Positions 1 through 64,000 of a stretch of DNA of 64,000 bases are shown here, piece by piece. The stretch covers positions 62,001 through 126,000 of the forward strand of contig JAOAPC010000021.1 of NCBI GenBank assembly GCA_025462735.1. Direction: 5' to 3'. The stretch is from Acidobacteriaceae bacterium. GTDB taxonomy: Bacteria; Acidobacteriota; Terriglobia; Terriglobales; Acidobacteriaceae. The position numbers were made by a program, and so were the translations under genes. Below the pieces are notes generated by a model that saw only the letters and a program-made list of their open reading frames with translations, was not told the origin of the DNA and ran no database searches. The stretch's first letter is position 1; every line of letters begins with the position of its first letter.

Positions 1-926
1 TCATCTTCATCGCCGCTTTTTTTGCCGTACTCTATCACCTCGGGATTATGCAGTTGATCGTCCGCGCGGGCGCCTGGGTCATGACAACAGTCATGGGCGC
101 GAGTGGCGCCGAGTCGCTTAACCTGGCAGCCAGCATTTTCATGGGACAGACAGAGGCCCCGCTCACCATCCGGCCGTTTCTTCCTGAGCTGACTCAGTCC
201 GAACTTATGACCGTGATGACCAGCGGCATGGCCCACATCTCCGGAGGCATGATGGCGGCGTACATCGCTGTAGGCGGCGCGGATGCAAAACACCTGCTGA
301 CCGCGGTGATCATGACCGCCCCCGGAACTCTACTGATTGCGAAAATGCTGGTTCCCGAGACTGAAAAGCCCCTGACCGCGGGCCGCGTTCAAATGCCGCA
401 GATGGAAAAAGAATCGAACATCCTGGGCGCAATCGCACGTGGCACCATCGATGGCCTGCATCTGGCCTTGAATGTCGCAGCCATGCTGATCACATTTCTC
501 GCGCTGCTGGCGCTGGTCAACGCCATGATGGGATGGGTCCACATTCACATTTCCTGGTTTCCCTACAGTCTGGAAGAAGTGTTTGGCTGGGTGTTTGCGC
601 CGGTAGCATGGCTGATCGGAATCCATTGGCACGACGCCGCAGCCATCGGAAACCTCTTGGGTACGCGCATGGTGCTCAATGAATTTGTCGCCTTCGCCAA
701 ACTCGGAACTATCAAGAGCACGCTCGACCCGCGCTCTTTCACCATTGCAACCTTCGCGCTATGCGGCTTCGCCAACTTCAGTTCGATCGGAATTCAGATC
801 GGCGGCATCGGCGCGCTCGCGCCCAATCGCCGTGGAGACCTGGCCCGCCTGGGCTTACGCGCAATGCTGGCAGGCACAATGGCCAATCTGATGTCTGCTT
901 CGATTGCCGGAATGCTGATTTCGTAA
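1..926 (+). CDS. NupC-type concentrative nucleoside transporter (5' partial)
   Basis: Inner-membrane sodium- or proton-coupled nucleoside importer of the CNT/NupC family. The open frame runs in from before the window, so the N-terminal half is missing. What is visible is the conserved C-terminal half: the segment around FAVLYHLGIMQ, the GAxGAESLNLAASIFMGQTE stretch that forms the nucleoside-binding core, then NEFVA and the C-terminal ALCGFANFSSIGIQIGG motif. Several hydrophobic helices lie between these. The next gene, on the opposite strand, is adenosine deaminase, and a second deaminase and purine nucleoside phosphorylase follow within 8 kb, which supports a role in purine nucleoside uptake. 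The family is secure; substrate specificity is inferred. Confidence 0.93.
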   Translation, partial: IFIAAFFAVLYHLGIMQLIVRAGAWVMTTVMGASGAESLNLAASIFMGQTEAPLTIRPFLPELTQSELMTVMTSGMAHISGGMMAAYIAVGGADAKHLLTAVIMTAPGTLLIAKMLVPETEKPLTAGRVQMPQMEKESNILGAIARGTIDGLHLALNVAAMLITFLALLALVNAMMGWVHIHISWFPYSLEEVFGWVFAPVAWLIGIHWHDAAAIGNLLGTRMVLNEFVAFAKLGTIKSTLDPRSFTIATFALCGFANFSSIGIQIGGIGALAPNRRGDLARLGLRAMLAGTMANLMSASIAGMLIS

Positions 927-953
927 AGATTGTTGGCAATCAAGCGTCGAAAA

Positions 954-2054
954 TCAGTATCTCTCCACCCCACGCTCCGCCTTCAATTGCTCCCGAGCCT
1001 TCGCGTACCCCGGCTTCAACACTTCATAAATGAATTTACAGCGCTGATCATACGGTAGGAATGCGCTTTTCATGGCATTGATGGTAAGAATTTCGAAGTC
1101 ATTGAGGGTCAGGTCAAAAGTTTCCGCGGCGACTTCGAATTCGCGACTCAGCGTGGTGTTGCTCATCAGCCGGTTGTCGGTGTTGAGAAAGACCCGGAAT
1201 TTTTGCTGATAGAAAATTCTGAACGGATGCTCGACCACGCTCGGAGTCGCGCCAGTATGCACGTTGCTGAGAAGACAAATCTCGAGCGGAATTCTTTTGT
1301 CGAGAACGTATTGCGCCAGGTCGCCCAGCTTCACCACTTTGCCGTCGGCGATTGTCATGTCGTCGATAAGCCGCGTGGCATGTCCGATGCGGTGCGCGCC
1401 GCAATATTGAATCGCCTGCCAAATCGATTCCTTACCATAACCTTCCCCAGCGTGGACCGTGATATTGAAGTTTTCGCGCTGGATAAAATGAAACGCGTCC
1501 ACGTGCTTTTTGGGAGGATATCCGCCTTCCTCACCCGCCAGGTCGAAGCCAACGACGCCACGCTCGCGAAAGTCTACCGCCAGTTCTGCCATTTCGAGCG
1601 ACACATTCATGTTGCGCATGGCGCAAATGATCAGTCCTGGCTGGATGCCGAAATCCTGCCGGCCGCGTTCGAGGCCCTTGAGCACCGCCGCGATCACCTG
1701 CTGGTGCGTCAATCCCTTTCGCGTGTGAAAAATGGGTGCAAAGCGGGTTTCAAAATAAACAACTCCATCGCGGCTGAGGTCTTCGGCCTGCTCGTACGCA
1801 ACTCGCTCCAGCGCATCTTCGGTTTGCAGGACAGCAATGGTATGCGCGAAACCCAGCAGATATTCGGGAAGGCTTCCTTTGTTTGCGCCTTGGTGGAACC
1901 AGACGGCCAATTCTTCAGGATTGTCAGTCGGAAGTTCGGCGTATCCGACCTCTCGTGCGAGCTCGATTACAGTTTGCGGACGCAGTACACCATCCAGGTG
2001 CTCATGCAGCAGGACTTTGGGCAAGGAGTTGATAAAACTTCGATCGAACTTCAC
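954..2054 (-). CDS. add: Adenosine deaminase (cytosolic)
   Basis: Zinc enzyme converting adenosine or deoxyadenosine to inosine in purine salvage. The family motifs are all present in order: the HEH pair in LLHEHLDG, VHAGEGYG, HRIGHATR, LSNVHTGA and NTDNRLMS. The TDN (rather than TDD) version of the last motif also occurs in other bacterial Add proteins. The frame opens 23 codons further upstream (GTG at 2123), but the family homology starts at KFDRSFINSLPK. A GTG at 2054 preceded by a G-rich stretch gives 366 residues, close to the usual bacterial length. It is convergent with the upstream NupC gene, with only 27 bases between the stops. There is no signal peptide, in contrast to the second deaminase at 6280. 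Confidence 0.93.
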   Translation of the reverse strand: MKFDRSFINSLPKVLLHEHLDGVLRPQTVIELAREVGYAELPTDNPEELAVWFHQGANKGSLPEYLLGFAHTIAVLQTEDALERVAYEQAEDLSRDGVVYFETRFAPIFHTRKGLTHQQVIAAVLKGLERGRQDFGIQPGLIICAMRNMNVSLEMAELAVDFRERGVVGFDLAGEEGGYPPKKHVDAFHFIQRENFNITVHAGEGYGKESIWQAIQYCGAHRIGHATRLIDDMTIADGKVVKLGDLAQYVLDKRIPLEICLLSNVHTGATPSVVEHPFRIFYQQKFRVFLNTDNRLMSNTTLSREFEVAAETFDLTLNDFEILTINAMKSAFLPYDQRCKFIYEVLKPGYAKAREQLKAERGVERY

Positions 2055-2296
2055 GGCGCCCCCATCAGACGAAGCGTGGCACGATGATACACCCGGACGA
2101 ACCAAGGTGCGGACACCTACCACGACTCATTGGACATTGAAAATAAAAACAATTGATGGCCGCCAAAAAAAGTTTCATTGAACGTTTCTCTTCCTCCGAA
2201 GAGAAACTTGGCGTACATTGGTTCGTCACAATTCCCAACCAGAACACGTACAAATCCCATCAGCGCGCAGGACATCGCGCGGAGCAGAAATTTTGC

Positions 2297-2324
2297 TTGA
2301 AAGGTTCAGCAACAAGGGTCTAAT
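2297..2324 (+). promoter_or_regulatory. Predicted sigma-70 promoter for the TonB receptor gene
   Basis: TTGAAA and TCTAAT are separated by 16 bases, about 45 bases before the ATG at 2368. The rest of the roughly 310-base gap between the divergent add and receptor genes shows no ORF or stable hairpin that I can support. Predicted by eye only. Confidence 0.4.
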
Positions 2325-2367
2325 GTCCGGCGCGAATCGCACCACGTTCAATTAGGGGCTTAATTCC

Positions 2368-5300
2368 ATGTCAATGCGAATGAAAGTTCATGTGGCAGCA
2401 GTGTTTGCGGCGTTCGCTTTTGCACCTTGTATGCAAGCGCAGCAGACACTCGGCGGCATCAATGGCACCGTCACCGATAAAACCGGCAGCGTTCTGCCAA
2501 ATACGACGGTGACCATCGTCGGCGACCAGACCACGCTAACGCGTGCGCAGAAGACCAACGATACCGGCGGCTATCTGTTCGTAAACTTGCCCATCGGCAC
2601 CTACACGCTAACATTCACGCACGACGGATTTCAGACCCAGAAGATCCCGTCGATCACGTTGCAGGCCGATCGCACTGCCACCGTGAACGCCACGCTCGAT
2701 GTTGGCCAAGTCGGCGAGACCGTAGAAGTTCAAGCTTCGCCGCTGATGAATGCCGCCGACACCACTAATGGCTACATCTTGGAAGAAGATCAAATTCAAT
2801 CGATACCGCTTCCTACAGGCAGTTTTACAGGCTTAGCGATTCTGTCTCCGGGCGTCAACGCCGAACTTCCCGGCGGTACGGGCGCCAACAGTGGTTTAGG
2901 TAATGCGCCCATTTGGGCCAACGGACAGCGCGATACCAGCAACAGCTTCCTATTGAACGGCGTCGATGCCAGCAATCTTTTTAACGGCAAGAGCACCAGT
3001 CAGGTCCTCTCGGCTCGCATTGTGCTTAATACGGGAACCAGCGGGGCGGCTTCTGCCAGTTCGGCTCCAGTACAGAGTACAGCGTCGCCCTACCTTGCAA
3101 TCGGTCAAGCATTGCCGACCCCGGCCCCGGAGACAGTGCAAGAACTTCGCGTGAACACCTCAATGTATGACGCGCAGCAAGGTTCAACCAGCGGTGCGCA
3201 CATTGACATGAGCACGAGATCAGGGACGAATGCGCTGCACGGCAGTCTTTATGGACATCGCGGAACAGATTGGCTAAATGCCGCGCCATTTTTCTTCAAG
3301 CAAGACCCGAATATTCCGGCCAATCAAAAAGTTCCCCAATTACACCGTTACACAGCTGGTGGGACCTTTGGCGCTCCCATCATCAAAGACAAGCTCTTCG
3401 GGTTCGTAAGCTACCAGCATACCCACGCTTCTGACCAGGAGATCGGCCTGTCGCGAATGTCCGTGCCTTTTGGTCTCACATCCGACCGTTCGGCGGCGAC
3501 TCTGGCGACTCTGGCGAACAATAATTATTTAAGTCCAAACGGGGAGCCGACGATCAACGCCAGCAACGTCGACCCCATCGCGCTGGCCCTGCTCCAGCAC
3601 AAATTGCCCAACGGCCAGTTTTTGATTCCCAACGACGATGGCAACGTTCCCACCGCTAGCTTTCCTGAAAACGCGACCGTGCCGGGAACCGCCTACTTCA
3701 TTGCTGACCAAGCAGTTGCGAATCTCGACTGGAATAAGAGCGCGAAGGACACCGTGGCGGTCAAGTATTACTACCAGCACGATCCGAGCGCTTCTCCGTA
3801 CGCATATTCGAGCGTAGCGGGATTCACCCAGAAGTTGGACGCCGGCAGCCAGGTCGCATCAATCACCAACGTCCAATCGCTGAGACCGAATTTCAGCGTT
3901 GTCGAAGAGCTGGGCATTTTGCGCGAGAAGATGTACAGTACCATCGGACAACCGTTCTCCCCAAGCGCAATACCATCTTCGCAGGGACCGCTGAGCATCA
4001 ACACTTTCGGAAACTGGCGTTTCCCCGGCATTACCATCGCGGACATTCTGGGTAATGCTTCGTTGAATAATACAGGAGGATGCACACCTCCGAAGCCCCG
4101 CTGTCCCGTCTTCAACGTCGCCATGAACATGGGACAAGGCGCCGCGTCACAGGCAGCTTTCACCGGGGTTTTTCAGAACCGCATCATGCCGTCCGCGAAT
4201 GCGACCTGGACCGTTGGCAGGCATACATTTAATTTCGGTGGCAATTACGCATATACGCAACTAAATACCCGCGACGAACGAACGAACCAGGGCACCATCG
4301 GATTTTTTGATTTTGCTCAGTTCCTGCAAGGTCAGGCTGTTTCTTATACATCGGATGGATTTATTACGACCGCCTATCTGCAGGGCAACGCTAATCGCTA
4401 CTACCGCGCAGGACAAACTGGAGCTTACCTGCAGGACAAATATCAGTTCCGTTCAAACCTCATCCTCACCGGGGGCCTACGATTTGACTGGGACGGCGGA
4501 CTTACCGAGAAATACGGGCGCATCTACAATTTTGACCCTTCACGTTATTCATATGACGCCGCCACCGACACCATCGCGTCAAACGGCTTCATCATCGCCG
4601 GCAACAACTCACTGTTTCCAACTAAGGGAGTCAGCAATACGACCCTGACAGGCCGGCAGTGGGGACTCGCGCCTCGGCTCGGGCTTGCCTGGAGTCCCAG
4701 GAAATTCAACGACAAAGTTGTAGTGCGCGCCGGAGCTGGAATTTACTACGATCGCGGGGAACTTTTCACTTACCTTTCACCGGGATTTGCCGCCGGCGTG
4801 ATCAACGGGGGTCCGTTCGGCGTGAACCAGACACCACCGTATGTGAATTCGCAGCTTTGCCAGCCGACCTCGGCTTATTTGGGTTTTATTCCGAGTTGCG
4901 CTTCACAGCAACTTGCCAATCCGTGGGGGACGACCTTAGGGCCGGCGCCGACGGGAAATCCCGCCGACATTAGTAATTTCCTGCCCAACGCCGCGGCCAT
5001 AGAAAGCGGATCCCAACTGTTTTCCTTCGCGACTTACAATCGAGCCAACAAGCTTCCGTATACGATTAACGACACGCTCGATATTCAATGGCAGCCGCGG
5101 CGCGATCTGGCAATTGAGATCGGTTATGTCGGAAACTTCGGGCGCCATCAAGTAATTCCTATACCTTTTAACCAACCTGGAATTGCCTCGCCGGGTCATC
5201 CGATTCATTGTTCATCTCTTTCGAATGCCGCGTGTCAGCAATATACCTACGGCTACACGGTCACCCAGTTCGAATTCGGTCCTGCCATCAACCTGCCCAA

Positions 5301-6240
5301 CGGTCAGCGGATGCAGGCGAATTATGAAGGCGGAAACGTCGATCTTCGCGTTCCGTATATCGGCTACTCAGCGGAATCGGAAAGTTATACGGCAGCCGGC
5401 GTCTCGGCTTACAACGCGCTACAGATGCACATTGAGAAGCGCATGAGCCATGGATTGCAAGTCGGCTTCTCTTATACCTATTCGCACGCCCTCGATGAGC
5501 AAAGCGGTATGGGCTTGTTCTACAACGGAAGCAACCCGCTGCGGCTTCGCGACGCCTATGGATCAGCCGACTTCGACCGCACCCACGTTATCAACTTCAG
5601 CTACGTTTACCAGTTGCCGAGGTTCTACGGCGTGGGAACGCTGAAGGGAAAGCTGGCTGATGGCTGGGCGATTCAGGGCATTGCCGTGATTCAAAGCGGG
5701 CAGCCTTATAGCGTGATCGATTTTTCGGGCGCCGCCGGCAGCATCTTCTTCGGTACATCGGACGGCATTACAAACCCGATCGTTCCGCTTGCCCCGGGTT
5801 GCACCGCAAAGAGCGCGGTAACCGGAGCGTCGGGCGCATTTGGCACTCCCGCCCTGAATCCCCTCTGCTTCAGTTTGCCCTTGCTGAGCCCTGGTGCCCT
5901 GGGCGGAGCTATCCCCGCTGGTGATACCTTCGAGACCAACTTCACCTCCGGACTGCGAAATGTATTCCGGCAAGCATGGCAAAAACGGGCCGATATCTCG
6001 CTGGTGAAGGATACGCAACTTACCGAGCGGGTATCGATGAAGTACCGTTTCGATGTCTTCAACGTCACTAATACAACCAGCTTCGACATTCCAATCGATG
6101 ATGTTACCCAAAATGAAAACTTCAACGACTTTCCTGTCGAAGGCAAACCGCTGTATAACCAGCCGTTCGGGCTAGGGACCGTGAACAAAACCATCGGCAG
6201 CCCGCGGCAGGTGCAGATGTCACTCAGCTTTAGCTTCTAG
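2368..6240 (+). CDS. Oar-like TonB-dependent receptor with carboxypeptidase-regulatory domain
   Basis: Outer-membrane receptor of 1290 residues. Residues 1-25 form a signal peptide ending AQA|QQ. A carboxypeptidase-regulatory-like (Ig-fold) domain follows at about 28-110 (GGINGTVTDKTGSVLPNTTV), then a plug-like region and a very long beta-barrel that ends in alternating aromatic residues (SLSFSF). This architecture is the large Oar/TonB-like family greatly expanded in Acidobacteriota, usually linked to uptake of bulky or polymeric substrates. Here it sits between two adenosine deaminases and near a nucleoside permease and phosphorylase, so nucleoside- or nucleic-acid-derived substrates are an inference from context only. 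Gene and family are certain; the ligand is unknown. Confidence 0.93.
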   Translation: MSMRMKVHVAAVFAAFAFAPCMQAQQTLGGINGTVTDKTGSVLPNTTVTIVGDQTTLTRAQKTNDTGGYLFVNLPIGTYTLTFTHDGFQTQKIPSITLQADRTATVNATLDVGQVGETVEVQASPLMNAADTTNGYILEEDQIQSIPLPTGSFTGLAILSPGVNAELPGGTGANSGLGNAPIWANGQRDTSNSFLLNGVDASNLFNGKSTSQVLSARIVLNTGTSGAASASSAPVQSTASPYLAIGQALPTPAPETVQELRVNTSMYDAQQGSTSGAHIDMSTRSGTNALHGSLYGHRGTDWLNAAPFFFKQDPNIPANQKVPQLHRYTAGGTFGAPIIKDKLFGFVSYQHTHASDQEIGLSRMSVPFGLTSDRSAATLATLANNNYLSPNGEPTINASNVDPIALALLQHKLPNGQFLIPNDDGNVPTASFPENATVPGTAYFIADQAVANLDWNKSAKDTVAVKYYYQHDPSASPYAYSSVAGFTQKLDAGSQVASITNVQSLRPNFSVVEELGILREKMYSTIGQPFSPSAIPSSQGPLSINTFGNWRFPGITIADILGNASLNNTGGCTPPKPRCPVFNVAMNMGQGAASQAAFTGVFQNRIMPSANATWTVGRHTFNFGGNYAYTQLNTRDERTNQGTIGFFDFAQFLQGQAVSYTSDGFITTAYLQGNANRYYRAGQTGAYLQDKYQFRSNLILTGGLRFDWDGGLTEKYGRIYNFDPSRYSYDAATDTIASNGFIIAGNNSLFPTKGVSNTTLTGRQWGLAPRLGLAWSPRKFNDKVVVRAGAGIYYDRGELFTYLSPGFAAGVINGGPFGVNQTPPYVNSQLCQPTSAYLGFIPSCASQQLANPWGTTLGPAPTGNPADISNFLPNAAAIESGSQLFSFATYNRANKLPYTINDTLDIQWQPRRDLAIEIGYVGNFGRHQVIPIPFNQPGIASPGHPIHCSSLSNAACQQYTYGYTVTQFEFGPAINLPNGQRMQANYEGGNVDLRVPYIGYSAESESYTAAGVSAYNALQMHIEKRMSHGLQVGFSYTYSHALDEQSGMGLFYNGSNPLRLRDAYGSADFDRTHVINFSYVYQLPRFYGVGTLKGKLADGWAIQGIAVIQSGQPYSVIDFSGAAGSIFFGTSDGITNPIVPLAPGCTAKSAVTGASGAFGTPALNPLCFSLPLLSPGALGGAIPAGDTFETNFTSGLRNVFRQAWQKRADISLVKDTQLTERVSMKYRFDVFNVTNTTSFDIPIDDVTQNENFNDFPVEGKPLYNQPFGLGTVNKTIGSPRQVQMSLSFSF

Positions 6241-6279
6241 GGGCGATCTCGACAAGGTACAATGCCGTTTTGTTAATTC

Positions 6280-7863
6280 GTGAATTTGGTCTACGGGCGT
6301 CCCGCCGTAGCCAATCTGAGGCCCGTGAGAGGCAGATTGCGACAGTTTCACGCTTCGCAGTTCCTTCTATTTCTTGTCCTCAATGCCACGTTGGCGCTTG
6401 CTCAATCCAGCGCCACGCCTGAACAGCGCGCTAACCGCTACCTGGAGAGCGTACGGCATTCGCCTCCGCTGGCGCTGGCTTTCTTACGCGAAATGCCGAA
6501 AGGCGCAGACCTACACAATCATCTGGGCGGTGCAATCTACGCAGAGGACCTCATTGACTTTGCCGCCGACGACAAATTTTGCCTCGATCGCGGATCGTCA
6601 ACGCTGATGCCCGGCCCATGTGACGAATCTTGCCGCAAAGATAAGCCAGCCGTCGAGTGCGGCTATCACGATCCCGGGCTCTACAACACCATGATCGACG
6701 CCTGGTCCATGCGCAATTGGGAGCGTGGACACGAATCTGGCCATGATCACTTCTTTGCTACGTTTTTCAAATTTGATCTCGCCACAAGAAATCACATGGG
6801 CGAAGCCACGGCTCTAGCCATGGAGCGCGCCGCTGCCGACAACTTGCAGTACCTAGAGCTCATGCATACCGTCGGCGGAATGCAGTCCGCGCAACTTGGA
6901 GCGAAGCTGGGGTGGAACTCCGATTTCGCATCCATGCGCGAAAAGCTCCTTTCCGGCGGACTCAAAGACGCAGTCGCCGCCGCTCGCATTGAACTCGACA
7001 AAGAAGGGGTCGCCATTCAACAGAAACTTGAATGCGGCACACAGTCCGCGCTTCCCGCTTGTGACGTCACAGTCCGCTATCTTTACCAAGTGTTGCGCGG
7101 ACTTCCGCCGGAACAGGTTTTCGCGCAGATTCTCACCGGCTTCGAACTGGCTTCAGTCGATCCCCGGGTCGTTGGACTGAATCTGGTCATGCCGGAAGAC
7201 TGGTACGTCCCGATGCGCGATTTCAATTTGCACATGAGGATGCTCGATTACCTGCACGGGCTTTATCCCAAAGTGCACATCAGTCTGCACGCCGGTGAAC
7301 TGGCGATGGGCCTGGTTCCGCCTGAAGGCTTAAGTTTTCACATCCGCCATTCGATCGAGCTTGGTCATGCTGAGAGAATCGGGCATGGAGTCGCGGTGAT
7401 GGATGAGCACAATGCACTGGATCTCTTGCGCGAGATGGCAGAGCGCAAAGTTCTGGTTGAGATTTGCCTCACCTCGAACGATGTAATTCTCGGCGTAAAG
7501 GGTGATCAACACCCTCTGCCGGTTTATCGCCGATACAACGTTCCCGTTGCTCTTGCCACAGATGATGAAGGCGTCTCCCGCTCCGATATGACGCATGAAT
7601 ATCTTCGGGCTGCGGAAACGTACAGTTTGTCGTACATCGATCTGAAGCACATGGCGCGCCAAAGCCTGGAGTATAGCTTCCTTCCGGGAGCGAGCTTATG
7701 GGTGAACTCTCAGCAAACCCGTCTCGTCAACACGTGCGCGACGGACCGACCGGCCAGTTCGACGCTGTCTGCAAGTTGCAACAGATTTCTGGATGCGAAC
7801 GAAAAAGCTCGCATGCAAGGGCAGTTGGAGCAGGATTTTGCCGCGTTCGAAAAGAAATTCTGA
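6280..7863 (+). CDS. Exported ADGF/CECR1-type adenosine deaminase
   Basis: A 527-residue member of the adenosine deaminase superfamily, longer than cytosolic Add and resembling the secreted growth-factor (ADGF/ADA2) branch. After a GTG start there is a hydrophobic segment at about residues 27-41 ending ALAQ, consistent with a signal peptide. The catalytic set is complete: HNH at residues 79-81, HAGE, ERIGHGV, LTSND and ATDDEG. Five or more cysteines in the first 180 residues and in the C-terminal tail fit an exported protein with disulfides. It follows the TonB receptor by 39 bases and probably shares its transcript. Expected role: deamination of adenosine in the periplasm or outside the cell, supplying inosine for NupC and the phosphorylase downstream. 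The start is uncertain. Confidence 0.85.
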   Translation: MNLVYGRPAVANLRPVRGRLRQFHASQFLLFLVLNATLALAQSSATPEQRANRYLESVRHSPPLALAFLREMPKGADLHNHLGGAIYAEDLIDFAADDKFCLDRGSSTLMPGPCDESCRKDKPAVECGYHDPGLYNTMIDAWSMRNWERGHESGHDHFFATFFKFDLATRNHMGEATALAMERAAADNLQYLELMHTVGGMQSAQLGAKLGWNSDFASMREKLLSGGLKDAVAAARIELDKEGVAIQQKLECGTQSALPACDVTVRYLYQVLRGLPPEQVFAQILTGFELASVDPRVVGLNLVMPEDWYVPMRDFNLHMRMLDYLHGLYPKVHISLHAGELAMGLVPPEGLSFHIRHSIELGHAERIGHGVAVMDEHNALDLLREMAERKVLVEICLTSNDVILGVKGDQHPLPVYRRYNVPVALATDDEGVSRSDMTHEYLRAAETYSLSYIDLKHMARQSLEYSFLPGASLWVNSQQTRLVNTCATDRPASSTLSASCNRFLDANEKARMQGQLEQDFAAFEKKF

Positions 7864-7867
7864 ACTA

Positions 7868-7944
7868 GCAGTTAGCATGTAGCAATTGGCATTTGGCCAG
7901 TCCAGATCGGATCTCCCAAATGCTAACTGCCAAATGCTAAGTGC
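7868..7944. repeat. Inverted repeat spanning the PNP start region
   Basis: Two 28-base arms (7868-7895 and 7917-7944) are inverted complements with about six mismatches. Each arm is itself a near-tandem of a GCATTTG/GCTAA-like word. The spacer is 21 bases. The ATG proposed for the phosphorylase gene lies inside the right arm. It looks like a dispersed palindromic intergenic repeat, not a classical terminator, since no T-run follows. Confidence 0.6.
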
Positions 7945-8779
7945 CGACGATTTCTCGCACGCCGAATCCGCGGCCAAGCATCTTCTGTCCCACACGTCCA
8001 TTCGTCCGCGCATCGGGCTGGTTCTCGGCTCGGGGCTCGGCAGTTTTGCAGACGAACTCTCGCAATCAGTACGAATCCCCTACACCACGATCCCGCATTT
8101 TCCGCGTTCCACGGCCATCGGCCACGCCGGGCAAATGGTCCTCGGATTTGTAAGCAAAGTTCCGGTCGTTGCAATGCAGGGACGCGTGCATCTTTACGAG
8201 GGCTACTCCGCTCAGCAGGTCGCGTTTCCAGTTCGCGTTTTCGGCCGCATGGGAGTTCGCGCAATTATCTTCACCAACGCCGCCGGAGGCATCAACTTTG
8301 AGTATAAGCAGGGTGCGCTCGTACTAATTAGCGACCACATAAATTTGCAAGGCCAGAATCCGCTGGTCGGTCCTAACGATGATCGTTTCGGAGAGCGCTT
8401 TCCAGACATGACTCACGCGTATTCGAAAGCCTATCGGCAGATTGCGCGCAAGGCGGCGAAGAAACTAGGCAAGGATTTGACTGAAGGCGTCTATGCTGGG
8501 CTGCTAGGCCCCAGTTACGAAACTCCCGCGGAGATCCGGTATCTGCGCGCAATCGGCGCAGACCTGGTCGGCATGTCGACTGTCCCGGAAGTGATCGCGG
8601 CGCGTCATATGGGAATCAATGTACTGGCAATTTCTTGCGTGACTAACATGGCCGCAGGAATTCTGGACAAGCCGCTCAGCTCTGTCGAGGTATTCGAAAC
8701 CACCGAGCGCGTGCGTGGGGAGTTCGTGGCATTGCTGCGCACGGTGATCCCGGAAATAGCTGGGGAGTTAAAAGACTAG
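7934..8779 (+). CDS. Purine nucleoside phosphorylase
   Basis: Trimeric-type (class II, PunA/DeoD2-like) phosphorylase that cleaves inosine or guanosine with phosphate to the base and ribose-1-phosphate. Visible motifs: RIGLVLGSGLGSFAD (phosphate loop), AxQGRVHLYEGY, FTNAAGGIN, the GLLGPSYETPAEI substrate segment, VGMSTVPEVIAARH, and CVTNMAAG. The ATG chosen gives 281 residues, the normal family size; a TTG at 7886 would add 16 residues encoded by repeat DNA. It follows the exported deaminase by about 70 bases and completes the pathway adenosine to inosine to hypoxanthine. Confidence 0.93.
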   Translation: MLSADDFSHAESAAKHLLSHTSIRPRIGLVLGSGLGSFADELSQSVRIPYTTIPHFPRSTAIGHAGQMVLGFVSKVPVVAMQGRVHLYEGYSAQQVAFPVRVFGRMGVRAIIFTNAAGGINFEYKQGALVLISDHINLQGQNPLVGPNDDRFGERFPDMTHAYSKAYRQIARKAAKKLGKDLTEGVYAGLLGPSYETPAEIRYLRAIGADLVGMSTVPEVIAARHMGINVLAISCVTNMAAGILDKPLSSVEVFETTERVRGEFVALLRTVIPEIAGELKD

Positions 8780-8875
8780 TCCCAGGGCGACTCCCGGTCT
8801 GCGCGTACGGTCTGTTGTCCATTGGCCGCTTGGCGGCCGCCTACGGCGCTCAGGAATCCCAGACAAAATTAGCGG

Positions 8876-8910
8876 CAAAAAAGCAAAAGCCCAGCAGTTT
8901 GCTGGGCTTT
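8876..8910 (-). terminator. Rho-independent terminator of the Clp-like gene
   Basis: A perfect 11-bp stem (8886-8896 with 8900-8910) has a 3-base loop. Read on the minus strand it is followed by TTTTGCTTTTTTG. It lies 17 bases after the stop of the minus-strand ATPase gene. Confidence 0.85.
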
Positions 8911-8926
8911 GGTCCTCCGTTGGAGC

Positions 8927-10090
8927 TTACTTAGTTTCATTACCAGGCGTGGCGGTAAACTCTTTCGGTTTGGCAATGGGTCTCGCGGTGCGGCTAGCCA
9001 GGCTCGGAGCTGTCGCGGCCGCTCCATAACGCTCCATTAGCATGGGGACCATTGCGCCTTCGGCTTCCTTTATGAAGGTCAATCGGCCTTCGGGGCCGAG
9101 ATCGACGCGAACGAAGTCTCCGAGCCGTATCTGGCCAGTGGCAACCAGATTTGCAAGTGGAAACACCAGATGCCGCTCGATCGCTCGTTTCAGATGCCGA
9201 GCCCCATAGCGGGCGTCAGTCCCCTCGTGAAGTAGAAAGCTCTTGACGTTCGGCGTGCACGAGAAGACGAACTGGTTTGCCGCAGAGGCCATCAATACCC
9301 GCTGCTGCACCATTCCCAGCTCGATTTCGAGAATCTGCTGCAGGTGCTCCGACCGCAAAGTTTTGAACACCACGACTTTGTCGATGCGGTTCATGAACTC
9401 GGGCGTAAATTTGCGGCGGGCAGCTTCGACCGCTGTCCGGTCGATTTTTTCGTCGAAAGCCTCATCTACGACATTGGCCTTTGGCATGAAGCCGAATCCG
9501 CCCCCGACAAGGTTGCTCATCTCGCCGGCCCCCAGGTTCGAGGTCATAATAATGATGCACTGTGAGAGGTCAACTCGGCGGTTATCGCCGAGGGTGAGCG
9601 TAGCCTTGTCGAGGATGCCAAGCAAAAGCTGCCAAAGGGCGTCAGACGCCTTTTCGATCTCATCGAACAACAAAATTGAAAGTTTGAGCTTGTCCGTGTG
9701 CCATTGATTGAGTGCCTCCTGCGTAAGCAGGGGGTGCGTCTCGCGGTGGCCCAGGTAGCCCGGAGGCGAGCCGATCAGTTTCGCGATCTCATGCGAGTGC
9801 TGAAACTCGGCGCAATCGATCTTGATGCAGGCGCGCGCATCGCCAAACAAAGTTTCGGCCAGCGCTTCGACTACACGGGTCTTACCTGAACCGGTCGGGC
9901 CCAGGAACAGCAAATTCCCTACTGGGCGATTCGGGGCGTTCAGGCCAGCCAGGAACATCTGGTAAATTTCGACGACCTTTTCGACCGCCGCATCCTGGCC
10001 AACGATTTTGCGCCGGAGGCCGCCTTCGAAATCTCGGGCATCACCGCTCCGGCGGCTGGGGTCAAGAACTGTGCTAGCAATAGTCTTCAT
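8927..10090 (-). CDS. Stand-alone ClpB/ClpC second-domain (AAA_2) ATPase
   Basis: A 387-residue Hsp100-type ATPase with a single AAA+ module that corresponds to the D2 domain of ClpB/ClpC plus the ClpB D2-small C-terminal domain. Walker A is GPTGSGKT at residues 64-71; Walker B is LLFDEIEKA; sensor 1 is IMTSNLGA; an arginine-finger region is FMNRIDKVVVF; sensor 2 is GARHLKRAIER. It lacks the N-domain, D1 and middle coiled coil of ClpB and the zinc-binding domain of ClpX. A short insertion after sensor 1 (GGGFGFMP) sits where ClpC carries its VGF loop for ClpP docking, so partnership with ClpP is possible. The gene is monocistronic, with its own terminator and a palindrome upstream. Confidence 0.82.
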   Translation of the reverse strand: MKTIASTVLDPSRRSGDARDFEGGLRRKIVGQDAAVEKVVEIYQMFLAGLNAPNRPVGNLLFLGPTGSGKTRVVEALAETLFGDARACIKIDCAEFQHSHEIAKLIGSPPGYLGHRETHPLLTQEALNQWHTDKLKLSILLFDEIEKASDALWQLLLGILDKATLTLGDNRRVDLSQCIIIMTSNLGAGEMSNLVGGGFGFMPKANVVDEAFDEKIDRTAVEAARRKFTPEFMNRIDKVVVFKTLRSEHLQQILEIELGMVQQRVLMASAANQFVFSCTPNVKSFLLHEGTDARYGARHLKRAIERHLVFPLANLVATGQIRLGDFVRVDLGPEGRLTFIKEAEGAMVPMLMERYGAAATAPSLASRTARPIAKPKEFTATPGNETK

Positions 10091-10502
10091 ACGAGCGCGT
10101 AGCTCTCCTTACTCTGCCTTGCGGGATGTTGCGAGACGTTCGCCGGAGTGACAAATTTTGTCATTTCCAAGATCCTCTCCGAACCACCACTACAGCAACC
10201 ATCTAGCCAACCTCTACCACACCCGCAAAGCCATCTTCTGCAAGGCTTAGATGCGATGGTTGCATCGAGAGAGTCACTTACATTAGCAAGTGAGATCGTG
10301 TAAACGGAAATGTTTTGCGCAGGAAAAGGAATCGGCGCCGGCTTTCGGGTTTTTCGGGTCAGCGACGCCTTCCCCTGTCGTGCGGGAGGGAGTGGGCTCG
10401 GCGTTCTCGAAGCTGAAGAAGCCCTGGCGGCAATTTTCCTGACGTTCGTGGTCTGGCGTAACTAGCAAGCAGAATTCCGCATCAGTAGCATCAAAAGAAT
10501 CA
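10091..10502. other. Intergenic region between divergent genes, with palindrome
   Basis: The 412 bases between the Clp-like gene (minus) and the LysM protein gene (plus) contain no convincing gene. The only clear structure is a perfect 7-bp palindrome with a one-base centre at 10149-10163 (TGACAAA/TTTGTCA), about 60 bases upstream of the Clp-like start. It is a candidate operator. Confidence 0.45.
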
Positions 10503-11966
10503 ATGTCTCTGGAGAAGAACTTGCGGCGGCACGACCTCAACCTCTTTCTAGTTCTTGGCGTGGCCGCGTTTGGCCTCGGCCTGCTTCACCTTCGTACAGT
10601 TAAGGCGGCTGCAGCGCCGCAGGCGGCACAGTTAGTCCCCGCGAAGGCGACGACTGTAAGCACTCCCATCCCGGCGCCAAAGCTGCCAGAGCCCGGAACT
10701 GCGTTCTATGAAACCCATCGCGGGGATACAGTTATCTCTGTAGCCCGGCATTATCTTTCCCAGACTTCTTACCTCACCTCGGGAGAGCTTGCGGAGGCGA
10801 TCCGCCGGACAAACTCCGATGTACATGGTACTTTTCTGAAATCCGGGCAGCAGTTAACCATTCCGGGGATTCTGGACGGCCCAATCATTGAAAAATCTAT
10901 CGTGGTGCCCAAGGATTTCGAGGTACGCGCGATCTACCTTACCGGGTTAATGGCCGGAAGTGATCGCGGCATAAAAATTGTCCGCCGGTGGCGCGAGGCG
11001 GGCGGCAACGCGGTCGTCTTCGATGTCAAGGACAGCGATGGCACCGTCAACATTCCCTTTGAGCACCCGCTGATCGGTGGCCACAAGACTTACATTCACG
11101 ACGTACCAAAGTACATCCGCTTCCTGCATTCACAGGGAATGCATGCGATTGCGCGAGTTGCCATTTTCCGTGACGAACGGCTGGTGGTCGCTCATCCCGA
11201 GTTGGCTATCAAGTCGAAGAGAACAGGTCAGCCCTGGCGGGAAAACGGCAAGCTTGTCTGGACCGATCCCTCGCGGATCGAAGTCCAGGAATATGACATT
11301 GCTTTGGCACTGGCGGCGGCCCAAGCCGGGGCGGACGAAATCCAGTTCGACTATGTCCGCTTCCCTGCTGAGGGCGAGCAGAAGGACGCAGGCTTCGCCT
11401 TCCAAAAATCACATCCCGAATGGCAGCGTTCTGAGGTGATTGCAGACTTCCTGCGGCGTGCCTATACCGCAATCCATCCCAAGGGCGCTCTGCTGTCCCT
11501 GGATGTTTTCGGCATCATGGCCTGGCAGCGGTCAGTCGATCTGGCCCACACCGGCCAGGACATCGTGCGGATGGCAAAGTACTGCGACGTGCTCTCGCCC
11601 ATGATCTACCCGTCGCATTTCTTTGGCATGGACAACATTGCCAGACCCGGCGACGCGCCCGAGCACTTCATCGGCGAATCCATGGATCGCTTCCAGAAGA
11701 TCACGCAAGGTAGCGGCGTGGTAATTCGCCCGTGGCTGCAGGCGTTTGCCTGGCGCACTAAGACTTATTCCCCGAAGTACATCGAAGTCCAGGTCTTAAC
11801 CGCCAAGAACAAAGGCGGAGTTGGCTTCCTCTTCTGGAATGCAAACAACGACTACAGCAAGCCATACGTCGCCATGCCCGAGATGAAAGCTGCCACAGGC
11901 CAGTACTTCCGCGGAGACGAACTGCCGGTGGGGGTGAGAGTGGCAGCCGCCTACCCTCCTAACTAA
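10503..11966 (+). CDS. LysM and DUF4015 (glycoside-hydrolase-like) envelope protein
   Basis: A 487-residue exported or membrane-anchored protein. Residues 13-33 form a hydrophobic anchor or signal. A LysM peptidoglycan-binding domain follows at about 68-122 (THRGDTVISVARHYL to SGQQLTIPG). From about 140 to the end is a DUF4015-type TIM-barrel putative glycosidase: VRAIYLTGLMAG, VVFDVKDSDG, ADEIQFDYVRFP, LSLDVFG and DVLSPMIYPSHF. The acidic residues in DVKDSDG and QFDYVRFP are likely catalytic-site residues by analogy. A cell-wall polysaccharide role is inferred from the LysM domain. The start has ATG but only a moderate ribosome site (CTCTGGAGAAG lies after it). Confidence 0.82.
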   Translation: MSLEKNLRRHDLNLFLVLGVAAFGLGLLHLRTVKAAAAPQAAQLVPAKATTVSTPIPAPKLPEPGTAFYETHRGDTVISVARHYLSQTSYLTSGELAEAIRRTNSDVHGTFLKSGQQLTIPGILDGPIIEKSIVVPKDFEVRAIYLTGLMAGSDRGIKIVRRWREAGGNAVVFDVKDSDGTVNIPFEHPLIGGHKTYIHDVPKYIRFLHSQGMHAIARVAIFRDERLVVAHPELAIKSKRTGQPWRENGKLVWTDPSRIEVQEYDIALALAAAQAGADEIQFDYVRFPAEGEQKDAGFAFQKSHPEWQRSEVIADFLRRAYTAIHPKGALLSLDVFGIMAWQRSVDLAHTGQDIVRMAKYCDVLSPMIYPSHFFGMDNIARPGDAPEHFIGESMDRFQKITQGSGVVIRPWLQAFAWRTKTYSPKYIEVQVLTAKNKGGVGFLFWNANNDYSKPYVAMPEMKAATGQYFRGDELPVGVRVAAAYPPN

Positions 11967-12040
11967 GCTCCCAGCCCAAATCCAACCAAGCTTCAATTTA
12001 AGCTGTGCTAGCATCGGCTGGCGAGACCCATCTCGCCGAG

Positions 12041-14041
12041 ATGTCCGTGCCTCAACTCACTGTCACGAGAATCCACCTACTGCTTTTTGCTGTGATGGCT
12101 TGCCTGCCAGTGCACGCCGCCGACCAGCACTGGCTTCGCGTTAGCTCCGACCATTTCATCGTGCTCACCGACGCCGGCGAGAAGCCGGGGCACGATGTTG
12201 CGGCCCATTTCGAGCAGATGCGTGTGCTATTCGGGCAGATGCTGTCACGAAGTAAACTCCGAATGTCGGAGCCGATGGAGATCATCGCAAACCGCAGCGA
12301 CAAAGACTATGCCCAGCTAGCGCCATTTGTGAATGGACAGCCTACGAAAGCCCCGGCGTTCTTTCTAGCGGGCGAAGACCGTATTTTCGTCGTGCTGAAC
12401 CTGTTCGAGCCGGACAGCTGGCGCGCCGTGGAGCACCCATTCGCGCACTACATGCTGAGTTACAACTATCCGCCCACGCCGCCATGGTTCGACGAAGGCT
12501 TCGCGGAATATTTTGCTTCCCTCAATTTAACGGCCAAGACTGCCGAACTGGGCAGCGATCCCGAGCTAAATCCCGCCTATGAAACCGACCTTCTGGGCAA
12601 TCAAATTGAAAGCAAGAACCTGAAATCGCTCACGGAAATTCTGAGCAATCCGGTGTGGCTGACCTGGCCCGATTTGCTCACCATGAAGAACCGGATCGTG
12701 AATGGGCAGGAAGGAACGCACCACACTCTGTTCTATGCGCAGTCTTGGATCCTGGTGCACTACCTGCTCAACAAGGACAAGATGTCGGACCTGGGTAAAT
12801 ACTTCGGTCTCGTCGAGATCCAGAAAGTCCCAGTGGAACAGGCGATTCAGCAGGCCTTTGGAATGTCAGCGGCGCAACTCGATCACGAAGTGAAGAGTTA
12901 CTTCCATTCTCTGACGCCGTTGTCGAATGCATTGGACGCCGCCAAGCAGCCAAGCTCGCCGAAGGTTTCCGAAGCCGTGTATCGGACCCCCTTGCCGTTT
13001 ACGGTCGACGATGTTGCGACCAGCTCAAAGTCGGTCCCCGTTGCCGAAGCCCAAGCCCTTGTCGATGAGATGGAATTACGCATTCCCGAGAAGCGCCAGC
13101 AAGCATTTGATTCGCTGCAAAGGCTAATTGCTGACCCCAAAACTGAAACCGTTGTGGCCCATCGCTCGCTGGCGTGGGCGCATGTCCAGAAAGGCGACAC
13201 CAGCAGTGCCTTTGAGGAGCTGAATGCTGCGGTGCAAATGAACGCTTCCGACCCGTGGACCCGCTTCGGGTTGGCGCTGGCGAGTTATCACTCTGGCGAA
13301 AAGGGCGCAAGAGTTCAGGGGCTGGCGAACATGATGGAGAGCTTGCATATCGTGATCGACGAGTATCCGGATTTCGCGGAAGCATACAACATGCTCGGAT
13401 GGGCGCGCCTCACGGGAGGTGGCGGGAATGCCGCCCTCGAAGCCATGAAGCAGGCAGTGCAGCTGAGCCCACGAAATGAGGAATACCAGTTGCGGCTCGC
13501 GCGCGCTTACCTCGCCGCAAAGAAATTCGACGACGCGACGGCGACGCTAGAGCACCTGCAGGTAAGCCAGAATCCACGCATAGCGCAGGCAGCAAGCAAA
13601 GACCTGCAAGACTTGCCGTTTTTGAAGAAGTACGGCGTTCCACCCGATGAGGCTGCGGCCGCAAAACAGACCTCGGTTACGGCACCGAACCAGGACTCCA
13701 CGAATGACTCCGAGAAAGAAGACGCTAGCGATGCCGGCGCAAGCTCTTCAAGTCCAACCAGTGCAGGCACGAAAGCGAAGACAATCGATAGGCGTCCCGT
13801 AAAGTTCATGAAGGCAACGCTGCTGTCGGTCGATTGCTCAAAGGCTCCCACTGCCGTGCTTTCCGTTTCGCAGGGCAGTAAACTCCTCAAGTTGCGCGCG
13901 GCTGATTACAAGTCCGTGGCCGTAATCGGAGCACCGAACTTTTCATGCGCCTGGAAGCGGATCGCCGTTAACGTGAACTACCGAGCAGGCGTAGCGTTTG
14001 GCGACCTGGTTTCCATTGAGATTCCCGAAGCCGGTCGTTGA
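12041..14041 (+). CDS. Secreted metallopeptidase-like TPR protein with altered zinc motif
   Basis: About 666 residues from the ATG used here (an in-frame GTG lies 36 bases upstream). It has a signal peptide (LLLFAVMACLPVHAAD), then a gluzincin-like domain related to the DUF1570/peptidase-MA group, then TPR-type repeats at about 370-530, then a low-complexity Ser/Thr/Asp linker and a small C-terminal domain. The expected HExxH helix reads HPFAHYML, so both histidines remain but the catalytic glutamate is proline. The downstream FDEGFAEYF, carrying the third-ligand glutamate, is intact. It is probably a non-catalytic or altered-mechanism family member acting in the periplasm. It follows the LysM gene by about 75 bases and may be co-transcribed. 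Confidence 0.75.
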   Translation: MSVPQLTVTRIHLLLFAVMACLPVHAADQHWLRVSSDHFIVLTDAGEKPGHDVAAHFEQMRVLFGQMLSRSKLRMSEPMEIIANRSDKDYAQLAPFVNGQPTKAPAFFLAGEDRIFVVLNLFEPDSWRAVEHPFAHYMLSYNYPPTPPWFDEGFAEYFASLNLTAKTAELGSDPELNPAYETDLLGNQIESKNLKSLTEILSNPVWLTWPDLLTMKNRIVNGQEGTHHTLFYAQSWILVHYLLNKDKMSDLGKYFGLVEIQKVPVEQAIQQAFGMSAAQLDHEVKSYFHSLTPLSNALDAAKQPSSPKVSEAVYRTPLPFTVDDVATSSKSVPVAEAQALVDEMELRIPEKRQQAFDSLQRLIADPKTETVVAHRSLAWAHVQKGDTSSAFEELNAAVQMNASDPWTRFGLALASYHSGEKGARVQGLANMMESLHIVIDEYPDFAEAYNMLGWARLTGGGGNAALEAMKQAVQLSPRNEEYQLRLARAYLAAKKFDDATATLEHLQVSQNPRIAQAASKDLQDLPFLKKYGVPPDEAAAAKQTSVTAPNQDSTNDSEKEDASDAGASSSSPTSAGTKAKTIDRRPVKFMKATLLSVDCSKAPTAVLSVSQGSKLLKLRAADYKSVAVIGAPNFSCAWKRIAVNVNYRAGVAFGDLVSIEIPEAGR

Positions 14042-14063
14042 GGCAGACATACCCAGGGACGAA

Positions 14064-14095
14064 CTAAAAAACCCTTCCAGCGTTTCTGGAAGGGT
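14064..14095 (-). terminator. Terminator of the cold-shock gene
   Basis: A perfect 10-bp stem (14071-14080 with 14086-14095) with a 5-base loop is followed on the minus strand by TTTTTT. It lies about 60 bases after the csp stop. On the plus strand there is no T-run, so it does not serve the TPR gene. Confidence 0.8.
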
Positions 14096-14158
14096 CTGCA
14101 AGTGGATGCGGGGCTCGATCCGGACTCCCCAACACACATGTTTTCGCGTTAGGGTTGA

Positions 14159-14362
14159 CTATCCGCGGCTAACGTTGGCTGCCTGAAAACCTTTCGGTCC
14201 TTTCAGCAGATCGAACTCGACGGTTTCGCCCTCGTTCAGAGTGCGGTAACCGTTTTCCTGGATGGCGGAGAAGTGAACGAAAACGTCTTCACCAGTAGAC
14301 CTCTGGATGAAGCCGTATCCTTTGGCCCCGTTAAACCACTTTACTGTACCCTTCTCTCTCAC
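14159..14362 (-). CDS. Cold-shock-domain RNA chaperone (CspA family)
   Basis: Single cold-shock domain protein of 67 residues that binds single-stranded RNA and DNA and melts mRNA structure. RNP1 is KGYGFIQ and RNP2 is VFVHF, both intact, with the [13 protein letters not shown] start typical of the family. Although an ATG exists at 14383, a consensus AGGAG (14370-14374) stands 7 bases before a GTG at 14362. That gives the normal family length, and the ribosome site would lie inside the coding region if the ATG were used. It has its own terminator and a long structured upstream region, as expected for cold-shock mRNAs. Confidence 0.93.
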
Positions 14363-14776
14363 TAAATTACTCCTTTCAGCCATTCGCTAAGATTTGCCCA
14401 AGCCCTTCGGCGAGGCTCGTGCCTCAACTTCCCCCCTGAAGAGATCGAGCAGGTTGAATCAGGTCGTGTCTTGCTACGGCGAGTCACAACTCAAAAGTAA
14501 AGCTCTGGCATTCCGGAGAAACCTCTCCCCGATTACCAGAGCCATACAAATTTGCGAGTTTGGACGACGCCCCACAAAACATGCGCCCGAATTCTTTTGA
14601 CTACTGCCCCAAACTTCGGGCAGTGAGCACCAAATATTATTCAGGAACTTACCCTAATGGCAAGAAAAATATGAGCTTCTAAAACGATTTATGAAGGATG
14701 GCGCTTATTGTCGCCAAAATTGCCCATTGGAAAGAAGCTGGTTTGGGGGGCAAGTGTTTGATACGATTGAGGAATT
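14363..14776. other. Long csp leader/divergent promoter region with hairpins
   Basis: Roughly 410 bases between csp (minus) and the YihY gene (plus) hold no supported gene. On the csp side there is a branched hairpin, GCTCTGG/CCAGAGC (14502-14542) enclosing GGAGA/TCTCC, and a second perfect 7-bp hairpin, ACTGCCC/GGGCAGT (14603-14624). These are candidates for the temperature-responsive 5' leader common in csp mRNAs. I could not place the promoter. Confidence 0.4.
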
Positions 14777-15664
14777 GTGCCGCAGACCATCCTGCTTCCC
14801 GATGCCGGTCCCGGATCCGACAGCGGCACAAAACCGAAACGGAGCCGGCTTCGGTACTACCGCCGACTGGCGACCTCTACAGTCCGGTACTTGCTGCATA
14901 CTGAAGTTCACACCTTTGCCTTCTCAGTCGCGGCCAATGCCATTCTCTCGTTCTTCCCTTTCGTTTTGCTCCTGATGACCCTAGTGTTGCGGGTATTTCA
15001 CTCGCCGACCATGTACAGAATAATTGTCGAGTTGCTTCGAGATTATCTCCCGGCCGGCCAAGAATTTGTGATCCGTAACTTGAGTGCGCTGGCAACTGCA
15101 AAGAACCGCCCGCAGTTGGCTTCGTTGGTCATCTTGCTCATCACCTCAACCGGAATATTCATGCCTCTCGAGGTGGCGTTGAATCGGGTGTGGCGCTTCC
15201 CCAGCAACCGGTCATATCTCGGCAACCAGATCATTGCCCTCGCCCTGGCTTTTGCTTGTGGAATTCTGTCCCTGATTTCGATTGCGCTCAGCGCCGGCAA
15301 CCTTTTTCTGCTCCGCATGCTCGCCTTCGGGCACGAATTCTTCCTGATTCGGATCCTCGACTTCATGACCGCGAAAGTCTTTGCCACCATCACTAGCATG
15401 GGCATTTTTTTTCTGATTTACTGGCTCCTGCCTAATGGCAAAGTGCCAGCCAGGACGGTTCTGCCCGCTGCCATCATCATGGGATTGCTCTCTGAAATCC
15501 TCAAATATTCCTACGTCCTGCTGCTACCTCGATTGAACTTTCAGGAAGTATATGGGCCGTTCGCCATTTCCGTCAGCATGATGTTTTGGGCGTTCTTGTC
15601 GGGATTGCTGCTCCTAACCGGCGCTCATTTGTCTGCCCAAAAAATATTTCTCAAAGACAACTGA
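14777..15664 (+). CDS. YihY/BrkB-family inner-membrane protein
   Basis: A 295-residue polytopic membrane protein of the YihY/virulence-factor-BrkB family (once annotated ribonuclease BN, which is not its established function). It has about six hydrophobic segments, the conserved N-terminal region with HTFAFSVAANAILSFFPF, NRVWRFPSNRSYLGNQ in the middle, and YGPFAISVSMMFWAFLSGLLLL before the C-terminus. The GTG start at 14777 fits, although no strong ribosome site is visible. Substrate and role are unknown. Confidence 0.85.
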   Translation: MPQTILLPDAGPGSDSGTKPKRSRLRYYRRLATSTVRYLLHTEVHTFAFSVAANAILSFFPFVLLLMTLVLRVFHSPTMYRIIVELLRDYLPAGQEFVIRNLSALATAKNRPQLASLVILLITSTGIFMPLEVALNRVWRFPSNRSYLGNQIIALALAFACGILSLISIALSAGNLFLLRMLAFGHEFFLIRILDFMTAKVFATITSMGIFFLIYWLLPNGKVPARTVLPAAIIMGLLSEILKYSYVLLLPRLNFQEVYGPFAISVSMMFWAFLSGLLLLTGAHLSAQKIFLKDN

Positions 15665-15758
15665 GGATTAACGCAGCGTACCGTTACTGCGGCTGCGGTG
15701 CTGAAACGCAAAATCTGCGCGGCCGACACATTTGGGCTTCGCCCCGTGTTTGGATTTC

Positions 15759-15795
15759 CTTCGTGAACCTTCGTGCCCTTCGTAGTTATTGATTT
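15759..15795. repeat. CTTCGTG short triple repeat in intergenic DNA
   Basis: Three consecutive CCTTCGTx words are followed by AGTTATTGATTTT in the 223-base gap after the YihY gene. Similar CTTCGTG/CCACGAAGG words are scattered in many bacterial intergenic regions, and a short related piece occurs at about 55693. No gene is seen in this gap. Confidence 0.3.
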
Positions 15796-15887
15796 TTGAT
15801 CGTCGTAGCAAACGCTGTGCCAATGTTCGTTAATCACAACCGTGCTGTGACATCCATCACAGAACTGGCTCGCCTGTCGCAATAGAA

Positions 15888-16466
15888 TTGCGCTGCTCCC
15901 GTCAGAGCGCTGGCCTCCGGACTGTGAGGCTCCAGGTGCGCTCGCTGTTAAGCGTTGTAATTATCGTCACCATTGCTTCCGCGGAACTCGCCGCGGAAAT
16001 GCCCACGCAATCATCGGGGACGATTCCCGTTACCGAGATGACGTCGACCCGACTGCTGCAGACCACTCTTTCCCCTCTTCTGCGCGATTCAGCGCGGATA
16101 TTCTCCGGAACAGTCGTCAAAGTTGAGCATCGCAATTCTGATTCGTCCAGCGCTCTCCCGACCACCAGCATCCGCTTCCGTGTAGACGAAGCGATTCGCA
16201 ACGTCCGGCGCGGCCAAATAGTCGAGCTAGAAGAATGGGGCGGCCTGTGGCAATCTGGCGAACGCTATCGCCCCGGCGAACGCGTTCTGCTTTTCTTATA
16301 TCCCCCGAGCAAGCTGGGATTAACCAGCCCGGTCGGACACAGCTCCGGTCGTTTTCCTGTAAACAACGCCGGGCACGTGCTGCTGAGAAGTGGGTTTAGC
16401 AGCCGTGCCGAGCCGATTGCAATGCGCAGGGTGGTGGCAGCAATCCGCCAAGCCGAGAGGAAATAG
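15888..16466 (+). CDS. Hypothetical exported protein paired with the matrixin-like gene
   Basis: Up to 192 residues. The N-terminus contains a hydrophobic stretch (LLSVVIIVTIASAELAAE) that looks like a signal peptide; the true start may be the GTG at 15924 instead of the TTG used here. The rest is a small beta-rich domain with RIFSGTVVKVEH, TTSIRFRVDEAIRNVRRGQIVELEEWGGLW and PGERVLLFLYPPS, a pattern seen in uncharacterised OB-like secreted proteins. The stop is four bases before the next gene's ATG, so the two are almost certainly one operon. No function can be assigned. Confidence 0.72.
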   Translation: MRCSRQSAGLRTVRLQVRSLLSVVIIVTIASAELAAEMPTQSSGTIPVTEMTSTRLLQTTLSPLLRDSARIFSGTVVKVEHRNSDSSSALPTTSIRFRVDEAIRNVRRGQIVELEEWGGLWQSGERYRPGERVLLFLYPPSKLGLTSPVGHSSGRFPVNNAGHVLLRSGFSSRAEPIAMRRVVAAIRQAERK

Positions 16467-16470
16467 CCCC

Positions 16471-19443
16471 ATGCTGAAGTGTCTATCTACGCTTGCAATT
16501 GTGCTTCAGTTGGCCAGCGTCGCGAGGGCCGGTGGCCCAGCATACGTGGCTGGGGCGAGCTATTTCGATCCGTCCACCATGGGATCGCCTGTCACTTGGG
16601 CGCCAGGCACTATTAGTTATTACACCGATCAGGGTGACTTGAGCGCGGTTCTTCCGGGAGCCAGCGCTGATACGTTCGTCGCCAACGCGTTCGGCATGTG
16701 GACCTCGATTCCGACTGCGGCAATTTCGGCAACCAATTCTGGTCAATTGGCCGAAGACGTCAGCGGTCCAAACCTGACTATCGTGAATGGCGCAATTACT
16801 GCCCCTGCCGACATTGCACCTACTGCAATCGCGCTGCCGGTTGGAATTGTCTATGACCAGGACGGCTCGGTCACCGACGCCCTGCTGGGCACGGGTGCAA
16901 GCAACTCCGCTTACTGTTCGCAGAACGCGGCATTCGGCGAAATCGACAATCTCGGCACCAACGCGCACTTCCAACACGCGCTCATTATTCTTAACGGCAA
17001 TTGCGCGCAGACTTCTTCGCAACTGCCGGATCTGCAATACCACCTCGTCCGAGTCATCGGACGCCTTCTGGGCCTCGATTGGTCACAAGCGAATCTCAAT
17101 GTGGTCACCGGAACTCCTGCGCCTACATCTGCTGACGTTGCCGGCCTTCCAGTTATGCACGAATTCGACCCACCCGCGTGCGTTCCGGTTGCGAATTGCT
17201 ATTCCAATAATGGCGCCATCGACCCAGCACGGCCCAAGATGGACGACCAAGCCGCGCTTTCTCGTCTCTATCCGGTCACACCGCAAAACCTGGCAAACTT
17301 TCCTGGCAAGAGAGTTTTCTCACAAGTCACCGCCCGAATACATGGCAGCGTTTACTTCGCCGACACGAATGGCGCTGCGGCCCAACCCATGCAAGGAGTC
17401 AACGTTGTGGCGCGCTGGATTGATCCCGCGACCAATAAGCCTTCGGGTTCTGCGGTCGCGACTTCGATTTCTGGATTTCTGTTCTGTGGTAACGCCGGAA
17501 ACATGATCAGCGGCTTCCTCGATAGCACCGGGCAGAACTTCAACCGCTTCGGCTCCGGGGACACAACGCTCGAAGGTTTCTTCGATCTCGCCGGTTTGCA
17601 GATCCCGAACGGCGCAAGCAGCGCGCAGTATCAGCTTTCGATCGAGGCAGTCGATCCTCTGTGGTCCACCCACGCCGGCCCGTATGGTTCTGCTTCTCAA
17701 GTGCAACCTTCCGGCTCGGCCCAGCCGCTTCTGATAACGGTCACCCTTGGCGGTGAGGTTATCCAGAATGTGCAGATGCAAGCCAGTGCCGTAAAAAAGC
17801 CTCAGTGGTATGGGGCTACCAGCTACGCGTCCCCCGCACAATTGCCAACTTCGGGTAATTGGGCGGGAGCCCTTAACAGCTATGGCAATGCGGACTTCTT
17901 TCAATTTCCGGCGCAGGCCAACCGCTCCCTTTCGGTAACCGTGAATGCAATCGATGACTCACACAATCTTTCGGAATCGAAGGCCATCCCCGTCATCGGT
18001 ATGTGGGCGCTTGCCGATCCCGGCACGTCACCGGCGCCCGCCGAGACGCCCTCGGCATTCAACACGGCATTGGTTGGAGAGACCCGGCTCGACGCCCAGA
18101 TTTTGCAGAGCACAGCGTTCCGCTTAGGAATCGCCGACTACCGCGGCGACGGGCGGCCGGACTATCGATATAACGCAAGAGTGCTCTACGGCGACAACGT
18201 CAGGCCCACGCGAAGCAGCGCGGCCGGCGGCACTCCACTGACGATCCAGGGGCTCGGCCTGCAATTGAATACGGCGGTGCAGGTGGCAGCTCGCGTGGCT
18301 CCGGTTCTCGCGTCTTCCGCTACTCAGCTGCTTGTCAACACCAAAGCTGTTCCGGACGGAGTTTACGGCGTACTTCTTCAGGACTCGAACTCCGGCGGCA
18401 CATCGAGCATGAGCAAAGTGCTTACCGTTGGGGCCGGCCCAGCCGACACCATCAAACTGATCTCCCGCGCGAACCCCAGCACACCCATCGGCGGCCAGGC
18501 GCCTTTACCCTTTGCTGTTCTGGTTGTGGGTGCGGACGGCAGTACGCCGGTAGCCGGCGCCAGCGTCCAGTTCAGTTCTTCTCTGGCAGTCGGCTTTTCC
18601 GCGTGTGCGAACTCTGCCAGTTGCACCGTGCTCACCGACCAGAGCGGGACCGCGTCGACTTACGTGACGGTCTTGTCGGCAGGTCTGCTGACGCTCACAG
18701 CCAAGCTGGCGCCAGCCTCTTATTCCAATCCACAACAGGTCCAGACAATTCTGCTGGGAACGTCTTCGCAACTTGATCTGTCTTTAATGACCCCTCCGGT
18801 CTGGATTGCCCAGGGTGCGACCGTGGCTTTGCCAATTGCTGCCCGTGTTCTCTCTAACGGCAGCCCGGTTAGTGGCACAATGCTCAATTATCGGATCACA
18901 GAGGGAAGCGGCACTTTGAGCGCAGCATCGGTCGTGACGGATTCGAATGGCAATGCTTCGGTGAGCTTGCGGGTAAATTCTCTTGCGGCTTCGGTTCACG
19001 TCAATGTCTGCGTAGCACCGAACAATAGCGTATGCCACATTTTTAAGGCGACCATAGTGCAAACCTCATCGCTCCAACTGCAACCGGTTTCCGGAATGCT
19101 GCAGATTACGGCGCCAGGAGAAACTTTACAGCCAGCCGCAGTTCGGATGATCGACTCCGACACTGCGCAGCATCCCGTAGCAGGCGTGAGTATCGCTTTT
19201 CTCGCTTACATCGGCCGAATGCCGGGAAACCGGCCCATCCTCTGGGCCGGTGAGGCAGGCGTCTCCCAACCCAGCATGCCGGTTATCTTGGCCAAATCCC
19301 AGGCCACAGTGCAATCCGACGTTAATGGCATCGCCAGCTTTCAACTTTCAACAGCAGGGATTTCGGGCAACGTCGGGATTGTAGGCACCGCGACGACAGG
19401 AAACAACAGTGTGCAATTTGAGGCCCAGCAGCTAGGGCCGTGA
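16471..19443 (+). CDS. Secreted matrixin-like protein with Ig-like repeats; zinc site lost
   Basis: 990 residues from the ATG with GAGAGGAA just upstream. Signal peptide 1-20 (AIVLQLASVARA). An N-terminal matrixin-type domain follows at about 25-275; it has the family features ending in LSRLYPVT and a conserved LLGLD segment. However, the HExxHxxGxxH positions read R194, V195, R198, G201, W204, so all three zinc histidines and the catalytic glutamate are replaced. The remainder holds a carboxypeptidase-regulatory-like segment, an IPT/TIG-like region (GGTPLTIQGLGL) and at least two bacterial Ig-like domains (VVGADGSTPVAGASVQFSS). It is likely an adhesive or structural surface protein with no protease activity. 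Operonic with the preceding gene. Confidence 0.8.
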   Translation: MLKCLSTLAIVLQLASVARAGGPAYVAGASYFDPSTMGSPVTWAPGTISYYTDQGDLSAVLPGASADTFVANAFGMWTSIPTAAISATNSGQLAEDVSGPNLTIVNGAITAPADIAPTAIALPVGIVYDQDGSVTDALLGTGASNSAYCSQNAAFGEIDNLGTNAHFQHALIILNGNCAQTSSQLPDLQYHLVRVIGRLLGLDWSQANLNVVTGTPAPTSADVAGLPVMHEFDPPACVPVANCYSNNGAIDPARPKMDDQAALSRLYPVTPQNLANFPGKRVFSQVTARIHGSVYFADTNGAAAQPMQGVNVVARWIDPATNKPSGSAVATSISGFLFCGNAGNMISGFLDSTGQNFNRFGSGDTTLEGFFDLAGLQIPNGASSAQYQLSIEAVDPLWSTHAGPYGSASQVQPSGSAQPLLITVTLGGEVIQNVQMQASAVKKPQWYGATSYASPAQLPTSGNWAGALNSYGNADFFQFPAQANRSLSVTVNAIDDSHNLSESKAIPVIGMWALADPGTSPAPAETPSAFNTALVGETRLDAQILQSTAFRLGIADYRGDGRPDYRYNARVLYGDNVRPTRSSAAGGTPLTIQGLGLQLNTAVQVAARVAPVLASSATQLLVNTKAVPDGVYGVLLQDSNSGGTSSMSKVLTVGAGPADTIKLISRANPSTPIGGQAPLPFAVLVVGADGSTPVAGASVQFSSSLAVGFSACANSASCTVLTDQSGTASTYVTVLSAGLLTLTAKLAPASYSNPQQVQTILLGTSSQLDLSLMTPPVWIAQGATVALPIAARVLSNGSPVSGTMLNYRITEGSGTLSAASVVTDSNGNASVSLRVNSLAASVHVNVCVAPNNSVCHIFKATIVQTSSLQLQPVSGMLQITAPGETLQPAAVRMIDSDTAQHPVAGVSIAFLAYIGRMPGNRPILWAGEAGVSQPSMPVILAKSQATVQSDVNGIASFQLSTAGISGNVGIVGTATTGNNSVQFEAQQLGP

Positions 19444-19470
19444 GGCTTGCAGGGTTGGGATCTTAGATCT

Positions 19471-19917
19471 ATGTCGCACACATACACTTCGGAGCTTCTT
19501 CACGTGGTTTTCTCCACCAAGCAGAGGCGTAGCTCCATCTCTGCGGACATGCATGACCGGCTCTGGGCCTTTCTCGGCGGAATCGCACGAGGGAATGGGT
19601 TCAAGGCAATCGCAGTCGGCGGAACTGACAACCACGTCCACATGCTCCTGTCCCTTCCCGCCACCATGCCGCTGGCTACGGCGATGCAGTTGCTGAAAGG
19701 CGGTTCGTCAAAATGGCTGAACGAAACCATCGAGCCCCACTTTGAATGGCAACAAGGTTATGGAGCATTCAGCGTCAGTGTCTCTCACCAACGCCAGACC
19801 ATCTTCTACATCAATTCACAAGCCGAACATCACCGTACGCGCAATTTCGAAGAGGAGTTTATTTCATTTCTGAAGAAGCTCGACATCGATTACGATCCAA
19901 AATACGTATTGGGTTAA
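19471..19917 (+). CDS. REP-associated tyrosine transposase (RAYT, IS200-like)
   Basis: 148 residues of the Y1_Tnp/TnpA-REP family from the ATG at 19471. It has the HUH metal motif in GTDNHVHMLLSLP and the catalytic-tyrosine helix in QTIFYINSQAEHH, both near their usual places. It resembles single-copy RAYTs because it is a lone gene without a tnpB partner and is immediately followed by a cluster of REP hairpins. It acts by single-strand cleavage at hairpin feet. The gene appears intact. A longer in-frame start at 19447 would overlap the preceding gene's end region and is less likely. Confidence 0.88.
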   Translation: MSHTYTSELLHVVFSTKQRRSSISADMHDRLWAFLGGIARGNGFKAIAVGGTDNHVHMLLSLPATMPLATAMQLLKGGSSKWLNETIEPHFEWQQGYGAFSVSVSHQRQTIFYINSQAEHHRTRNFEEEFISFLKKLDIDYDPKYVLG

Positions 19918-19939
19918 CAGCCGTGACTACGGATGTAAT

Positions 19940-20235
19940 TCGCATCATTCCCGGCGCTGAAGGCGAGGGGCTATTCAATCGTCCCTACGGGGCTCGCGTC
20001 ATTTGCTCTTGCATCACCCCGGCGCTCGAAGCGCCGGGCTATTATCAATCGTTCCTCCGGAACGATGATTTTGGTTTCAGACATTTCCGAGGGTGCTCCG
20101 CTGAGTTCCCGTCCCATAGGGACGGCTGACAATAGCCCGGGTTTGCAACGCCGGGTCGGCAGGAGCAAAGATGAGACGAGTCCTGTAGGGACGGCTGACA
20201 TAGCGCGACGTTTCAGCGCGGTCGATGCGAACAGA
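19940..20235. repeat. REP hairpin cluster next to the RAYT gene
   Basis: At least four units share one plan: a GC-rich hairpin (CCCGGCGCT/AGCGCCGGG type), a linker like CTATTATCA, then a second hairpin (CGTTCC/GGAACG or GTCCC/GGGAC type). Units: about 19949-19995 (degenerate), 20017-20076, 20109-20158 (opposite orientation) and 20179-20226 (opposite orientation). The alternating orientation is BIME-like. Together with the 22-base hairpin at 20264 they fill the 356 bases between the RAYT and the LeuA-like gene. No gene is seen there. Confidence 0.85.
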
Positions 20236-20263
20236 CAGAATCCTGAATGGACAACCGAAAATT

Positions 20264-20285
20264 AACCGGCGTTTTAACGCCGGTT
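20264..20285. repeat. REP-type hairpin overlapping the 3' end of the LeuA-like gene
   Basis: A perfect 10-bp stem (20264-20273 with 20276-20285) has a 2-base loop. It contains the stop codon and the last codons (Asn-Arg-Arg) of the minus-strand gene. On the minus strand it could also act as a terminator-like structure, but only a short T-run follows. Confidence 0.7.
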
Positions 20286-21521
20286 TGGCGTGGCCGCCAC
20301 GCACTCCCGAATCTCCGCCTCACTCAGCGTGTGGTCCGAATTCTTGGCCCGCTTATAAATTCTCTCCACCACATCTTCCGATGCGGCAATCCCACGCCGC
20401 TCCAGCCAAAACAGTACATTGGATCTCCCGCTCATCGGCCCGATGTCGATGACCTGCTCCATTCCAAACAGGTGCGACGGCACGCCAGAATAGACTGCAT
20501 TGGCAAGCTCGACATCGTTTTTCTTGTAAGCCTTGATCACGGCCGCGGCGTGGACCCCAGTCGCTGTGCGGAACGCATCTTCTCCAACCACCGGATAATT
20601 TGGCGGAATCGGAACGCCAGTCGCGCGCGAGACCGCCTCGCAATAATCCCGCAGTTTGGTCAAGTCCTGTCTGTCCCAAGGCGAAATTCCCATGAGTTTC
20701 AAATTGACCAGCATCTGATCGATTTGCGTATTGCCTACGCGCTCTCCGGTGCCCAGTGCACAGGCATGGACACAATCGGCGCCGGCGGCCAGTGCAGCCA
20801 TAGAATTTGCAATTGCAAAGCCGCGATCACAATGTCCGTGCCAGTCCACACGAATCTTGCTACCGGAGGGCTCGATGACTTCTTTAAGCACAAACTTCAC
20901 CAAGGCATACGCGCCCATCGGAGTCGCGTGCCCGGCCGTGTCGCAGACGACAATGGCTCGCGCTCCGCAGTTGATCGCGGTCGAGTAAAGCCGCTTCACC
21001 ATTGCCGGATCGCAGCGACTGGTGTCCTCGGTTACGTACATCACTTCCAGGCCGAGCGAGACGGCAAACGTCACTGCGTTTTCCGTCGTTTGTAGCAGAA
21101 AGTCTTCCGTCCACCCTTCGGTATATCTTCGAATCGGACTCGATCCGATGAACGTCGCCGCTGCGATCTTGAGTCCTGTGCGCTGCACGATATCCGCAAT
21201 CGGACGAATATCGTTCTCATGGGTGCGAGCCGCACAGTTCGCATGGATATTCATTCGCTTGTCGACGATCTCACGCGCCAGTGCCTCAACGTGCTTAACC
21301 GCGCGCGGTCCTGCGCCCGGAAGTCCAAGATCAAGCGAATTGATCCCCAGATCTTCCATCAAGTGAAGAATCTCGATCTTTTCCTCAATCGAAGGATCAC
21401 GCACGGAAGGCGACTGCAGCCCATCGCGAAGAGTTTCATCGTTCAGCAAAACCGGTCTCGTGGGTAAAAGCTCTGGCGTCAGTGCCCGGTTCCAGTCGTA
21501 TATGAGCTCAGAAGCCTTCAT
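20274..21521 (-). CDS. LeuA-family (DRE-TIM) pyruvate carboxyltransferase
   Basis: 415 residues from the ATG at 21521. This is a DRE-TIM metallolyase of the 2-isopropylmalate/homocitrate synthase group, condensing acetyl-CoA with a 2-oxoacid. Motifs: LNDETLRDGLQSP (metal and catalytic DRE-type segment), GLPGAGPRA, the VDWHGHCDRG metal-binding HxH and ALGTGERVGNTQI. It is shorter than LeuA, lacking the C-terminal leucine regulatory domain, so it is either a homocitrate/citramalate-type enzyme or a feedback-insensitive isopropylmalate synthase. The substrate cannot be told from sequence. The 3' end is formed by a REP-like hairpin. It is divergent from thpR. Confidence 0.82.
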   Translation of the reverse strand: MKASELIYDWNRALTPELLPTRPVLLNDETLRDGLQSPSVRDPSIEEKIEILHLMEDLGINSLDLGLPGAGPRAVKHVEALAREIVDKRMNIHANCAARTHENDIRPIADIVQRTGLKIAAATFIGSSPIRRYTEGWTEDFLLQTTENAVTFAVSLGLEVMYVTEDTSRCDPAMVKRLYSTAINCGARAIVVCDTAGHATPMGAYALVKFVLKEVIEPSGSKIRVDWHGHCDRGFAIANSMAALAAGADCVHACALGTGERVGNTQIDQMLVNLKLMGISPWDRQDLTKLRDYCEAVSRATGVPIPPNYPVVGEDAFRTATGVHAAAVIKAYKKNDVELANAVYSGVPSHLFGMEQVIDIGPMSGRSNVLFWLERRGIAASEDVVERIYKRAKNSDHTLSEAEIRECVAATPNRR

Positions 21522-21593
21522 ATAAGTTAGCAGCGGCACTATTTTACTTGATACACACCCACTGCCTCGCGGTTTGCTATGCTCAACCGTGGC

Positions 21594-22193
21594 ATGCGGA
21601 CTTTTGTCGCGCTCGATTTGGATCCGGCAATTCGTCACCGAATTCAGAACTTCATAGAAGAGATTCATGGTCTCGCTCCCGACGTACGCTGGTTAAGCGC
21701 CGAATCGTTACACGTTACGCTGAAGTTCATTGGCGAGAAGCCGGACGCGAAGGTGTCGCAGATTGTGGAAACCCTCAGCTCGATCCGCGCCGAGCCGTTC
21801 CAGCTTCGATTCCGTGGTGCTGGCTTTTTCCCGACTACCAAAGCGGCCCGTGTCTTTTGGATCGGAATCGAAGCGCAGGACGCGCTCATTCACTTGGCAA
21901 GAGCAATTGACGAATCACTGGCCAAAATCGGCATCGCGAAAGAGCATCGTGCCTTCAGCCCGCATCTAACGGTGGCTCGCGCAAGCGGTCGATCCGGCGC
22001 GCCAGGGCGCAGCAAAGGCGACAACCCGAATCGGCTATTCGCGAAACTGCAAGACTTTCTTGCTACACGCCCCGCACCGGATTTTGGTACCCTGACCGCC
22101 CGCGAGTTCTTTCTGTTTCGAAGCCAGCTTTCGAGCAAGGGCTCGCAGTATACAAAGATCGCGCATTTCGAGCTGCAACTAGCAACAATTTGA
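21594..22193 (+). CDS. thpR: RNA 2',3'-cyclic phosphodiesterase
   Basis: 199 residues of the LigT/2H phosphoesterase family, opening 2',3'-cyclic phosphates on RNA ends. The two catalytic HxTx motifs are present as HVTL (in SLHVTLKFIGEK) and HLTV (in FSPHLTVARAS) about 80 residues apart. The family start MRTFVALDL fixes the ATG at 21594; an ATG five codons earlier is probably not used. The stop overlaps the upstream region of plsY, so thpR-plsY-gpsA form one tight operon. Confidence 0.9.
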   Translation: MRTFVALDLDPAIRHRIQNFIEEIHGLAPDVRWLSAESLHVTLKFIGEKPDAKVSQIVETLSSIRAEPFQLRFRGAGFFPTTKAARVFWIGIEAQDALIHLARAIDESLAKIGIAKEHRAFSPHLTVARASGRSGAPGRSKGDNPNRLFAKLQDFLATRPAPDFGTLTAREFFLFRSQLSSKGSQYTKIAHFELQLATI

Positions 22194-22195
22194 GC

Positions 22196-22798
22196 ATGCA
22201 CCCCATTCTCATCAGCGCTGTTTCGGGATATCTTCTAGGCTCAGTCCCCTTTGGCTACCTGCTGGTGCGTGCATTTCGCGGAGCCGATGTTCGTACCACC
22301 GGCAGCGGAAATATTGGGGCGACGAATGTTGCGCGCACTTCCCCGATCTTGGGACTCTTGACCCTTGTCTTTGACGTTCTTAAGGGGATTGCAGCAGTTG
22401 GATTAGCGCTCACGATGTTTCCCGGCAACAGGACTGCAGCATTTGTCGCCGCTTTGGCGGCTATAAGTGGACACGTGTTTCCAGTGTGGCTTCGTTTTCG
22501 CGGAGGCAAAGGGGTAGCCACCGGAGTTGGCTCCTTCCTGCTGCTCACACCCAAATCCATCTTGCTTGCAATGGCCGTGTTCGTCGCCTTGATGGCCATG
22601 TTTCGATATGTGTCACTCGCTTCGGTGACGGCCGCCGCCACGTTGCCGGTCTTCGCGCTGCTGCTGCACGAAGGACCCAGCTCCGCTCAAATTGTTCTCG
22701 TTGCGACAGGCTCCGCCCTTATTATTTTGAAGCATCACCAAAATATTCGTCGGATGTTAGCTGGCGTCGAACCAAAATTCAAGGCGAATCGCAAATGA
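22196..22798 (+). CDS. plsY: Acyl-phosphate:glycerol-3-phosphate acyltransferase
   Basis: Integral membrane enzyme (200 residues) that makes lysophosphatidate from acyl-phosphate and glycerol-3-phosphate, the first step of phospholipid synthesis. The three family motifs are seen: GSVPFGYLLVR, GSGNIGATNVAR and FRGGKGVATGVGSFLLLTP, along with about five membrane segments and a C-terminal LKHHQNIRRMLAG. The ATG follows the thpR stop by 3 bases, and the stop overlaps the gpsA start (ATGA), indicating translational coupling with the enzyme that supplies its substrate. Confidence 0.95.
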   Translation: MHPILISAVSGYLLGSVPFGYLLVRAFRGADVRTTGSGNIGATNVARTSPILGLLTLVFDVLKGIAAVGLALTMFPGNRTAAFVAALAAISGHVFPVWLRFRGGKGVATGVGSFLLLTPKSILLAMAVFVALMAMFRYVSLASVTAAATLPVFALLLHEGPSSAQIVLVATGSALIILKHHQNIRRMLAGVEPKFKANRK

Positions 22799-23823
22799 GT
22801 AAGATAGCCATCATCGGGGCTGGCGCATGGGGGACCGCGATTGCAATCGTGCTGGGACGAAGCCGCCGGCACGAAGTAAAGGTGTGGGCGTACGAAAAAG
22901 AAGTTAGGGATTCCATCAAGTCCACCCGCACGAACTCGGTTTTCCTTCCCGGCCAGCAGATTCCCAATAGCGTTCAATCGACTGGAGATTTCGCCGAGGC
23001 GCTGAGCGGAGCCGAGATCGTAGTCAGCGCGATGCCGTCTCAGCATTGCCGCCGATTGTTCCAGCAGATGGCCCCGCACTTACGCTCCGATACTCTGGTT
23101 GTCAGCGCAACCAAAGGTTTGGAGCAGACAACACTTTTGCGAATGAGCGAAGTGATTTGCCAGGTGGCAAGCGAGAAACAAATCTCTTGCCGCGTGGGCG
23201 CGATGAGCGGCCCCACTTTCGCCGCCGAGGTCGCGCGCGGCGATCCGACTGCCATCACGGTTGCGTCCAAAGATAGCGAGCTCGCCACAGTTGTTCAGCG
23301 GGAATTCAGCGATCCGGCATTTCGCGTTTACACCAACGAAGACGTAGTCGGAGTGGAACTGGGCGGCTCGCTCAAAAACATTATCGCCATTGCGGCCGGC
23401 GTTTGCCATGGATTGGATCTGGGACACAATTCCGTGGCCGCGCTCATCACTCGTGGCCTCACTGAAATCACACGCCTCTCCGTGGCTTGCGGCGGCCGTG
23501 CCGAAACCCTGTCAGGACTTGCCGGCCTTGGTGATCTCGTTCTGACTTGCACGGGAGCACTGTCGCGAAACCGCAGCGTCGGAGTGGAACTTGGACGTGG
23601 ACGAAAACTTCCAGAAATTGTCGAGGCCATGCACGGCATGGTGGCCGAAGGAATTTTCACGACCAATGCGGCGGTTCAACTGGCCAAAGCCCGCGGGGTG
23701 GAGATGCCGATTACGGAGCAAATGCACGCCGTCCTGAATGAGGGAAAATCGCCCCGTGACGCGATTCAGGCTCTCATGACCCGCACCTCAAAGCGGGAAA
23801 CCGATCAACCGAAATCCTCCTAA
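22795..23823 (+). CDS. gpsA: Glycerol-3-phosphate dehydrogenase [NAD(P)+]
   Basis: Cytosolic enzyme (342 residues) reducing dihydroxyacetone phosphate to glycerol-3-phosphate for lipid synthesis. It has the N-terminal Rossmann motif GAGAWGTAIA, the MSGPTFAAEVARGDPTA segment, the catalytic-lysine region SLKNIIAIAAGVCHGL and the C-terminal AGLGDLVLTCTGALSRNRSVG. The start overlaps the plsY stop by four bases. The open frame extends upstream into plsY, but that part is out of register with family homology and is not coding. Confidence 0.96.
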   Translation: MSKIAIIGAGAWGTAIAIVLGRSRRHEVKVWAYEKEVRDSIKSTRTNSVFLPGQQIPNSVQSTGDFAEALSGAEIVVSAMPSQHCRRLFQQMAPHLRSDTLVVSATKGLEQTTLLRMSEVICQVASEKQISCRVGAMSGPTFAAEVARGDPTAITVASKDSELATVVQREFSDPAFRVYTNEDVVGVELGGSLKNIIAIAAGVCHGLDLGHNSVAALITRGLTEITRLSVACGGRAETLSGLAGLGDLVLTCTGALSRNRSVGVELGRGRKLPEIVEAMHGMVAEGIFTTNAAVQLAKARGVEMPITEQMHAVLNEGKSPRDAIQALMTRTSKRETDQPKSS

Positions 23824-23999
23824 ATGTGTACTCTGGCGAACGTGAGTGACGTGCCTGGAATGCGCAGCCTGCTTCCATGTTCCTTTGCAGTACTTTGGTA
23901 ACGGCTCGCGACGGTCAGAATCCCTCCGGCCCGATTTTGCACCGTAAAATTCGACTAGGACTCCGTCCGTAGCTACTTCACGTACGGAGACAAGCGGCT

Positions 24000-25820
24000 T
24001 TGGGCGCTAAATTTCTTCCAACTCGCATTCCAATTCTGTATGTAATCCTTGGTGTGCTTGTACTCATTAGCGTGGTGCCGATGTATTTCTATTCGGCACA
24101 GGTCCAGTCCATTAATCGCAACCCGTTGATTACCAACGAACGATTTCTGCAGAACACCATTACGCGATCGATTGCGGATGACATCTCTCAGCACCAGGCC
24201 TCATTTCGACTAATGCAGGCCAATCTGGCGTCTGCATTGCAGATTGTCAGTGGTGGAGACTTGACCGGAGAACATGTCCAGGCCCCCGAACTGCGAGCGC
24301 TGCTCGAAAATTTCGTCTCTTTTTCAGATGACCTCGATTACGCCACTCTGCTGAACTCCGAAGGAAAAGGCATCTCTGCCGGGCGAATCGAGCCTGACGC
24401 ATTCCTCCAGCGGGAACTGGAGCAGGCCTATGCGGCTGCCAGAGATTCACGTGCTTACAACGGGCAGCCACTGGTTGTGGGAAGTGGCAAGTCGTCGCGA
24501 ACGGTGATGCTGGTCACCACGCCGGTCATGTATCAGGACAAGTTTTTGGGAATGATAGCCTCGGTGATTAACCTGGGATACTTGATCCGCCGGCTGCAAG
24601 AAATCGAAGGCGGGGGATTGAGCCCTTACGTTGTGGACAGCCAAGGCCGGCTCGTCGCAGGCACGAGCGCTCAATACGTTACTGGTCAGGACATGACCAA
24701 TCTTGAGATCGTACGCAATTTTGTGGAGCAAGGCGGCAAGGCGCAAATGGTGGCGGCTACTCGGGAATTCACCATCGGCTCGGGCAAAAACAGCACGCTG
24801 ATGCTTGGCACATATAGCCCAGTGACGAACTTGGATTGGGCCGTGATCGCGCAAAAACCCCGCGACGAAGCCTATAGCAGTGTCTATGAGATGCAGCGCA
24901 GCGCTCGAGTACTTGCAATCTTTGCCATTGGATTGAGTATCGGGGTCGGCATCATTGCCGCGCGGCGTATTACGAATCCTCTGGAGGTCCTCACTGAATC
25001 CAGCCACGCCATCGCTCGCGGCGACTTTTCGCAACGCGTGCAGTTGAAGAGCCGCACGGAAATAGGCGAATTAGCATCAACGTTCAATTTCATGTCGGAG
25101 GAACTAGAACACTTTGTCCTTGACCTGAAACGCGCCGCAGCGGAGAACCGTGAGCTGTTCATGAACTCCATTCAGATGCTGGCGGGCGCGGTCGACGAAA
25201 AGGACCCTTACACTCGCGGCCATTCTGATCGCGTTACAAAGTATTCTTTGCAGATCGCCAAAGAAATGGATTTGCCCGAAGATTTCCTGGGAATTCTGCG
25301 CGTTTCGGCGCAGCTGCATGACGTTGGCAAGATCGGAATCGAGGACCGCATTCTTAAAAAGCCGGGTGCCTTGACTGAAGAAGAATTCACCGTCATGAAG
25401 ACGCACACCAGCAAGGGCGCTAACATTTTGCGCCCAGTTGCGCAGCTCAAGGAAATGATACCCGGAATTGAGCTTCACCATGAATCTCTCGACGGACGCG
25501 GTTATCCTCATGGCCTCAAGGGAGACCAAATTCCGCTGCTGCCTAGAATCATTGCGGTTGCGGATACATTTGACGCATTGACCACTAACCGCCCCTATCA
25601 GCAGGCGCATGATACGCAGGATGCGCTGCGCATTATCCACTCTCTTTCCGGTAAACGGCTTGATCCGGATGCGGTTGCGGCGCTCAACGCAGTCTACCAA
25701 CGTGGTGAGATTCAAGTACCACGAGCTATGGCCATGGTGGCCGGCGCTACTAACGAAGCCGCTCCGGCAAGCATGATTTTTCCGCCCGCCAACGCTATCA
25801 TTGAAATGGATCGCGCTTAA
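24000..25820 (+). CDS. Membrane sensor HD-GYP cyclic-di-GMP phosphodiesterase
   Basis: A 606-residue signalling protein. TM helix at about 12-32; extracytoplasmic Cache-like sensor about 40-295; second TM about 300-322; HAMP domain about 323-376 (RRITNPLEVLTESSHAIARGDFSQRV); then an HD-GYP domain about 395-570. The catalytic motifs are complete: HDVGKIGIEDRIL and HHESLDGRGYPHGLKG, so c-di-GMP hydrolysis is expected. A TTG start at 24000 follows an ACGGAGAC ribosome-site-like stretch that is part of a CTCCGT/ACGGAG hairpin (23961-23989). The ligand of the sensor is unknown. A PilZ protein 5 kb away may read the same messenger. Confidence 0.9.
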   Translation: MGAKFLPTRIPILYVILGVLVLISVVPMYFYSAQVQSINRNPLITNERFLQNTITRSIADDISQHQASFRLMQANLASALQIVSGGDLTGEHVQAPELRALLENFVSFSDDLDYATLLNSEGKGISAGRIEPDAFLQRELEQAYAAARDSRAYNGQPLVVGSGKSSRTVMLVTTPVMYQDKFLGMIASVINLGYLIRRLQEIEGGGLSPYVVDSQGRLVAGTSAQYVTGQDMTNLEIVRNFVEQGGKAQMVAATREFTIGSGKNSTLMLGTYSPVTNLDWAVIAQKPRDEAYSSVYEMQRSARVLAIFAIGLSIGVGIIAARRITNPLEVLTESSHAIARGDFSQRVQLKSRTEIGELASTFNFMSEELEHFVLDLKRAAAENRELFMNSIQMLAGAVDEKDPYTRGHSDRVTKYSLQIAKEMDLPEDFLGILRVSAQLHDVGKIGIEDRILKKPGALTEEEFTVMKTHTSKGANILRPVAQLKEMIPGIELHHESLDGRGYPHGLKGDQIPLLPRIIAVADTFDALTTNRPYQQAHDTQDALRIIHSLSGKRLDPDAVAALNAVYQRGEIQVPRAMAMVAGATNEAAPASMIFPPANAIIEMDRA

Positions 25821-25869
25821 CGCGTCCGCTCCGCATTCGGCTCGTCTGAACCCCGCTTCCTCCCGCCGC

Positions 25870-25875
25870 TATAAT
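25870..25875 (+). promoter_or_regulatory. Candidate -10 element upstream of ftsY
   Basis: An exact TATAAT lies 33 bases before the ftsY ATG. A weak -35 (CTGAAC) lies 18 bases upstream. Predicted by eye. Confidence 0.35.
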
Positions 25876-25908
25876 GAAAAATGTGTCCCTGTCTAAGCTG
25901 AAGAATTC

Positions 25909-26859
25909 ATGATTCAGACCCTATTCGGCAGTACGGAGAATAAGCCCGGCCTATTCGACCGCATGAAAGAGGCTGTGGCGCGCACTCGCGAGAACCTCAG
26001 CGAGCGTATTGACGAAGTTGTCGCATTTAACAAAGAGATCGACCGCAACACTCTCGATGAACTGGAGGCGACCTTGCTTGGGGCTGATCTGGGCTCGGCC
26101 ACAACTCACCAGGTGCTGGAGAAACTCCGGGAGCGGGCTGATCGTAAACAGATTAAGGATGGGGAAGAGCTGAAGCGCCTGCTGAAAGAGGAACTGCTGG
26201 CAATCCTGACTGCTGCCAACACGCCGCCCGTGGAGCGGCCTGAAGGAGTTCCGGAAGTTGTTTTAGTGGTTGGAGTGAACGGCACCGGCAAAACCACTAC
26301 CATTGGCAAACTGGCGCAGACCTTGCGCTCGGATGGAAAGACCGTGCTGCTGTGCGCCGCAGACACCTTCCGGGCCGCCGCAATTGAGCAGTTAGAAATT
26401 TGGGGCCAACGCACCGGAACCGAGGTCATTCGCACCCGCGCTGGCGGCGACCCAGCGGCTGTGCTCTATGACGCGCTTGAAGCTGCAAACGCGCGCCACA
26501 TCGATTGCCTGATTGTGGACACCGCGGGGCGACTGCATACCAAAACGAACTTGATGGCAGAACTTGAAAAGATGCGCCGCACCGCCCAGCGCCTGATTCC
26601 GGGGGCACCGCACGAAGTGCTGCTGGTAATTGATGCCACCACGGGACAGAACGGTCTTCAGCAAGCTCGACAATTCACCGACGCAGCCGCGGTCACCGGA
26701 GTGGTGCTCACCAAATTGGACGGGACCGCGAAGGGCGGAGTAGTAGTTGCCATCGCGCGCGAACTGGGTTTACCGGTGCGCTACGTTGGGGTGGGCGAGA
26801 AAGCCGGAGACCTGTTGCGATTCGATCCGAATGAGTTCGTGGAATCGCTCATCTCATAA
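25909..26859 (+). CDS. ftsY: Signal recognition particle receptor FtsY
   Basis: SRP-type GTPase (316 residues) that docks SRP-ribosome complexes at the membrane. N domain 1-95; G domain motifs GVNGTGKTTTIGKLA (P-loop), DTFRAAAIEQLEIW, DTAGRLHTKTNLM, TKLDGTAKGG and the closing GVGEKAGDLLRFDPNEFV. The short N-terminus without a long acidic A domain is normal for many non-enteric bacteria. ribD starts 24 bases downstream and may be co-transcribed. Confidence 0.97.
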   Translation: MIQTLFGSTENKPGLFDRMKEAVARTRENLSERIDEVVAFNKEIDRNTLDELEATLLGADLGSATTHQVLEKLRERADRKQIKDGEELKRLLKEELLAILTAANTPPVERPEGVPEVVLVVGVNGTGKTTTIGKLAQTLRSDGKTVLLCAADTFRAAAIEQLEIWGQRTGTEVIRTRAGGDPAAVLYDALEAANARHIDCLIVDTAGRLHTKTNLMAELEKMRRTAQRLIPGAPHEVLLVIDATTGQNGLQQARQFTDAAAVTGVVLTKLDGTAKGGVVVAIARELGLPVRYVGVGEKAGDLLRFDPNEFVESLIS

Positions 26860-26882
26860 TCCCTTGGTCTCCGGATTCGCAA

Positions 26883-28058
26883 ATGCAATCTGTGAACACA
26901 TCTTCTCAGTCTGATCAGAAATATTTGCGGCGAGCGCTGGAACTTGCGCAGAAGAGCTTCGGAGTGGCCTCGCCGAACCCCAATGTTGGGGCGGTTTTGG
27001 TTGACCAGGATGGTCAAACCGTCGGCGAGGGGTTTCATACCTACGACGGCGTGAAGCACGCAGAGATTCTCGCCCTGGAGCATGCCGGCGATAAGGCCCG
27101 TGGAGCAACTCTTTACATTAATCTCGAGCCTTGCTGCCATCACGGACGAACCGGGCCATGCACTGACGCGCTCATCGCAGCCGGAATCAAGCGTGTAGTC
27201 GCGTCCACATGCGACCCGAATCCAGCCGTGAGCGGACGTGGATTTGCCCGGCTGCGGCAAGCAGGCGTGCAGGTTACTTCGGGCGTCCTAGAAGAGGAAG
27301 CTCGACCCTTGAACGATGCCTTCGCCAAATACATCCGCTATCGCTTGCCTCTAGTCACTTTGAAAGCCGCGATGACCTTGGATGGCAAGATCGCTCCGCC
27401 GCCCGACGATTTGGCAGAAGCGCAGCTTCCGAACACCGCGGGACCGTCAGGAGGCTGGATCACGAGCGACGAGGCACGCTCACACGCTCAGCTAATGCGC
27501 CACCAACATGACGCAATCCTGGTTGGGGTTGGAACGGTAATCGCCGACAACCCTCTCTTGACCGATCGTAGCGGAATTCCGCGGCGACGGCCTCTGTTGC
27601 GCGTCATCGTAGATTCTCATTTGCGCTTGCCTAGGGAATCGCGAGTTGCGCAAACCGCGAAAAACGACGTGCTGGTTTTCTGTTCTTTTGCGGAAGAGAA
27701 GAGGAAGCAGCAACTCCAGGATATCGGCATCCAGGTCGAGCAGGTTGCTTCGGCGGGGCCAAACGGGCGCCCTGATCTGCAGGCGATTTGCCGGTGCCTG
27801 GCAGAGCGGGAAATCACCAGCATTATGATTGAAGGTGGCGCCATGGTGAACTGGGCCGCCCTGGCCTCTGGAACGGTGGATAAAGTATTTTTTTACTACT
27901 CTCCTAAAATCCTGGCGGGTACAGGCTCAGTGCCATTTGCTGCGGGAGCGGGTTTTCGGAAGATGAGCGAGGCCGCGCACCTGAAGTCGCTCCGGCTACA
28001 TCGATTTGGTGAGGACTTCGCCGTGGAAGGATATTTGAGAGATCCGTATTTGGATTGA
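26883..28058 (+). CDS. ribD: Bifunctional riboflavin biosynthesis deaminase/reductase
   Basis: Second and third steps of riboflavin synthesis from GTP. The N-terminal CMP-deaminase-like domain (about 12-150) carries the zinc site HAE and PCCHHGRTGPC. The C-terminal reductase domain (about 165-385) has TLKAAMTLDGKIA, GVGTVIADNPLLT, RVIVDSHLRLP and IMIEGGAMVNWAAL. Length 391 is typical. No FMN riboswitch is visible upstream; the gene seems to depend on the ftsY transcript or a close promoter. ribE follows after 62 bases. Confidence 0.96.
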   Translation: MQSVNTSSQSDQKYLRRALELAQKSFGVASPNPNVGAVLVDQDGQTVGEGFHTYDGVKHAEILALEHAGDKARGATLYINLEPCCHHGRTGPCTDALIAAGIKRVVASTCDPNPAVSGRGFARLRQAGVQVTSGVLEEEARPLNDAFAKYIRYRLPLVTLKAAMTLDGKIAPPPDDLAEAQLPNTAGPSGGWITSDEARSHAQLMRHQHDAILVGVGTVIADNPLLTDRSGIPRRRPLLRVIVDSHLRLPRESRVAQTAKNDVLVFCSFAEEKRKQQLQDIGIQVEQVASAGPNGRPDLQAICRCLAEREITSIMIEGGAMVNWAALASGTVDKVFFYYSPKILAGTGSVPFAAGAGFRKMSEAAHLKSLRLHRFGEDFAVEGYLRDPYLD

Positions 28059-28113
28059 GTTTCAAGATTTTAGAATCAATTTTTGCCCTTTGAAACCTTA
28101 AAACTTCGAAACC
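28057..28113. repeat. AT-rich imperfect inverted repeat between ribD and ribE
   Basis: Left arm 28057-28079 and right arm 28089-28113 are imperfect inverted complements built from TTTCAA/TTTTA words. It could fold in the mRNA between the two rib genes. No T-run terminator follows. Confidence 0.35.
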
Positions 28114-28120
28114 TAGTCCT

Positions 28121-28768
28121 ATGTTTACTGGAATCATTGAAGAAGTCGGGCATGTGGCCTCAATCGAAATAAAGGGGCAGCAACGACGCTTAACCGTCGT
28201 TTCCTCAAAACTCGTTCGAGAGTTGAAGCAGGGCGACAGTATTTCGGTGAGCGGTGTTTGTCTGACCGCGGTGGATATTTCCAGGGACTCCTTCACCTGC
28301 GATCTTGCGCAGGAGACCTGGCTGCGGACCTCGTTCTCGCGCCTCAAACCAGAAGCTCTGGTTAACCTCGAACTTCCCATGCGCGCCAGCGGCCGGTTTG
28401 ATGGACACATCGTGCAGGGTCATGTGGATGGTGTAGGCACCGTGATCTCATTCGACCAAGTCCCCGACGGCAATGATTATCTGTTAAAGATTAATGTTCC
28501 ATCCGAACTCACTCGTTATATCGTGGCAAAAGGATCGCTGGCGATCGAAGGCATCAGCCTCACCGTAGCCGCTATCGACGGCCCGCAGGTGCGGGTCGCA
28601 ATTATTCCTCACACTTCTGAAGTGACCAACCTGCGATCGCTCAAGCCTGGCAATCCCTTGAACCTGGAAGTTGACGTAATTGCAAAATACGTGGAGAAGA
28701 TGATCGGGGCGGAGAAAGCAAAGAACGGTCACCTTGGAGAAGCTGGTCCGGGCGGGGTTCTGAAATGA
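28121..28768 (+). CDS. ribE: Riboflavin synthase alpha subunit
   Basis: Dismutates two 6,7-dimethyl-8-ribityllumazines to riboflavin. Two lumazine-binding barrels: 1-97 starting MFTGIIEEVG and 98-200 starting HIVQGHVDGVG, with the conserved SGVCLTAV and IEGISLTVA repeats. 215 residues, the usual length. It follows ribD in the same direction. Confidence 0.96.
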   Translation: MFTGIIEEVGHVASIEIKGQQRRLTVVSSKLVRELKQGDSISVSGVCLTAVDISRDSFTCDLAQETWLRTSFSRLKPEALVNLELPMRASGRFDGHIVQGHVDGVGTVISFDQVPDGNDYLLKINVPSELTRYIVAKGSLAIEGISLTVAAIDGPQVRVAIIPHTSEVTNLRSLKPGNPLNLEVDVIAKYVEKMIGAEKAKNGHLGEAGPGGVLK

Positions 28769-28798
28769 GAATATGTATCGCGCCAATAGGATAAAGTG

Positions 28799-28813
28799 GT
28801 AAGATTGTCTTAC
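28799..28813 (+). promoter_or_regulatory. Candidate operator overlapping the vapB -10 region
   Basis: A perfect 6-bp inverted repeat, GTAAGA-TTG-TCTTAC, ends two bases before the vapB ATG and contains TAAGAT, a good -10 hexamer. Autorepression by the antitoxin at such a site is typical of vapBC systems; binding here is inferred. Confidence 0.5.
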
Positions 28814-28815
28814 TT

Positions 28816-29073
28816 ATGCAGACCAAATTGTCGACCAAGGGTCAAGTTGTATTACCCAGTCAGATTCGCCGCAAGCTTGGTCTACGAACCGGCGATCCCC
28901 TCGATGCAAAGGTAGAGCACGGAAGCATTGTTTTGACTCCCCGCAGAGCACGTCGCCTCAGGCCCAGAATTGTCGTTGATCATATCACTGGGTTGCCGGT
29001 TCTGAGTGTGAGTGGGGATGTTCCGCCGCTCACCAACAAAGACGTTCACGAAATACTCTCGAATTTTCCATGA
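28816..29073 (+). CDS. AbrB/MazE-fold antitoxin (VapB)
   Basis: 85-residue swapped-hairpin AbrB-fold antitoxin. The N-terminal DNA-binding domain is TKLSTKGQVVLPSQIRRKLGLRTGDPLDAKVEHGSIVLTP (written here as a span of family consensus at residues 2-42). The C-terminal half should wrap the toxin. It has no recognisable Shine-Dalgarno; the presumed promoter is so close that the mRNA may be leaderless. The stop overlaps the toxin start (ATGA). Confidence 0.88.
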   Translation: MQTKLSTKGQVVLPSQIRRKLGLRTGDPLDAKVEHGSIVLTPRRARRLRPRIVVDHITGLPVLSVSGDVPPLTNKDVHEILSNFP

Positions 29074-29465
29074 AGTGTCTTCTGGATGTGAACGCTTTGG
29101 TGGCGTTGGGCTTCCTCCAGCACGAGTTTCATGAGCGAGTCGCGCGCTGGCTAACTAACTCAGCACCAGCAATTGCGACTTGCTCGATTACAGAGCTCGG
29201 GTTCGTACGCGTCCTTTCGCAGGCGATCCACTACGGCGTGACCGTGACCGAGGCGCGAAACCTTCTTCTAAAACTTAAGATTGCGAATACTGTGAAGTTT
29301 AGCTTTCTTTCTGATGACCGTGATATTACCCAGCTGCCCGTCTGGGTAAAGACTCATGGCCAAATTACCGACGGTCATTTAATACAGCTCGCAAAAGCCA
29401 ACGGCTTAGCTTTGGCGACCTTGGACAGGAAAATACCTGGCGCATACCTGATTCCTGAATTGTAA
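29070..29465 (+). CDS. PIN-domain toxin (VapC)
   Basis: 131-residue PIN-domain endoribonuclease, toxin of the VapBC pair. Acidic active-site residues: D6 (LLDVNAL), E42 (SITELGFVR), D100 (ITDGHLIQLA) and D117 (LATLDRKI). Full length and overlapping with its antitoxin by four bases. RNA target unknown. Its end is convergent with the MobA/ABC fusion gene, 20 bases away. Confidence 0.9.
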   Translation: MKCLLDVNALVALGFLQHEFHERVARWLTNSAPAIATCSITELGFVRVLSQAIHYGVTVTEARNLLLKLKIANTVKFSFLSDDRDITQLPVWVKTHGQITDGHLIQLAKANGLALATLDRKIPGAYLIPEL

Positions 29466-29485
29466 GACTCATCTCTTCACACCCC

Positions 29486-30940
29486 TCACGCACCCAAATC
29501 CAACCTATCCAATTCCAGGAACTCCTGCACGATCGGCTCGTCAGATTTTTCCATGTCAGCATAAGTTCCGTAGAAAATCACTTTACTCTCATGCAAAAAC
29601 ACCACCTTGTCGGCAAGTTTCTTCGCGAGGCGCATATCGTGAGTAACCACCACGCTGGTGAGATGCAATTGGAATTTCAACCGCTTCATGAGATCGCCAA
29701 GCAGTTGCCCCATCAGCGGATCGACCATGGTGGTCGGCTCGTCGTAAAGAACGCATTCGGGTTGAGAAGCCAACGCCCGGGCGATAGCAACTGATCGTTT
29801 CATGCCGGTCGAAAGCTCAGCCGGAAGTTGGTCCGCCATTTCCTTTACGCCAACCATATCCAGCAATCCGGAGACGATTTGCAGAATCTGGTCCTCGCTT
29901 AAGTCCCCGCGTTCGCGTAAAGGAAAGGCCACGTTTTCGCCCACAGTAAGCGAATCGAACAACGCGCCATTCTGAAATACCATCGTCACTTTCTTCCGTA
30001 TCCGCTCCATTTCCTTTTCCGAATAATCGGTAATGTCCTCGTAGGCCACTATGACGCGCCCTGAGTCGGGCCTGAGAAAACCGAGAATGTGCTGTAGCGC
30101 GACCGACTTTCCGACCCCGCTGCGGCCGAGAATGCAAACTGTCTCTCCGGTATTCACCTCGAAGCCGACGTCGGTCAGCACGTGCTTCTCGCCGAAAGCT
30201 TTAGACACGTCACGGAACTGGATGTAAGGACCTTGCTCCTCCGTGCGCTCGACTTGCTCACTGCCAGGCTCAGGGATGCTCTGGGCAATCTCCGGACTAC
30301 TGTAAGCTGTTTCCTCTTGCATACGGGTTGTGCCCATCATATATGCGGATCTCGAAACGAATTCCCCTCTCGCTTCCTGCCACTCTTCAGGCGTATTCAA
30401 GTTCCGAAAAATCGACACCGTAAAACCATTCGCGACCATCTCGTCTTCCGAAATAACGTCCACGGAAACATCGCGGAAGAGTTGGTCGATCTTATTCCGG
30501 CCTTTCGCCAGAGCACGCTCCGCTACATCAGCAAATTGCTTGTGATACACGGCACAGAGCGGCTGGAAGTATCCACCGGTCGATGGAACGGTGACCATAG
30601 TCTCTGCCGATTGCGCCCGTTTCAGCAGATAGTCTAGAAACGGTGCCGTAAGAAATGGCAGATCGACCGCCAGCATCAAATTAACCTCGGCGTCCGTGTT
30701 CTTAAGAGCCGCATGAATTCCCCCGAGAGGTCCGCAATCGCGATAGACATCTTTAACAACGGGTCCAAAGGCCCTGAATTTCTCTGGATCGCCAACGATC
30801 TTCACCTCCGCGGCAACTTTGCGCGCTAACTCGACCGCGCTAGCAATCAGGGGCTTGCCCCCAAGCTCCAGGAATGCCTTGTCCGTGCCCATCCTCGAGC
30901 TTCGTCCCCCGGCGAGGATGAACGTAGCCGTCGATTTCAT
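29486..30940 (-). CDS. MobA-ABC ATPase fusion (molybdenum cofactor guanylyltransferase + MlaF-like ATPase)
   Basis: One uninterrupted 484-residue frame. Residues 1-195 are a MobA-type nucleotidyltransferase (LAGGRSSRMGTDKAF, DCGPLGGIHAAL, AVDLPFLTAP, LNTPEEW) that attaches GMP to molybdopterin. After a 40-residue Ser/Glu-rich linker, residues 238-484 are an ABC ATPase of the MlaF/Ttg2A lipid-transport type: Walker A GRSGVGKS (272-279), signature LSTGM (376-380, not LSGG), Walker B VLYDE, and D-loop TTMVDP. Two unrelated activities in one chain are unusual; a pair of internal methionines at 201-202 could start the ATPase separately. No permease or MCE gene is adjacent. It could also be two genes whose stop was lost. 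Confidence 0.82.
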   Translation of the reverse strand: MKSTATFILAGGRSSRMGTDKAFLELGGKPLIASAVELARKVAAEVKIVGDPEKFRAFGPVVKDVYRDCGPLGGIHAALKNTDAEVNLMLAVDLPFLTAPFLDYLLKRAQSAETMVTVPSTGGYFQPLCAVYHKQFADVAERALAKGRNKIDQLFRDVSVDVISEDEMVANGFTVSIFRNLNTPEEWQEARGEFVSRSAYMMGTTRMQEETAYSSPEIAQSIPEPGSEQVERTEEQGPYIQFRDVSKAFGEKHVLTDVGFEVNTGETVCILGRSGVGKSVALQHILGFLRPDSGRVIVAYEDITDYSEKEMERIRKKVTMVFQNGALFDSLTVGENVAFPLRERGDLSEDQILQIVSGLLDMVGVKEMADQLPAELSTGMKRSVAIARALASQPECVLYDEPTTMVDPLMGQLLGDLMKRLKFQLHLTSVVVTHDMRLAKKLADKVVFLHESKVIFYGTYADMEKSDEPIVQEFLELDRLDLGA

Positions 30941-31099
30941 TTTGCGATCATACAGCCGACGCTGTGGATGCAAGTCTCGGTTTCCGTTGCACAATCACAT
31001 CAACTGCAGGGGGCCATGCTACACGAAAGTAACCTACCGCATTCCCGCAATTCATTGGATCATGAGTCTGCCTCGCTTGCCGATTAGGCAAAACTTCCT

Positions 31100-31624
31100 A
31101 TGCCCCAGAAGATCCTCGACGTTCTCCTCCTAGGCCATTGCTCTCATGAGTTTTCCTGGCCTCGACGCGCCGCCGACGGCGAGTATTACCAGGTCTGCCT
31201 GCTGTGCGCCGGCGAGTTCAGATACGACTGGACTACGATGCGCCGCACCGAGCGCCTGAAAAAAGATCCAGAATCTGGCACGGCTTCAAAACGCCGCTCT
31301 CACGTATCAAAGCCGACCTGGGTACCGCGAGCCCGCCGTATAAAGATGGAGGCAGCAGTACGCTACCGCGTCAAGAACCTGGGAACATGGAATGAAGGCA
31401 TAATCGAAAATTTGAGTCAGTCGGGTGTGCTCATCGCCGGTCACCAGCGTTTTCCGGAAAATACTCTGCTGGAGATGGTGTTTGAGATGCCCGAAGCAAT
31501 CTCTGGTCAGAAGAACAGTAAAGTTCTCTGCCAGGGACGAATCATCCGCATGAAGAATCCGCGCGAAAAAGAGCCGCAATATCAATTCGCCACTGCGATT
31601 CTCGATTACAAATTCGTCCATTGA
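31100..31624 (+). CDS. PilZ-domain c-di-GMP-binding protein
   Basis: 174 residues. Residues 1-60 contain a short Cys-rich region (GHCSHEFSWP, CLLCAGEFRYD) and a basic linker. The PilZ domain at about 70-170 has an RxxxR-like segment (RARRIKMEAAVRYR) and NLSQSGV as the (D/N)xSxxG motif, so c-di-GMP binding is likely. It is a cytosolic effector probably affecting motility or envelope traits. An HD-GYP phosphodiesterase gene lies 5 kb upstream. The first cysteines may bind a metal; this is an inference. Confidence 0.82.
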   Translation: MPQKILDVLLLGHCSHEFSWPRRAADGEYYQVCLLCAGEFRYDWTTMRRTERLKKDPESGTASKRRSHVSKPTWVPRARRIKMEAAVRYRVKNLGTWNEGIIENLSQSGVLIAGHQRFPENTLLEMVFEMPEAISGQKNSKVLCQGRIIRMKNPREKEPQYQFATAILDYKFVH

Positions 31625-31737
31625 AGTGTAAAGCCCTGAAAACACTGCAGGACATTGATGAATTTTTGTTAAACAATCGGGCCGCTCTGCATCTAAACTG
31701 GCAGTGATCCAATAAACGGTTTTCTGGAGTAAATGAA

Positions 31738-32793
31738 ATGAACGCCAGACCTTTCCTCTTTTGGCGAGCAGCCTGTATTGCGCTTCTCGCGTTGACGGTA
31801 GCATGCGCAAAGCCCCCGAACGACGCTCAAATAACGTCGGACATTCAGGGGAAGTTGGCGGCGGATTCCGGCCTGCAGAATAAGCAGCTCACGGTGCAAT
31901 CCTCGAATGGAACCGTAACTCTTTCCGGCTCTGTCGAGAATGATGCCGAACGCGATGCTGCGGCCAAATACGCAGCTGCCGAGCCCGGTGTTAAAACAGT
32001 GGTCAACAATTTGCAGGTCGCATCAGCACAGGAAGAGTCGAGGCCTTCGCCCGAGCCGACGCGCAGTCCCGTAACCCCCAAGTCTTCTTCCGCGAGACAC
32101 CGGAGGTCACAATCGCGGCCCGCCGAGGTTGCACGGGCCGATACTCCGCCCGCGCCGTCGGCCAATCAAACGCCCGCCCCGGACCCGCCTGCACAGGTTC
32201 CGTCCACTCCTCCGCCGCCGCCCCAGGTGGCAAAAGTTACGATTCCCTCTGGTACCTCGATTGTGGTCCGCTTAATCGACACTATCGACAGCGCTACGGC
32301 GCAAATTGGAGACGTCTTCCACGCCACGCTTGACGCTCCCATCGCAGTAGATGGAGATGTCGTCGTGCCCGCGCACTACGACGTGCAGGGACACATCGTG
32401 AACGCGCAAGCCTCGGGAAAGTTTGCCGGACAGTCGCTTCTGGTTCTGCAACTCGATAGCATCAAGGTGGGCGACAGAACCTATAACATTCAGACTGACC
32501 AGTTCTCGCAAAAGACTGGTTCGCGGGGCAAGAACACCGCCGAAAAAGTCGGCGGAGGCGCGATCGCGGGTGCGATTCTTGGCGGCATTTTCGGGGGCGG
32601 CAAGGGTGCAGCCATCGGCTCCGTCGCCGGTGCAGGCGCCGGCGGAGGTGTTCAGGCTGCCAGCAAAAAGCCAGATATTAAGTTGTCCTCCGAGAGAGTG
32701 CTGACCTTCACCTTGCAAGCCCCGGTTACTTTGGTACCCACGACAAAGCCGGCGCGCGAAGGCTCGAAGCTCGACTCTCCAAGCGCGCAGTGA
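31738..32793 (+). CDS. BON-domain envelope lipoprotein with glycine zipper
   Basis: 351 residues starting after a GGAG site. Signal peptide with a plausible lipobox ending VAC at residue 23, then a BON domain (about 28-95, VQSSNGTVTLSGSVENDAERDAA), a proline-rich linker (100-165), a beta domain (170-265) and a glycine-zipper stretch (GGGAIAGAILGGIFGGGKG). BON domains associate with membranes and phospholipid, and glycine zippers suggest insertion in or contact with the outer membrane. A strong terminator follows. No precise function known. Confidence 0.82.
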   Translation: MNARPFLFWRAACIALLALTVACAKPPNDAQITSDIQGKLAADSGLQNKQLTVQSSNGTVTLSGSVENDAERDAAAKYAAAEPGVKTVVNNLQVASAQEESRPSPEPTRSPVTPKSSSARHRRSQSRPAEVARADTPPAPSANQTPAPDPPAQVPSTPPPPPQVAKVTIPSGTSIVVRLIDTIDSATAQIGDVFHATLDAPIAVDGDVVVPAHYDVQGHIVNAQASGKFAGQSLLVLQLDSIKVGDRTYNIQTDQFSQKTGSRGKNTAEKVGGGAIAGAILGGIFGGGKGAAIGSVAGAGAGGGVQAASKKPDIKLSSERVLTFTLQAPVTLVPTTKPAREGSKLDSPSAQ

Positions 32794-32825
32794 ATTTTAT
32801 CGCAACTTCACTTTCAATTCTTAAC

Positions 32826-32853
32826 GCGCGGCCGTTGCGCCGCGCTATTTTTT
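32826..32853 (+). terminator. Terminator of the BON lipoprotein gene
   Basis: 7-bp GC stem (32826-32832 with 32839-32845), 6-base loop, then TATTTTTTG. 33 bases after the stop. Confidence 0.88.
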
Positions 32854-32909
32854 GTCCTAGCGTGTGTAGACCCTTTCAGAATTCGTGTTAGATTCGAATT
32901 ACAGAGTAC

Positions 32910-34412
32910 GTGGTACAGCCCAACGCCTCTTCTTTGCCCGCCACTCGTCCCAGGCAAATGGAAAGTCGCTACACTACGATTTATAGATTTGAGCCGCGCT
33001 GGTCGGACCGCGTCGCGTGGTACGGCTCCGCTCTGGCTGCCTCCGCACTTTCCTGGTGCATCTGGTGGCTATCGCCTGTAATGCATCAGGACCCATTCAT
33101 CATTTTCATCCTTGCGGTCGTGTTTAGCGCCCGCTTCTTTGGATTCGGGCCAGCGGTACTCTGCACCTTCAGTTCGGCAGTGGTGCTGGATTACTCGATG
33201 TTCCGACAAACCTTTGGCGCTGCAGTATCCGGAAACGAATTCCAACGGCTGGGAGTGTTCATTCTGATTTCGGTCCTGGTTGCTGGCCTCGCGCGGCAGC
33301 GTTCGCGGGCCGAAACTCAAGCGGACGAAGCACGCCTGCAGATGGCTGCAATTGTGGCCTCTTCCGAAGACGCAATCGCCAGCTTCACCGTCGACGGAAT
33401 CGTCACCAGTTGGAACCGCGGGGCTGACGCGCTTTTCGGATATACCGCAGAAGAAATCATCGGTCGGCCAATTTCTGTCTTGGTTCCTCCTGACCGCCTG
33501 GAAGAATTTGCCACTGACCTGGGCCGTTTGATTCACGAAGAACACGTGCCCAGCTATGAGACCGAACGCGTTGATAAGAACGGAACTCGCGTCACGATCC
33601 TGCTCTCGCTCTCACCGCTACGAAATGAGCAAGGCAAACTGGTAGGTGCCTCTGCGATCGCGCGGGACGTCAGTACGCAAAAGCGTACTGAAGAAGTGCT
33701 CCGCCGAAACGAGCGCCTGGCCACAGCGGGCAGATTAACCGCCGCAATCGCCCATGAGATCAAGAATCCTCTCGAGGCTCTCACAAACCTGATTTATCTG
33801 GCCCGGCAAGACTCCTCCGGACGTGACGGATACCTGCAGCGCGCCGAACACGAAATCGGCAGACTTGATTCCATCGCGCAGCAGGCACTCGGGTTTGTCC
33901 GGGAAACCACGTCGCCGGAGCGAACAGATGCCGGGAAAATTCTGGATGAAGTGGTCCAACTCTACATGCGGAAACTTCAGGCAAACCGAATCACACTTGA
34001 GAAGCAGACCGGAGAGTACCTGGAAATAGTCGGCTATCCTGGAGAATTACGTCAGGTGTTTGCCAATTTGATCCTCAATGCCATGGACTCTATGCACGGA
34101 GGCGGCAGGCTCCGGCTGCGGGTCGCGCGGGCGCGGGAATGGTCTGGCGATCGGCGGTCAGGAGTACGCGTGACCTTCGCAGACACCGGAAATGGCATCA
34201 GCGCTAAAGATCTGCCGCACATCTTTGAACCTTTCTACACCACCAAAAAGGACGAGGGCACCGGCCTGGGGCTCTGGCTGGCATACGGCTCGGTGCAGAA
34301 GCATACCGGCTGGATGCGAGTGTCTACCAGAACCACCCCGGGAATCAGCGGGACCGTGTTTGCTGTTTTTCTGCCGGATTCTCCCGCCAGGGCAAGCTCA
34401 CGGGCGGCCTAG
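32910..34412 (+). CDS. PAS-containing sensor histidine kinase (DUF4118)
   Basis: 500 residues. Several TM helices at about 38-130 forming a DUF4118-type (KdpD-like) membrane region; a PAS domain about 145-265 ([22 protein letters not shown]); HisKA with the phosphorylated histidine in [13 protein letters not shown]; HATPase_c with N box [11 protein letters not shown]1 DTGNGIS and G2 GTGLGLWL. No response-regulator gene is adjacent, so it is an orphan kinase. The GTG at 32910 is used; ATG at 32958 is an alternative. Confidence 0.9.
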
Positions 34413-34419
34413 CCCCGAA

Positions 34420-34435
34420 CTGTCCATAGGGACAG
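34420..34435. repeat. Small REP-type hairpin
   Basis: CTGTCC-ATAG-GGACAG, 6-bp stem, in the gap after the kinase gene. It resembles the GTCCC..GGGAC hairpin of the REP units near the RAYT gene and may be a solitary remnant. Confidence 0.4.
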
Positions 34436-34529
34436 TGACTTCTGTACCCAATGTTCCTTTCGTCTAACCGCATATAATCAGGCCAAATCGCTTGTGTTCC
34501 GCCCTGCGGCAACGGTGTTTGGAGACTGA

Positions 34530-35447
34530 GTGGAGACTTTCATTTCAGCGGCAGTTTTTGCGTTCGGGCTGGTCTTTGGCAGCTTTCTGAACGTGTGTAT
34601 CTACCGCATGCCGCGCGGGCTGTCGGTCGTCCGGCCAGGGTCGGCCTGTCCCCACTGCGGGAAGGCAATTCAGTTTTATGACAACGTTCCGGTGGTCAGC
34701 TGGCTGCTGCTGCGTGGGCGCTGCCGGGACTGTGCCGCGCGCATCACTCCGCGGTACTTGATTATTGAGCTGTTGACGGGGTGCGTGTTTCTTCTGTGTT
34801 ACTGGCAGTTTGGTTTCACACTCGCGACCCTCAAATGCGCGATTTTCGGCTTTCTCTTGCTTGGGCTGATTTTTACCGACGCAGAAACTCACTTGTTGCC
34901 GGACAAGATGACTTTGACCGGACTCGCCATTGGGCTGATCTTCAGCTGGTTTGTTCCGGTGAACGATCTATTGTCAGTGCTGTTGCCCGGACTTTGGCAG
35001 ATACCCGTGAGCCCTAATTTTTCCAGCAGATTGTTCTCGTTTATGGATGCCGCCCTGGGCGCAGCAATCGGGGCATCGTTCTTGTATGGCGCAGGCGCTA
35101 TTTATCTCCGCGCGCGCGGCGTCGAGGGTATGGGCTTCGGGGATGTGAAGCTGATAGCAATGATTGGATCATTTGTCGGCCTTCGCCTCACCATCTTGAC
35201 CATCTTCGCGGCTTCGATCGCCGGAACTATTTTCGGGCTATCCACAATGCTCGCAGTGTGGGTCAAGCGAACCGAGCGCCGGAAGCGTGCATTTCATGAG
35301 ACGGGATCCGCCGCCCGCAAACGTGCGTGGACTTCGGCTATGGTCGCACTGCGGCGTTATCAGATGCCGTTTGGGGTTTTCCTCGGCACCATGGGACTGG
35401 GAGCTTTTTTGTTCGGGCAGCGTCTTCTGCGCTGGTACTGGGGCTAG
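34530..35447 (+). CDS. Prepilin peptidase/N-methyltransferase (A24)
   Basis: 305-residue membrane aspartic protease that cleaves type IV prepilin or type II pseudopilin leaders and methylates the new N-terminus. N-terminal methylase part with the two zinc-binding CxxC pairs (CPHCGKA and CRDCAAR). Protease aspartates in FTDAETHLLPD and GFGDVKLI. GTG start with GGAG five bases upstream. No pilin genes are in the window, so the enzyme serves loci elsewhere. Confidence 0.93.
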   Translation: METFISAAVFAFGLVFGSFLNVCIYRMPRGLSVVRPGSACPHCGKAIQFYDNVPVVSWLLLRGRCRDCAARITPRYLIIELLTGCVFLLCYWQFGFTLATLKCAIFGFLLLGLIFTDAETHLLPDKMTLTGLAIGLIFSWFVPVNDLLSVLLPGLWQIPVSPNFSSRLFSFMDAALGAAIGASFLYGAGAIYLRARGVEGMGFGDVKLIAMIGSFVGLRLTILTIFAASIAGTIFGLSTMLAVWVKRTERRKRAFHETGSAARKRAWTSAMVALRRYQMPFGVFLGTMGLGAFLFGQRLLRWYWG

Positions 35448-35509
35448 ATATAAGTGCCACATCGCAGCTGACTTTGAAACGCCGTAAACGGAACAGAATG
35501 GAGAACATT

Positions 35510-36124
35510 ATGAAACGAGTCGTTCTTGGTTCAATGGCAGCAATCTTCTTCATGATTGCGTTGAGCGCGATCGCCGGAGCACAAGCACAGTCTGCTTCGC
35601 TTGGAGACTACGCCAGATCAGTCAAGAAAAACAAACCTCAGGCCACAAAAGCGCCTGCCAAGGTATTCGACAATGACAATCTCCCTTCCGCAACCATCAG
35701 CGTAGTAGGCGCGCCCGCACCGGCAGCCACAGACGCCGCGAAGGACAACAAAGACAACAAGCAGCCGGATGCGAAAGCCGACGACAAAACCGCTGTTCCC
35801 ACTCCAAAAGCCGACGAAAAGGCGGAGAAGAAAGCGGTAACCGAAATTAAGCCCGGCCAGTCACCTGAGGAACGGCAAAAAGCTTACGACGGCTGGAAGT
35901 CGCGCATCGCCGATCAGAAGAAGAAGGTTGACGCGCTCGCTCATGACCTCGTTGACTTTCAGCACAACTCCACGCTGGCGCAAGTGAGTGTCTGGCCGGA
36001 GACGCAAAAATATGGGCAGGGCCTTGCCGATAAACAGAAAGCACTGGCCCAGGCGAAAGCGGACCTCAGCGACCTGCAGGAGCAGGCACGAAAAGCCGGA
36101 GTGCCGGCTTCTGTAGCGGAGTGA
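35510..36124 (+). CDS. Hypothetical exported protein with Lys/Ala-rich linker
   Basis: 204 residues. The ATG at 35510 has GGAGA six bases upstream; it opens a clear signal peptide (KRVVLGSMAAIFFMIALSA to GAQAQS). The mature protein has a low-complexity Ala/Asp/Lys/Pro section (about 50-115) and a C-terminal coiled-coil-like domain from about 120 (EERQKAYDGWKSRIADQKKKVDALAHDLVD). Periplasmic; no recognised family. Convergent with the DinB-like gene, only three bases between stops. Confidence 0.75.
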   Translation: MKRVVLGSMAAIFFMIALSAIAGAQAQSASLGDYARSVKKNKPQATKAPAKVFDNDNLPSATISVVGAPAPAATDAAKDNKDNKQPDAKADDKTAVPTPKADEKAEKKAVTEIKPGQSPEERQKAYDGWKSRIADQKKKVDALAHDLVDFQHNSTLAQVSVWPETQKYGQGLADKQKALAQAKADLSDLQEQARKAGVPASVAE

Positions 36125-36127
36125 AGT

Positions 36128-36670
36128 TCAACGCGATTCTCTGAGCCTGGTAATCTGGCGCGCGTGGTGTTTCCCATGCACCCAGTGGAATTTCCGCCAT
36201 TCGCTCGCGGTCATCGGCCCCAGAATCGGATGATCGGCGATCGGCTCACCCCGGCCGAATCGGGAATCGCATTCGGAAATTACGCTTTCCATCCGTCTGA
36301 TGTTTTCAAAAATTTCCGCGGTCAGTTGGGAAACGGGAGTGCCGCGAGGAAGCACGGGCCCCGGCGACTTGCGGCCAGGCGGGAAAAATCCCAGCCAGAG
36401 GATTCCACGGCGCTGCCAGCGCTTGCTGCTTCGGTCCGGGCTTGCTCCCGATTTTCCGGATGCCAGACAGCGCTCGCAGTTTTTGATGGTGCCGCGGTAG
36501 GTCAAATTCAGGTGGTCCAATATTTCTGCTGAACTCCATTTGCCCTCAGGATGGCGCGCCAGATCTTCGGCCGACATACCGTCGATCGCGGCTGCGAGCC
36601 GGTCCCGCAATTCAGACAGTTTTGAGGTCACGTCTAGTAGAATGCTCTCCAGCAATTCCAATCGCAACAT
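36128..36670 (-). CDS. DinB-like (DUF1569-type) four-helix protein
   Basis: 180 residues from the ATG at 36670 (MLRLELLESILL). DinB/YfiT-fold putative metal-dependent enzyme or thiol transferase. The three-histidine metal site can be placed in LDHLNLT and in HWVHGKHHARQI near the C-terminus. Function within the fold varies and cannot be given. The start is only 25 bases from the start of the divergent lipoprotein gene, so their control regions overlap each other's coding sequence. Confidence 0.8.
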   Translation of the reverse strand: MLRLELLESILLDVTSKLSELRDRLAAAIDGMSAEDLARHPEGKWSSAEILDHLNLTYRGTIKNCERCLASGKSGASPDRSSKRWQRRGILWLGFFPPGRKSPGPVLPRGTPVSQLTAEIFENIRRMESVISECDSRFGRGEPIADHPILGPMTASEWRKFHWVHGKHHARQITRLRESR

Positions 36671-36695
36671 TTCTTTTCCGACAAAGGGGCGCCCT

Positions 36696-37280
36696 ATGAA
36701 GAGACTGGCGTTGATTTTGCTGTCGCTCGCTGTCGTTTCCGGATGTACCTCCCCGGCAAACCAGGAGGAGCACAAGCCGCAACCGCCGGAGGCTATCACC
36801 GGTCGCAGTGCTTTTCAACGGCTCTACGTATCTGCCCACGGTTGGGCCGGCGATGCCAAGCCTTATCAGTTGCAGTCGCAGGTGTTTGGCGACAACAAAG
36901 GGACCGACGGAAAAGCTCCTATATGGCGTGCATCATTTGGCTCGACAACGCAGCACAGTTCTAAACCTTACATGTGGTCCGGAGTCGATTCGCCCGACGC
37001 ACCCTCGCGCGGCGTTTCGCCGGGAGCGCAGGACAACTACTCGCCCAACAATGCCTTCGACGTGAATTTCCTCAAGATTGACTCCGATAAAGCTTATGAA
37101 GTCGCCCAAAAACATGGCGGCGACAAGATGGCAGGTACTCCCGTCATTTATCTGCTTGAATGGGCTGCCGGCGAGAACAAGCTCGTCTGGCACGTTATTT
37201 ACGGTCCTAGCCGAAATGACGCCAAGCTGGTCGTAGACGTGGACGCAACTACCGGAGAATTCATCCGTAAAGAAAAGTGA
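36696..37280 (+). CDS. Hypothetical lipoprotein with PepSY-like C-terminus
   Basis: 194 residues. ATG at 36696 after AAGGGGC; signal peptide with good lipobox VSGC at residue 17. A beta-rich body follows, then a C-terminal part (YEVAQKHGGDK ... VIYLLEWAAGENKLVWHVIYG ... LVVDVDATTGEFIRKEK) resembling PepSY-type domains. Located in the outer or inner membrane periphery. Function unknown. Confidence 0.72.
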   Translation: MKRLALILLSLAVVSGCTSPANQEEHKPQPPEAITGRSAFQRLYVSAHGWAGDAKPYQLQSQVFGDNKGTDGKAPIWRASFGSTTQHSSKPYMWSGVDSPDAPSRGVSPGAQDNYSPNNAFDVNFLKIDSDKAYEVAQKHGGDKMAGTPVIYLLEWAAGENKLVWHVIYGPSRNDAKLVVDVDATTGEFIRKEK

Positions 37281-37315
37281 TCCGTGGAAATCGGCGGGGA
37301 TCGAATGCTTCAGGT

Positions 37316-38956
37316 CTACGAGGTCTTTCGCTTAAATACAAAAACTACCGAGTTCGAGCGCGGTTGATAATTCTTGGCATCGTCGCCCCAGCGGTAATCG
37401 GTCTGCGTTGCGTGTATATCGGCAACCCCGGTTAGGTCGTAGCGATCGTGAACATACTTTTGCGCCCAGGACAGAAGAAGCCCTTCTGAGTGGTCGTGCG
37501 GCAACCATGATGCCCGCACATTGACCCAGACCAAAGTTTCGGGGCGGGCCGCTTCAATTTCGCTGATCATCTGTTGTTGCATTTTCAGCGCGTATTTCTG
37601 TTCTTCCATTAGTCCGTACGTATATATGTAGCCGGTCGCAGAATGCCGGTGTGCATAAAAATAAATTTCCGGTTCTGAGCCAAGTACCACAATGCTGGCA
37701 TTCTCGGAAGTGCGCTGGCGGATGTAGTCAGCCACGGGAATTGCTTCAGGGAATGGGTTACCTCCGTAAAGCTTGCGGCTCGTGGCAATCGGATTATCTT
37801 GCAGAAAGAAATCCTTCTGTCGGGAAAAGCACCATCCCAGCGCAATGATGAAAAGAATCGCTGGCGCGTAATACAAGGTTCTGGTTTGTTGACGCAGGCT
37901 GAGGATTTTCATCCCCGAGCTAACCGCAATGCCCGCCAAAACCGAGACCGCGGGAAGCATAAGGATAAAGTAGTGCTCTCGGAAAAGAAGGCTCGGGCAG
38001 ACGGCCAGAAAAGAAAAGAGTAAGAAGCCCAGTGCAAAAGGAGATTGCGGGCGCATCTCCTCGTCCCAGACGCATGCGGTTACGCCCAGAGCGGCAATAA
38101 TCCATAGCCAGACGCCGGGCCCCATAATCGCCGGGAACATCGTTACCAACAGGTGAGCGCCTTCACTCAGACCCCAATTGATCGCGTACTGAGATGCGTA
38201 AGAAATTGTCCAGAACCAAAATGTGCCGAACACTCCGGCACGCCACAACATGAGGCAGGTAAGCGCGAACGGAAGCGCGGCGCCCCCCAATAACGCTCCG
38301 AGTTTTTTCCCCACAGCCCGCCATTCAACTCCGTGCTCCCGTTCCGTGCGCAGTAAATACAGCGCGCCAAAAATCACAAACAGCAACCCCGGCTGTTTCA
38401 TCACAAAGGCTGATCCCAAAAACACTCCGCTTCCAAAGAACAGCCAGAGACGTTCTTTGTCGAGCGCTTCGAGCAGCAGCAACACTCCTGCCATTGCCAT
38501 CAGGACCACAAAGTGAGTTGCATGTCCGCAAAAGCCCAGCACTGACGGACTCACCGAGAGCAACGCATAACTGGCGCCAGCTACCACGCCAGCCGTCGGC
38601 CCAGCAAGTCGCAATGCAAGCAAAAATACCAGGAACACGGTCACCGAACTGACCAACAGCAGTCCAAGATGAACTCCCGCCGGAGTCTGGCCAAACACCG
38701 CCAGAATTACCGCATAGGCTGCATACGTACCCGGCAGCTTCATGTTGTAGGCCAGCTTGTAGGGCGGAATTCCCTGCAACATAAGCTGACCCGCATAGGC
38801 ATATTCGCCTTCATCGCGTTCGAGAGGAATATTGCGCAGGTGGAAGCGAATGGCGCAGTTCAGAACCAGAACAAGCGTGATCAGCGCATAAGCAATGTAA
38901 CGGGACTTTGTGAGCGTTTGTGCGTCGGAGTAGTCGATATTCTCACTTTTTTCCAC
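37316..38956 (-). CDS. GT-C family (ArnT/PMT-like, GT39) glycosyltransferase
   Basis: About 546 residues, polytopic membrane enzyme using polyprenyl-phosphate sugar donors. First TM helix followed by the periplasmic acidic catalytic loop LERDEGEYAYAGQLML, then many TM segments and a soluble C-terminal part (residues 400-546). The GTG at 38956 lies 13 bases after the upstream gene's stop and is preferred; a TTG at 39007 would overlap that gene. Pairs with the next GT39-like gene as an operon. Acceptor (lipid, glycan or protein) unknown. Confidence 0.82.
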   Translation of the reverse strand: MEKSENIDYSDAQTLTKSRYIAYALITLVLVLNCAIRFHLRNIPLERDEGEYAYAGQLMLQGIPPYKLAYNMKLPGTYAAYAVILAVFGQTPAGVHLGLLLVSSVTVFLVFLLALRLAGPTAGVVAGASYALLSVSPSVLGFCGHATHFVVLMAMAGVLLLLEALDKERLWLFFGSGVFLGSAFVMKQPGLLFVIFGALYLLRTEREHGVEWRAVGKKLGALLGGAALPFALTCLMLWRAGVFGTFWFWTISYASQYAINWGLSEGAHLLVTMFPAIMGPGVWLWIIAALGVTACVWDEEMRPQSPFALGFLLFSFLAVCPSLLFREHYFILMLPAVSVLAGIAVSSGMKILSLRQQTRTLYYAPAILFIIALGWCFSRQKDFFLQDNPIATSRKLYGGNPFPEAIPVADYIRQRTSENASIVVLGSEPEIYFYAHRHSATGYIYTYGLMEEQKYALKMQQQMISEIEAARPETLVWVNVRASWLPHDHSEGLLLSWAQKYVHDRYDLTGVADIHATQTDYRWGDDAKNYQPRSNSVVFVFKRKTS

Positions 38957-38969
38957 GCTTATTTCACAG

Positions 38970-40724
38970 TCACTTCGGGGCAGTTTTCGGAGCGTGCAAG
39001 CCTCCAAATGCTATTCGTCGCGCCAGCGGCATGCTGAGCCGGAAGACGTAATAGCGTTCGGTCTCACTGGGACCGAACGCAAAGGGCAAAGGACCATAAA
39101 AAGATGAGTAGAAGGCCGCGCCGCTTCGCCACCGCATGGTGGAAAGTGGTTGGGGAAGCTTTATCTGCAGCACGTTGGTTGAGGCAACGAACTGCGCCGT
39201 AGGCATTCGATATGCGTCCGCATTGTTCTCCGGAACAACCAGCACGTCGCCGCGTTGCATGCCCGTCCTCAGAAAATCCACCGGGTGTTCGCCCAGAAGC
39301 TGCATGTAGTACTGGAATCCCCAATGTCCCTGAAACCATACCGTGCCCGGCTGATTCTCGGTTTGCTGATGAATGAACACCGCCGCCTGCTCAGCCGAGT
39401 TCGCCCAATCGGCGTCGGCCTTGGCCAGCCAGAATGAGACCACGCCTGAGAGAACTAAGGCGAGCGCAACCTTCCGTTGCAGCTGCGGTATGCAATCAAA
39501 ATCAAGTTGGTCCAGGCGTCGCGCCATCAAAATGCCGGCTGCTGGAATCAGTGGCAGTATGGATCTGGCATTGATGGTCCAGTTTACAAATGCAGTAAAA
39601 ATGAAAGTCCCCAACACCCACAAGCCGAGGAAAAGCGAATCCGGATCACGCCACTTCCGAAGCTCTGAACCAGCGATCCACAAAACCGCAAACCCTGCCG
39701 CGATGGCGAGCGCCAGTTGAACGCCGGTCGTGATCGAGTGGGTATTAAGCGATTCGCGTATTACCTGCTCTGCATAAGGCCCAAAACCCACCCAGCCCCG
39801 CATGAGTGCGAAACCACACAACCCGCCGAACAACAGTCCGATGGCTAGCTTACGCCAGCTCCAGAGAAATGGGGCCAGAAGCAGCGCCGATAGAGTGCAG
39901 CCTCCCGCAAAGCTGATGCCGATCAATGCGCTCGTGACCGGAGAAGCCTTGCCATTGATCACCCGTTCGGTCTGCGCCCAATCCAGCGCATCGGAAAACA
40001 TCGCATGCCCATATAAAATTGCCGTCCACAGCTGATACGCGGCCAGCAAAACGACTGGCACAACAAAATACGCCGCCCACCATCCCAAGCGACGCTTCCG
40101 CGCCAGCGAATACGCGAGCAGTAGAGGCACCAGGCAAATGCCAAAATACTTCGTGAGCGCGCCGAGTGTCAGCAACAGACTTGATGCCGCCAGGTACGCA
40201 GGCTTGCCATCGTCCAGGCCTTCCATCCAAAGGACCGCGGCCCAGACCCAAAATGCCAACATCATGACGTCGCACATCAAGCTGCTGGCAGAAACCAGCA
40301 CTCCCGGTGTCAGCAGCGCTGCCACGGTGGCGACCAGCGGCGATTTTGTGAAACGCAGACTCAATCGGTAGGTGCCTAGCACCAATGCCAGGGCCGGAAG
40401 AAGAAATCCCAGATGCAGAGCCCGCTCGGACCATCCTGCAATCGAACCGATAGCAGCCAGGTAGTAGCAGGCCAGTGGCGGATTCTTAGTGATCTCCGAC
40501 ATAGGTTCGGAGAAGTTGTCCCATACGACCTGGAAACCATATGGATCGAGGGGATGCTTTACGATCTGCTGCCCCGCCCACACAAATAACGGATCATCCA
40601 CGTGGAATGCCCGGCCAGAGAACGGAAGCAGGCAGAGCAATGTGACCGCGGCCAATAAAAAATAGGAGTGCCTGTTTGACCAGCGTGCCAGGAAAGAATT
40701 CTTCGTCTCAGAAGAGCTGTTCAT
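38970..40724 (-). CDS. GT-C family (GT39-like) glycosyltransferase
   Basis: 584-residue polytopic membrane protein. Short cytosolic N-terminus, TM 1 at about 17-35, then the catalytic-type loop FHVDDPLFVWAGQQIV with an Asp-Asp pair, and at least ten more TM helices; soluble C-terminal region. Same family as its downstream neighbour but only distantly similar. ATG at 40724 is used, with a GTG one codon earlier. Envelope glycan role inferred. Confidence 0.8.
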   Translation of the reverse strand: MNSSSETKNSFLARWSNRHSYFLLAAVTLLCLLPFSGRAFHVDDPLFVWAGQQIVKHPLDPYGFQVVWDNFSEPMSEITKNPPLACYYLAAIGSIAGWSERALHLGFLLPALALVLGTYRLSLRFTKSPLVATVAALLTPGVLVSASSLMCDVMMLAFWVWAAVLWMEGLDDGKPAYLAASSLLLTLGALTKYFGICLVPLLLAYSLARKRRLGWWAAYFVVPVVLLAAYQLWTAILYGHAMFSDALDWAQTERVINGKASPVTSALIGISFAGGCTLSALLLAPFLWSWRKLAIGLLFGGLCGFALMRGWVGFGPYAEQVIRESLNTHSITTGVQLALAIAAGFAVLWIAGSELRKWRDPDSLFLGLWVLGTFIFTAFVNWTINARSILPLIPAAGILMARRLDQLDFDCIPQLQRKVALALVLSGVVSFWLAKADADWANSAEQAAVFIHQQTENQPGTVWFQGHWGFQYYMQLLGEHPVDFLRTGMQRGDVLVVPENNADAYRMPTAQFVASTNVLQIKLPQPLSTMRWRSGAAFYSSFYGPLPFAFGPSETERYYVFRLSMPLARRIAFGGLHAPKTAPK

Positions 40725-40877
40725 CACTAGTTATGTGGCTATGGGAGAAACACTGTTTCGCTGTATATAACTGACTCTACAGTAAAAAAGTTCTGCCCAA
40801 GACCACAAGTGACCTGCCAGATGCACGGAAGTAATACGGAAGATGGCTCGTCACGCGAAGGTTTTCTCGCGGGCCGA

Positions 40878-41309
40878 TTAACGCTGCGTGACAACAGCAC
40901 ACTGCTGATCAAAGACGCGCTTCAGTTCAGTTGCGATGTCGGCGGCATCGCGGTGCTCGATGTCACTACGCTGCATCATGTGCACCAGCTTTCCATCTCT
41001 AAAAAGCGCCAGTGAAGGCGAAGATGGCGGGTATCCAGTAAAGTACGAGCGAGCCCGCTCTGTGGCCTCCATGTCTTGGCCGGCAAACACGCTGAAAGCC
41101 CGATCGGGACGAGAAGAGTTCTGCAAGGCCTCGCGCAGGGCCGGACGCATACGTCCTGCGGCGCAACCGCAAATCGAATTCACGATGACCAGAGTTGTCC
41201 CCTGCTGAGACTGCATTTCGCGGTCAACATCGTTAGCGGTCTTCAGTTCCTCGACGCCCATCCGAGTAAGCTCTTCGCGCATGGGAATTACCATCAGTTC
41301 CGGATACAT
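40878..41309 (-). CDS. Bacilliredoxin (BrxA/BrxB, YphP family)
   Basis: 143-residue thioredoxin-fold protein that removes bacillithiol or similar thiols from oxidised proteins. The family hallmark CGC is present at C47-G-C49 in NSICGCAAGRMRP, along with PSSPSLALFRDGKLVHMMQR. In organisms outside Bacillota the thiol partner may differ. Monocistronic and divergent from rsmE. Confidence 0.93.
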   Translation of the reverse strand: MYPELMVIPMREELTRMGVEELKTANDVDREMQSQQGTTLVIVNSICGCAAGRMRPALREALQNSSRPDRAFSVFAGQDMEATERARSYFTGYPPSSPSLALFRDGKLVHMMQRSDIEHRDAADIATELKRVFDQQCAVVTQR

Positions 41310-41462
41310 TCTTCACCCCGGGCCAAGCTTGGCCTCCATCCATTCTACAATTTTTGCGATCAACAATCTCATATGACAAATTCGTGCGCGATTGGGACGG
41401 GTCGCATAGCAAGTTGCACCCCAGTTCTCTTGATTGCGCCACGCTGAATTAGACTTGCGGAA

Positions 41463-42179
41463 ATGACCCGACGCCGCTGGATCGCTGATGAAATTACCGG
41501 AAACCGCGCCGCTCTCACCGGCGATCACGCCCGTCATCTTGCGCAGGTGCTCCGCGCCGAGGTGGGACAGGAATTCGACATCTCAACCGGTGCTGACGTA
41601 CGCCGTGGCAGAATTGCAACCATTCGTCCGGAGCGCGTGGAATTTGAATTGGGAGAGACGGTCACCCAATCCGATCAACCCGATATTACTGTCGCGATTT
41701 CGATTTTCAAATTCGACCGCATGGAATGGGCAATCGAGAAATGCACCGAACTTGGCGTCGCCAGGATCGTTCCGGTGATTGCGGCCCGCACCGAACCCCA
41801 TCTCGCTACGTCTGCTACGAAGCGTGCCGAACGCTGGCGCCGAATTGCGAATCAAGCCTCAGAACAATCACGGCGACCTTCCGCGCCGGAGATCTCCGAA
41901 CCCATAAAGTTCAAAGAACTGCCTGAAATGCCCGGCGAGACAAGAATCGTCTTGTCGGAAACGGAGCAGAAGCTGATGCTCAAGGATGCCGTCCCACAGC
42001 AATCCCACTCGGTCCTGCTGGCATTCGGCCCGGAAGGCGGCTGGAAGGAACAAGAGCTCGAGTCTTTTCGCGAAGCTGGCTGGGTGCCTGCATCCTTGGG
42101 GGGCACAGTTCTTCGCTCCGAGACAGCCGTGATTGCAGCGGTGGCCGTCGCCGCGTCCATTCTTCAGAAACCGGAGTAA
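41463..42179 (+). CDS. rsmE: 16S rRNA m3U1498 methyltransferase
   Basis: 238-residue SPOUT-class methyltransferase with an N-terminal PUA-like domain (RRWIADEITGNRAALTGDHARHLAQVLR) and knot-forming SAM motifs AFGPEGGWKEQELE and LGGTVLRSETAVIAAVAV. Normal length. The helicase gene starts 40 bases after its stop. Confidence 0.95.
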   Translation: MTRRRWIADEITGNRAALTGDHARHLAQVLRAEVGQEFDISTGADVRRGRIATIRPERVEFELGETVTQSDQPDITVAISIFKFDRMEWAIEKCTELGVARIVPVIAARTEPHLATSATKRAERWRRIANQASEQSRRPSAPEISEPIKFKELPEMPGETRIVLSETEQKLMLKDAVPQQSHSVLLAFGPEGGWKEQELESFREAGWVPASLGGTVLRSETAVIAAVAVAASILQKPE

Positions 42180-42219
42180 GCCGACCACTGCACAGCCATC
42201 TCTGCTATTCTCCTGCTCA

Positions 42220-45168
42220 ATGGCTGTTTCCAAAGGCGTCTCCACTTCCAAACTCCAACCTGACCCCCAGCAGCGCGCGGCCATCGAGCACGTCAGCGGC
42301 CCCATGCTGGTGCTGGCAGGCGCCGGCACCGGTAAGACCACCGTACTTATTCGCCGCATCGCTAATCTGATTCGTGAAGGTCACGCCCGCCCGGACGAAA
42401 TCCTGGCGCTTACTTACACCAACAACGCTGCTGCGGAGATGTGGGAGCGCGTACAGGGTGAATTACGCGGCGTCGATGCTAAAGGCCTGCAGGTTGGAAC
42501 CTTTCACGCTTACTGCAATGAGCTGCTTCAACGCTGCGGGCGCGATTTCAAGGTGCTCAACGACCAGCAGTTGTGGATTTTTTTGCGCCGGAATATCCGC
42601 GAGCTGCGATTGAATTATTACGTTCGCGCCGCCAGCATTGGAGAATTCCTCAAAGACCTGCTGGAATTTATGCGCCGCTGCCAGGATGAACTGGTCGGGC
42701 CTGCGCAATACCGCGCGAATGTGGAGCGTATCGAGCGGGGCGAGTTGCCGGTTCCTCGTGTCGGCAAATCCAAGAAGGCAAAAGAAATTACCGATGAAGA
42801 AGCCCGCGGCCGCTGCCACGAAATCGCCTTCGTCTTTGAGACCGTCGAGCGCATGCTCAGAGAGCACAACTTCGGCACCTTCGGGCACATGATTCTTCGC
42901 GCCCACGAACTTCTGTCTGAAGATCCCGCCCTGCTGGAAAGCGAGCGTGCCCGCGCTAAATTCATTCTTGTAGACGAATTTCAGGACGCAAACTTCGCCC
43001 AGATTAAGACTTTGGAGAAATTAGCCGGCAGCGCTCAGAACATTTTTGCTGTCGGCGACCCGGATCAGGGCATTTATCGTTTTCGCGGTGCATCTAGCGG
43101 CGCGTTCGAACTTTTCCAACGACAATTCGCCAGCTCTAAGCTCGCCGTTCTGAACAGAAACCGCCGCTCCACAACTCCCATTCTCAAATGTGCCCATGCG
43201 GTAATCGCCGAGAACCCTGAATTTTCGCTGAGCACAGGGGCGGGCGCCTATCATCGAACGCCACTGGTCTCGGCGCGTGATGAACACGATCCCGGCAGGG
43301 CCGCGCAGCGAGCTCCTCTTCAGGCGGTATTGGTGAGCGGTGGTTTCATGGAAGCCACCGACTTGGTGTCAACCCTTATCGAGCGGCGTCGCCAGTCTCG
43401 CTGTGAATGGAAGAACATCGCGCTCCTTTACCGGACACACTTTCATCGTGACGAGGTTGCCGCCGAACTCGCGAGGAATGGAATTCCCTTTTCGATTGAG
43501 GGCCTCGACGTTCTCGACACCCCGGAAGTGCGCGATCTGCTTGCCTGCTTGGGAGCGGTAGTCTCTGATGCGGACAGCGCGGCGTTATTCAGAGCCGCTG
43601 CACTACCGCAGTTTTTGGTTGATCCGGAGGAATTGAGAAGCGCGATCAAATCTCTCCCGCGTGAAACCACTGCGACCATCGCCTCAGTACTGTCTCGCGT
43701 TAAAGGATGCGGCGCTCTTCTCGAAGCAGTGCGGCAGGCGCGGAGTGAGACGTCTGGCAACAAAGTTTACCCAACCCTGCTCTCCGTAATACGCATTTTC
43801 CAGATTCCCCGCGGTCAGGCGGTTGAAGCCCTGCTGCGATTTTCAAACCAATGGGAAACATCGCCGCTTACCAAAACTGGCGAGCCGGGCGAGTTCATCG
43901 AGTATCTGGATTATTTTCGCGAAGCGCGGGGGACCATTCCGCTGCCTGCTGCGGACGAAAAGAATGCCGTCAAGCTAATGACCGCCCATTCGGCAAAAGG
44001 GCTGGAGTTTGACCACGTTTTTATTCTGCGTGCAGTCAAGGGCAGCTTTCCAGTCTATTATCGTGAGCCGCTGATCGAGCTTCCGGCGGAGCTTCGCAAC
44101 TCCGGATTAGCAGATACGGACGAGAAGAAAGTTTGCGAACAGGAAGAGCGGCGCTTGTTCTACGTTGCCATGACTCGGGCCCGAGATACTCTTACCATCT
44201 ACGGGCAGTTCGGAAAAGGGCAACTCGACAAGACGCCGCCGGGTTTTTTGCGTGAGCTGCTAAAGAATCGCGAGTTGAGGCCGTGGCTGAAACAGCGGAC
44301 TTGCCGTGAATTCCAGACCGACATTTTCGCCGCCGCGCAAAGACCATCATCGAGGCTGGAAGAATGGGTCGGGATGGCTCCAGCTTCTGATCTGGCCGCG
44401 ACGCTGAGTGCCAGCTCTATTCAGCACTACGAGACTTGTCCACTGCAGTTCAAGCTGGAGCGCGAGTGGCGGATCCCGGCGGAAGCTTCTGCCGCGTTGC
44501 AGTATGGCGCATGCATGCACCGCGTGCTGCTCACCTACTACGAGTCCGTCAGACTGGAGCGCACTTTGCTCGAACCAGAACTGATCGATCTCTTTCGGAC
44601 AGAACTCGCGAATGCCGGGTTCTCTGATCACTACCAGCGCGAGCTGTACGAACAGAAGGGGATCGTAGAGCTGCGGGCCTTCATCGCCTCTTCTGCCCAG
44701 GTTAAGTCCGAAGTGTTACACACGGAAGAGCGGTTTAGCGTGAAGATCGGTCCGACCACGCTGGTCGGCCGGATTGATCGCATAGATAGAGATAGAGCCC
44801 GTGCGTCTGCCGACAGCGTCGTTATCACCGACTATAAAACCGGAAGGCCCAGGTCACAGGAAGATGCTGACGAAAGCCTGCAGCTCTCCCTGTATGCGCT
44901 GGCCGCGCGTGAAAAGTGGGGATACAGAAGTGAGCGCCTCGTCTTTCATAACCTCGAGGGCAACTCATCGATCAGCAGCGTGCGCAGTGATCTCCAACTG
45001 CAGGAAGCGCAACTTCATGTAGAAGACATTGCGGCAAAAATCTCCGCCGGAAATTTCGAACCCAAACCAGGATTTCATTGCGCCTGGTGCGCCTACCGCA
45101 GCCTTTGCCCAAAAACCGAAAAGCGCATTCCCGAATTGCTCGCGGTCGCTGCCACCGAACAAAACTAG
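42220..45168 (+). CDS. UvrD/Rep-type helicase fused to PD-(D/E)xK nuclease with Fe-S cysteines
   Basis: 982 residues from the ATG at 42220. SF1A helicase motifs: LAGAGTGKTTVL (I), LTYTNNAAAEMWERV (Ia), ILVDEFQDANFAQ (II), GDPDQGIYRFRGA (III), LMTAHSAKGLEFDHVFI (V) and RLFYVAMTRARD (VI). The C-terminal 220 residues form a RecB/AddB-like nuclease: ETCPLQFKLE, GACMHRVLLTYY, VVITDYKTGR and the terminal HCAWCAYRSLC, giving four cysteines suited to a 4Fe-4S cluster. This layout resembles AddA/AdnA-type double-strand-break resection enzymes. A partner subunit is not in the window. Confidence 0.92.
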   Translation: MAVSKGVSTSKLQPDPQQRAAIEHVSGPMLVLAGAGTGKTTVLIRRIANLIREGHARPDEILALTYTNNAAAEMWERVQGELRGVDAKGLQVGTFHAYCNELLQRCGRDFKVLNDQQLWIFLRRNIRELRLNYYVRAASIGEFLKDLLEFMRRCQDELVGPAQYRANVERIERGELPVPRVGKSKKAKEITDEEARGRCHEIAFVFETVERMLREHNFGTFGHMILRAHELLSEDPALLESERARAKFILVDEFQDANFAQIKTLEKLAGSAQNIFAVGDPDQGIYRFRGASSGAFELFQRQFASSKLAVLNRNRRSTTPILKCAHAVIAENPEFSLSTGAGAYHRTPLVSARDEHDPGRAAQRAPLQAVLVSGGFMEATDLVSTLIERRRQSRCEWKNIALLYRTHFHRDEVAAELARNGIPFSIEGLDVLDTPEVRDLLACLGAVVSDADSAALFRAAALPQFLVDPEELRSAIKSLPRETTATIASVLSRVKGCGALLEAVRQARSETSGNKVYPTLLSVIRIFQIPRGQAVEALLRFSNQWETSPLTKTGEPGEFIEYLDYFREARGTIPLPAADEKNAVKLMTAHSAKGLEFDHVFILRAVKGSFPVYYREPLIELPAELRNSGLADTDEKKVCEQEERRLFYVAMTRARDTLTIYGQFGKGQLDKTPPGFLRELLKNRELRPWLKQRTCREFQTDIFAAAQRPSSRLEEWVGMAPASDLAATLSASSIQHYETCPLQFKLEREWRIPAEASAALQYGACMHRVLLTYYESVRLERTLLEPELIDLFRTELANAGFSDHYQRELYEQKGIVELRAFIASSAQVKSEVLHTEERFSVKIGPTTLVGRIDRIDRDRARASADSVVITDYKTGRPRSQEDADESLQLSLYALAAREKWGYRSERLVFHNLEGNSSISSVRSDLQLQEAQLHVEDIAAKISAGNFEPKPGFHCAWCAYRSLCPKTEKRIPELLAVAATEQN

Positions 45169-45185
45169 CTGAAACAAATCAATCC

Positions 45186-45218
45186 AAAAAAAACTTTGGG
45201 GACGCTATTCGCGTCCCC
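45186..45218 (-). terminator. Terminator of the lysine-rich micropeptide gene
   Basis: Perfect 8-bp stem GGGGACGC/GCGTCCCC (45198-45205 with 45211-45218), 5-base loop; on the minus strand followed by AAAG and eight consecutive T. It starts 26 bases after the micropeptide stop. On the plus strand the T-run is absent. Confidence 0.88.
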
Positions 45219-45243
45219 ATGTTTCTACTTTGCATCAGGCCAA

Positions 45244-45291
45244 TTAGTGTTTCTTCTTGGTGGCCTTTTTTGCTTTCTTTTTGGTTGCCAT
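45244..45291 (-). CDS. Lysine-rich micropeptide (15 residues), complete transcription unit
   Basis: The ORF encodes MATKKKAKKATKKKH: eight lysines, no acidic residue, composition like a histone H1 tail. Too short for normal gene calling, but all signals are in place: a sigma-70 promoter with TTGACT and TATACA 17 bases apart, a GGGAG ribosome site nine bases before the ATG, TAA stop and a strong terminator, all on one strand within 200 bases. The Lys/Ala/Thr repeat suggests nucleic-acid binding, perhaps chromatin- or ribosome-related; this is inferred from charge only. It could also be a small RNA that happens to carry an ORF. It lies between the helicase gene (convergent) and thiolase (divergent). 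Confidence 0.68.
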   Translation of the reverse strand: MATKKKAKKATKKKH

Positions 45292-45356
45292 GTTAACTAT
45301 TCTCCCTTCCATTGTTCATGGATCGATGCAACGGTCTTCTGTTGCGACTGATTGAA

Positions 45357-45385
45357 TGTATAGAGTCATTAAAATGCGAAGTCAA
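45357..45385 (-). promoter_or_regulatory. Near-consensus sigma-70 promoter for the micropeptide gene
   Basis: -35 TTGACT (45380-45385) and -10 TATACA (45357-45362) with the optimal 17-base spacer. The predicted start is near 45350, giving a leader of about 60 bases before the ATG. Confidence 0.75.
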
Positions 45386-45428
45386 GCAAAAAATGAAGCG
45401 TCGAGGAGGTGAAGTAGTTGTACGAAAG

Positions 45429-45442
45429 TCACTCGTAAGTGA
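45429..45442. promoter_or_regulatory. Candidate operator between micropeptide and thiolase genes
   Basis: TCACT-CGTA-AGTGA is a 5-bp inverted repeat in the AT-rich 338-base divergent region, with a further TCACTCACT at about 45462. The region otherwise has no ORF I support. A TATAAT at 45593-45598 is a possible thiolase -10. Confidence 0.35.
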
Positions 45443-45629
45443 TCGCAAAGAAAAAATTGTTTACTCACTCACTTTTTTTAATCTCCTCCGCAATATTTCT
45501 GCGATCGTCCATGGTGCCCGTGGCCGAACGCCTCGCAACGCACAACGCGCATCAATCGTGGCTCTTGCAAATCTCATCCAATATTCGAGGACTATAATTT
45601 CGAAAGAACTTTTTCGCAGGAGTACACAA

Positions 45630-46823
45630 ATGGCCGCTACAGATCATGTCGTTATCATCTCCGGTTGTCGAACGCCGGTGGGAAAATTTCAGGGAAGCTT
45701 GTCTGATCTCAGCGCGACTCAACTTGGCGCAATCGTCGTCCGCGAAGCTGTGAAGCGCGCTGGCGTCGAGCCTTCTCAAGTAGACGAATGCATCATGGGC
45801 AACGTGATCTCTGCCGGACTCGGCCAAAATCCGGCGCGGCAGGCAGCGATTTTCGGCGGCTTGTCTCCGGAAGTGGGTGCCATGACTGTAAACAAAGTTT
45901 GCGGCTCTGGACTCAAAGCCGTCGCTCTCGCATCGCAAGCGATTCAAACCGGCGATAGCACTTTAGTTGTGGCGGGCGGCATGGAATCGATGACCAACGC
46001 CCCTTATCTCCTTCCGCAGGCGCGAAAAGGTTTGCGTCTCGGCGACGCACAGATCGTTGACTCCATGATTCGCGATGGTCTCTGGGATGTTTACAACGAT
46101 TACCACATGGGCATCACCGGCGAGAATGTCGCCGAAAAATACGGCATCACTCGCGAAGAACAAGACGAGTTCGCGGTGAACTCACATCGCAAAGCAGTCT
46201 CCGCAATCAAAGAGTGCCGATTCAAATCGCAGGTCGTTCCTGTAGATCTTCCAGCGAAGAAGAAAGGCGCGCCACCGGTCATATTCGACAAAGACGAATC
46301 CCCGCGCGAAGACACCACCATCGAAATCCTGCGCTCGCTCAAACCGGCTTTCAAGAAAGACGGCACCGTCACCGCCGGCAATGCTCCCGGAGTGAACGAT
46401 GGCGCAGCCGCCGTCGTGGTGACCAGCGCTGCCAAAGCAAAAGAACTCGGGGCGAAACCAATGGTCCGCATCGTGGCTCAGGCGACGAGCGGAGTCGATC
46501 CCAAGTGGGTGATGATGGCCCCGGTCGGTGCCGTTCGGAAACTTTGGGACAAGACTGGCTGGAAGAATGAAGACGTCGATCTCTACGAACTGAACGAAGC
46601 TTTCTCGGTGCAGGCTCTGGGAGTAATGCGCGAGCTCGGCCTGAATCCGGAAAAAGTAAACGTGAACGGAGGCGCGGTCGCCATCGGCCATCCCATCGGC
46701 GCGAGCGGTGCTCGCGTCCTGGTAACCCTCATCTACGAAATGATCCGCCGCGATGTCCATCGCGGGATTGCGGCGTTATGCCTTGGAGGCGGGAACGCGG
46801 TAGCGATGGCTGTTGAAAGATAG
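45630..46823 (+). CDS. Acetyl-CoA acetyltransferase (thiolase)
   Basis: 397-residue degradative/biosynthetic thiolase joining or cleaving acetyl-CoA units. Catalytic cysteine in [26 protein letters not shown], the [11 protein letters not shown] segment, histidine in [16 protein letters not shown] and second cysteine in [13 protein letters not shown] preceded by CAGGAGT. The frame is open for another 100 codons upstream but these are not conserved and contain the divergent promoter region. Likely role in fatty-acid or ketone metabolism; chain-length preference unknown. Confidence 0.94.
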
Positions 46824-46908
46824 GCGGCGCGGAGCGATGGGCGGCCCGCCCGTCGCGTTGAAATCATTGCTGCGCTAACCACACTGAGATTTTTAGTTGA
46901 TGCAGACC

Positions 46909-47286
46909 CCAGTCGCGGAGCGACGGTATGTGATAGCCCGGCACGTAAGTGCCGGGTACAGTTCATGAACGGATTCGAGTCCCTTTAGGGACGGCACCCG
47001 CTTGTTGAGTTCAGTGGATGCCACGACAGTCGAGGATATTCAAGACAACGTGATCTTAGTCGATGATTCACAAGTTGCTGATCTGCTCATCGAGCATACC
47101 TGGTGTGGCTCCAAGGGCCACGCACGAAATCAAGAGAGTTGATTCAGACTACTTTCAGAAGACAAACAGCCGTGCTGAAGTGTGATCATTCGCAATCTTG
47201 TACCGTCCCTGCGGGACTCATCTCAATTCCGCACCTCACCCGGCACTGCCATGCCGGGCTATCACATACCGTCGCTCCGCGACTGG
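46909..47286. repeat. Two REP units in inverted orientation sharing a 35-bp identical arm
   Basis: 46909-46943 is the exact reverse complement of 47252-47286. Each half contains three hairpins in the same order: GTCGC/GCGAC, CCCGGCAC/GTGCCGGG, then GTCCC/GGGAC, with the linker TATGTGATAG. About 200 bases of unrecognised DNA lie between (46990-47200). This fills the 475-base gap between thiolase and DUF4097 and belongs to the same family as the RAYT-linked REPs. Confidence 0.88.
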
Positions 47287-47298
47287 TGAATCGAGCCC

Positions 47299-48159
47299 TT
47301 AGACACTTCCCTCTTGCTTCTCTCCGGTATCCTTCGCTGGACTGAGATTACGGCCATCGGCCGCGTGGTGAATGTCAATTCGTCCATTCACATTCGTCAA
47401 TCTGATGTCTGCACCGCCGCCGCCCAGTTCGCCGCGTAAATCGTGTCCGACAAAACGGTGATCGTTCGCGTGCAGACCGAAGTCGTTGTCGATGCCTCCA
47501 TGCACCGTGTTGGCTTCAATGCTGGCCTTGGCATCCGACGGCAACGTCAAATCAATGCTCCCGTTCACCGACGTCAATTCAACCGGGGCCGCGGGATGCT
47601 CAAAATTCGCGTCCAGCTTGCCATTAATCGTGGCAAGTCTAGCTTCCCCTCCAAGTCCCCGCGCCGTTAACCGCCCGTTGATGCAAGAAGCCCGCACCTC
47701 TCCTTGCACTCCGGCGATGTCCAAGGCTCCATTGATCAGCTTGATCTCATCCAGTCGGGCTTTGCGAGGAACCGTCAGGGTGTATTCAACCGATCCAGGA
47801 TCGTTGTGGTCGCCTTCCCCTCCTTCATCGCGTTCGCGGTAGTGGGTCTCGATGGAAATGGAATCATTGTGGGCATTGACCCGAATCTCTATACCCTTCA
47901 GCCGGGCGTCATCATGCGCCCGCTTCACCGCGTCGACTTTTACCTCGTTCTGGTCCCAGGTAGTAATGTGCACCGCTCCATTGATATTTTCGAGTTCAAT
48001 TCGTCCATCGGCGGCGAGAGGATAAGTGTGGTGAAACTGCTCGGTGACGACCGCGCCTTCGTTATCCCAGGCGTGGGCTAAAGCAGAGTTCAGCACCAGC
48101 GCCAAAAACGCGCCGAGTATTGCGCCTGTCCAGGTGGCTAAGCGGCGATTCCGTTGCAT
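47299..48159 (-). CDS. DUF4097 exported beta-helix/adhesin-like protein
   Basis: 286 residues from the ATG at 48159. Signal peptide (ATWTGAILGAFLALVLNSALAHAW). The body is a series of short repeats with GRIELENINGAVHITTW, KLINGALDIAGVQGEVRASCINGRLTARG, LATINGKLDA, LTSVNGSIDLTLP and LTNVNGRIDIHH, typical of DUF4097 proteins that form a beta-solenoid. Periplasmic or surface. Function unknown; often linked to envelope-stress or anti-sigma loci. The stop is close to the right-hand REP. Confidence 0.85.
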   Translation of the reverse strand: MQRNRRLATWTGAILGAFLALVLNSALAHAWDNEGAVVTEQFHHTYPLAADGRIELENINGAVHITTWDQNEVKVDAVKRAHDDARLKGIEIRVNAHNDSISIETHYRERDEGGEGDHNDPGSVEYTLTVPRKARLDEIKLINGALDIAGVQGEVRASCINGRLTARGLGGEARLATINGKLDANFEHPAAPVELTSVNGSIDLTLPSDAKASIEANTVHGGIDNDFGLHANDHRFVGHDLRGELGGGGADIRLTNVNGRIDIHHAADGRNLSPAKDTGEKQEGSV

Positions 48160-48200
48160 AACGCCTCCGTGTCCGTTTAGACGGGAGACCCGCAAAAGGG

Positions 48201-49535
48201 TTAGGAGACTTTATCGAGGGCGTTTGTACCGGTGTTGGTTCCTGCCTCGGAGATTACGTAGGCGATCAGAATCGCCATTATCGGCTCAATGGGATGGCGA
48301 TACCGCGAATGCGGGTAAATAAAGTAGTAGATGGCTGGGTAGCAAACAATCAGCCAGAAAAAGAGCCATGCGCCGGGCTGGCGTCTGCGTAGGGCGCGTC
48401 CCAATCCCCAGAAGGCAAGAATCGAACTTGCGAGAAAGGCGGAGTTATCCACCAGCGCTGACATTTCAGACGATCGCGGCCGCCCACCCCAGTAATAAAC
48501 GAAACGTTTAAAGCTGATCCAGGCGAAGCGCCCGTAATCGGCGCGGATAAAATCCATTGCCTCGCGCTTCCGTTCGGCGACATAGGCGATCTCTCCCATT
48601 TGCTCATACTGCTGCAATGCCAATGCATTCTGTGTGGGATGGAGATAGGACATCCAGGTTCCATCCGCACCCGGGCCGTTGCCGAGACGCAGCTCCGCGC
48701 CGAAATTTGACCTGATGAAAACGAATTTGCCGAATGCTTCGTAGTTGCGCACCAACCACGGAGCGATTGTCGCAACAAAGAAAACCGACGCTAGCGCCAC
48801 GCCGGCGAACGACGGCTTCCCTGCTTTCCATCGTCGATACCAGACCCACAACCCGGACGCCGGCAGAAATGAAATCAGCGAAGTGTTGGTCAACGCGGCC
48901 ACGCCCCACAGCAAGCCGAATCCGATCCACGGCGTGAGGCCTTTGAGTTCTTCCAGTTCCAGCGTCAGCCAAAAAATGAGCGCCAGCAACAAAGCCGCCA
49001 GGCTCGTTTCCCACACCCAGCGCGTGGACCAATACATCACCGTTGGCAACAACGCCCAGCCCCAGGCGCTCCACATCGCAACTTTTTCGTTGAAGCATTT
49101 TCGCGCGATCAGGAAAATTGGAATGCACGTCAGCGCGGAGAAGACGCTATTGATCGTGAGCAAAAGAAAAGCCGAGGCATGTGTGTAGATTCCAGTCAGT
49201 TTAAAGACCGAGGCAATTAGATAAGGATAGAGTGGCGGTTCCCACCCGGTCGGGCCCGTTATCGGACCGAATGGGTCAGCAAAGCCGCGTCCGGTGGCAA
49301 TGGCATGACCGATCCGTCCCATTTCGTATCCGAAGCCAAAATCATTTTGATCAGGTTTAAACTTGTAGGTGTGGGCCAGCAGGATATAGGCCAGCCGCAA
49401 TCCGAAGGCGACTATCACCAACCAGAACGGAGAAGTACGGGCCTCCGACCACCAATCGGATAAGGTACCTCGGATTGCGCGACGTTTATTCGGGGTAGAA
49501 GCCGAATTCGGGGTAGAAGCCGAGACTTGGACCAT
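48201..49535 (-). CDS. GT39-like membrane glycosyltransferase
   Basis: 444 residues from the ATG at 49535. The N-terminus contains a twice-repeated SASTPN segment from a perfect 18-base tandem repeat, then a TM helix, the acidic loop (FKPDQNDFGFGYEMGRI), about ten TM helices and a short C-terminus. It belongs to the ArnT/PMT-like GT-C fold. Located upstream of DUF4097 on the same strand, 41 bases apart, so possibly one operon. Confidence 0.8.
   Translation of the reverse strand: MVQVSASTPNSASTPNKRRAIRGTLSDWWSEARTSPFWLVIVAFGLRLAYILLAHTYKFKPDQNDFGFGYEMGRIGHAIATGRGFADPFGPITGPTGWEPPLYPYLIASVFKLTGIYTHASAFLLLTINSVFSALTCIPIFLIARKCFNEKVAMWSAWGWALLPTVMYWSTRWVWETSLAALLLALIFWLTLELEELKGLTPWIGFGLLWGVAALTNTSLISFLPASGLWVWYRRWKAGKPSFAGVALASVFFVATIAPWLVRNYEAFGKFVFIRSNFGAELRLGNGPGADGTWMSYLHPTQNALALQQYEQMGEIAYVAERKREAMDFIRADYGRFAWISFKRFVYYWGGRPRSSEMSALVDNSAFLASSILAFWGLGRALRRRQPGAWLFFWLIVCYPAIYYFIYPHSRYRHPIEPIMAILIAYVISEAGTNTGTNALDKVS
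49488..49523. repeat. Perfect 18-bp tandem duplication in a coding start
   Basis: Two exact 18-base copies (49488-49505 and 49506-49523) encode SASTPN twice near the N-terminus of the GT39-like gene. Copy number could vary by slippage. Confidence 0.85.
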
Positions 49536-49769
49536 TCCAAGGTCTAGCTTCTCACAAAAGGGCGGGTGAAGATTGCTGCGCTTGACGTGGGACAATTACG
49601 TGAGGCGAGGCCGCCCAAAAACGTGGCCCTCCCTGACACTAGCTTGCAGCGACGGGGAGGCCGCTACGCTTGCCTGTAGCAGCTAGAATTTAATTCTGCG
49701 GCCTTTGAGATTAAAGCGGCAAAGTACGCCACTCTGAGCTCGGTCCGCAACAGCGTGTCTTCCACAAAA

Positions 49770-49799
49770 TTGACATGAACCTTTCGTCGAACCTAGACT
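49770..49799 (+). promoter_or_regulatory. Predicted promoter of the Rieske gene
   Basis: TTGACA (consensus) and TAGACT separated by 18 bases, 18 bases before the ATG at 49818, so the leader would be very short, with a CAGGA ribosome site. Confidence 0.6.
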
Positions 49800-49817
49800 C
49801 ACACTCCAGGAACGTAC

Positions 49818-50123
49818 ATGCCCTACGTCAAACTCACCACGCAATCCGAGCTTCCCGGCGATGGAGAAGCTAAAGAATTCGAACTCGGAGATAAAGTGAT
49901 ATGCGTCGCTAACGTGAACGGCACCATCACTGCCATGGATAACGTCTGCCTTCACATGGGAGGGCCACTCGGACAAGGCTTCATCGAAGGCAACAAGATC
50001 GTCTGCCCCTGGCATGGGTGGGAGTACGACCTTCAAACCGGCGAACTAGAGGACGATCCCAAATCCAAACTCGCCGTTTATCCGGTTAAAACCGAGAATG
50101 GCGATGTGCTCATCGAGATCTGA
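49818..50123 (+). CDS. Rieske-type [2Fe-2S] ferredoxin
   Basis: 101-residue small soluble Rieske protein. Cluster ligands in CLHMGGPLGQG and CPWHGWEYDL (CxH and CxxH, 18 residues apart). Similar to NirD-like or dioxygenase ferredoxin subunits. No oxygenase gene is adjacent, so it is a general electron carrier. Monocistronic with its own promoter. Confidence 0.92.
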   Translation: MPYVKLTTQSELPGDGEAKEFELGDKVICVANVNGTITAMDNVCLHMGGPLGQGFIEGNKIVCPWHGWEYDLQTGELEDDPKSKLAVYPVKTENGDVLIEI

Positions 50124-50136
50124 GCATTCACATCAA

Positions 50137-50180
50137 GAAAAATCGGGCGGCGCCCAGAACAAGTTCCGGCCAGCCGCCCG
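50137..50180 (-). terminator. Terminator of the SYLF gene
   Basis: 8-bp stem CGGGCGGC/GCCGCCCG (50144-50151 with 50173-50180) followed on the minus strand by ATTTTTC. It lies between the convergent Rieske and SYLF genes and may act on both. Confidence 0.75.
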
Positions 50181-50194
50181 AAAATCTCCTTACC

Positions 50195-50881
50195 TTAACG
50201 AGTCGAAGCTTCTTTCGCATTCTGCACGGCGTTCACAAACGCGCGCGCATCCTCATTCGGAATCGGTACATTTCCTTGGAGAATGTCCTTAAATGGGACT
50301 TCTTTGCCATACCACTGGCGTGTAGCTTTGTTGTCCTGCTGCAACTCAGCGCCGTTCAATGATGCGCCTATGAATGCGCCCTTGCTGGCAGAATAAGTCA
50401 AGATGCCAGCTTTATATCCCGCATCAGCAGACGCGGTTCGCCCTACGGGTCCGGCAGCAGCTGAAACGTCCGCGCCTACCTTAATATGGCCCTGAAGCAA
50501 GTCATTCATTCCCTGATCGTTCATGATGAACATCACCAGATCGGTGCTCTTGCCGCCAATCTGTGCACCCCAACTAATTCCCGACACTGAGAACGGCGCC
50601 GGCGCGCTCCAGCTGCCATTGCTGGTGCGGCAAGTCGCTATCCCAGTTCCGTGTTCGCCGCCCACAATGAATGCTCCCTTTACCAGCTTCGGAATTACGG
50701 CGACGCACTTCGCGCCTTCAAGCACTTGGTTCGGAACACCCTGGTCCGGCGCTGCAGAACTGATGTGTTGAATTACCTCAGCGGCTTGTTGCAGTTCGCC
50801 GGCATTTTTCGAATCGTCGTCTGCTGCCCACCCGATCGCTCCCAGGCATAGCACCAATATTGCAATGGATTGCCACTTCAT
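50195..50881 (-). CDS. SYLF/YSC84-domain exported lipid-binding protein
   Basis: 228 residues from the ATG preceded by AGGAGG. Signal peptide (IAILVLCLGAIGWAAD). SYLF domain with CVAVIPKLVKGAFIVGGEHGTGIATCR, SGISWGAQIGGKSTDLVMFIMNDQGMNDLL and LTYSASKGAFIGASLNGA. Binds phosphoinositides in eukaryotic relatives; in bacteria thought to associate with membranes. Exported, probably periplasmic. Confidence 0.9.
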   Translation of the reverse strand: MKWQSIAILVLCLGAIGWAADDDSKNAGELQQAAEVIQHISSAAPDQGVPNQVLEGAKCVAVIPKLVKGAFIVGGEHGTGIATCRTSNGSWSAPAPFSVSGISWGAQIGGKSTDLVMFIMNDQGMNDLLQGHIKVGADVSAAAGPVGRTASADAGYKAGILTYSASKGAFIGASLNGAELQQDNKATRQWYGKEVPFKDILQGNVPIPNEDARAFVNAVQNAKEASTR

Positions 50882-51129
50882 TTCTATAATCCTCCTGTAG
50901 TTAATCGCTTTCGAATCGTTCTTTCGATTCCTCCAGCACGGCTGCGGTTTTCCTACAAAGCAGCCACTCAGCAGCGCTGGCCAGAGCAGGCGTGAGCACA
51001 ACTAAGGAGAATTGAATGCGATACCTCGATTCCAGAGGACTTAGCTCAGGGAAGGATCACTTCGAGCGCGAGCGCGTTTACAACAAAAAAATAATAAAGT
51101 GGGCAATCGTGACAGATTTGTTTGCCAGA

Positions 51130-51219
51130 TACAAAACGAAAAGGCCACCCGGCAACAGGGCAGCCTTTTCTTAAGGGAGAATAGTTCCAACGGAGGGTTA
51201 AAAACCGTCAAAACTTTCT
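51130..51219 (-). ncRNA. Predicted intergenic small RNA (about 90 nt)
   Basis: A promoter matching TTGACA-17-TAAGAT and a 12-bp terminator stem enclose about 90 transcribed bases on the minus strand, in a 379-base gap with no other gene. The RNA should fold as GACGG/CCGTT, then a single-stranded linker that contains CTATTCTCCCTT, then the terminator stem-loop with TTTTCGTTTT. The C-rich linker resembles anti-Shine-Dalgarno seeds. It pairs perfectly over 14 bases with the ribosome-binding region of the micropeptide mRNA at 45.3 kb. A plus-strand 52-codon ORF with an AGGAG site (51016-51174) crosses the same DNA and is the alternative explanation. Confidence 0.6.
51132..51169 (-). terminator. 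Terminator of the predicted small RNA
   Basis: Stem AAAAGGC-TG-CCC/GGG-TG-GCCTTTT (51139-51169, two G-T wobbles), 7-base loop, followed by CGTTTTG on the minus strand. Confidence 0.7.
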
Positions 51220-51225
51220 GGCGAA

Positions 51226-51254
51226 ATCTTATGAGCCTGAAACTAGGGTGTCAA
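51226..51254 (-). promoter_or_regulatory. Consensus sigma-70 promoter of the predicted small RNA
   Basis: -35 TTGACA (51249-51254), 17-base spacer, -10 TAAGAT (51226-51231). Expected start near 51219. It is among the best promoter matches I found in the window. Confidence 0.75.
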
Positions 51255-51380
51255 GGAAAGTTTTAATAAATAAATCGTTTGTTATCAATAAATTGTACAA
51301 AAGTCATCAGACAGCGGGAAATGCTTCAATTTGAGACGAAAATGCGTAGCGACCCAATCAACTGGCATTGATTGAAGAAC

Positions 51381-52490
51381 TTACGCCCGCATCTCCGGCT
51401 TTTTTTCCCGATCGGACAGATGCAATGAGATAAATTCCATCTGTTCGGGACGATCAAAAACTCTCCCAGGGAATAACCGTTTCATGAATACCCGGAAGCC
51501 GCCAAATGCTATTCCTGCGACGACAGATAGCCCGCAAACAATCGCCGCCAGAATGATCACGCCAACAATCAGGTTCGCGGCATTATCGCGCCGAGTGAAG
51601 TACATATTTTCATTCCAGGTGACGTCAGCGTCGTAGTTCACCGCGGAAACCAGTGACTTCGCATCACCCTCAGAAAGCTGCCCGCTTGCGAGAACTAGAA
51701 TAGGACCAGTCCGTCTGGCAGTCACAACCGAATCCAACTGATGGGATTGTTGCGCTGACTCAATCTGCTTCAACTGCGCCGCAGCGATTTGCGGAGTCGG
51801 GTAACTGATCAGCATCAGTTTCGCACTGTCTCCTGAGACGTTGTAATCGCCCAGCACGACCTCCGCACTCTTGCTGAAATCCACGTATTTCGCTGGCAAA
51901 GGTGCCGCCGTCGCTTCCAGTCCCAATGGACCAACTACATACTTTGCCGTGTTCTTTATGTACGACTGCTTCGGAAGGTAGATCGGAAGTCCGGGCAGGT
52001 TCCCCGTCGAACCCGCAGGCTTCGGAAGGCTATCCGCAAGTTCGCGCAATTCGGCGGCGGACATAGCTGACAGCCGCTGAAATACAGCATCGACGAGAAT
52101 ATTTCCCTTATAGAAAAGAACGCGCTCGTTAAATGATGCGCCCTGGTCCCCGATCTTCTCGTTCAACATCTCTGGCGTTTTGTAAAAAGTGAACGCGCCG
52201 TAGGCCCCGCTCGCATCCTGAAACCGCGCGGCTTTTACCGTGACCTTGCGCCCATCCCCGCGCTGGTAGGTTGTGCCTTCAAAACCGGTAAAGCCGTACT
52301 CCTTTAATAGTCCCGCATTGACCGGATCCGCCGATTCAGGATTAGGGCTGGCTTGGGCGGGGTTAGCCATCTGCCATCCCCCAAAAGCCTGCGGCAACAC
52401 GGCCTGCGGGGTAGAGGTTCCGGCCGCTGAACACAGCGTAGCCAAAGCCACGTGTAAGCACAAAACTGATATTAACGTTGGGATTCTCAT
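51381..52490 (-). CDS. DUF6599 exported protein with C-terminal TM anchor
   Basis: 369 residues from the ATG at 52490. Signal peptide (LISVLCLHVALATLCSA). The body matches the DUF6599 pattern: LPQAFGGWQ, LLKEYGFTGFEGTTYQRGDGRKVTVKAARFQDASGAYGAFTFY, LPKQSYIKNTAKYVVG and FSKSAEVVLGDYNV. A TM helix at about 305-330 and a cytosolic tail follow. Function unknown. Same strand as the amidase gene, 72 bases downstream of it. Confidence 0.82.
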   Translation of the reverse strand: MRIPTLISVLCLHVALATLCSAAGTSTPQAVLPQAFGGWQMANPAQASPNPESADPVNAGLLKEYGFTGFEGTTYQRGDGRKVTVKAARFQDASGAYGAFTFYKTPEMLNEKIGDQGASFNERVLFYKGNILVDAVFQRLSAMSAAELRELADSLPKPAGSTGNLPGLPIYLPKQSYIKNTAKYVVGPLGLEATAAPLPAKYVDFSKSAEVVLGDYNVSGDSAKLMLISYPTPQIAAAQLKQIESAQQSHQLDSVVTARRTGPILVLASGQLSEGDAKSLVSAVNYDADVTWNENMYFTRRDNAANLIVGVIILAAIVCGLSVVAGIAFGGFRVFMKRLFPGRVFDRPEQMEFISLHLSDREKKPEMRA

Positions 52491-52561
52491 GAATGCGGCA
52501 GGCACAGTGCCCCTAGAAGTTAGACTACAGAGCGCGGAAGAAAGTTTCCACTTGGATTGGG

Positions 52562-54643
52562 CTATTCAGCCGAAGATTTCTCGATCTTGCTCGCGACCTT
52601 GAGCCCACCAAGACCGTCCACGTAGCGGGCTATTCCGCGATATAGCGATTCAGCAATCCGCTGCCGATACTCCGGAGTCCTTAGGCGTCTCTCATCTGTC
52701 GGATTGCTAAGGAAGGAAATTTCCGCCAGTATCGATGGCATATTGGCGCCGATCAGCACCACAAACGGAGCCTTCTTGACACCACGATTCCGTTCGCCGG
52801 GATTCCTCGCCGCCAAACCGCTGTGCAGCGCTCCCTGAACGTCAGAAGCAAACTCTCGCGATTCCTCGATCTTCTCTTTGAGCGCGATCTTCTTTACCAG
52901 GTCCTGCAACTCGTGAATGGATTTATCGGACGCGGCATTCTCGCGGGCCGCAACTTCAAGCGCCTCGGGGGATGAAGTGAAATTCAGGTAATACGTTTCC
53001 ACGCCGCGCGCGTCGGGATCGCGACTGGAATTGGCATGGACGGAAACAAACAAGTCCGCCTGCTCCTGGTTCGCAATCGAAGTGCGGGTCTCGAGTGGAA
53101 TGAAAGTGTCATCCCGGCGGGTAAACGCCACTTCGGCCCCAAGGCGCGCCGCCAGCAGCTTGCCAAGACGCCTGCTCACTTCCAGCACCAGCTCTTTTTC
53201 CAGTAATCCATCGGGGCCAATTGTGCCGGTGTCGTGCCCGCCATGGCCCGGATCAATCACGATCTTGCCGATTCTTAGTCCCAGGGTTCGGATCAAAGAG
53301 CGGTCGCCATCGGACGTGGGCTGTGCTTCACGTAGCGGTCTTGCTGAAGCGGTCTGGGTTCTGCCTTTGCGAAGCTGCGTTGTGAGTTTTGCCGATCTTC
53401 CTGCCTTCACGACCGGAGCAGTGTCGTCCGCGGCAACAGGCGAATCATTGCTATCAGCTTCTACGATGACTTTCTTCGGAGCAGAAGGAAGCCCGGCGTC
53501 GGCAGCCCTCTCGCTCGCAGGAATCACTCTGACGTCAGCCTCATTGTCGCAGTCCTCGTCGGATTCTGTGTTAGTACAGCCAGGTCCCTTGGCGACGGAG
53601 TTGTCGTGAACATTGATCACAAGTCGCGGCGGATTCAGCACCAGCGACGCATTAAAACCCACGCGTCCGGCAGTCTCAATCACAATTCGTGCCCTGCCAG
53701 GCTTGTATTGCGCGACGCGGATCTTCTTGACCCGACCGTCATCAACAGGCACACTCGAACCGATCAACTTGGATACCAGCCGGGCGTTTTTCAAATCGAA
53801 GAAAATCCGGTCGGGATGATCGATGCGCTGTGATTCGAACTGAATACCTTGCGCTAAATCGACAGTGATTCGCGTATAGTCCGGAGCGGACTTATGCTCA
53901 ATGGAATTGACTCGAACTATTTTGTCGCGAGTGTCGTGTTCTGACGCGAGCTTCTCAACTGAGGCATGCGTTTGCGCGCCAGAACCCTGACCTTTGTCAG
54001 TTTTGTCATTGTGAGGGTTCTTGTCGGTCGCCCGCTCCGCCTGGTCATGATCATCTGAATCAGGCTTTAATGTCGCCAGTTCAGCCCGCGCTTCTTTCAT
54101 CAGTTCGCTGCGCTGGTAACGGCGGAGGAATTCCTCAAATGTGGCACGCGCATTGGCTTCGTCGCCCAAGTCATTCTTGTAAATTTCGCCAATTGCCAGC
54201 AGGGCCTCAACCCGATGTTTGCTTCCTGGGTATTCCCTTCTCAGAAACTTGTATTCTCGAACCGCCGAATACAAAGCCATATCATCTTTGAAATGTCGGC
54301 CCATCTCCGCCGTCAGGTTCGCAACGGCGAAGGCGCTTCCGTCCGCTTTACTGGAAGTTGGCGCTTCGAGGACAATACGCCGGTACGAGGAGATTACGGT
54401 TTGATATTCGCGGCGGGTGCGGGCCTGGTCGGAGTGTCCGCTTAACGTCTGGCGTTGCGATTCGGCCTTGTTGAACTGCGTCTCGGCCCAGGCCTGGGAA
54501 CGATGCACTCTCGCCTGCGCCAGCATCGCGGTCAGCAGGAGGCAAATCAGCGCGGCCCATCTCCCTTGCGGAACAACAAAAGCGGATCGGCCAGCAAAGC
54601 CGATTGCGTGCCTGACGCTTCGGCTGGAAGCGATATTCTTCAA
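52562..54643 (-). CDS. N-acetylmuramoyl-L-alanine amidase with TPR and AMIN domains
   Basis: 693 residues. N-terminal signal/TM segment at about 28-45, TPR-like repeats about 55-200, an acidic linker, an AMIN domain about 243-345 (RITVDLAQGIQFESQRI, FFDLKNARL), a long Ser/Ala-rich linker, and a zinc Amidase_3 domain from about 455 to 685. Zinc and catalytic residues: IDPGHGGHDTG, LLEKELVLEV, FVSVHANSS and SILAEISFLSN. Cleaves peptide from glycan strands during cell separation. The TTG start has AGGGAC upstream. TPR fused to AmiC-like is unusual outside this phylum. Confidence 0.9.
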   Translation of the reverse strand: MKNIASSRSVRHAIGFAGRSAFVVPQGRWAALICLLLTAMLAQARVHRSQAWAETQFNKAESQRQTLSGHSDQARTRREYQTVISSYRRIVLEAPTSSKADGSAFAVANLTAEMGRHFKDDMALYSAVREYKFLRREYPGSKHRVEALLAIGEIYKNDLGDEANARATFEEFLRRYQRSELMKEARAELATLKPDSDDHDQAERATDKNPHNDKTDKGQGSGAQTHASVEKLASEHDTRDKIVRVNSIEHKSAPDYTRITVDLAQGIQFESQRIDHPDRIFFDLKNARLVSKLIGSSVPVDDGRVKKIRVAQYKPGRARIVIETAGRVGFNASLVLNPPRLVINVHDNSVAKGPGCTNTESDEDCDNEADVRVIPASERAADAGLPSAPKKVIVEADSNDSPVAADDTAPVVKAGRSAKLTTQLRKGRTQTASARPLREAQPTSDGDRSLIRTLGLRIGKIVIDPGHGGHDTGTIGPDGLLEKELVLEVSRRLGKLLAARLGAEVAFTRRDDTFIPLETRTSIANQEQADLFVSVHANSSRDPDARGVETYYLNFTSSPEALEVAARENAASDKSIHELQDLVKKIALKEKIEESREFASDVQGALHSGLAARNPGERNRGVKKAPFVVLIGANMPSILAEISFLSNPTDERRLRTPEYRQRIAESLYRGIARYVDGLGGLKVASKIEKSSAE

Positions 54644-54702
54644 GTGTCAGTCCCTGAGAGATTTCGTACCGCGGTACTACAAATACCCTACCTTAAGATG
54701 CC

Positions 54703-55554
54703 TCAGTCGGTGTTGCTGATGTAAAGTACCCCACGCACGTCTCGCTGTACTCTGACCGGCTCACGTGATGTCCCCGGGAAATAGCTGCTACCCAGGCTCC
54801 CCCCGTAGAGTTGCGTGATGCGCTTCACATAATTCCGCGTCTCGGCGTAATGTGGAATGCCCGAACTCCGCGCCACAGCACCCTTTCCTGCGTTATAGGC
54901 CGCAAGGCTCAAACGGACGTCACCACCGTAGTTATCGAGCAAATCCTTCAAATGGCGGACGCCGGCGTCAACGTTTTCCTCGGGACTGAAGGGATTCGTC
55001 AATCTCAATTGTCGCGCGGTTTGCGGCATAAGTTGCATCAACCCCATGGCGCCTTTGCGCGAAACCGCGTTTGGGTTGAAGTTCGACTCAACCTTCACCA
55101 GCGCGCGCACCAGGTTTGGATCGACATTGTGACGCGTGGCCGCTTTATTGATCGCATCATCAATCTCATGTTGCGTAAACCCATTCCGCAATGAAGAGTT
55201 TTGAGATCCCGATGGTTTATCGAGGTACTCATCAACCTCGGCAGCCGCCGATCTGGCTGCCCTCACGTGAGCATGCGGGACTGTCTTCCAACGGTGCTCC
55301 GTGGTGCTCCAAAAAACCAGCCGGTTCTGTTGCGAGCGGATGGCTTGCGCCTGCATCTCAGGCAAACCGCCTTTGGGCGGGCTTGCCCGTCGTGGAGCAG
55401 AAAGCACAACGTCATTTACATACACTTTGTGACCGGAATCGTCGGTGGTTGTAGTAATGCTGGCATTGCTCGCCGCATGCACATAAGGCGTGAGCGAAAG
55501 GAGGGTCGCGATCGCAGGACTGGCCATCAGAGCGAGTTGCAGGCGTTTGTGCAT
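54703..55554 (-). CDS. Lytic transglycosylase (SLT, MltE/Slt-like)
   Basis: 283 residues from the ATG at 55554; a GTG at 55590 gives 12 more. Signal peptide (LQLALMASPAIATLLSL ... VHAAS). The SLT domain covers about 145-275: DPNLVRALVKVESNFNP with the catalytic Glu, SRKGAMGLMQLMPQTARQL, NPFSPEENVDAGVRHLKDLL and LSLAAYNAGKGAV. Cleaves peptidoglycan glycan chains to 1,6-anhydro products. Same strand and next to the amidase, 59 bases apart: a cell-wall remodelling pair. Confidence 0.93.
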   Translation of the reverse strand: MHKRLQLALMASPAIATLLSLTPYVHAASNASITTTTDDSGHKVYVNDVVLSAPRRASPPKGGLPEMQAQAIRSQQNRLVFWSTTEHRWKTVPHAHVRAARSAAAEVDEYLDKPSGSQNSSLRNGFTQHEIDDAINKAATRHNVDPNLVRALVKVESNFNPNAVSRKGAMGLMQLMPQTARQLRLTNPFSPEENVDAGVRHLKDLLDNYGGDVRLSLAAYNAGKGAVARSSGIPHYAETRNYVKRITQLYGGSLGSSYFPGTSREPVRVQRDVRGVLYISNTD

Positions 55555-55645
55555 ACCGGGTTGGTAACAGTGACCTCGCAGGCGAAACACACCGCTGCGC
55601 CTACCTTCCCGGAACCTGACGGAGAATGACTACCAGAGTGACTTC

Positions 55646-55674
55646 ATTATAGGTCCCTGGGAAGGTATGAACAA
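55646..55674 (-). promoter_or_regulatory. Predicted promoter of the lytic transglycosylase gene
   Basis: TTGTTC and consensus TATAAT separated by 17 bases, giving a leader of about 85-90 bases before the ATG at 55554. Confidence 0.6.
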
Positions 55675-56345
55675 TCGCTCAAAAGGGAATTGAACCACGA
55701 AGGTAATTCAAAGTAACTTACGCAGAATCTTTTATTTGGAAGGTTACTCATGGGGCCATGGCAAATTGCGCGGTTGTTAACACTGTCTTAGCCTGGTGGT
55801 TGAAATTTCGCGCTTTTCTATGGCCTTGATTGCGGAGCAAACTGAAGCCGCCGACATCCACCATCAAGGCTCAAAATTCGGACTTATCGGAGCCCGTTAA
55901 TCGTCCGCTCATATCCATTAATATCGGTCATCGCTTTGGATGTCCTAAATCTGTCGATCCGAGCTTCAACATCATGAAGAGCTTCTCCCCCGACGTGCCT
56001 CACAAGCTTTTTCCATCAATAGAGTTTTTGACTAGCCGAAATTGCGTGTTGTGACCCTAACCTCTATTCACAAACCGAATCTCCCAAATTCGCAACTCTC
56101 GATTGGTAGCCCCCTCACGGCAGAAACTCCCCTTTTGTTTTCATAGGGAGCAAAGCTTTGTTTATCTCTCCCATAGATTTCTCTTTTCAAAATTTCTCTA
56201 ATCGCACCAAAAAAAACAATCAATTGGACACTCTGGTTCTGACGCAATAACTTTCCAGCCACTAGTCGCGACGCACTTGGGGCGAGGCGAAAGATCGAGT
56301 GGTTAAGAACACGCCCACGCTGGACGCGCAACCTAAGTTCGCTAC
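55675..56345. other. Intergenic region without supported gene
   Basis: Some 670 bases upstream of the porin-like gene, clearly more AT-rich than the flanking genes. ORFs here are short, lack ribosome sites and show no protein-like pattern. TTGCGT-17-TATTCA at about 56043-56071 is a weak promoter candidate. A GGGAG/CTCCC hairpin lies at about 56143. Nothing else is seen. Confidence 0.4.
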
Positions 56346-56351
56346 GTGACC

Positions 56352-57593
56352 ATGCTTCCGAAAAGGAGATTGACTTTGCGCATACGACTGCTGTGTCTTG
56401 TTGCGTTCTTGTTTCTGGCGCTGGTGGCCCTTCCGTCTTTTGGGCAGAATGCTCCTTCGGACTCTCCGGCCGCGGCGAGTTCAACTCCCGCAGACGGCGC
56501 TGCTGCCCTGACCAAGCCCGCGGATCCCCAACCTCTGCCTATGCCCTCGATGTCAGGGCCGCTGCAGACCGCTGTACCTCATGAGGTCGAAGGCGGCAAA
56601 CTAGCGGTTACAGGCATTCTGACAGGCATGGGCTGGTCGGAAGGCAACCATGTTTCAGGCGACTCGTCGACACACTATGACATTAGCAATGCTCAGCTCT
56701 TCGTCCAGAAGACCAGCGGCTGGTGGCAATTCTACTTGCAGGGCGGCGCTTACAACCTACCCGCTATCGGAGTGCCGTTCCTCTCTACCGCGGACACCAT
56801 AAAAAACATCTACGGGCCGTTTCCACAGGGGTACGCCAAGTTTGTCAAAGGAAATTTCAACGTAGAAATCGGCGCGTTGCCAACGCTGATCGGCGCGGAG
56901 TACACGTTCAGCTTCCAAAACATGAACATAGAGCGCGGCCTGCTCTGGGGCCAGGAGAATGCAGTCAACCGAGGAATACAACTGAACGAGACCTACAAGA
57001 AATGGACTCTGGCGTTGAGCTGGAACGATGGCTTTTACTCTAACCGTTACACATGGCTTACCGGTTCGGCAGCGTACGCGTTCAACTCCGCTAATAGCTT
57101 GGCGTTCGTGGCAGGCGGAAACGCCGGTGCCTATGCAAAAAGCACACTGGCTACACCTCTCGCCCTAAATAACTCACAGATCTACAACCTGATTTACACA
57201 TACACCAAGGGAAGTTGGGTGGTGCAGCCATATTTCCAGTACACCGACGTGCCCAGCAACGCGAAAATTGGGATTGCGAAGGGAGCGAGCACCAAGGGCG
57301 GAGCCCTCCTGGCGACTTACAACTTCAAGCGCGGGTTTTCGTTGGCGCCCAGGGTTGAATACATCGTGAGCACAGGAAGCGTTAGCAATGGCGCTGTCAA
57401 CTTGCTCTACGGCCCGGGCAGCGGCGCATTTTCGTTTACGGTAACCCCAACGTATCGCAAAGATGCGTTCTTCCTTCGTGGAGACCTTGCGGTTGTTCAC
57501 GCCACGAGTATGACGCCCGGCTTCGGTTTCGGGACAACGGGTAAGAGCGCAAATCAGCCGCGCGGTGTTCTCGAAGCAGGCTTCATGTTCTGA
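56352..57593 (+). CDS. Outer-membrane beta-barrel (BBP2/porin-like) protein
   Basis: 413 residues from the ATG at 56352. Signal peptide (LLCLVAFLFLALVALPSFGQ), a Pro/Ala-rich spacer, then alternating hydrophobic beta strands with VQKTSGWWQFYLQGGAYNLP, GNFNVEIGALPTLIGAEYTFSF, NRGIQLNETYKKWTLALSWNDGFYS and a C-terminal Phe (EAGFMF), the outer-membrane assembly signal. It resembles the porins found in front of acidobacterial amt genes. Likely passive nitrogen-source channel, inferred from the neighbours. A terminator follows, so it is probably expressed separately from amt. Confidence 0.85.
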   Translation: MLPKRRLTLRIRLLCLVAFLFLALVALPSFGQNAPSDSPAAASSTPADGAAALTKPADPQPLPMPSMSGPLQTAVPHEVEGGKLAVTGILTGMGWSEGNHVSGDSSTHYDISNAQLFVQKTSGWWQFYLQGGAYNLPAIGVPFLSTADTIKNIYGPFPQGYAKFVKGNFNVEIGALPTLIGAEYTFSFQNMNIERGLLWGQENAVNRGIQLNETYKKWTLALSWNDGFYSNRYTWLTGSAAYAFNSANSLAFVAGGNAGAYAKSTLATPLALNNSQIYNLIYTYTKGSWVVQPYFQYTDVPSNAKIGIAKGASTKGGALLATYNFKRGFSLAPRVEYIVSTGSVSNGAVNLLYGPGSGAFSFTVTPTYRKDAFFLRGDLAVVHATSMTPGFGFGTTGKSANQPRGVLEAGFMF

Positions 57594-57671
57594 TGACCAC
57601 GCCAAGACGGAGGACGAGGTAGGAAGTAAGAAGCTTTATGGTACAGCCGCTCATTCGGGGCTGAAAAATAC

Positions 57672-57745
57672 GCGGGTTGGCTTGGAGCGCGCAACCTCCT
57701 GCCATGACCACAATGGTTTTCAGGCCAACCCGCACCAAGTTTTTT
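57672..57745 (+). terminator. Terminator of the porin-like gene
   Basis: 10-bp stem GCGGGTTGGC/GCCAACCCGC (57672-57681 with 57724-57733) with a 42-base apical part containing a CCAT/ATGG stem, then ACCAAGTTTTTT. Confidence 0.75.
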
Positions 57746-57820
57746 AGAGGAGCATCCACGTTGATGAGCCCGACGCTAAATCCGAATCCCTCGATTCAAA
57801 CTCCAAGGAGCAAAGACTAA

Positions 57821-57898
57821 ATGGCCGACTCGTCGGCAGAGATGAACCGAGTTGGATTTACACGATGGCAAAGGTCGTTCTGTTCGGCAAGTTGGTAA
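57821..57898 (+). CDS. Possible short leader peptide upstream of amt
   Basis: A 25-codon ORF starts ten bases after AAGGAG and ends 64 bases before the amt ATG. The peptide is not repetitive and resembles nothing known. It may be a leader peptide or chance. The remaining 57746-57962 region shows no other gene. Confidence 0.25.
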   Translation: MADSSAEMNRVGFTRWQRSFCSASW

Positions 57899-57962
57899 GT
57901 TCGTAAGAGTTTGAAATTAGAGTTCGAAATCAATTCAACCCTGAACTAAGGAGCATAAACGC

Positions 57963-59591
57963 ATGAGCGCAACCAAGCGGAGAGAAAGACATCTTTCGCT
58001 ATCAGAAAAATTCTCACGACTGTGTAGCCGTCTACAAGAGCCGGAATGGCGCCGATACGGAGGCACTCTGTTAGGCGGCAAATTGCTCGGGCTCGGCATT
58101 GTTCTACTCGTCATCGTAGTCGTGAGCGGAGCGTTTTTCACCAGCGTTCATGCGCAGAGCGCCACCCCTGAGGTGAAGGCTGCAGACATCGTGAATCCGG
58201 TGAATACGATGTGGACGCTGGTTGCTGCATTTCTAGTGTTCGGGATGCAGGTCGGCTTCACCATGCTTGAGGCTGGCTTTTGCCGCTCTCGCGAAACCGT
58301 AAACGTTCTCGTCGAATGCGTGGTGGACACTTGCCTTTGCGGCCTATTGTTCTACGCCATCGGCTTCGCGTTCATGTTCAGTCACGGGAACGGGTTCATT
58401 GGTTATCACTGGTTCTTCCTTCAGGGCGCACCGGCGACCTACGAAACCACCGGCGTGGCATTCTTGGCCGTGTGGATATTCCAGTTCGCCTTTGCCGATA
58501 CTTGCTCGACCATCACATCGGGGGCAATGATCGGACGTACCGGTTTCGTCGGCGATCTTCTTTACAGCTTCTGCGTCACCGGTTTCATTTACCCAATCAT
58601 CGGACACTGGGCGTGGGGACCGGATGGCTGGCTTGCATTGATGGGCAGCGATGGTCACTTCTTCCCATCTCTGGGCATGGGATTCCATGACTTCGCCGGA
58701 TCGACGGTTGTCCATACCATCGGCGGATTCATTGCATTGGCCGGTGCCATCGTTCTCGGCCCGCGACTCGGACGGAAATTTAAACGGGATGGCGGTGGCC
58801 CAATGCTTCCGCACGATTTGACCATTGCCGTCAGCGGCGGGCTTATCCTTTGGTTCGGCTGGTATGGGTTCAATCCCGGCAGCACACTCTCGGCGATGGA
58901 TCTGGTGGGCATCGGTCGCGTAGCTGCCAATACAACCTTGGCTGCCTGCGCGGGCGGATTTACCTCCATCCTGTACGGCTATTTCAAAATGAAAACCTGG
59001 GACGCAAGCTACACCACTAACGGCTTTCTAGCCGGCCTGGTCGCGATTACTTGTCCCTGCTATTGGGTGAGCCCAACTGGAGCGGTTCTTTTAGGTGGAA
59101 TCGCTGGCGTGTTGGTTATTGTGGCGGTTGACGCACTTGAGTACCTTCGCATTGACGATCCCATCGGTGCAGTTCCGGTACACGGCATATGCGGCATCTG
59201 GGGAACACTGTCGTTAGGATTATTTGCATGCGGACAATACGGAGCCACTGGGCCTCTGGGCCCCGACAACTCCGCACCGTTGAAGGGTCTCTTCTACGGC
59301 GGGGGAATGCAGGTGCTGAAAGCCCAAATGATTGGCAGCGCTTGCGTAACTTTGGCTACTTTCGGAGTCGCAATGGCCGTTATGTACGTGGTCAACGCCA
59401 TGGGTATGCTGCGGTTGCCGGCAGATATGGAAGCCTACGGCATGGACCTGCACGAGCACGGAATCTCGGCTTATCCGGAATATGTCATCTCGGCTCTCGG
59501 AGCCCCGGCTGGCATGTCTCAGGAACTGCCGGTGACTCACGGTCGAACAAGCGTAGTGCCCACAAAACCGTTATCACAAGCCGCTGGTTAG
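57963..59591 (+). CDS. amt: Ammonium transporter
   Basis: 542-residue Amt/Rh channel. ATG with AAGGAG upstream. It has an unusual N-terminal extension of about 65 residues with an extra TM helix ending VHAQS, probably a signal peptide, before the normal topology of 11 TM helices. The twin pore histidines are in HDFAGSTVVHTIGG and VPVHGICGIWGT; the ammonium-recruiting region includes FQFAFADTCSTITSGAM. Followed by glnK, the classical partner, but in the order amt-glnK. Confidence 0.95.
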   Translation: MSATKRRERHLSLSEKFSRLCSRLQEPEWRRYGGTLLGGKLLGLGIVLLVIVVVSGAFFTSVHAQSATPEVKAADIVNPVNTMWTLVAAFLVFGMQVGFTMLEAGFCRSRETVNVLVECVVDTCLCGLLFYAIGFAFMFSHGNGFIGYHWFFLQGAPATYETTGVAFLAVWIFQFAFADTCSTITSGAMIGRTGFVGDLLYSFCVTGFIYPIIGHWAWGPDGWLALMGSDGHFFPSLGMGFHDFAGSTVVHTIGGFIALAGAIVLGPRLGRKFKRDGGGPMLPHDLTIAVSGGLILWFGWYGFNPGSTLSAMDLVGIGRVAANTTLAACAGGFTSILYGYFKMKTWDASYTTNGFLAGLVAITCPCYWVSPTGAVLLGGIAGVLVIVAVDALEYLRIDDPIGAVPVHGICGIWGTLSLGLFACGQYGATGPLGPDNSAPLKGLFYGGGMQVLKAQMIGSACVTLATFGVAMAVMYVVNAMGMLRLPADMEAYGMDLHEHGISAYPEYVISALGAPAGMSQELPVTHGRTSVVPTKPLSQAAG

Positions 59592-59604
59592 TGGACTTGT
59601 GCAA

Positions 59605-59641
59605 ATAAAAAACTGGAGGCAGATAAGGTCTGCCTCCAGTT
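59605..59641. terminator. Strong hairpin between amt and glnK
   Basis: Perfect 13-bp stem (59611-59623 with 59629-59641), 5-base loop. Going rightwards there is no T-run, only ATCC; leftwards the A-run would give TTTTTT. It may partially terminate or stabilise the amt message relative to glnK, which starts 28 bases on. Confidence 0.65.
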
Positions 59642-59668
59642 ATCCTAGAGCTCGCACCAGGAGATCAG

Positions 59669-60007
59669 ATGACAAAACTTGAAGCAATAATTCAGCCCAA
59701 CAGATTCGACGTTGTGAAGCAAGCATTGATCGATATGGGCGTTGAAGGCATGACTATTTCAGAAGTGCGCGGCCACGGCAGACAGAAGGGGCATAAAGAA
59801 AGCTATCGCGGTGGCGAATACAGCGTTGACTTGCTCCCCAAAGTGAAGATCGAACTGGTGCTGCAGGATAACCTTGTGCAGACCGCTGTTGATGCGATCC
59901 TGAAGACCGCAGCGACTGGGAAAATCGGAGATGGGAAAATCTTCCTCTATAAGGTCGAGGAAGCTATTCGTATCCGAAACCAGGAACGCGGTGCTGCCGC
60001 CGTTTAA
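59669..60007 (+). CDS. glnK: PII nitrogen regulatory protein
   Basis: 112-residue PII trimer subunit sensing ATP/ADP and 2-oxoglutarate and blocking Amt. Uridylylatable Y51 is present in the T-loop (YRGGEY); the B-loop TAATGKIGDGKIF and C-terminal IRNQERG are intact. Whether it is modified depends on a GlnD elsewhere. ribosome site CAGGAG precedes the ATG. Downstream of amt, so named glnK by context; sequence alone does not separate it from glnB. Confidence 0.93.
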   Translation: MTKLEAIIQPNRFDVVKQALIDMGVEGMTISEVRGHGRQKGHKESYRGGEYSVDLLPKVKIELVLQDNLVQTAVDAILKTAATGKIGDGKIFLYKVEEAIRIRNQERGAAAV

Positions 60008-60212
60008 TGTTTCGTCGCGTGCCCTGGGCCGAATTTCGTGGCATGCAGTGGCGGGGGTAGAAATCGACTCCCGCCTCATCTTTTTCTGCACAAGGGATGA
60101 CCTGTTCCGACTTTTTTTGCGATTACGCTGCCGGTAACCAAACATAGCTTTCATTCGCCGCTCGAACTCCGCCATTTTCTTTCCCGGCCATTCCCGTTAA
60201 ACTTGGTGACTT

Positions 60213-60509
60213 ATGATCATCCCCACACAGCCGAATTTTAATCTGGTTAATACCGCCGACTATCGCGAGGCTTACGCCAATAGCGTGCAAGTACGCGTGA
60301 GTGTCTGGGACTTTTTCCTTGTCTTCGGCACCATGCAGCAACAAGCTGAGAATCAGGTCGAAGTGCGTAACTTTCAGGGTGTTTACCTGAGTCCGCAGCA
60401 GGCCAAAGCCCTGGCCTCGATCTTGCAGCAGAACGTCACCAATTACGAAGGCACTTTCGGCGAGATCAAACTCGATCCGCGCGTGCAGGCGCCTGGCCCG
60501 GTGCACTAA
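60213..60509 (+). CDS. DUF3467 small protein
   Basis: 98 residues, soluble. The DUF3467 core is clear: YANSVQVRVSVWDFFLVFG, VEVRNFQGVYLSPQQAKAL and QNVTNYEGTFGEI. Conserved in many bacteria and archaea with no known function. It stands alone between glnK and the glycosyltransferase gene. The 205-base gap before it has no gene. Confidence 0.9.
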   Translation: MIIPTQPNFNLVNTADYREAYANSVQVRVSVWDFFLVFGTMQQQAENQVEVRNFQGVYLSPQQAKALASILQQNVTNYEGTFGEIKLDPRVQAPGPVH

Positions 60510-60553
60510 GTCTGAACCGCAACGCACAACTCGGGCCGGCAAGAACGTCCGCT

Positions 60554-62368
60554 TTGTTTGTGTTGTTCGCGGTCCTTCTAATTGCCTTACACGCCCCGGT
60601 GCTCCGGCTTCCCTATTTCTGGGATGAAGCCGGCTACTACATTCCCGCCACACGCGATCTGCTTGCCGGATCATTGATTCCATATTCCACGCCGTCGAAC
60701 GCGCATCCTCCTCTGGTGCTGGCGTGGCTGGCGCTTTGCTGGAAAATCTTGGGCCAAAGCCAGTTAGCGACCCGTTGCGCGATGCTGCTGCTGGCAGCGT
60801 TTTCTCTTTTGGGATTTTTTCGCCTGGCGCGAGCCGTTGCGAATTCAGCAGTCGCTGCGTGCAGCACAGCGCTCGTCGCGATCTATCCGGTCTTTTTCAC
60901 GCAAAGCTCGCTTGCACAAGTAGATCTTCCGTCCGCCGGGCTGATCTTCTGGGGCCTGGAATCATACTTTCGCCGAGAACGCGTTTCCACGGAGGCACGG
61001 GCGCCCGTCCTGAGTAAAGCCGAAGAATCCTGGCCCACGTTCATCTGGTTCTCACTCGCCGCATTGGCGAAAGAAACCGCGATTCTGGTTCCCCTGGCCC
61101 TCATCTCGTGGCGCGTTGTCAGCCTATTTGTGCAAAGACTCCCATTTCGCGCCGCTCAATCGCGACTCGTTACGGAAGAAAATAGTCTGGCTGACCACAG
61201 CACCAGCCGCGCAGCGGCGGGATATGAAAGCCCGGCACGGAAGTGCCGGGAAGAAGACGCCGCGACGATTGAGTCCCGAACGGGACGGCACCACGTTCAA
61301 ACATCTCCTTATGCGGCTAAAGCCGCCGACGTCGCAAGCTCGCAAATCGGCACGACTGGAAGTCGTGCCCTTCCCGGACTCGCTAGCGCATGGCCGCTGT
61401 GCATAACGCTGCTGCCCCTCGCCCTCTGGTACTCCTATCACTACGCCCACACTGGATTCGTCTTCGGCAACCCCGAATTCTTCCGCTACAACGTTCAGGA
61501 AACGTTACATCCCTTGCGGATATTCCTTGCCCTGCTATTACGCATCTGGCAAACGTTTGGATATCTCGATTTGTATGTCTTGACCTTAGCCTGCATGGCC
61601 GCGTTGATGTTCGCGCCGATCAAGGACGCACAAGGCGAACGCCCGCGAATTGATCTGTCCGTCCAGTTCAGTTTTCTCGCCATCGCAATTGTGTATCTGA
61701 TCTGCCTCTCCGTCATTGGCGGCGCGGTGCTGGCCCGTTACATGCTGCCGGTAGTCCCGCTTGTAATCCTGGTTTGCGTCTCTACTATCTGGCGACGGCT
61801 GCCAGCATGGAAGGCAGTCATCGGCGTGATCGCGCTAGCATTCGTCTCCGCCCTCTTCGTAAATCCGCCATACGGATTCTCTCCCGAAGACAATCTCGCC
61901 TATCGCGATTACATCCGCTTGCACCAGCGCGCCGAAAAATTTCTCGAGCTGCGATATCCCCATGCTCGCGCGCTCACCGCGTGGCCCGCCAGCGATGAAC
62001 TTACGCGGCCATATCTGGGCTATGTTCCAAAGCCTGTTCAAGTGGTCAAAATCGAAGATTTCTCCGCCGAGCAGGTGCTCTCGGCAGCCGACGCTCGCTC
62101 CCGCTTCGATGTTGCGCTGGTTTTCTCAACTAAGTATCGGCCCCAACACTCCGTATTTGACCGCTTTCGCTTATGGCAGGAGTGGAAGTCCCGCTATTTC
62201 GGCTATCACGTGGACCTCACGCCGGAAGTCGCAGCTTCCGTCTTGGGTGGGAATGTCGTTTACGTGGAGCGCCGCCGCGGCCAGTGGGTAGGAATTGTCG
62301 AGATGGAGAAGGTAGAGGAAGCGCGGATCTCAATTGCCCACCGAGATATTTCAGCTGACGTTCCTTAA
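60554..62368 (+). CDS. GT39-like glycosyltransferase with REP-derived insertion
   Basis: 604 residues, ArnT/PMT-like GT-C enzyme: TM1, acidic catalytic loop YFWDEAGYYIPATRDL, about ten TM helices and a C-terminal soluble part. Between two TM helices, at about residues 200-278, is a non-conserved, Arg/Ala/Ser-rich stretch encoded by REP hairpin DNA that stays in frame. Family homology resumes at WPLCITLLPLALWYSYHYAHTGFVFGNPEFFRYN. The TTG start used is uncertain, since the frame is open further upstream. The enzyme may still work if the loop tolerates the insertion. Confidence 0.82.
   Translation: MFVLFAVLLIALHAPVLRLPYFWDEAGYYIPATRDLLAGSLIPYSTPSNAHPPLVLAWLALCWKILGQSQLATRCAMLLLAAFSLLGFFRLARAVANSAVAACSTALVAIYPVFFTQSSLAQVDLPSAGLIFWGLESYFRRERVSTEARAPVLSKAEESWPTFIWFSLAALAKETAILVPLALISWRVVSLFVQRLPFRAAQSRLVTEENSLADHSTSRAAAGYESPARKCREEDAATIESRTGRHHVQTSPYAAKAADVASSQIGTTGSRALPGLASAWPLCITLLPLALWYSYHYAHTGFVFGNPEFFRYNVQETLHPLRIFLALLLRIWQTFGYLDLYVLTLACMAALMFAPIKDAQGERPRIDLSVQFSFLAIAIVYLICLSVIGGAVLARYMLPVVPLVILVCVSTIWRRLPAWKAVIGVIALAFVSALFVNPPYGFSPEDNLAYRDYIRLHQRAEKFLELRYPHARALTAWPASDELTRPYLGYVPKPVQVVKIEDFSAEQVLSAADARSRFDVALVFSTKYRPQHSVFDRFRLWQEWKSRYFGYHVDLTPEVAASVLGGNVVYVERRRGQWVGIVEMEKVEEARISIAHRDISADVP
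61210..61370. repeat. REP-type hairpin array inside the GT39 gene
   Basis: Four stems lie within 160 coding bases: CCCGGCAC/GTGCCGGG (61231-61250), GTCCCG/CGGGAC (61273-61286), GCGGCT/AGCCGC (61313-61326) and GGCACGACT/AGTCGTGCC (61349-61369). The first two reproduce the order and linker of the REP units at 46909 and 20109; the last two form a second repeat type that also occurs in modC. Confidence 0.88.
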
Positions 62369-62399
62369 CCACTTCCGGCCGACTTTATTAGCAATACCC

Positions 62400-62632
62400 T
62401 GTCATCCTGAGCGAACGAATCTGATTCGCTGGCGAATCAGATTCCGGAGTCGAAGGACCCCGTGTTTTGCTCCAGCTCGGCACCGACCTTGTGAGGCATT
62501 CTCCCGGCGAACTCAATCGGTGCGTCGTTTAGGAATACCTTTCGGAGATCGTTGAATGCGCGAGCAGCGCAAGATCCTTCGACTGCGTGACCCGATTCGC
62601 AAGCGAATCGGTTCCCTCCGGCGAGGATGACA
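62400..62632. repeat. Pair of inverted TCATCCTGAGCGA-type repeats with palindromic cores
   Basis: Unit one, 62400-62461, starts TGTCATCCTGAGCGA and ends GTCGAAGGACCCC; unit two, 62570-62632, is the inverse (ATCCTTCGAC ... GAGGATGACA). Each holds a perfect palindromic stem: 13 bp at 62417-62444 and 9 bp at 62592-62611. They fill most of the gap between the convergent GT39 and modC genes; no gene is seen. Confidence 0.85.
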
Positions 62633-62650
62633 CGGGGCGCGTTAAGCGCT

Positions 62651-63895
62651 TCAGCCGGCCAGCAAATGGCAAGAATGCGTCTTCACAATCAGCCACACTT
62701 GTCTGCCAGGCCTAAGCTCCAGCGAATCCCGTGCCGCAAGCGTCAGATGAACGGACATCTCGACTCCGCAGTCCACACGGGCGACGACGATCATGTCCCG
62801 CTGCGAGAGCGAAAGTAGTCGGCCTGTCAAAATATTCCGTGCGCTCAGGCCAAGTGGAGCGGAGGTCGCCAACAAAACGTCACCCGCACTGATTCCGACC
62901 CGCAGCTTCGTACCAACTTCCGCGCGCACCAGCGGCGTTTCCAGCTCGATCGCATTCGAACCGGAACGGCCTTCACGTTCGAGGTTTTGAAAGGGCACGG
63001 CTTCAGCCGTGCCGTCTGCCGTTCCCGAGACTCGGGCTTTAGCCCCTGAGGAGAGAATCTCGCAAGTCATCGTGCCCCGCTCTTCGTGAACGGACGTAAC
63101 CTGCGCCTCAAAGACATTCTCAAATCCAGCGAGCTGCGCGACGGTTTCGCTACGCGGCGCCGACATCACCTGGTGCGGAGTTCCTTCAGCGATAATCTTC
63201 CCTCGTTCCAACATAAGCATTCTTTCGCCGAGCATGAAGACTTCATCTCGGCTGTGGGTCACGTAGAACACCGGAATCGGCAACGCCTGAATCGAGCGTC
63301 GCAGGTCATCGGCAATTTTCATCCTGACCGGCAAATCCAGCGCCGCCAGAGGCTCATCCAGGAGCAAAACCGAAGGCTGCGTGACCAGGGTACGGGCCAA
63401 AGCGACCCGCTGACGCTCTCCGCCGGAAAGCTCGGCCGGCCGCCGCCTACGCAACACCAAAATGCCGAGCGATTCAAGCGCACCCGCAACCCGCTGTTTT
63501 CGGTCTTCTGCTCTCAGCCCGCCCAGCCCGTACGCGACATTGGCTTCCACCGTCAGATGAGGGAACAAAGCCAAATCCTGGAACACGTACCCAATGTTTC
63601 TCTCGGTGGTGCTTAGATTGCTCTGTTCCTCGGAATCGAACAGCACGCGCCCTCCGGCCACAATTCGCCCCTGGTCAGGATTTGTCAGTCCTGCAATGCA
63701 GTCCAGCAGCGTGGTTTTCCCTGCCCCCGACGGCCCAAATAAAATCGTGATTCCTTTCTCCAAAGCAAACGCAACATCCAGTTCGAATCCGCCAGCATCG
63801 CCTGCAAGCGTCCGGCGCACTCGCACCTGGAGGCCAGTTCCGTTGGTCGGATACAAAGCGGTTCGCGGATTTACACGATCTACGGTCGTGGCCAT
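62651..63895 (-). CDS. modC: Molybdate ABC transporter ATPase
   Basis: 414 residues from the ATG at 63895. ABC ATPase driving molybdate (or tungstate) import: Walker A GPSGAGKTTLL, Q-loop FQDLALFPHLT, signature LSGGERQRVALART, Walker B LLLDEPLAALD, H-loop THSRDE. The C-terminal third carries two Mop/TOBE oxyanion-binding parts, with a non-conserved insertion between them encoded by REP-like hairpins. The start overlaps the modB stop by 16 bases, so modB-modC are translationally coupled. A MobA-type cofactor enzyme occurs elsewhere in the window. Confidence 0.93.
   Translation of the reverse strand: MATTVDRVNPRTALYPTNGTGLQVRVRRTLAGDAGGFELDVAFALEKGITILFGPSGAGKTTLLDCIAGLTNPDQGRIVAGGRVLFDSEEQSNLSTTERNIGYVFQDLALFPHLTVEANVAYGLGGLRAEDRKQRVAGALESLGILVLRRRRPAELSGGERQRVALARTLVTQPSVLLLDEPLAALDLPVRMKIADDLRRSIQALPIPVFYVTHSRDEVFMLGERMLMLERGKIIAEGTPHQVMSAPRSETVAQLAGFENVFEAQVTSVHEERGTMTCEILSSGAKARVSGTADGTAEAVPFQNLEREGRSGSNAIELETPLVRAEVGTKLRVGISAGDVLLATSAPLGLSARNILTGRLLSLSQRDMIVVARVDCGVEMSVHLTLAARDSLELRPGRQVWLIVKTHSCHLLAG
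62994..63050. repeat. REP-type hairpins inside modC
   Basis: Two hairpins, GGCACGGCT..AGCCGTGCC (62994-63013) and CTCGGGCT..AGCCCCTGAG (63031-63050), lie in frame in the linker between TOBE parts. They match the second repeat type in the GT39 gene at 61313-61369, in opposite order. Confidence 0.8.
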
Positions 63896-64000
63896 ATGCT
63901 CCAAACGCTGCGATTTAACGAATACACGATCGAAAGCAGCACGAATGCAATCGCGATCAGCACCAGAGCGGTAGCGTTTGCCCCCGCATAGTTCAAGTCC
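63880..64000 (-). CDS. modB: Molybdate ABC transporter permease, 3' end only
   Basis: Only the last 40 codons are in the window: a final TM helix (ATALVLIAIAFVLLSIVYSL) followed by NRSVWSIWPRP and a stop. The position before modC, the overlap with its start and the typical ModB C-terminus support the call. The rest continues beyond the window. Confidence 0.8.
   Translation of the reverse strand, partial: DLNYAGANATALVLIAIAFVLLSIVYSLNRSVWSIWPRP

Follow-up and report, generated by a model that had tools for sequence, protein, structure and literature searches.

Histone H1-like proteins of bacteria, including the chlamydial Hc1 and Hc2 (PF07382), AlgP and the Burkholderia family NF038053, usually have 100–200 residues and carry low-complexity repeats of Lys, Ala, Pro and Thr, such as KKAAKK and KKPAKK. 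The tiny, basic ribosomal protein bTHX and similar proteins are fixed in sequence, each fitting a single pocket of the rRNA. SgrS/SgrT and RNAIII combine a small RNA of conserved structure with a small ORF. Hc2 is given 165–237 residues in passages of PMC2848022, with a size that varies by Lys-rich pentamers. Passages of PMC2864571 present Acido-1 (RF01686) and Acido-Lenti-1 (RF01687) as RNAs predicted in Acidobacteria.

The unit analyzed here lies in a 64-kb stretch of acidobacterial DNA, hereafter the window. The micropeptides encoded by this unit and its relatives share the Lys/Ala/Pro/Thr repeats of the H1-like proteins and, like them, vary in size by repeats. They differ in having 12–37 residues, no other domain, and their own small transcript and terminator, in occurring mostly in Acidobacteriota among the genomes searched, and in scoring below the family cutoffs. 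They resemble bTHX and other tiny basic ribosomal proteins in very small size and basic charge, but their residue order and length drift. The conserved RNA structure beside a small ORF recalls SgrS/SgrT and RNAIII, whereas here a second gene, without a similar UTR sequence, yields a similar peptide.

A compact unit and its database standing

The original prediction placed a promoter, a ribosome site, an ATG, 15 codons, a stop codon and a terminator on the minus strand, and every base was found as claimed (Table 1). The encoded peptide contains eight Lys among its 15 residues, one His and neither Asp nor Glu. Our promoter scan missed the promoter, since the scan requires the second hexamer to end in T; the promoter is credible nonetheless because it is conserved in 30/30 aligned loci. 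A T-rich tract lies immediately 5' of the -35 hexamer in the 30 aligned loci. The predicted fold of the transcript beats 200 of 200 shuffles (z -4.87). The ribosome site is part of a longer conserved element, in which AGGGAGAA is identical throughout the 29 aligned sequences and the next T and A are kept in at least 90%.

Table 1. Elements of the micropeptide unit in the window
Feature	Position	Strand	Evidence and remarks
-35 hexamer TTGACT	45380..45385	-	sequence; conservation (CTTGAC in 30/30 aligned loci)
-10 hexamer TATACA	45357..45362	-	17-base spacer to -35; sequence and conservation
5' leader hairpin 1, GCAAC/GTTGC	45328..45345	-	98.6% of cells paired; two-sided change in 2/5 pairs (29 sequences)
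5' leader hairpin 2, TCCAT/ATGGA	45308..45322	-	immediately 5' of the ribosome site; 96.9% of cells paired; two-sided change in 2/4 counted pairs; gap in 5/29 sequences
GGGAGAATAG, ribosome-binding site and conserved extension	45297..45306	-	GGGAG at 45306-45302
ORF, 15 codons and stop, MATKKKAKKATKKKH	45244..45291	-	ATG 45291-45289, TAA 45246-45244; coding selection
Intrinsic terminator TGGGGACGC-GAATA-GCGTCCCCA and T-run	45186..45219	-	terminator scan; covarying stem of 9 pairs (45219-45197), then a run of eight T

No Rfam family matched the window unit or 20 relatives at the gathering score, including the Acido-1 (RF01686) and Acido-Lenti-1 (RF01687) models, and low thresholds around the unit gave two chance matches alone (E 0.68 and 3). 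Four longer peptides gave only sub-cutoff matches in Pfam and NCBIfam (HC2, H1-like, Rv3852 and a valyl-tRNA ligase tail); the window 15-mer is below the scan minimum of 20 residues, so that the Pfam result concerns these longer relatives. The best Pfam match, to PF07382 HC2, reached 19.2 bits against a cutoff of 40 in one of the four peptides, the other three having none. This match may reflect composition alone. The 107 distinct coding sequences collected from relatives show the Lys/Ala-rich repeats with hardly any acidic residue that characterize HC2, and the curated score is not reached. A literature search gave no account of these genes among the matches listed; subscription literature lay mostly outside the search, and a description elsewhere is possible. 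The passages of a Granulicella omics study (PMC7074687) make no mention of such genes.

As a separate observation, the 46-base Acido-Lenti-1 motif (RF01687) is present in four copies in the window, at 46911-46956 and 61205-61250 on the minus strand and at 47239-47284 and 20018-20064 on the plus strand. Its presence on either strand, and a distance of only about 280 bases between two of the copies, suggest a dispersed repeat rather than one RNA gene.

Conservation and coding selection

A DNA search with a 251-base unit matched 34 of 61 genomes, the own genome included: 34/37 in the same family and 0/24 outside it. The first set of loci comprised 30 of the 37 matches from this search, the own locus included. 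All 30 contain, at the equivalent position, an ATG-started Lys-rich ORF of 12–23 codons, and all carry CTTGAC and a TATA hexamer. The promoter spacer has 17 bases in the 28 rows parsed by script, and also in L008 and L013, which were read by eye as the script parsed them wrongly. A terminator of GGGACGC or GGGAGGC type follows in 29/30 loci; in the remaining one (L028) the contig stops short of it. A covariance model built from 29 units (R1) matched 131/150 genomes of the family and 166/200 genomes of an order sample, 13 of the sister family f2 among these; these counts are of units rather than intact ORFs, some matches being second genes (e.g., G103, G174) or ORF-less copies (G156, G175).

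The thiolase gene beside the unit gave another route to relatives. Among 80 loci fetched solely by thiolase and screened with a similar ORF filter, the 17 best-matching (L229-L245), whose titles all name Acidobacteria or groups within them, encode a Lys-rich peptide in 11 cases. The other 63, which include three with Acidobacteria or Thermoanaerobaculia in their titles, yielded only two unrelated ORFs (L277, L292).

Our comparison of coding sequences used 107 distinct CDS from 132 of 153 loci, with 14 second-gene loci set aside and seven in which the filter recognized no ORF. The ratio of nonsynonymous to synonymous change (N/S) in 43 disjoint pairs was 0.16 for the coding frame, whereas the shifted frames gave 1.8 and 4.6; over all close pairs, which are not independent, it was 0.034. 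Among the eight best-populated groups of identical peptides, the differences were purely at third positions in seven. The nine sequences encoding MATKKKAKKKKKH, for example, differed 0, 0 and 122 times at positions 1, 2 and 3. The two sequences of the eighth group differed once at position 1 and once at position 2, the pattern of an AGC/TCN serine swap. The peptides range from 12 to 37 residues and are composed of K (53.8%), A (29.4%), T (6.9%), P (3.2%), H (2.3%), G (1.9%), S (1.6%) and V (0.7%); D makes up 0.1% (two residues, both in L131), and E is absent from this set, a single Glu being found in one phylum-level peptide (L184).

The expected conservation of Lys/Ala/Thr composition with synonymous-site variation is thus present, with K, A, T and P kept in relatives across the phylum. 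As the comparison shows, selection maintains composition, charge and small spacers, with Lys runs or pairs between small residues, and not exact length or order. The original prediction offered a nucleoid- or ribosome-associated micropeptide, or a dual-function RNA, as candidates. Its proposal of a real micropeptide gene is borne out by ORF conservation and in-frame selection, and we regard it as near certain, on these comparisons, that the unit is a stand-alone coding gene for a Lys-rich micropeptide.

Relatives, a second gene and ORF-less copies

Class and phylum were sampled with a wider model (R2). At local positions of about 75-199 this model often matches longer Lys-rich ORFs, so its raw tallies (119/151, 110/197 and 13/40) are inflated and do not count micropeptide genes; the extracted ORFs alone were counted. 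Among 56 loci taken mostly from the better R2 matches (L173-L228), 45 contain a ribosome site and an ORF no longer than 45 codons, which in a single case (L184) includes an acidic residue. The 11 loci without such an ORF include a 100-base stretch fetched without a match and the gene of a 135-residue protein in the window's own genome (L208, G000:C12, 119-526), which begins with an acidic part and continues with an H1-like part rich in Lys, Arg and Ser. Micropeptide ORFs were found in 21 families of the phylum (f1 and f2 included), 11 of them outside the class; the phylum sample was picked for matches and gives presence, not frequency. Some loci contain paired micropeptide ORFs (L181, L183, L184, L188). 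In some loci of family f6, the ORF is longer with the same type of start (52 residues in L344, 74 in L343 and 90 in L200), which we counted in favour as a possible bridge to the H1-like proteins.

Outside the phylum, R2 matched 13 of 40 genomes, which had been chosen for holding thiolase rather than at random, with at most two ORFs displayed per locus. One clear unit was found, in Bdellovibrionales (L309, position 1561, reverse strand), encoding the 23-residue MATKKKAAKKKVAKKKTAKKKKK with a ribosome site and a terminator-like hairpin. Another locus (L312) has a possible unit with a TTG start, and a Thermoplasmatota genome (L313) has a 32-residue ORF of different make. Micropeptide units were rare in the 40 genomes sampled outside the phylum.

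In some genomes a second type of unit occurs: it has TTGACA...CAATATC and GGAGG, its leader is longer and its terminator differs. A sequence model of 15 such units (R3) matched the window's own genome (G000:C8:193484-193652, E 1.7e-14), where the encoded peptide is MPAKKKAAKKKKH, almost identical to that of the first gene. It also matched G006, the only one of seven genus mates where the searches found no first gene. When the two own-genome units were compared by blastn, significant similarity was confined to the ORF (15 bases, E 1.6e-4), and the next-best match (E 0.08) reaches into the ORF too. The two genes may be old duplicates. That they still share the peptide alone is our best argument for the peptide, rather than the RNA, as the main conserved product, a conclusion that these comparisons strongly support.

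The RNA is also conserved. In the alignment of 29 units (A1), on which alone structure was judged since RNAalifold did poorly on a broad alignment (A2, four pairs), the two leader hairpins and the terminator stem had 97.6% of cells paired, with two-sided change in 7/18 pairs. Pairing and two-sided change were equalled by 0/500 shuffles and the number of pair types by 3/500, although the structure was partly derived from the same sequences, so that slid controls flatter the pairing result. The terminator stem varies in both arms among more distant units. This stem and GGGAGAATAG look conserved beyond the need of a plain terminator and ribosome site.

The promoter, leader hairpin, GGGAG and terminator are kept, and the Lys-rich ORF is absent, in genera g47, g60 and g80 and in two g50 genomes. 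The ORF is present in 135 of 157 distinct promoter-plus-GGGAG units and absent from the other 22; weak genomes were fetched deliberately, and the latter count is not an estimate of frequency. Eighteen of the 22 stand directly before, and co-directional with, rsmE, which, judging by similarity, would encode a 16S rRNA methyltransferase. For two more, L338 (=L355) and L376, a check of loci about 3.2 kb long (those of L355 and L376) showed no match to rsmE, and the remaining two are not clear cases (L344, with its Lys-rich ORF of 52 residues, and L379). Promoter and terminator without the ORF, which the original prediction had named as the mark of a small RNA, are thus seen in 20 distinct copies, all but two of which precede rsmE, and the coding signal elsewhere stands. 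A second role as RNA or leader in the ORF-less lineages is plausible from these copies; the remnant may be an rsmE leader, a small RNA or a product of decay. Since these copies lost the ORF and kept promoter and terminator, some lineages may be able to do without the peptide of the first gene, or the RNA may be useful in itself, which we counted against our preferred explanation. By eye, AGGCAA repeats were seen between GGGAG and the terminator in several of the ORF-less relatives (which comprise L356-L376, L093, L094, L337 and L338).

In the window, the unit is convergent with a gene on the plus strand (42133-45168), ending at 45168, and divergent from another that starts at about 45630; from our own reading of the sequences, we take them to encode a UvrD-like helicase and a thiolase, respectively. 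The thiolase gene is upstream and divergent in 27/30 loci, and was not found in L018, L028 and L029. By homology, the neighbours of the 157 distinct units, many in loci just about 600 bases long, were a convergent uvrD (50), a co-directional rsmE (40) or a convergent rsmE (6), with none identified in 61. These counts replace an earlier tally of nearest long ORFs (80/89 downstream ORFs on the opposite strand), in which antisense ORFs could be mistaken for genes before rsmE.

Proposed function of the micropeptide

Our preferred reading, to which we assign a probability of about 0.6, is a monocistronic gene for a Lys-rich micropeptide working as a nucleic-acid-binding polycation. RNA polymerase would start at the strong-looking sigma-70-type promoter and produce an RNA with a predicted length of roughly 150–170 bases. 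The leader hairpins flank the ribosome site and may hold it open; the ribosome would make the 15 residues and the strong terminator would end the RNA. The peptide, presumably unstructured and positive through eight Lys and one His, would diffuse as a polycation and neutralise the nucleic acid to which it binds, acting like the detached C-terminal tail of an H1-like protein. Its most likely function would be that of an abundant polycation which, in the manner of a free histone H1 tail, binds DNA or RNA. Possible targets are DNA, ribosomal RNA and polyphosphate, the last a fair candidate because AlgP, an H1-like protein, has been linked to polyphosphate granules in passages of PMC9239181.

That the ORF arose by chance within a non-coding RNA, or that the gene is decaying, could be suspected from the mere 15 codons and from the lack of the ORF in some relatives, but the conserved start, frame and composition, the mostly third-position changes and the second gene in the own genome refute this reading and leave it next to no probability. 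A transcript with two functions, encoding the peptide and serving as a small RNA by means of its 5' hairpins, GGGAGAATAG and terminator, would agree with the covariation of leader hairpins and terminator, with the conserved RNA structure found beside the ORF, and with the 20 distinct ORF-less copies that retain the RNA parts, two of them (L338/L355 and L376) without an rsmE match. Yet the second gene gives a similar peptide without similar leader or terminator sequence, so that RNA elements are not what the two genes share, in-frame selection is strong, and no Rfam model matches; we find such a double function possible but rather unlikely.

A ribosome-associated micropeptide, with a role comparable to bTHX in aiding rRNA folding, would fit the tiny, basic product, the T-rich tract just 5' of the -35 hexamer and the adjacency of rsmE in many relatives, but the drifting length and order provide no fixed sequence for one binding pocket, and the rsmE neighbourhood is one arrangement among others, 50 of the 157 distinct units facing uvrD; we consider this role unlikely. 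Very improbable, in our assessment, is a lysine-sensing attenuator, in which stalling of a leader peptide at Lys codons would control read-through of the terminator into a downstream gene. A Lys-rich ORF immediately 5' of a terminator is the classic layout, and 40/157 units have rsmE downstream and co-directional. However, rsmE is not a lysine gene, and 56 of the 96 units with an identified neighbour converge with uvrD or rsmE. Moreover, the co-directional rsmE units are 22 with the ORF and 18 without, and the finding that 18/20 ORF-less copies have rsmE downstream is the opposite of what attenuation predicts. The relatives are mixed in this respect; in the window, where the next gene is convergent and not co-directional, gene direction rules attenuation out.

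Beyond the polycation reading of this single gene, we tentatively propose, at somewhat less than even odds, an old Acidobacteriota system of polycation micropeptides of about 12–37 residues, made in many genomes from two differently built monocistronic genes. No smaller histone-H1-like agents would be known: the micropeptides would amount to free Lys tails that lack a protein body, and would act on DNA, RNA or polyphosphate as polyamines encoded by genes. Some lineages would have lost the ORF and kept the transcript as a small RNA or rsmE leader.

Gene callers usually apply a limit of 30 codons, above the length of such ORFs, and the pieces that trypsin would release from a Lys-rich product are too small for detection. 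Being so small, the gene has probably been missed by standard gene finding and by protein mass spectrometry. A unit with model matches in 131/150 sampled genomes of the family, and with relatives across Acidobacteriota, a major soil phylum, has no fitting entry in Rfam, Pfam or NCBIfam. Models that include promoter, leader and terminator offer a way to seek stand-alone Lys-rich micropeptides in other phyla. Should the micropeptide prove to be abundant and to bind nucleic acid, hardly any gene product that shapes chromatin or ribosomes would be smaller.
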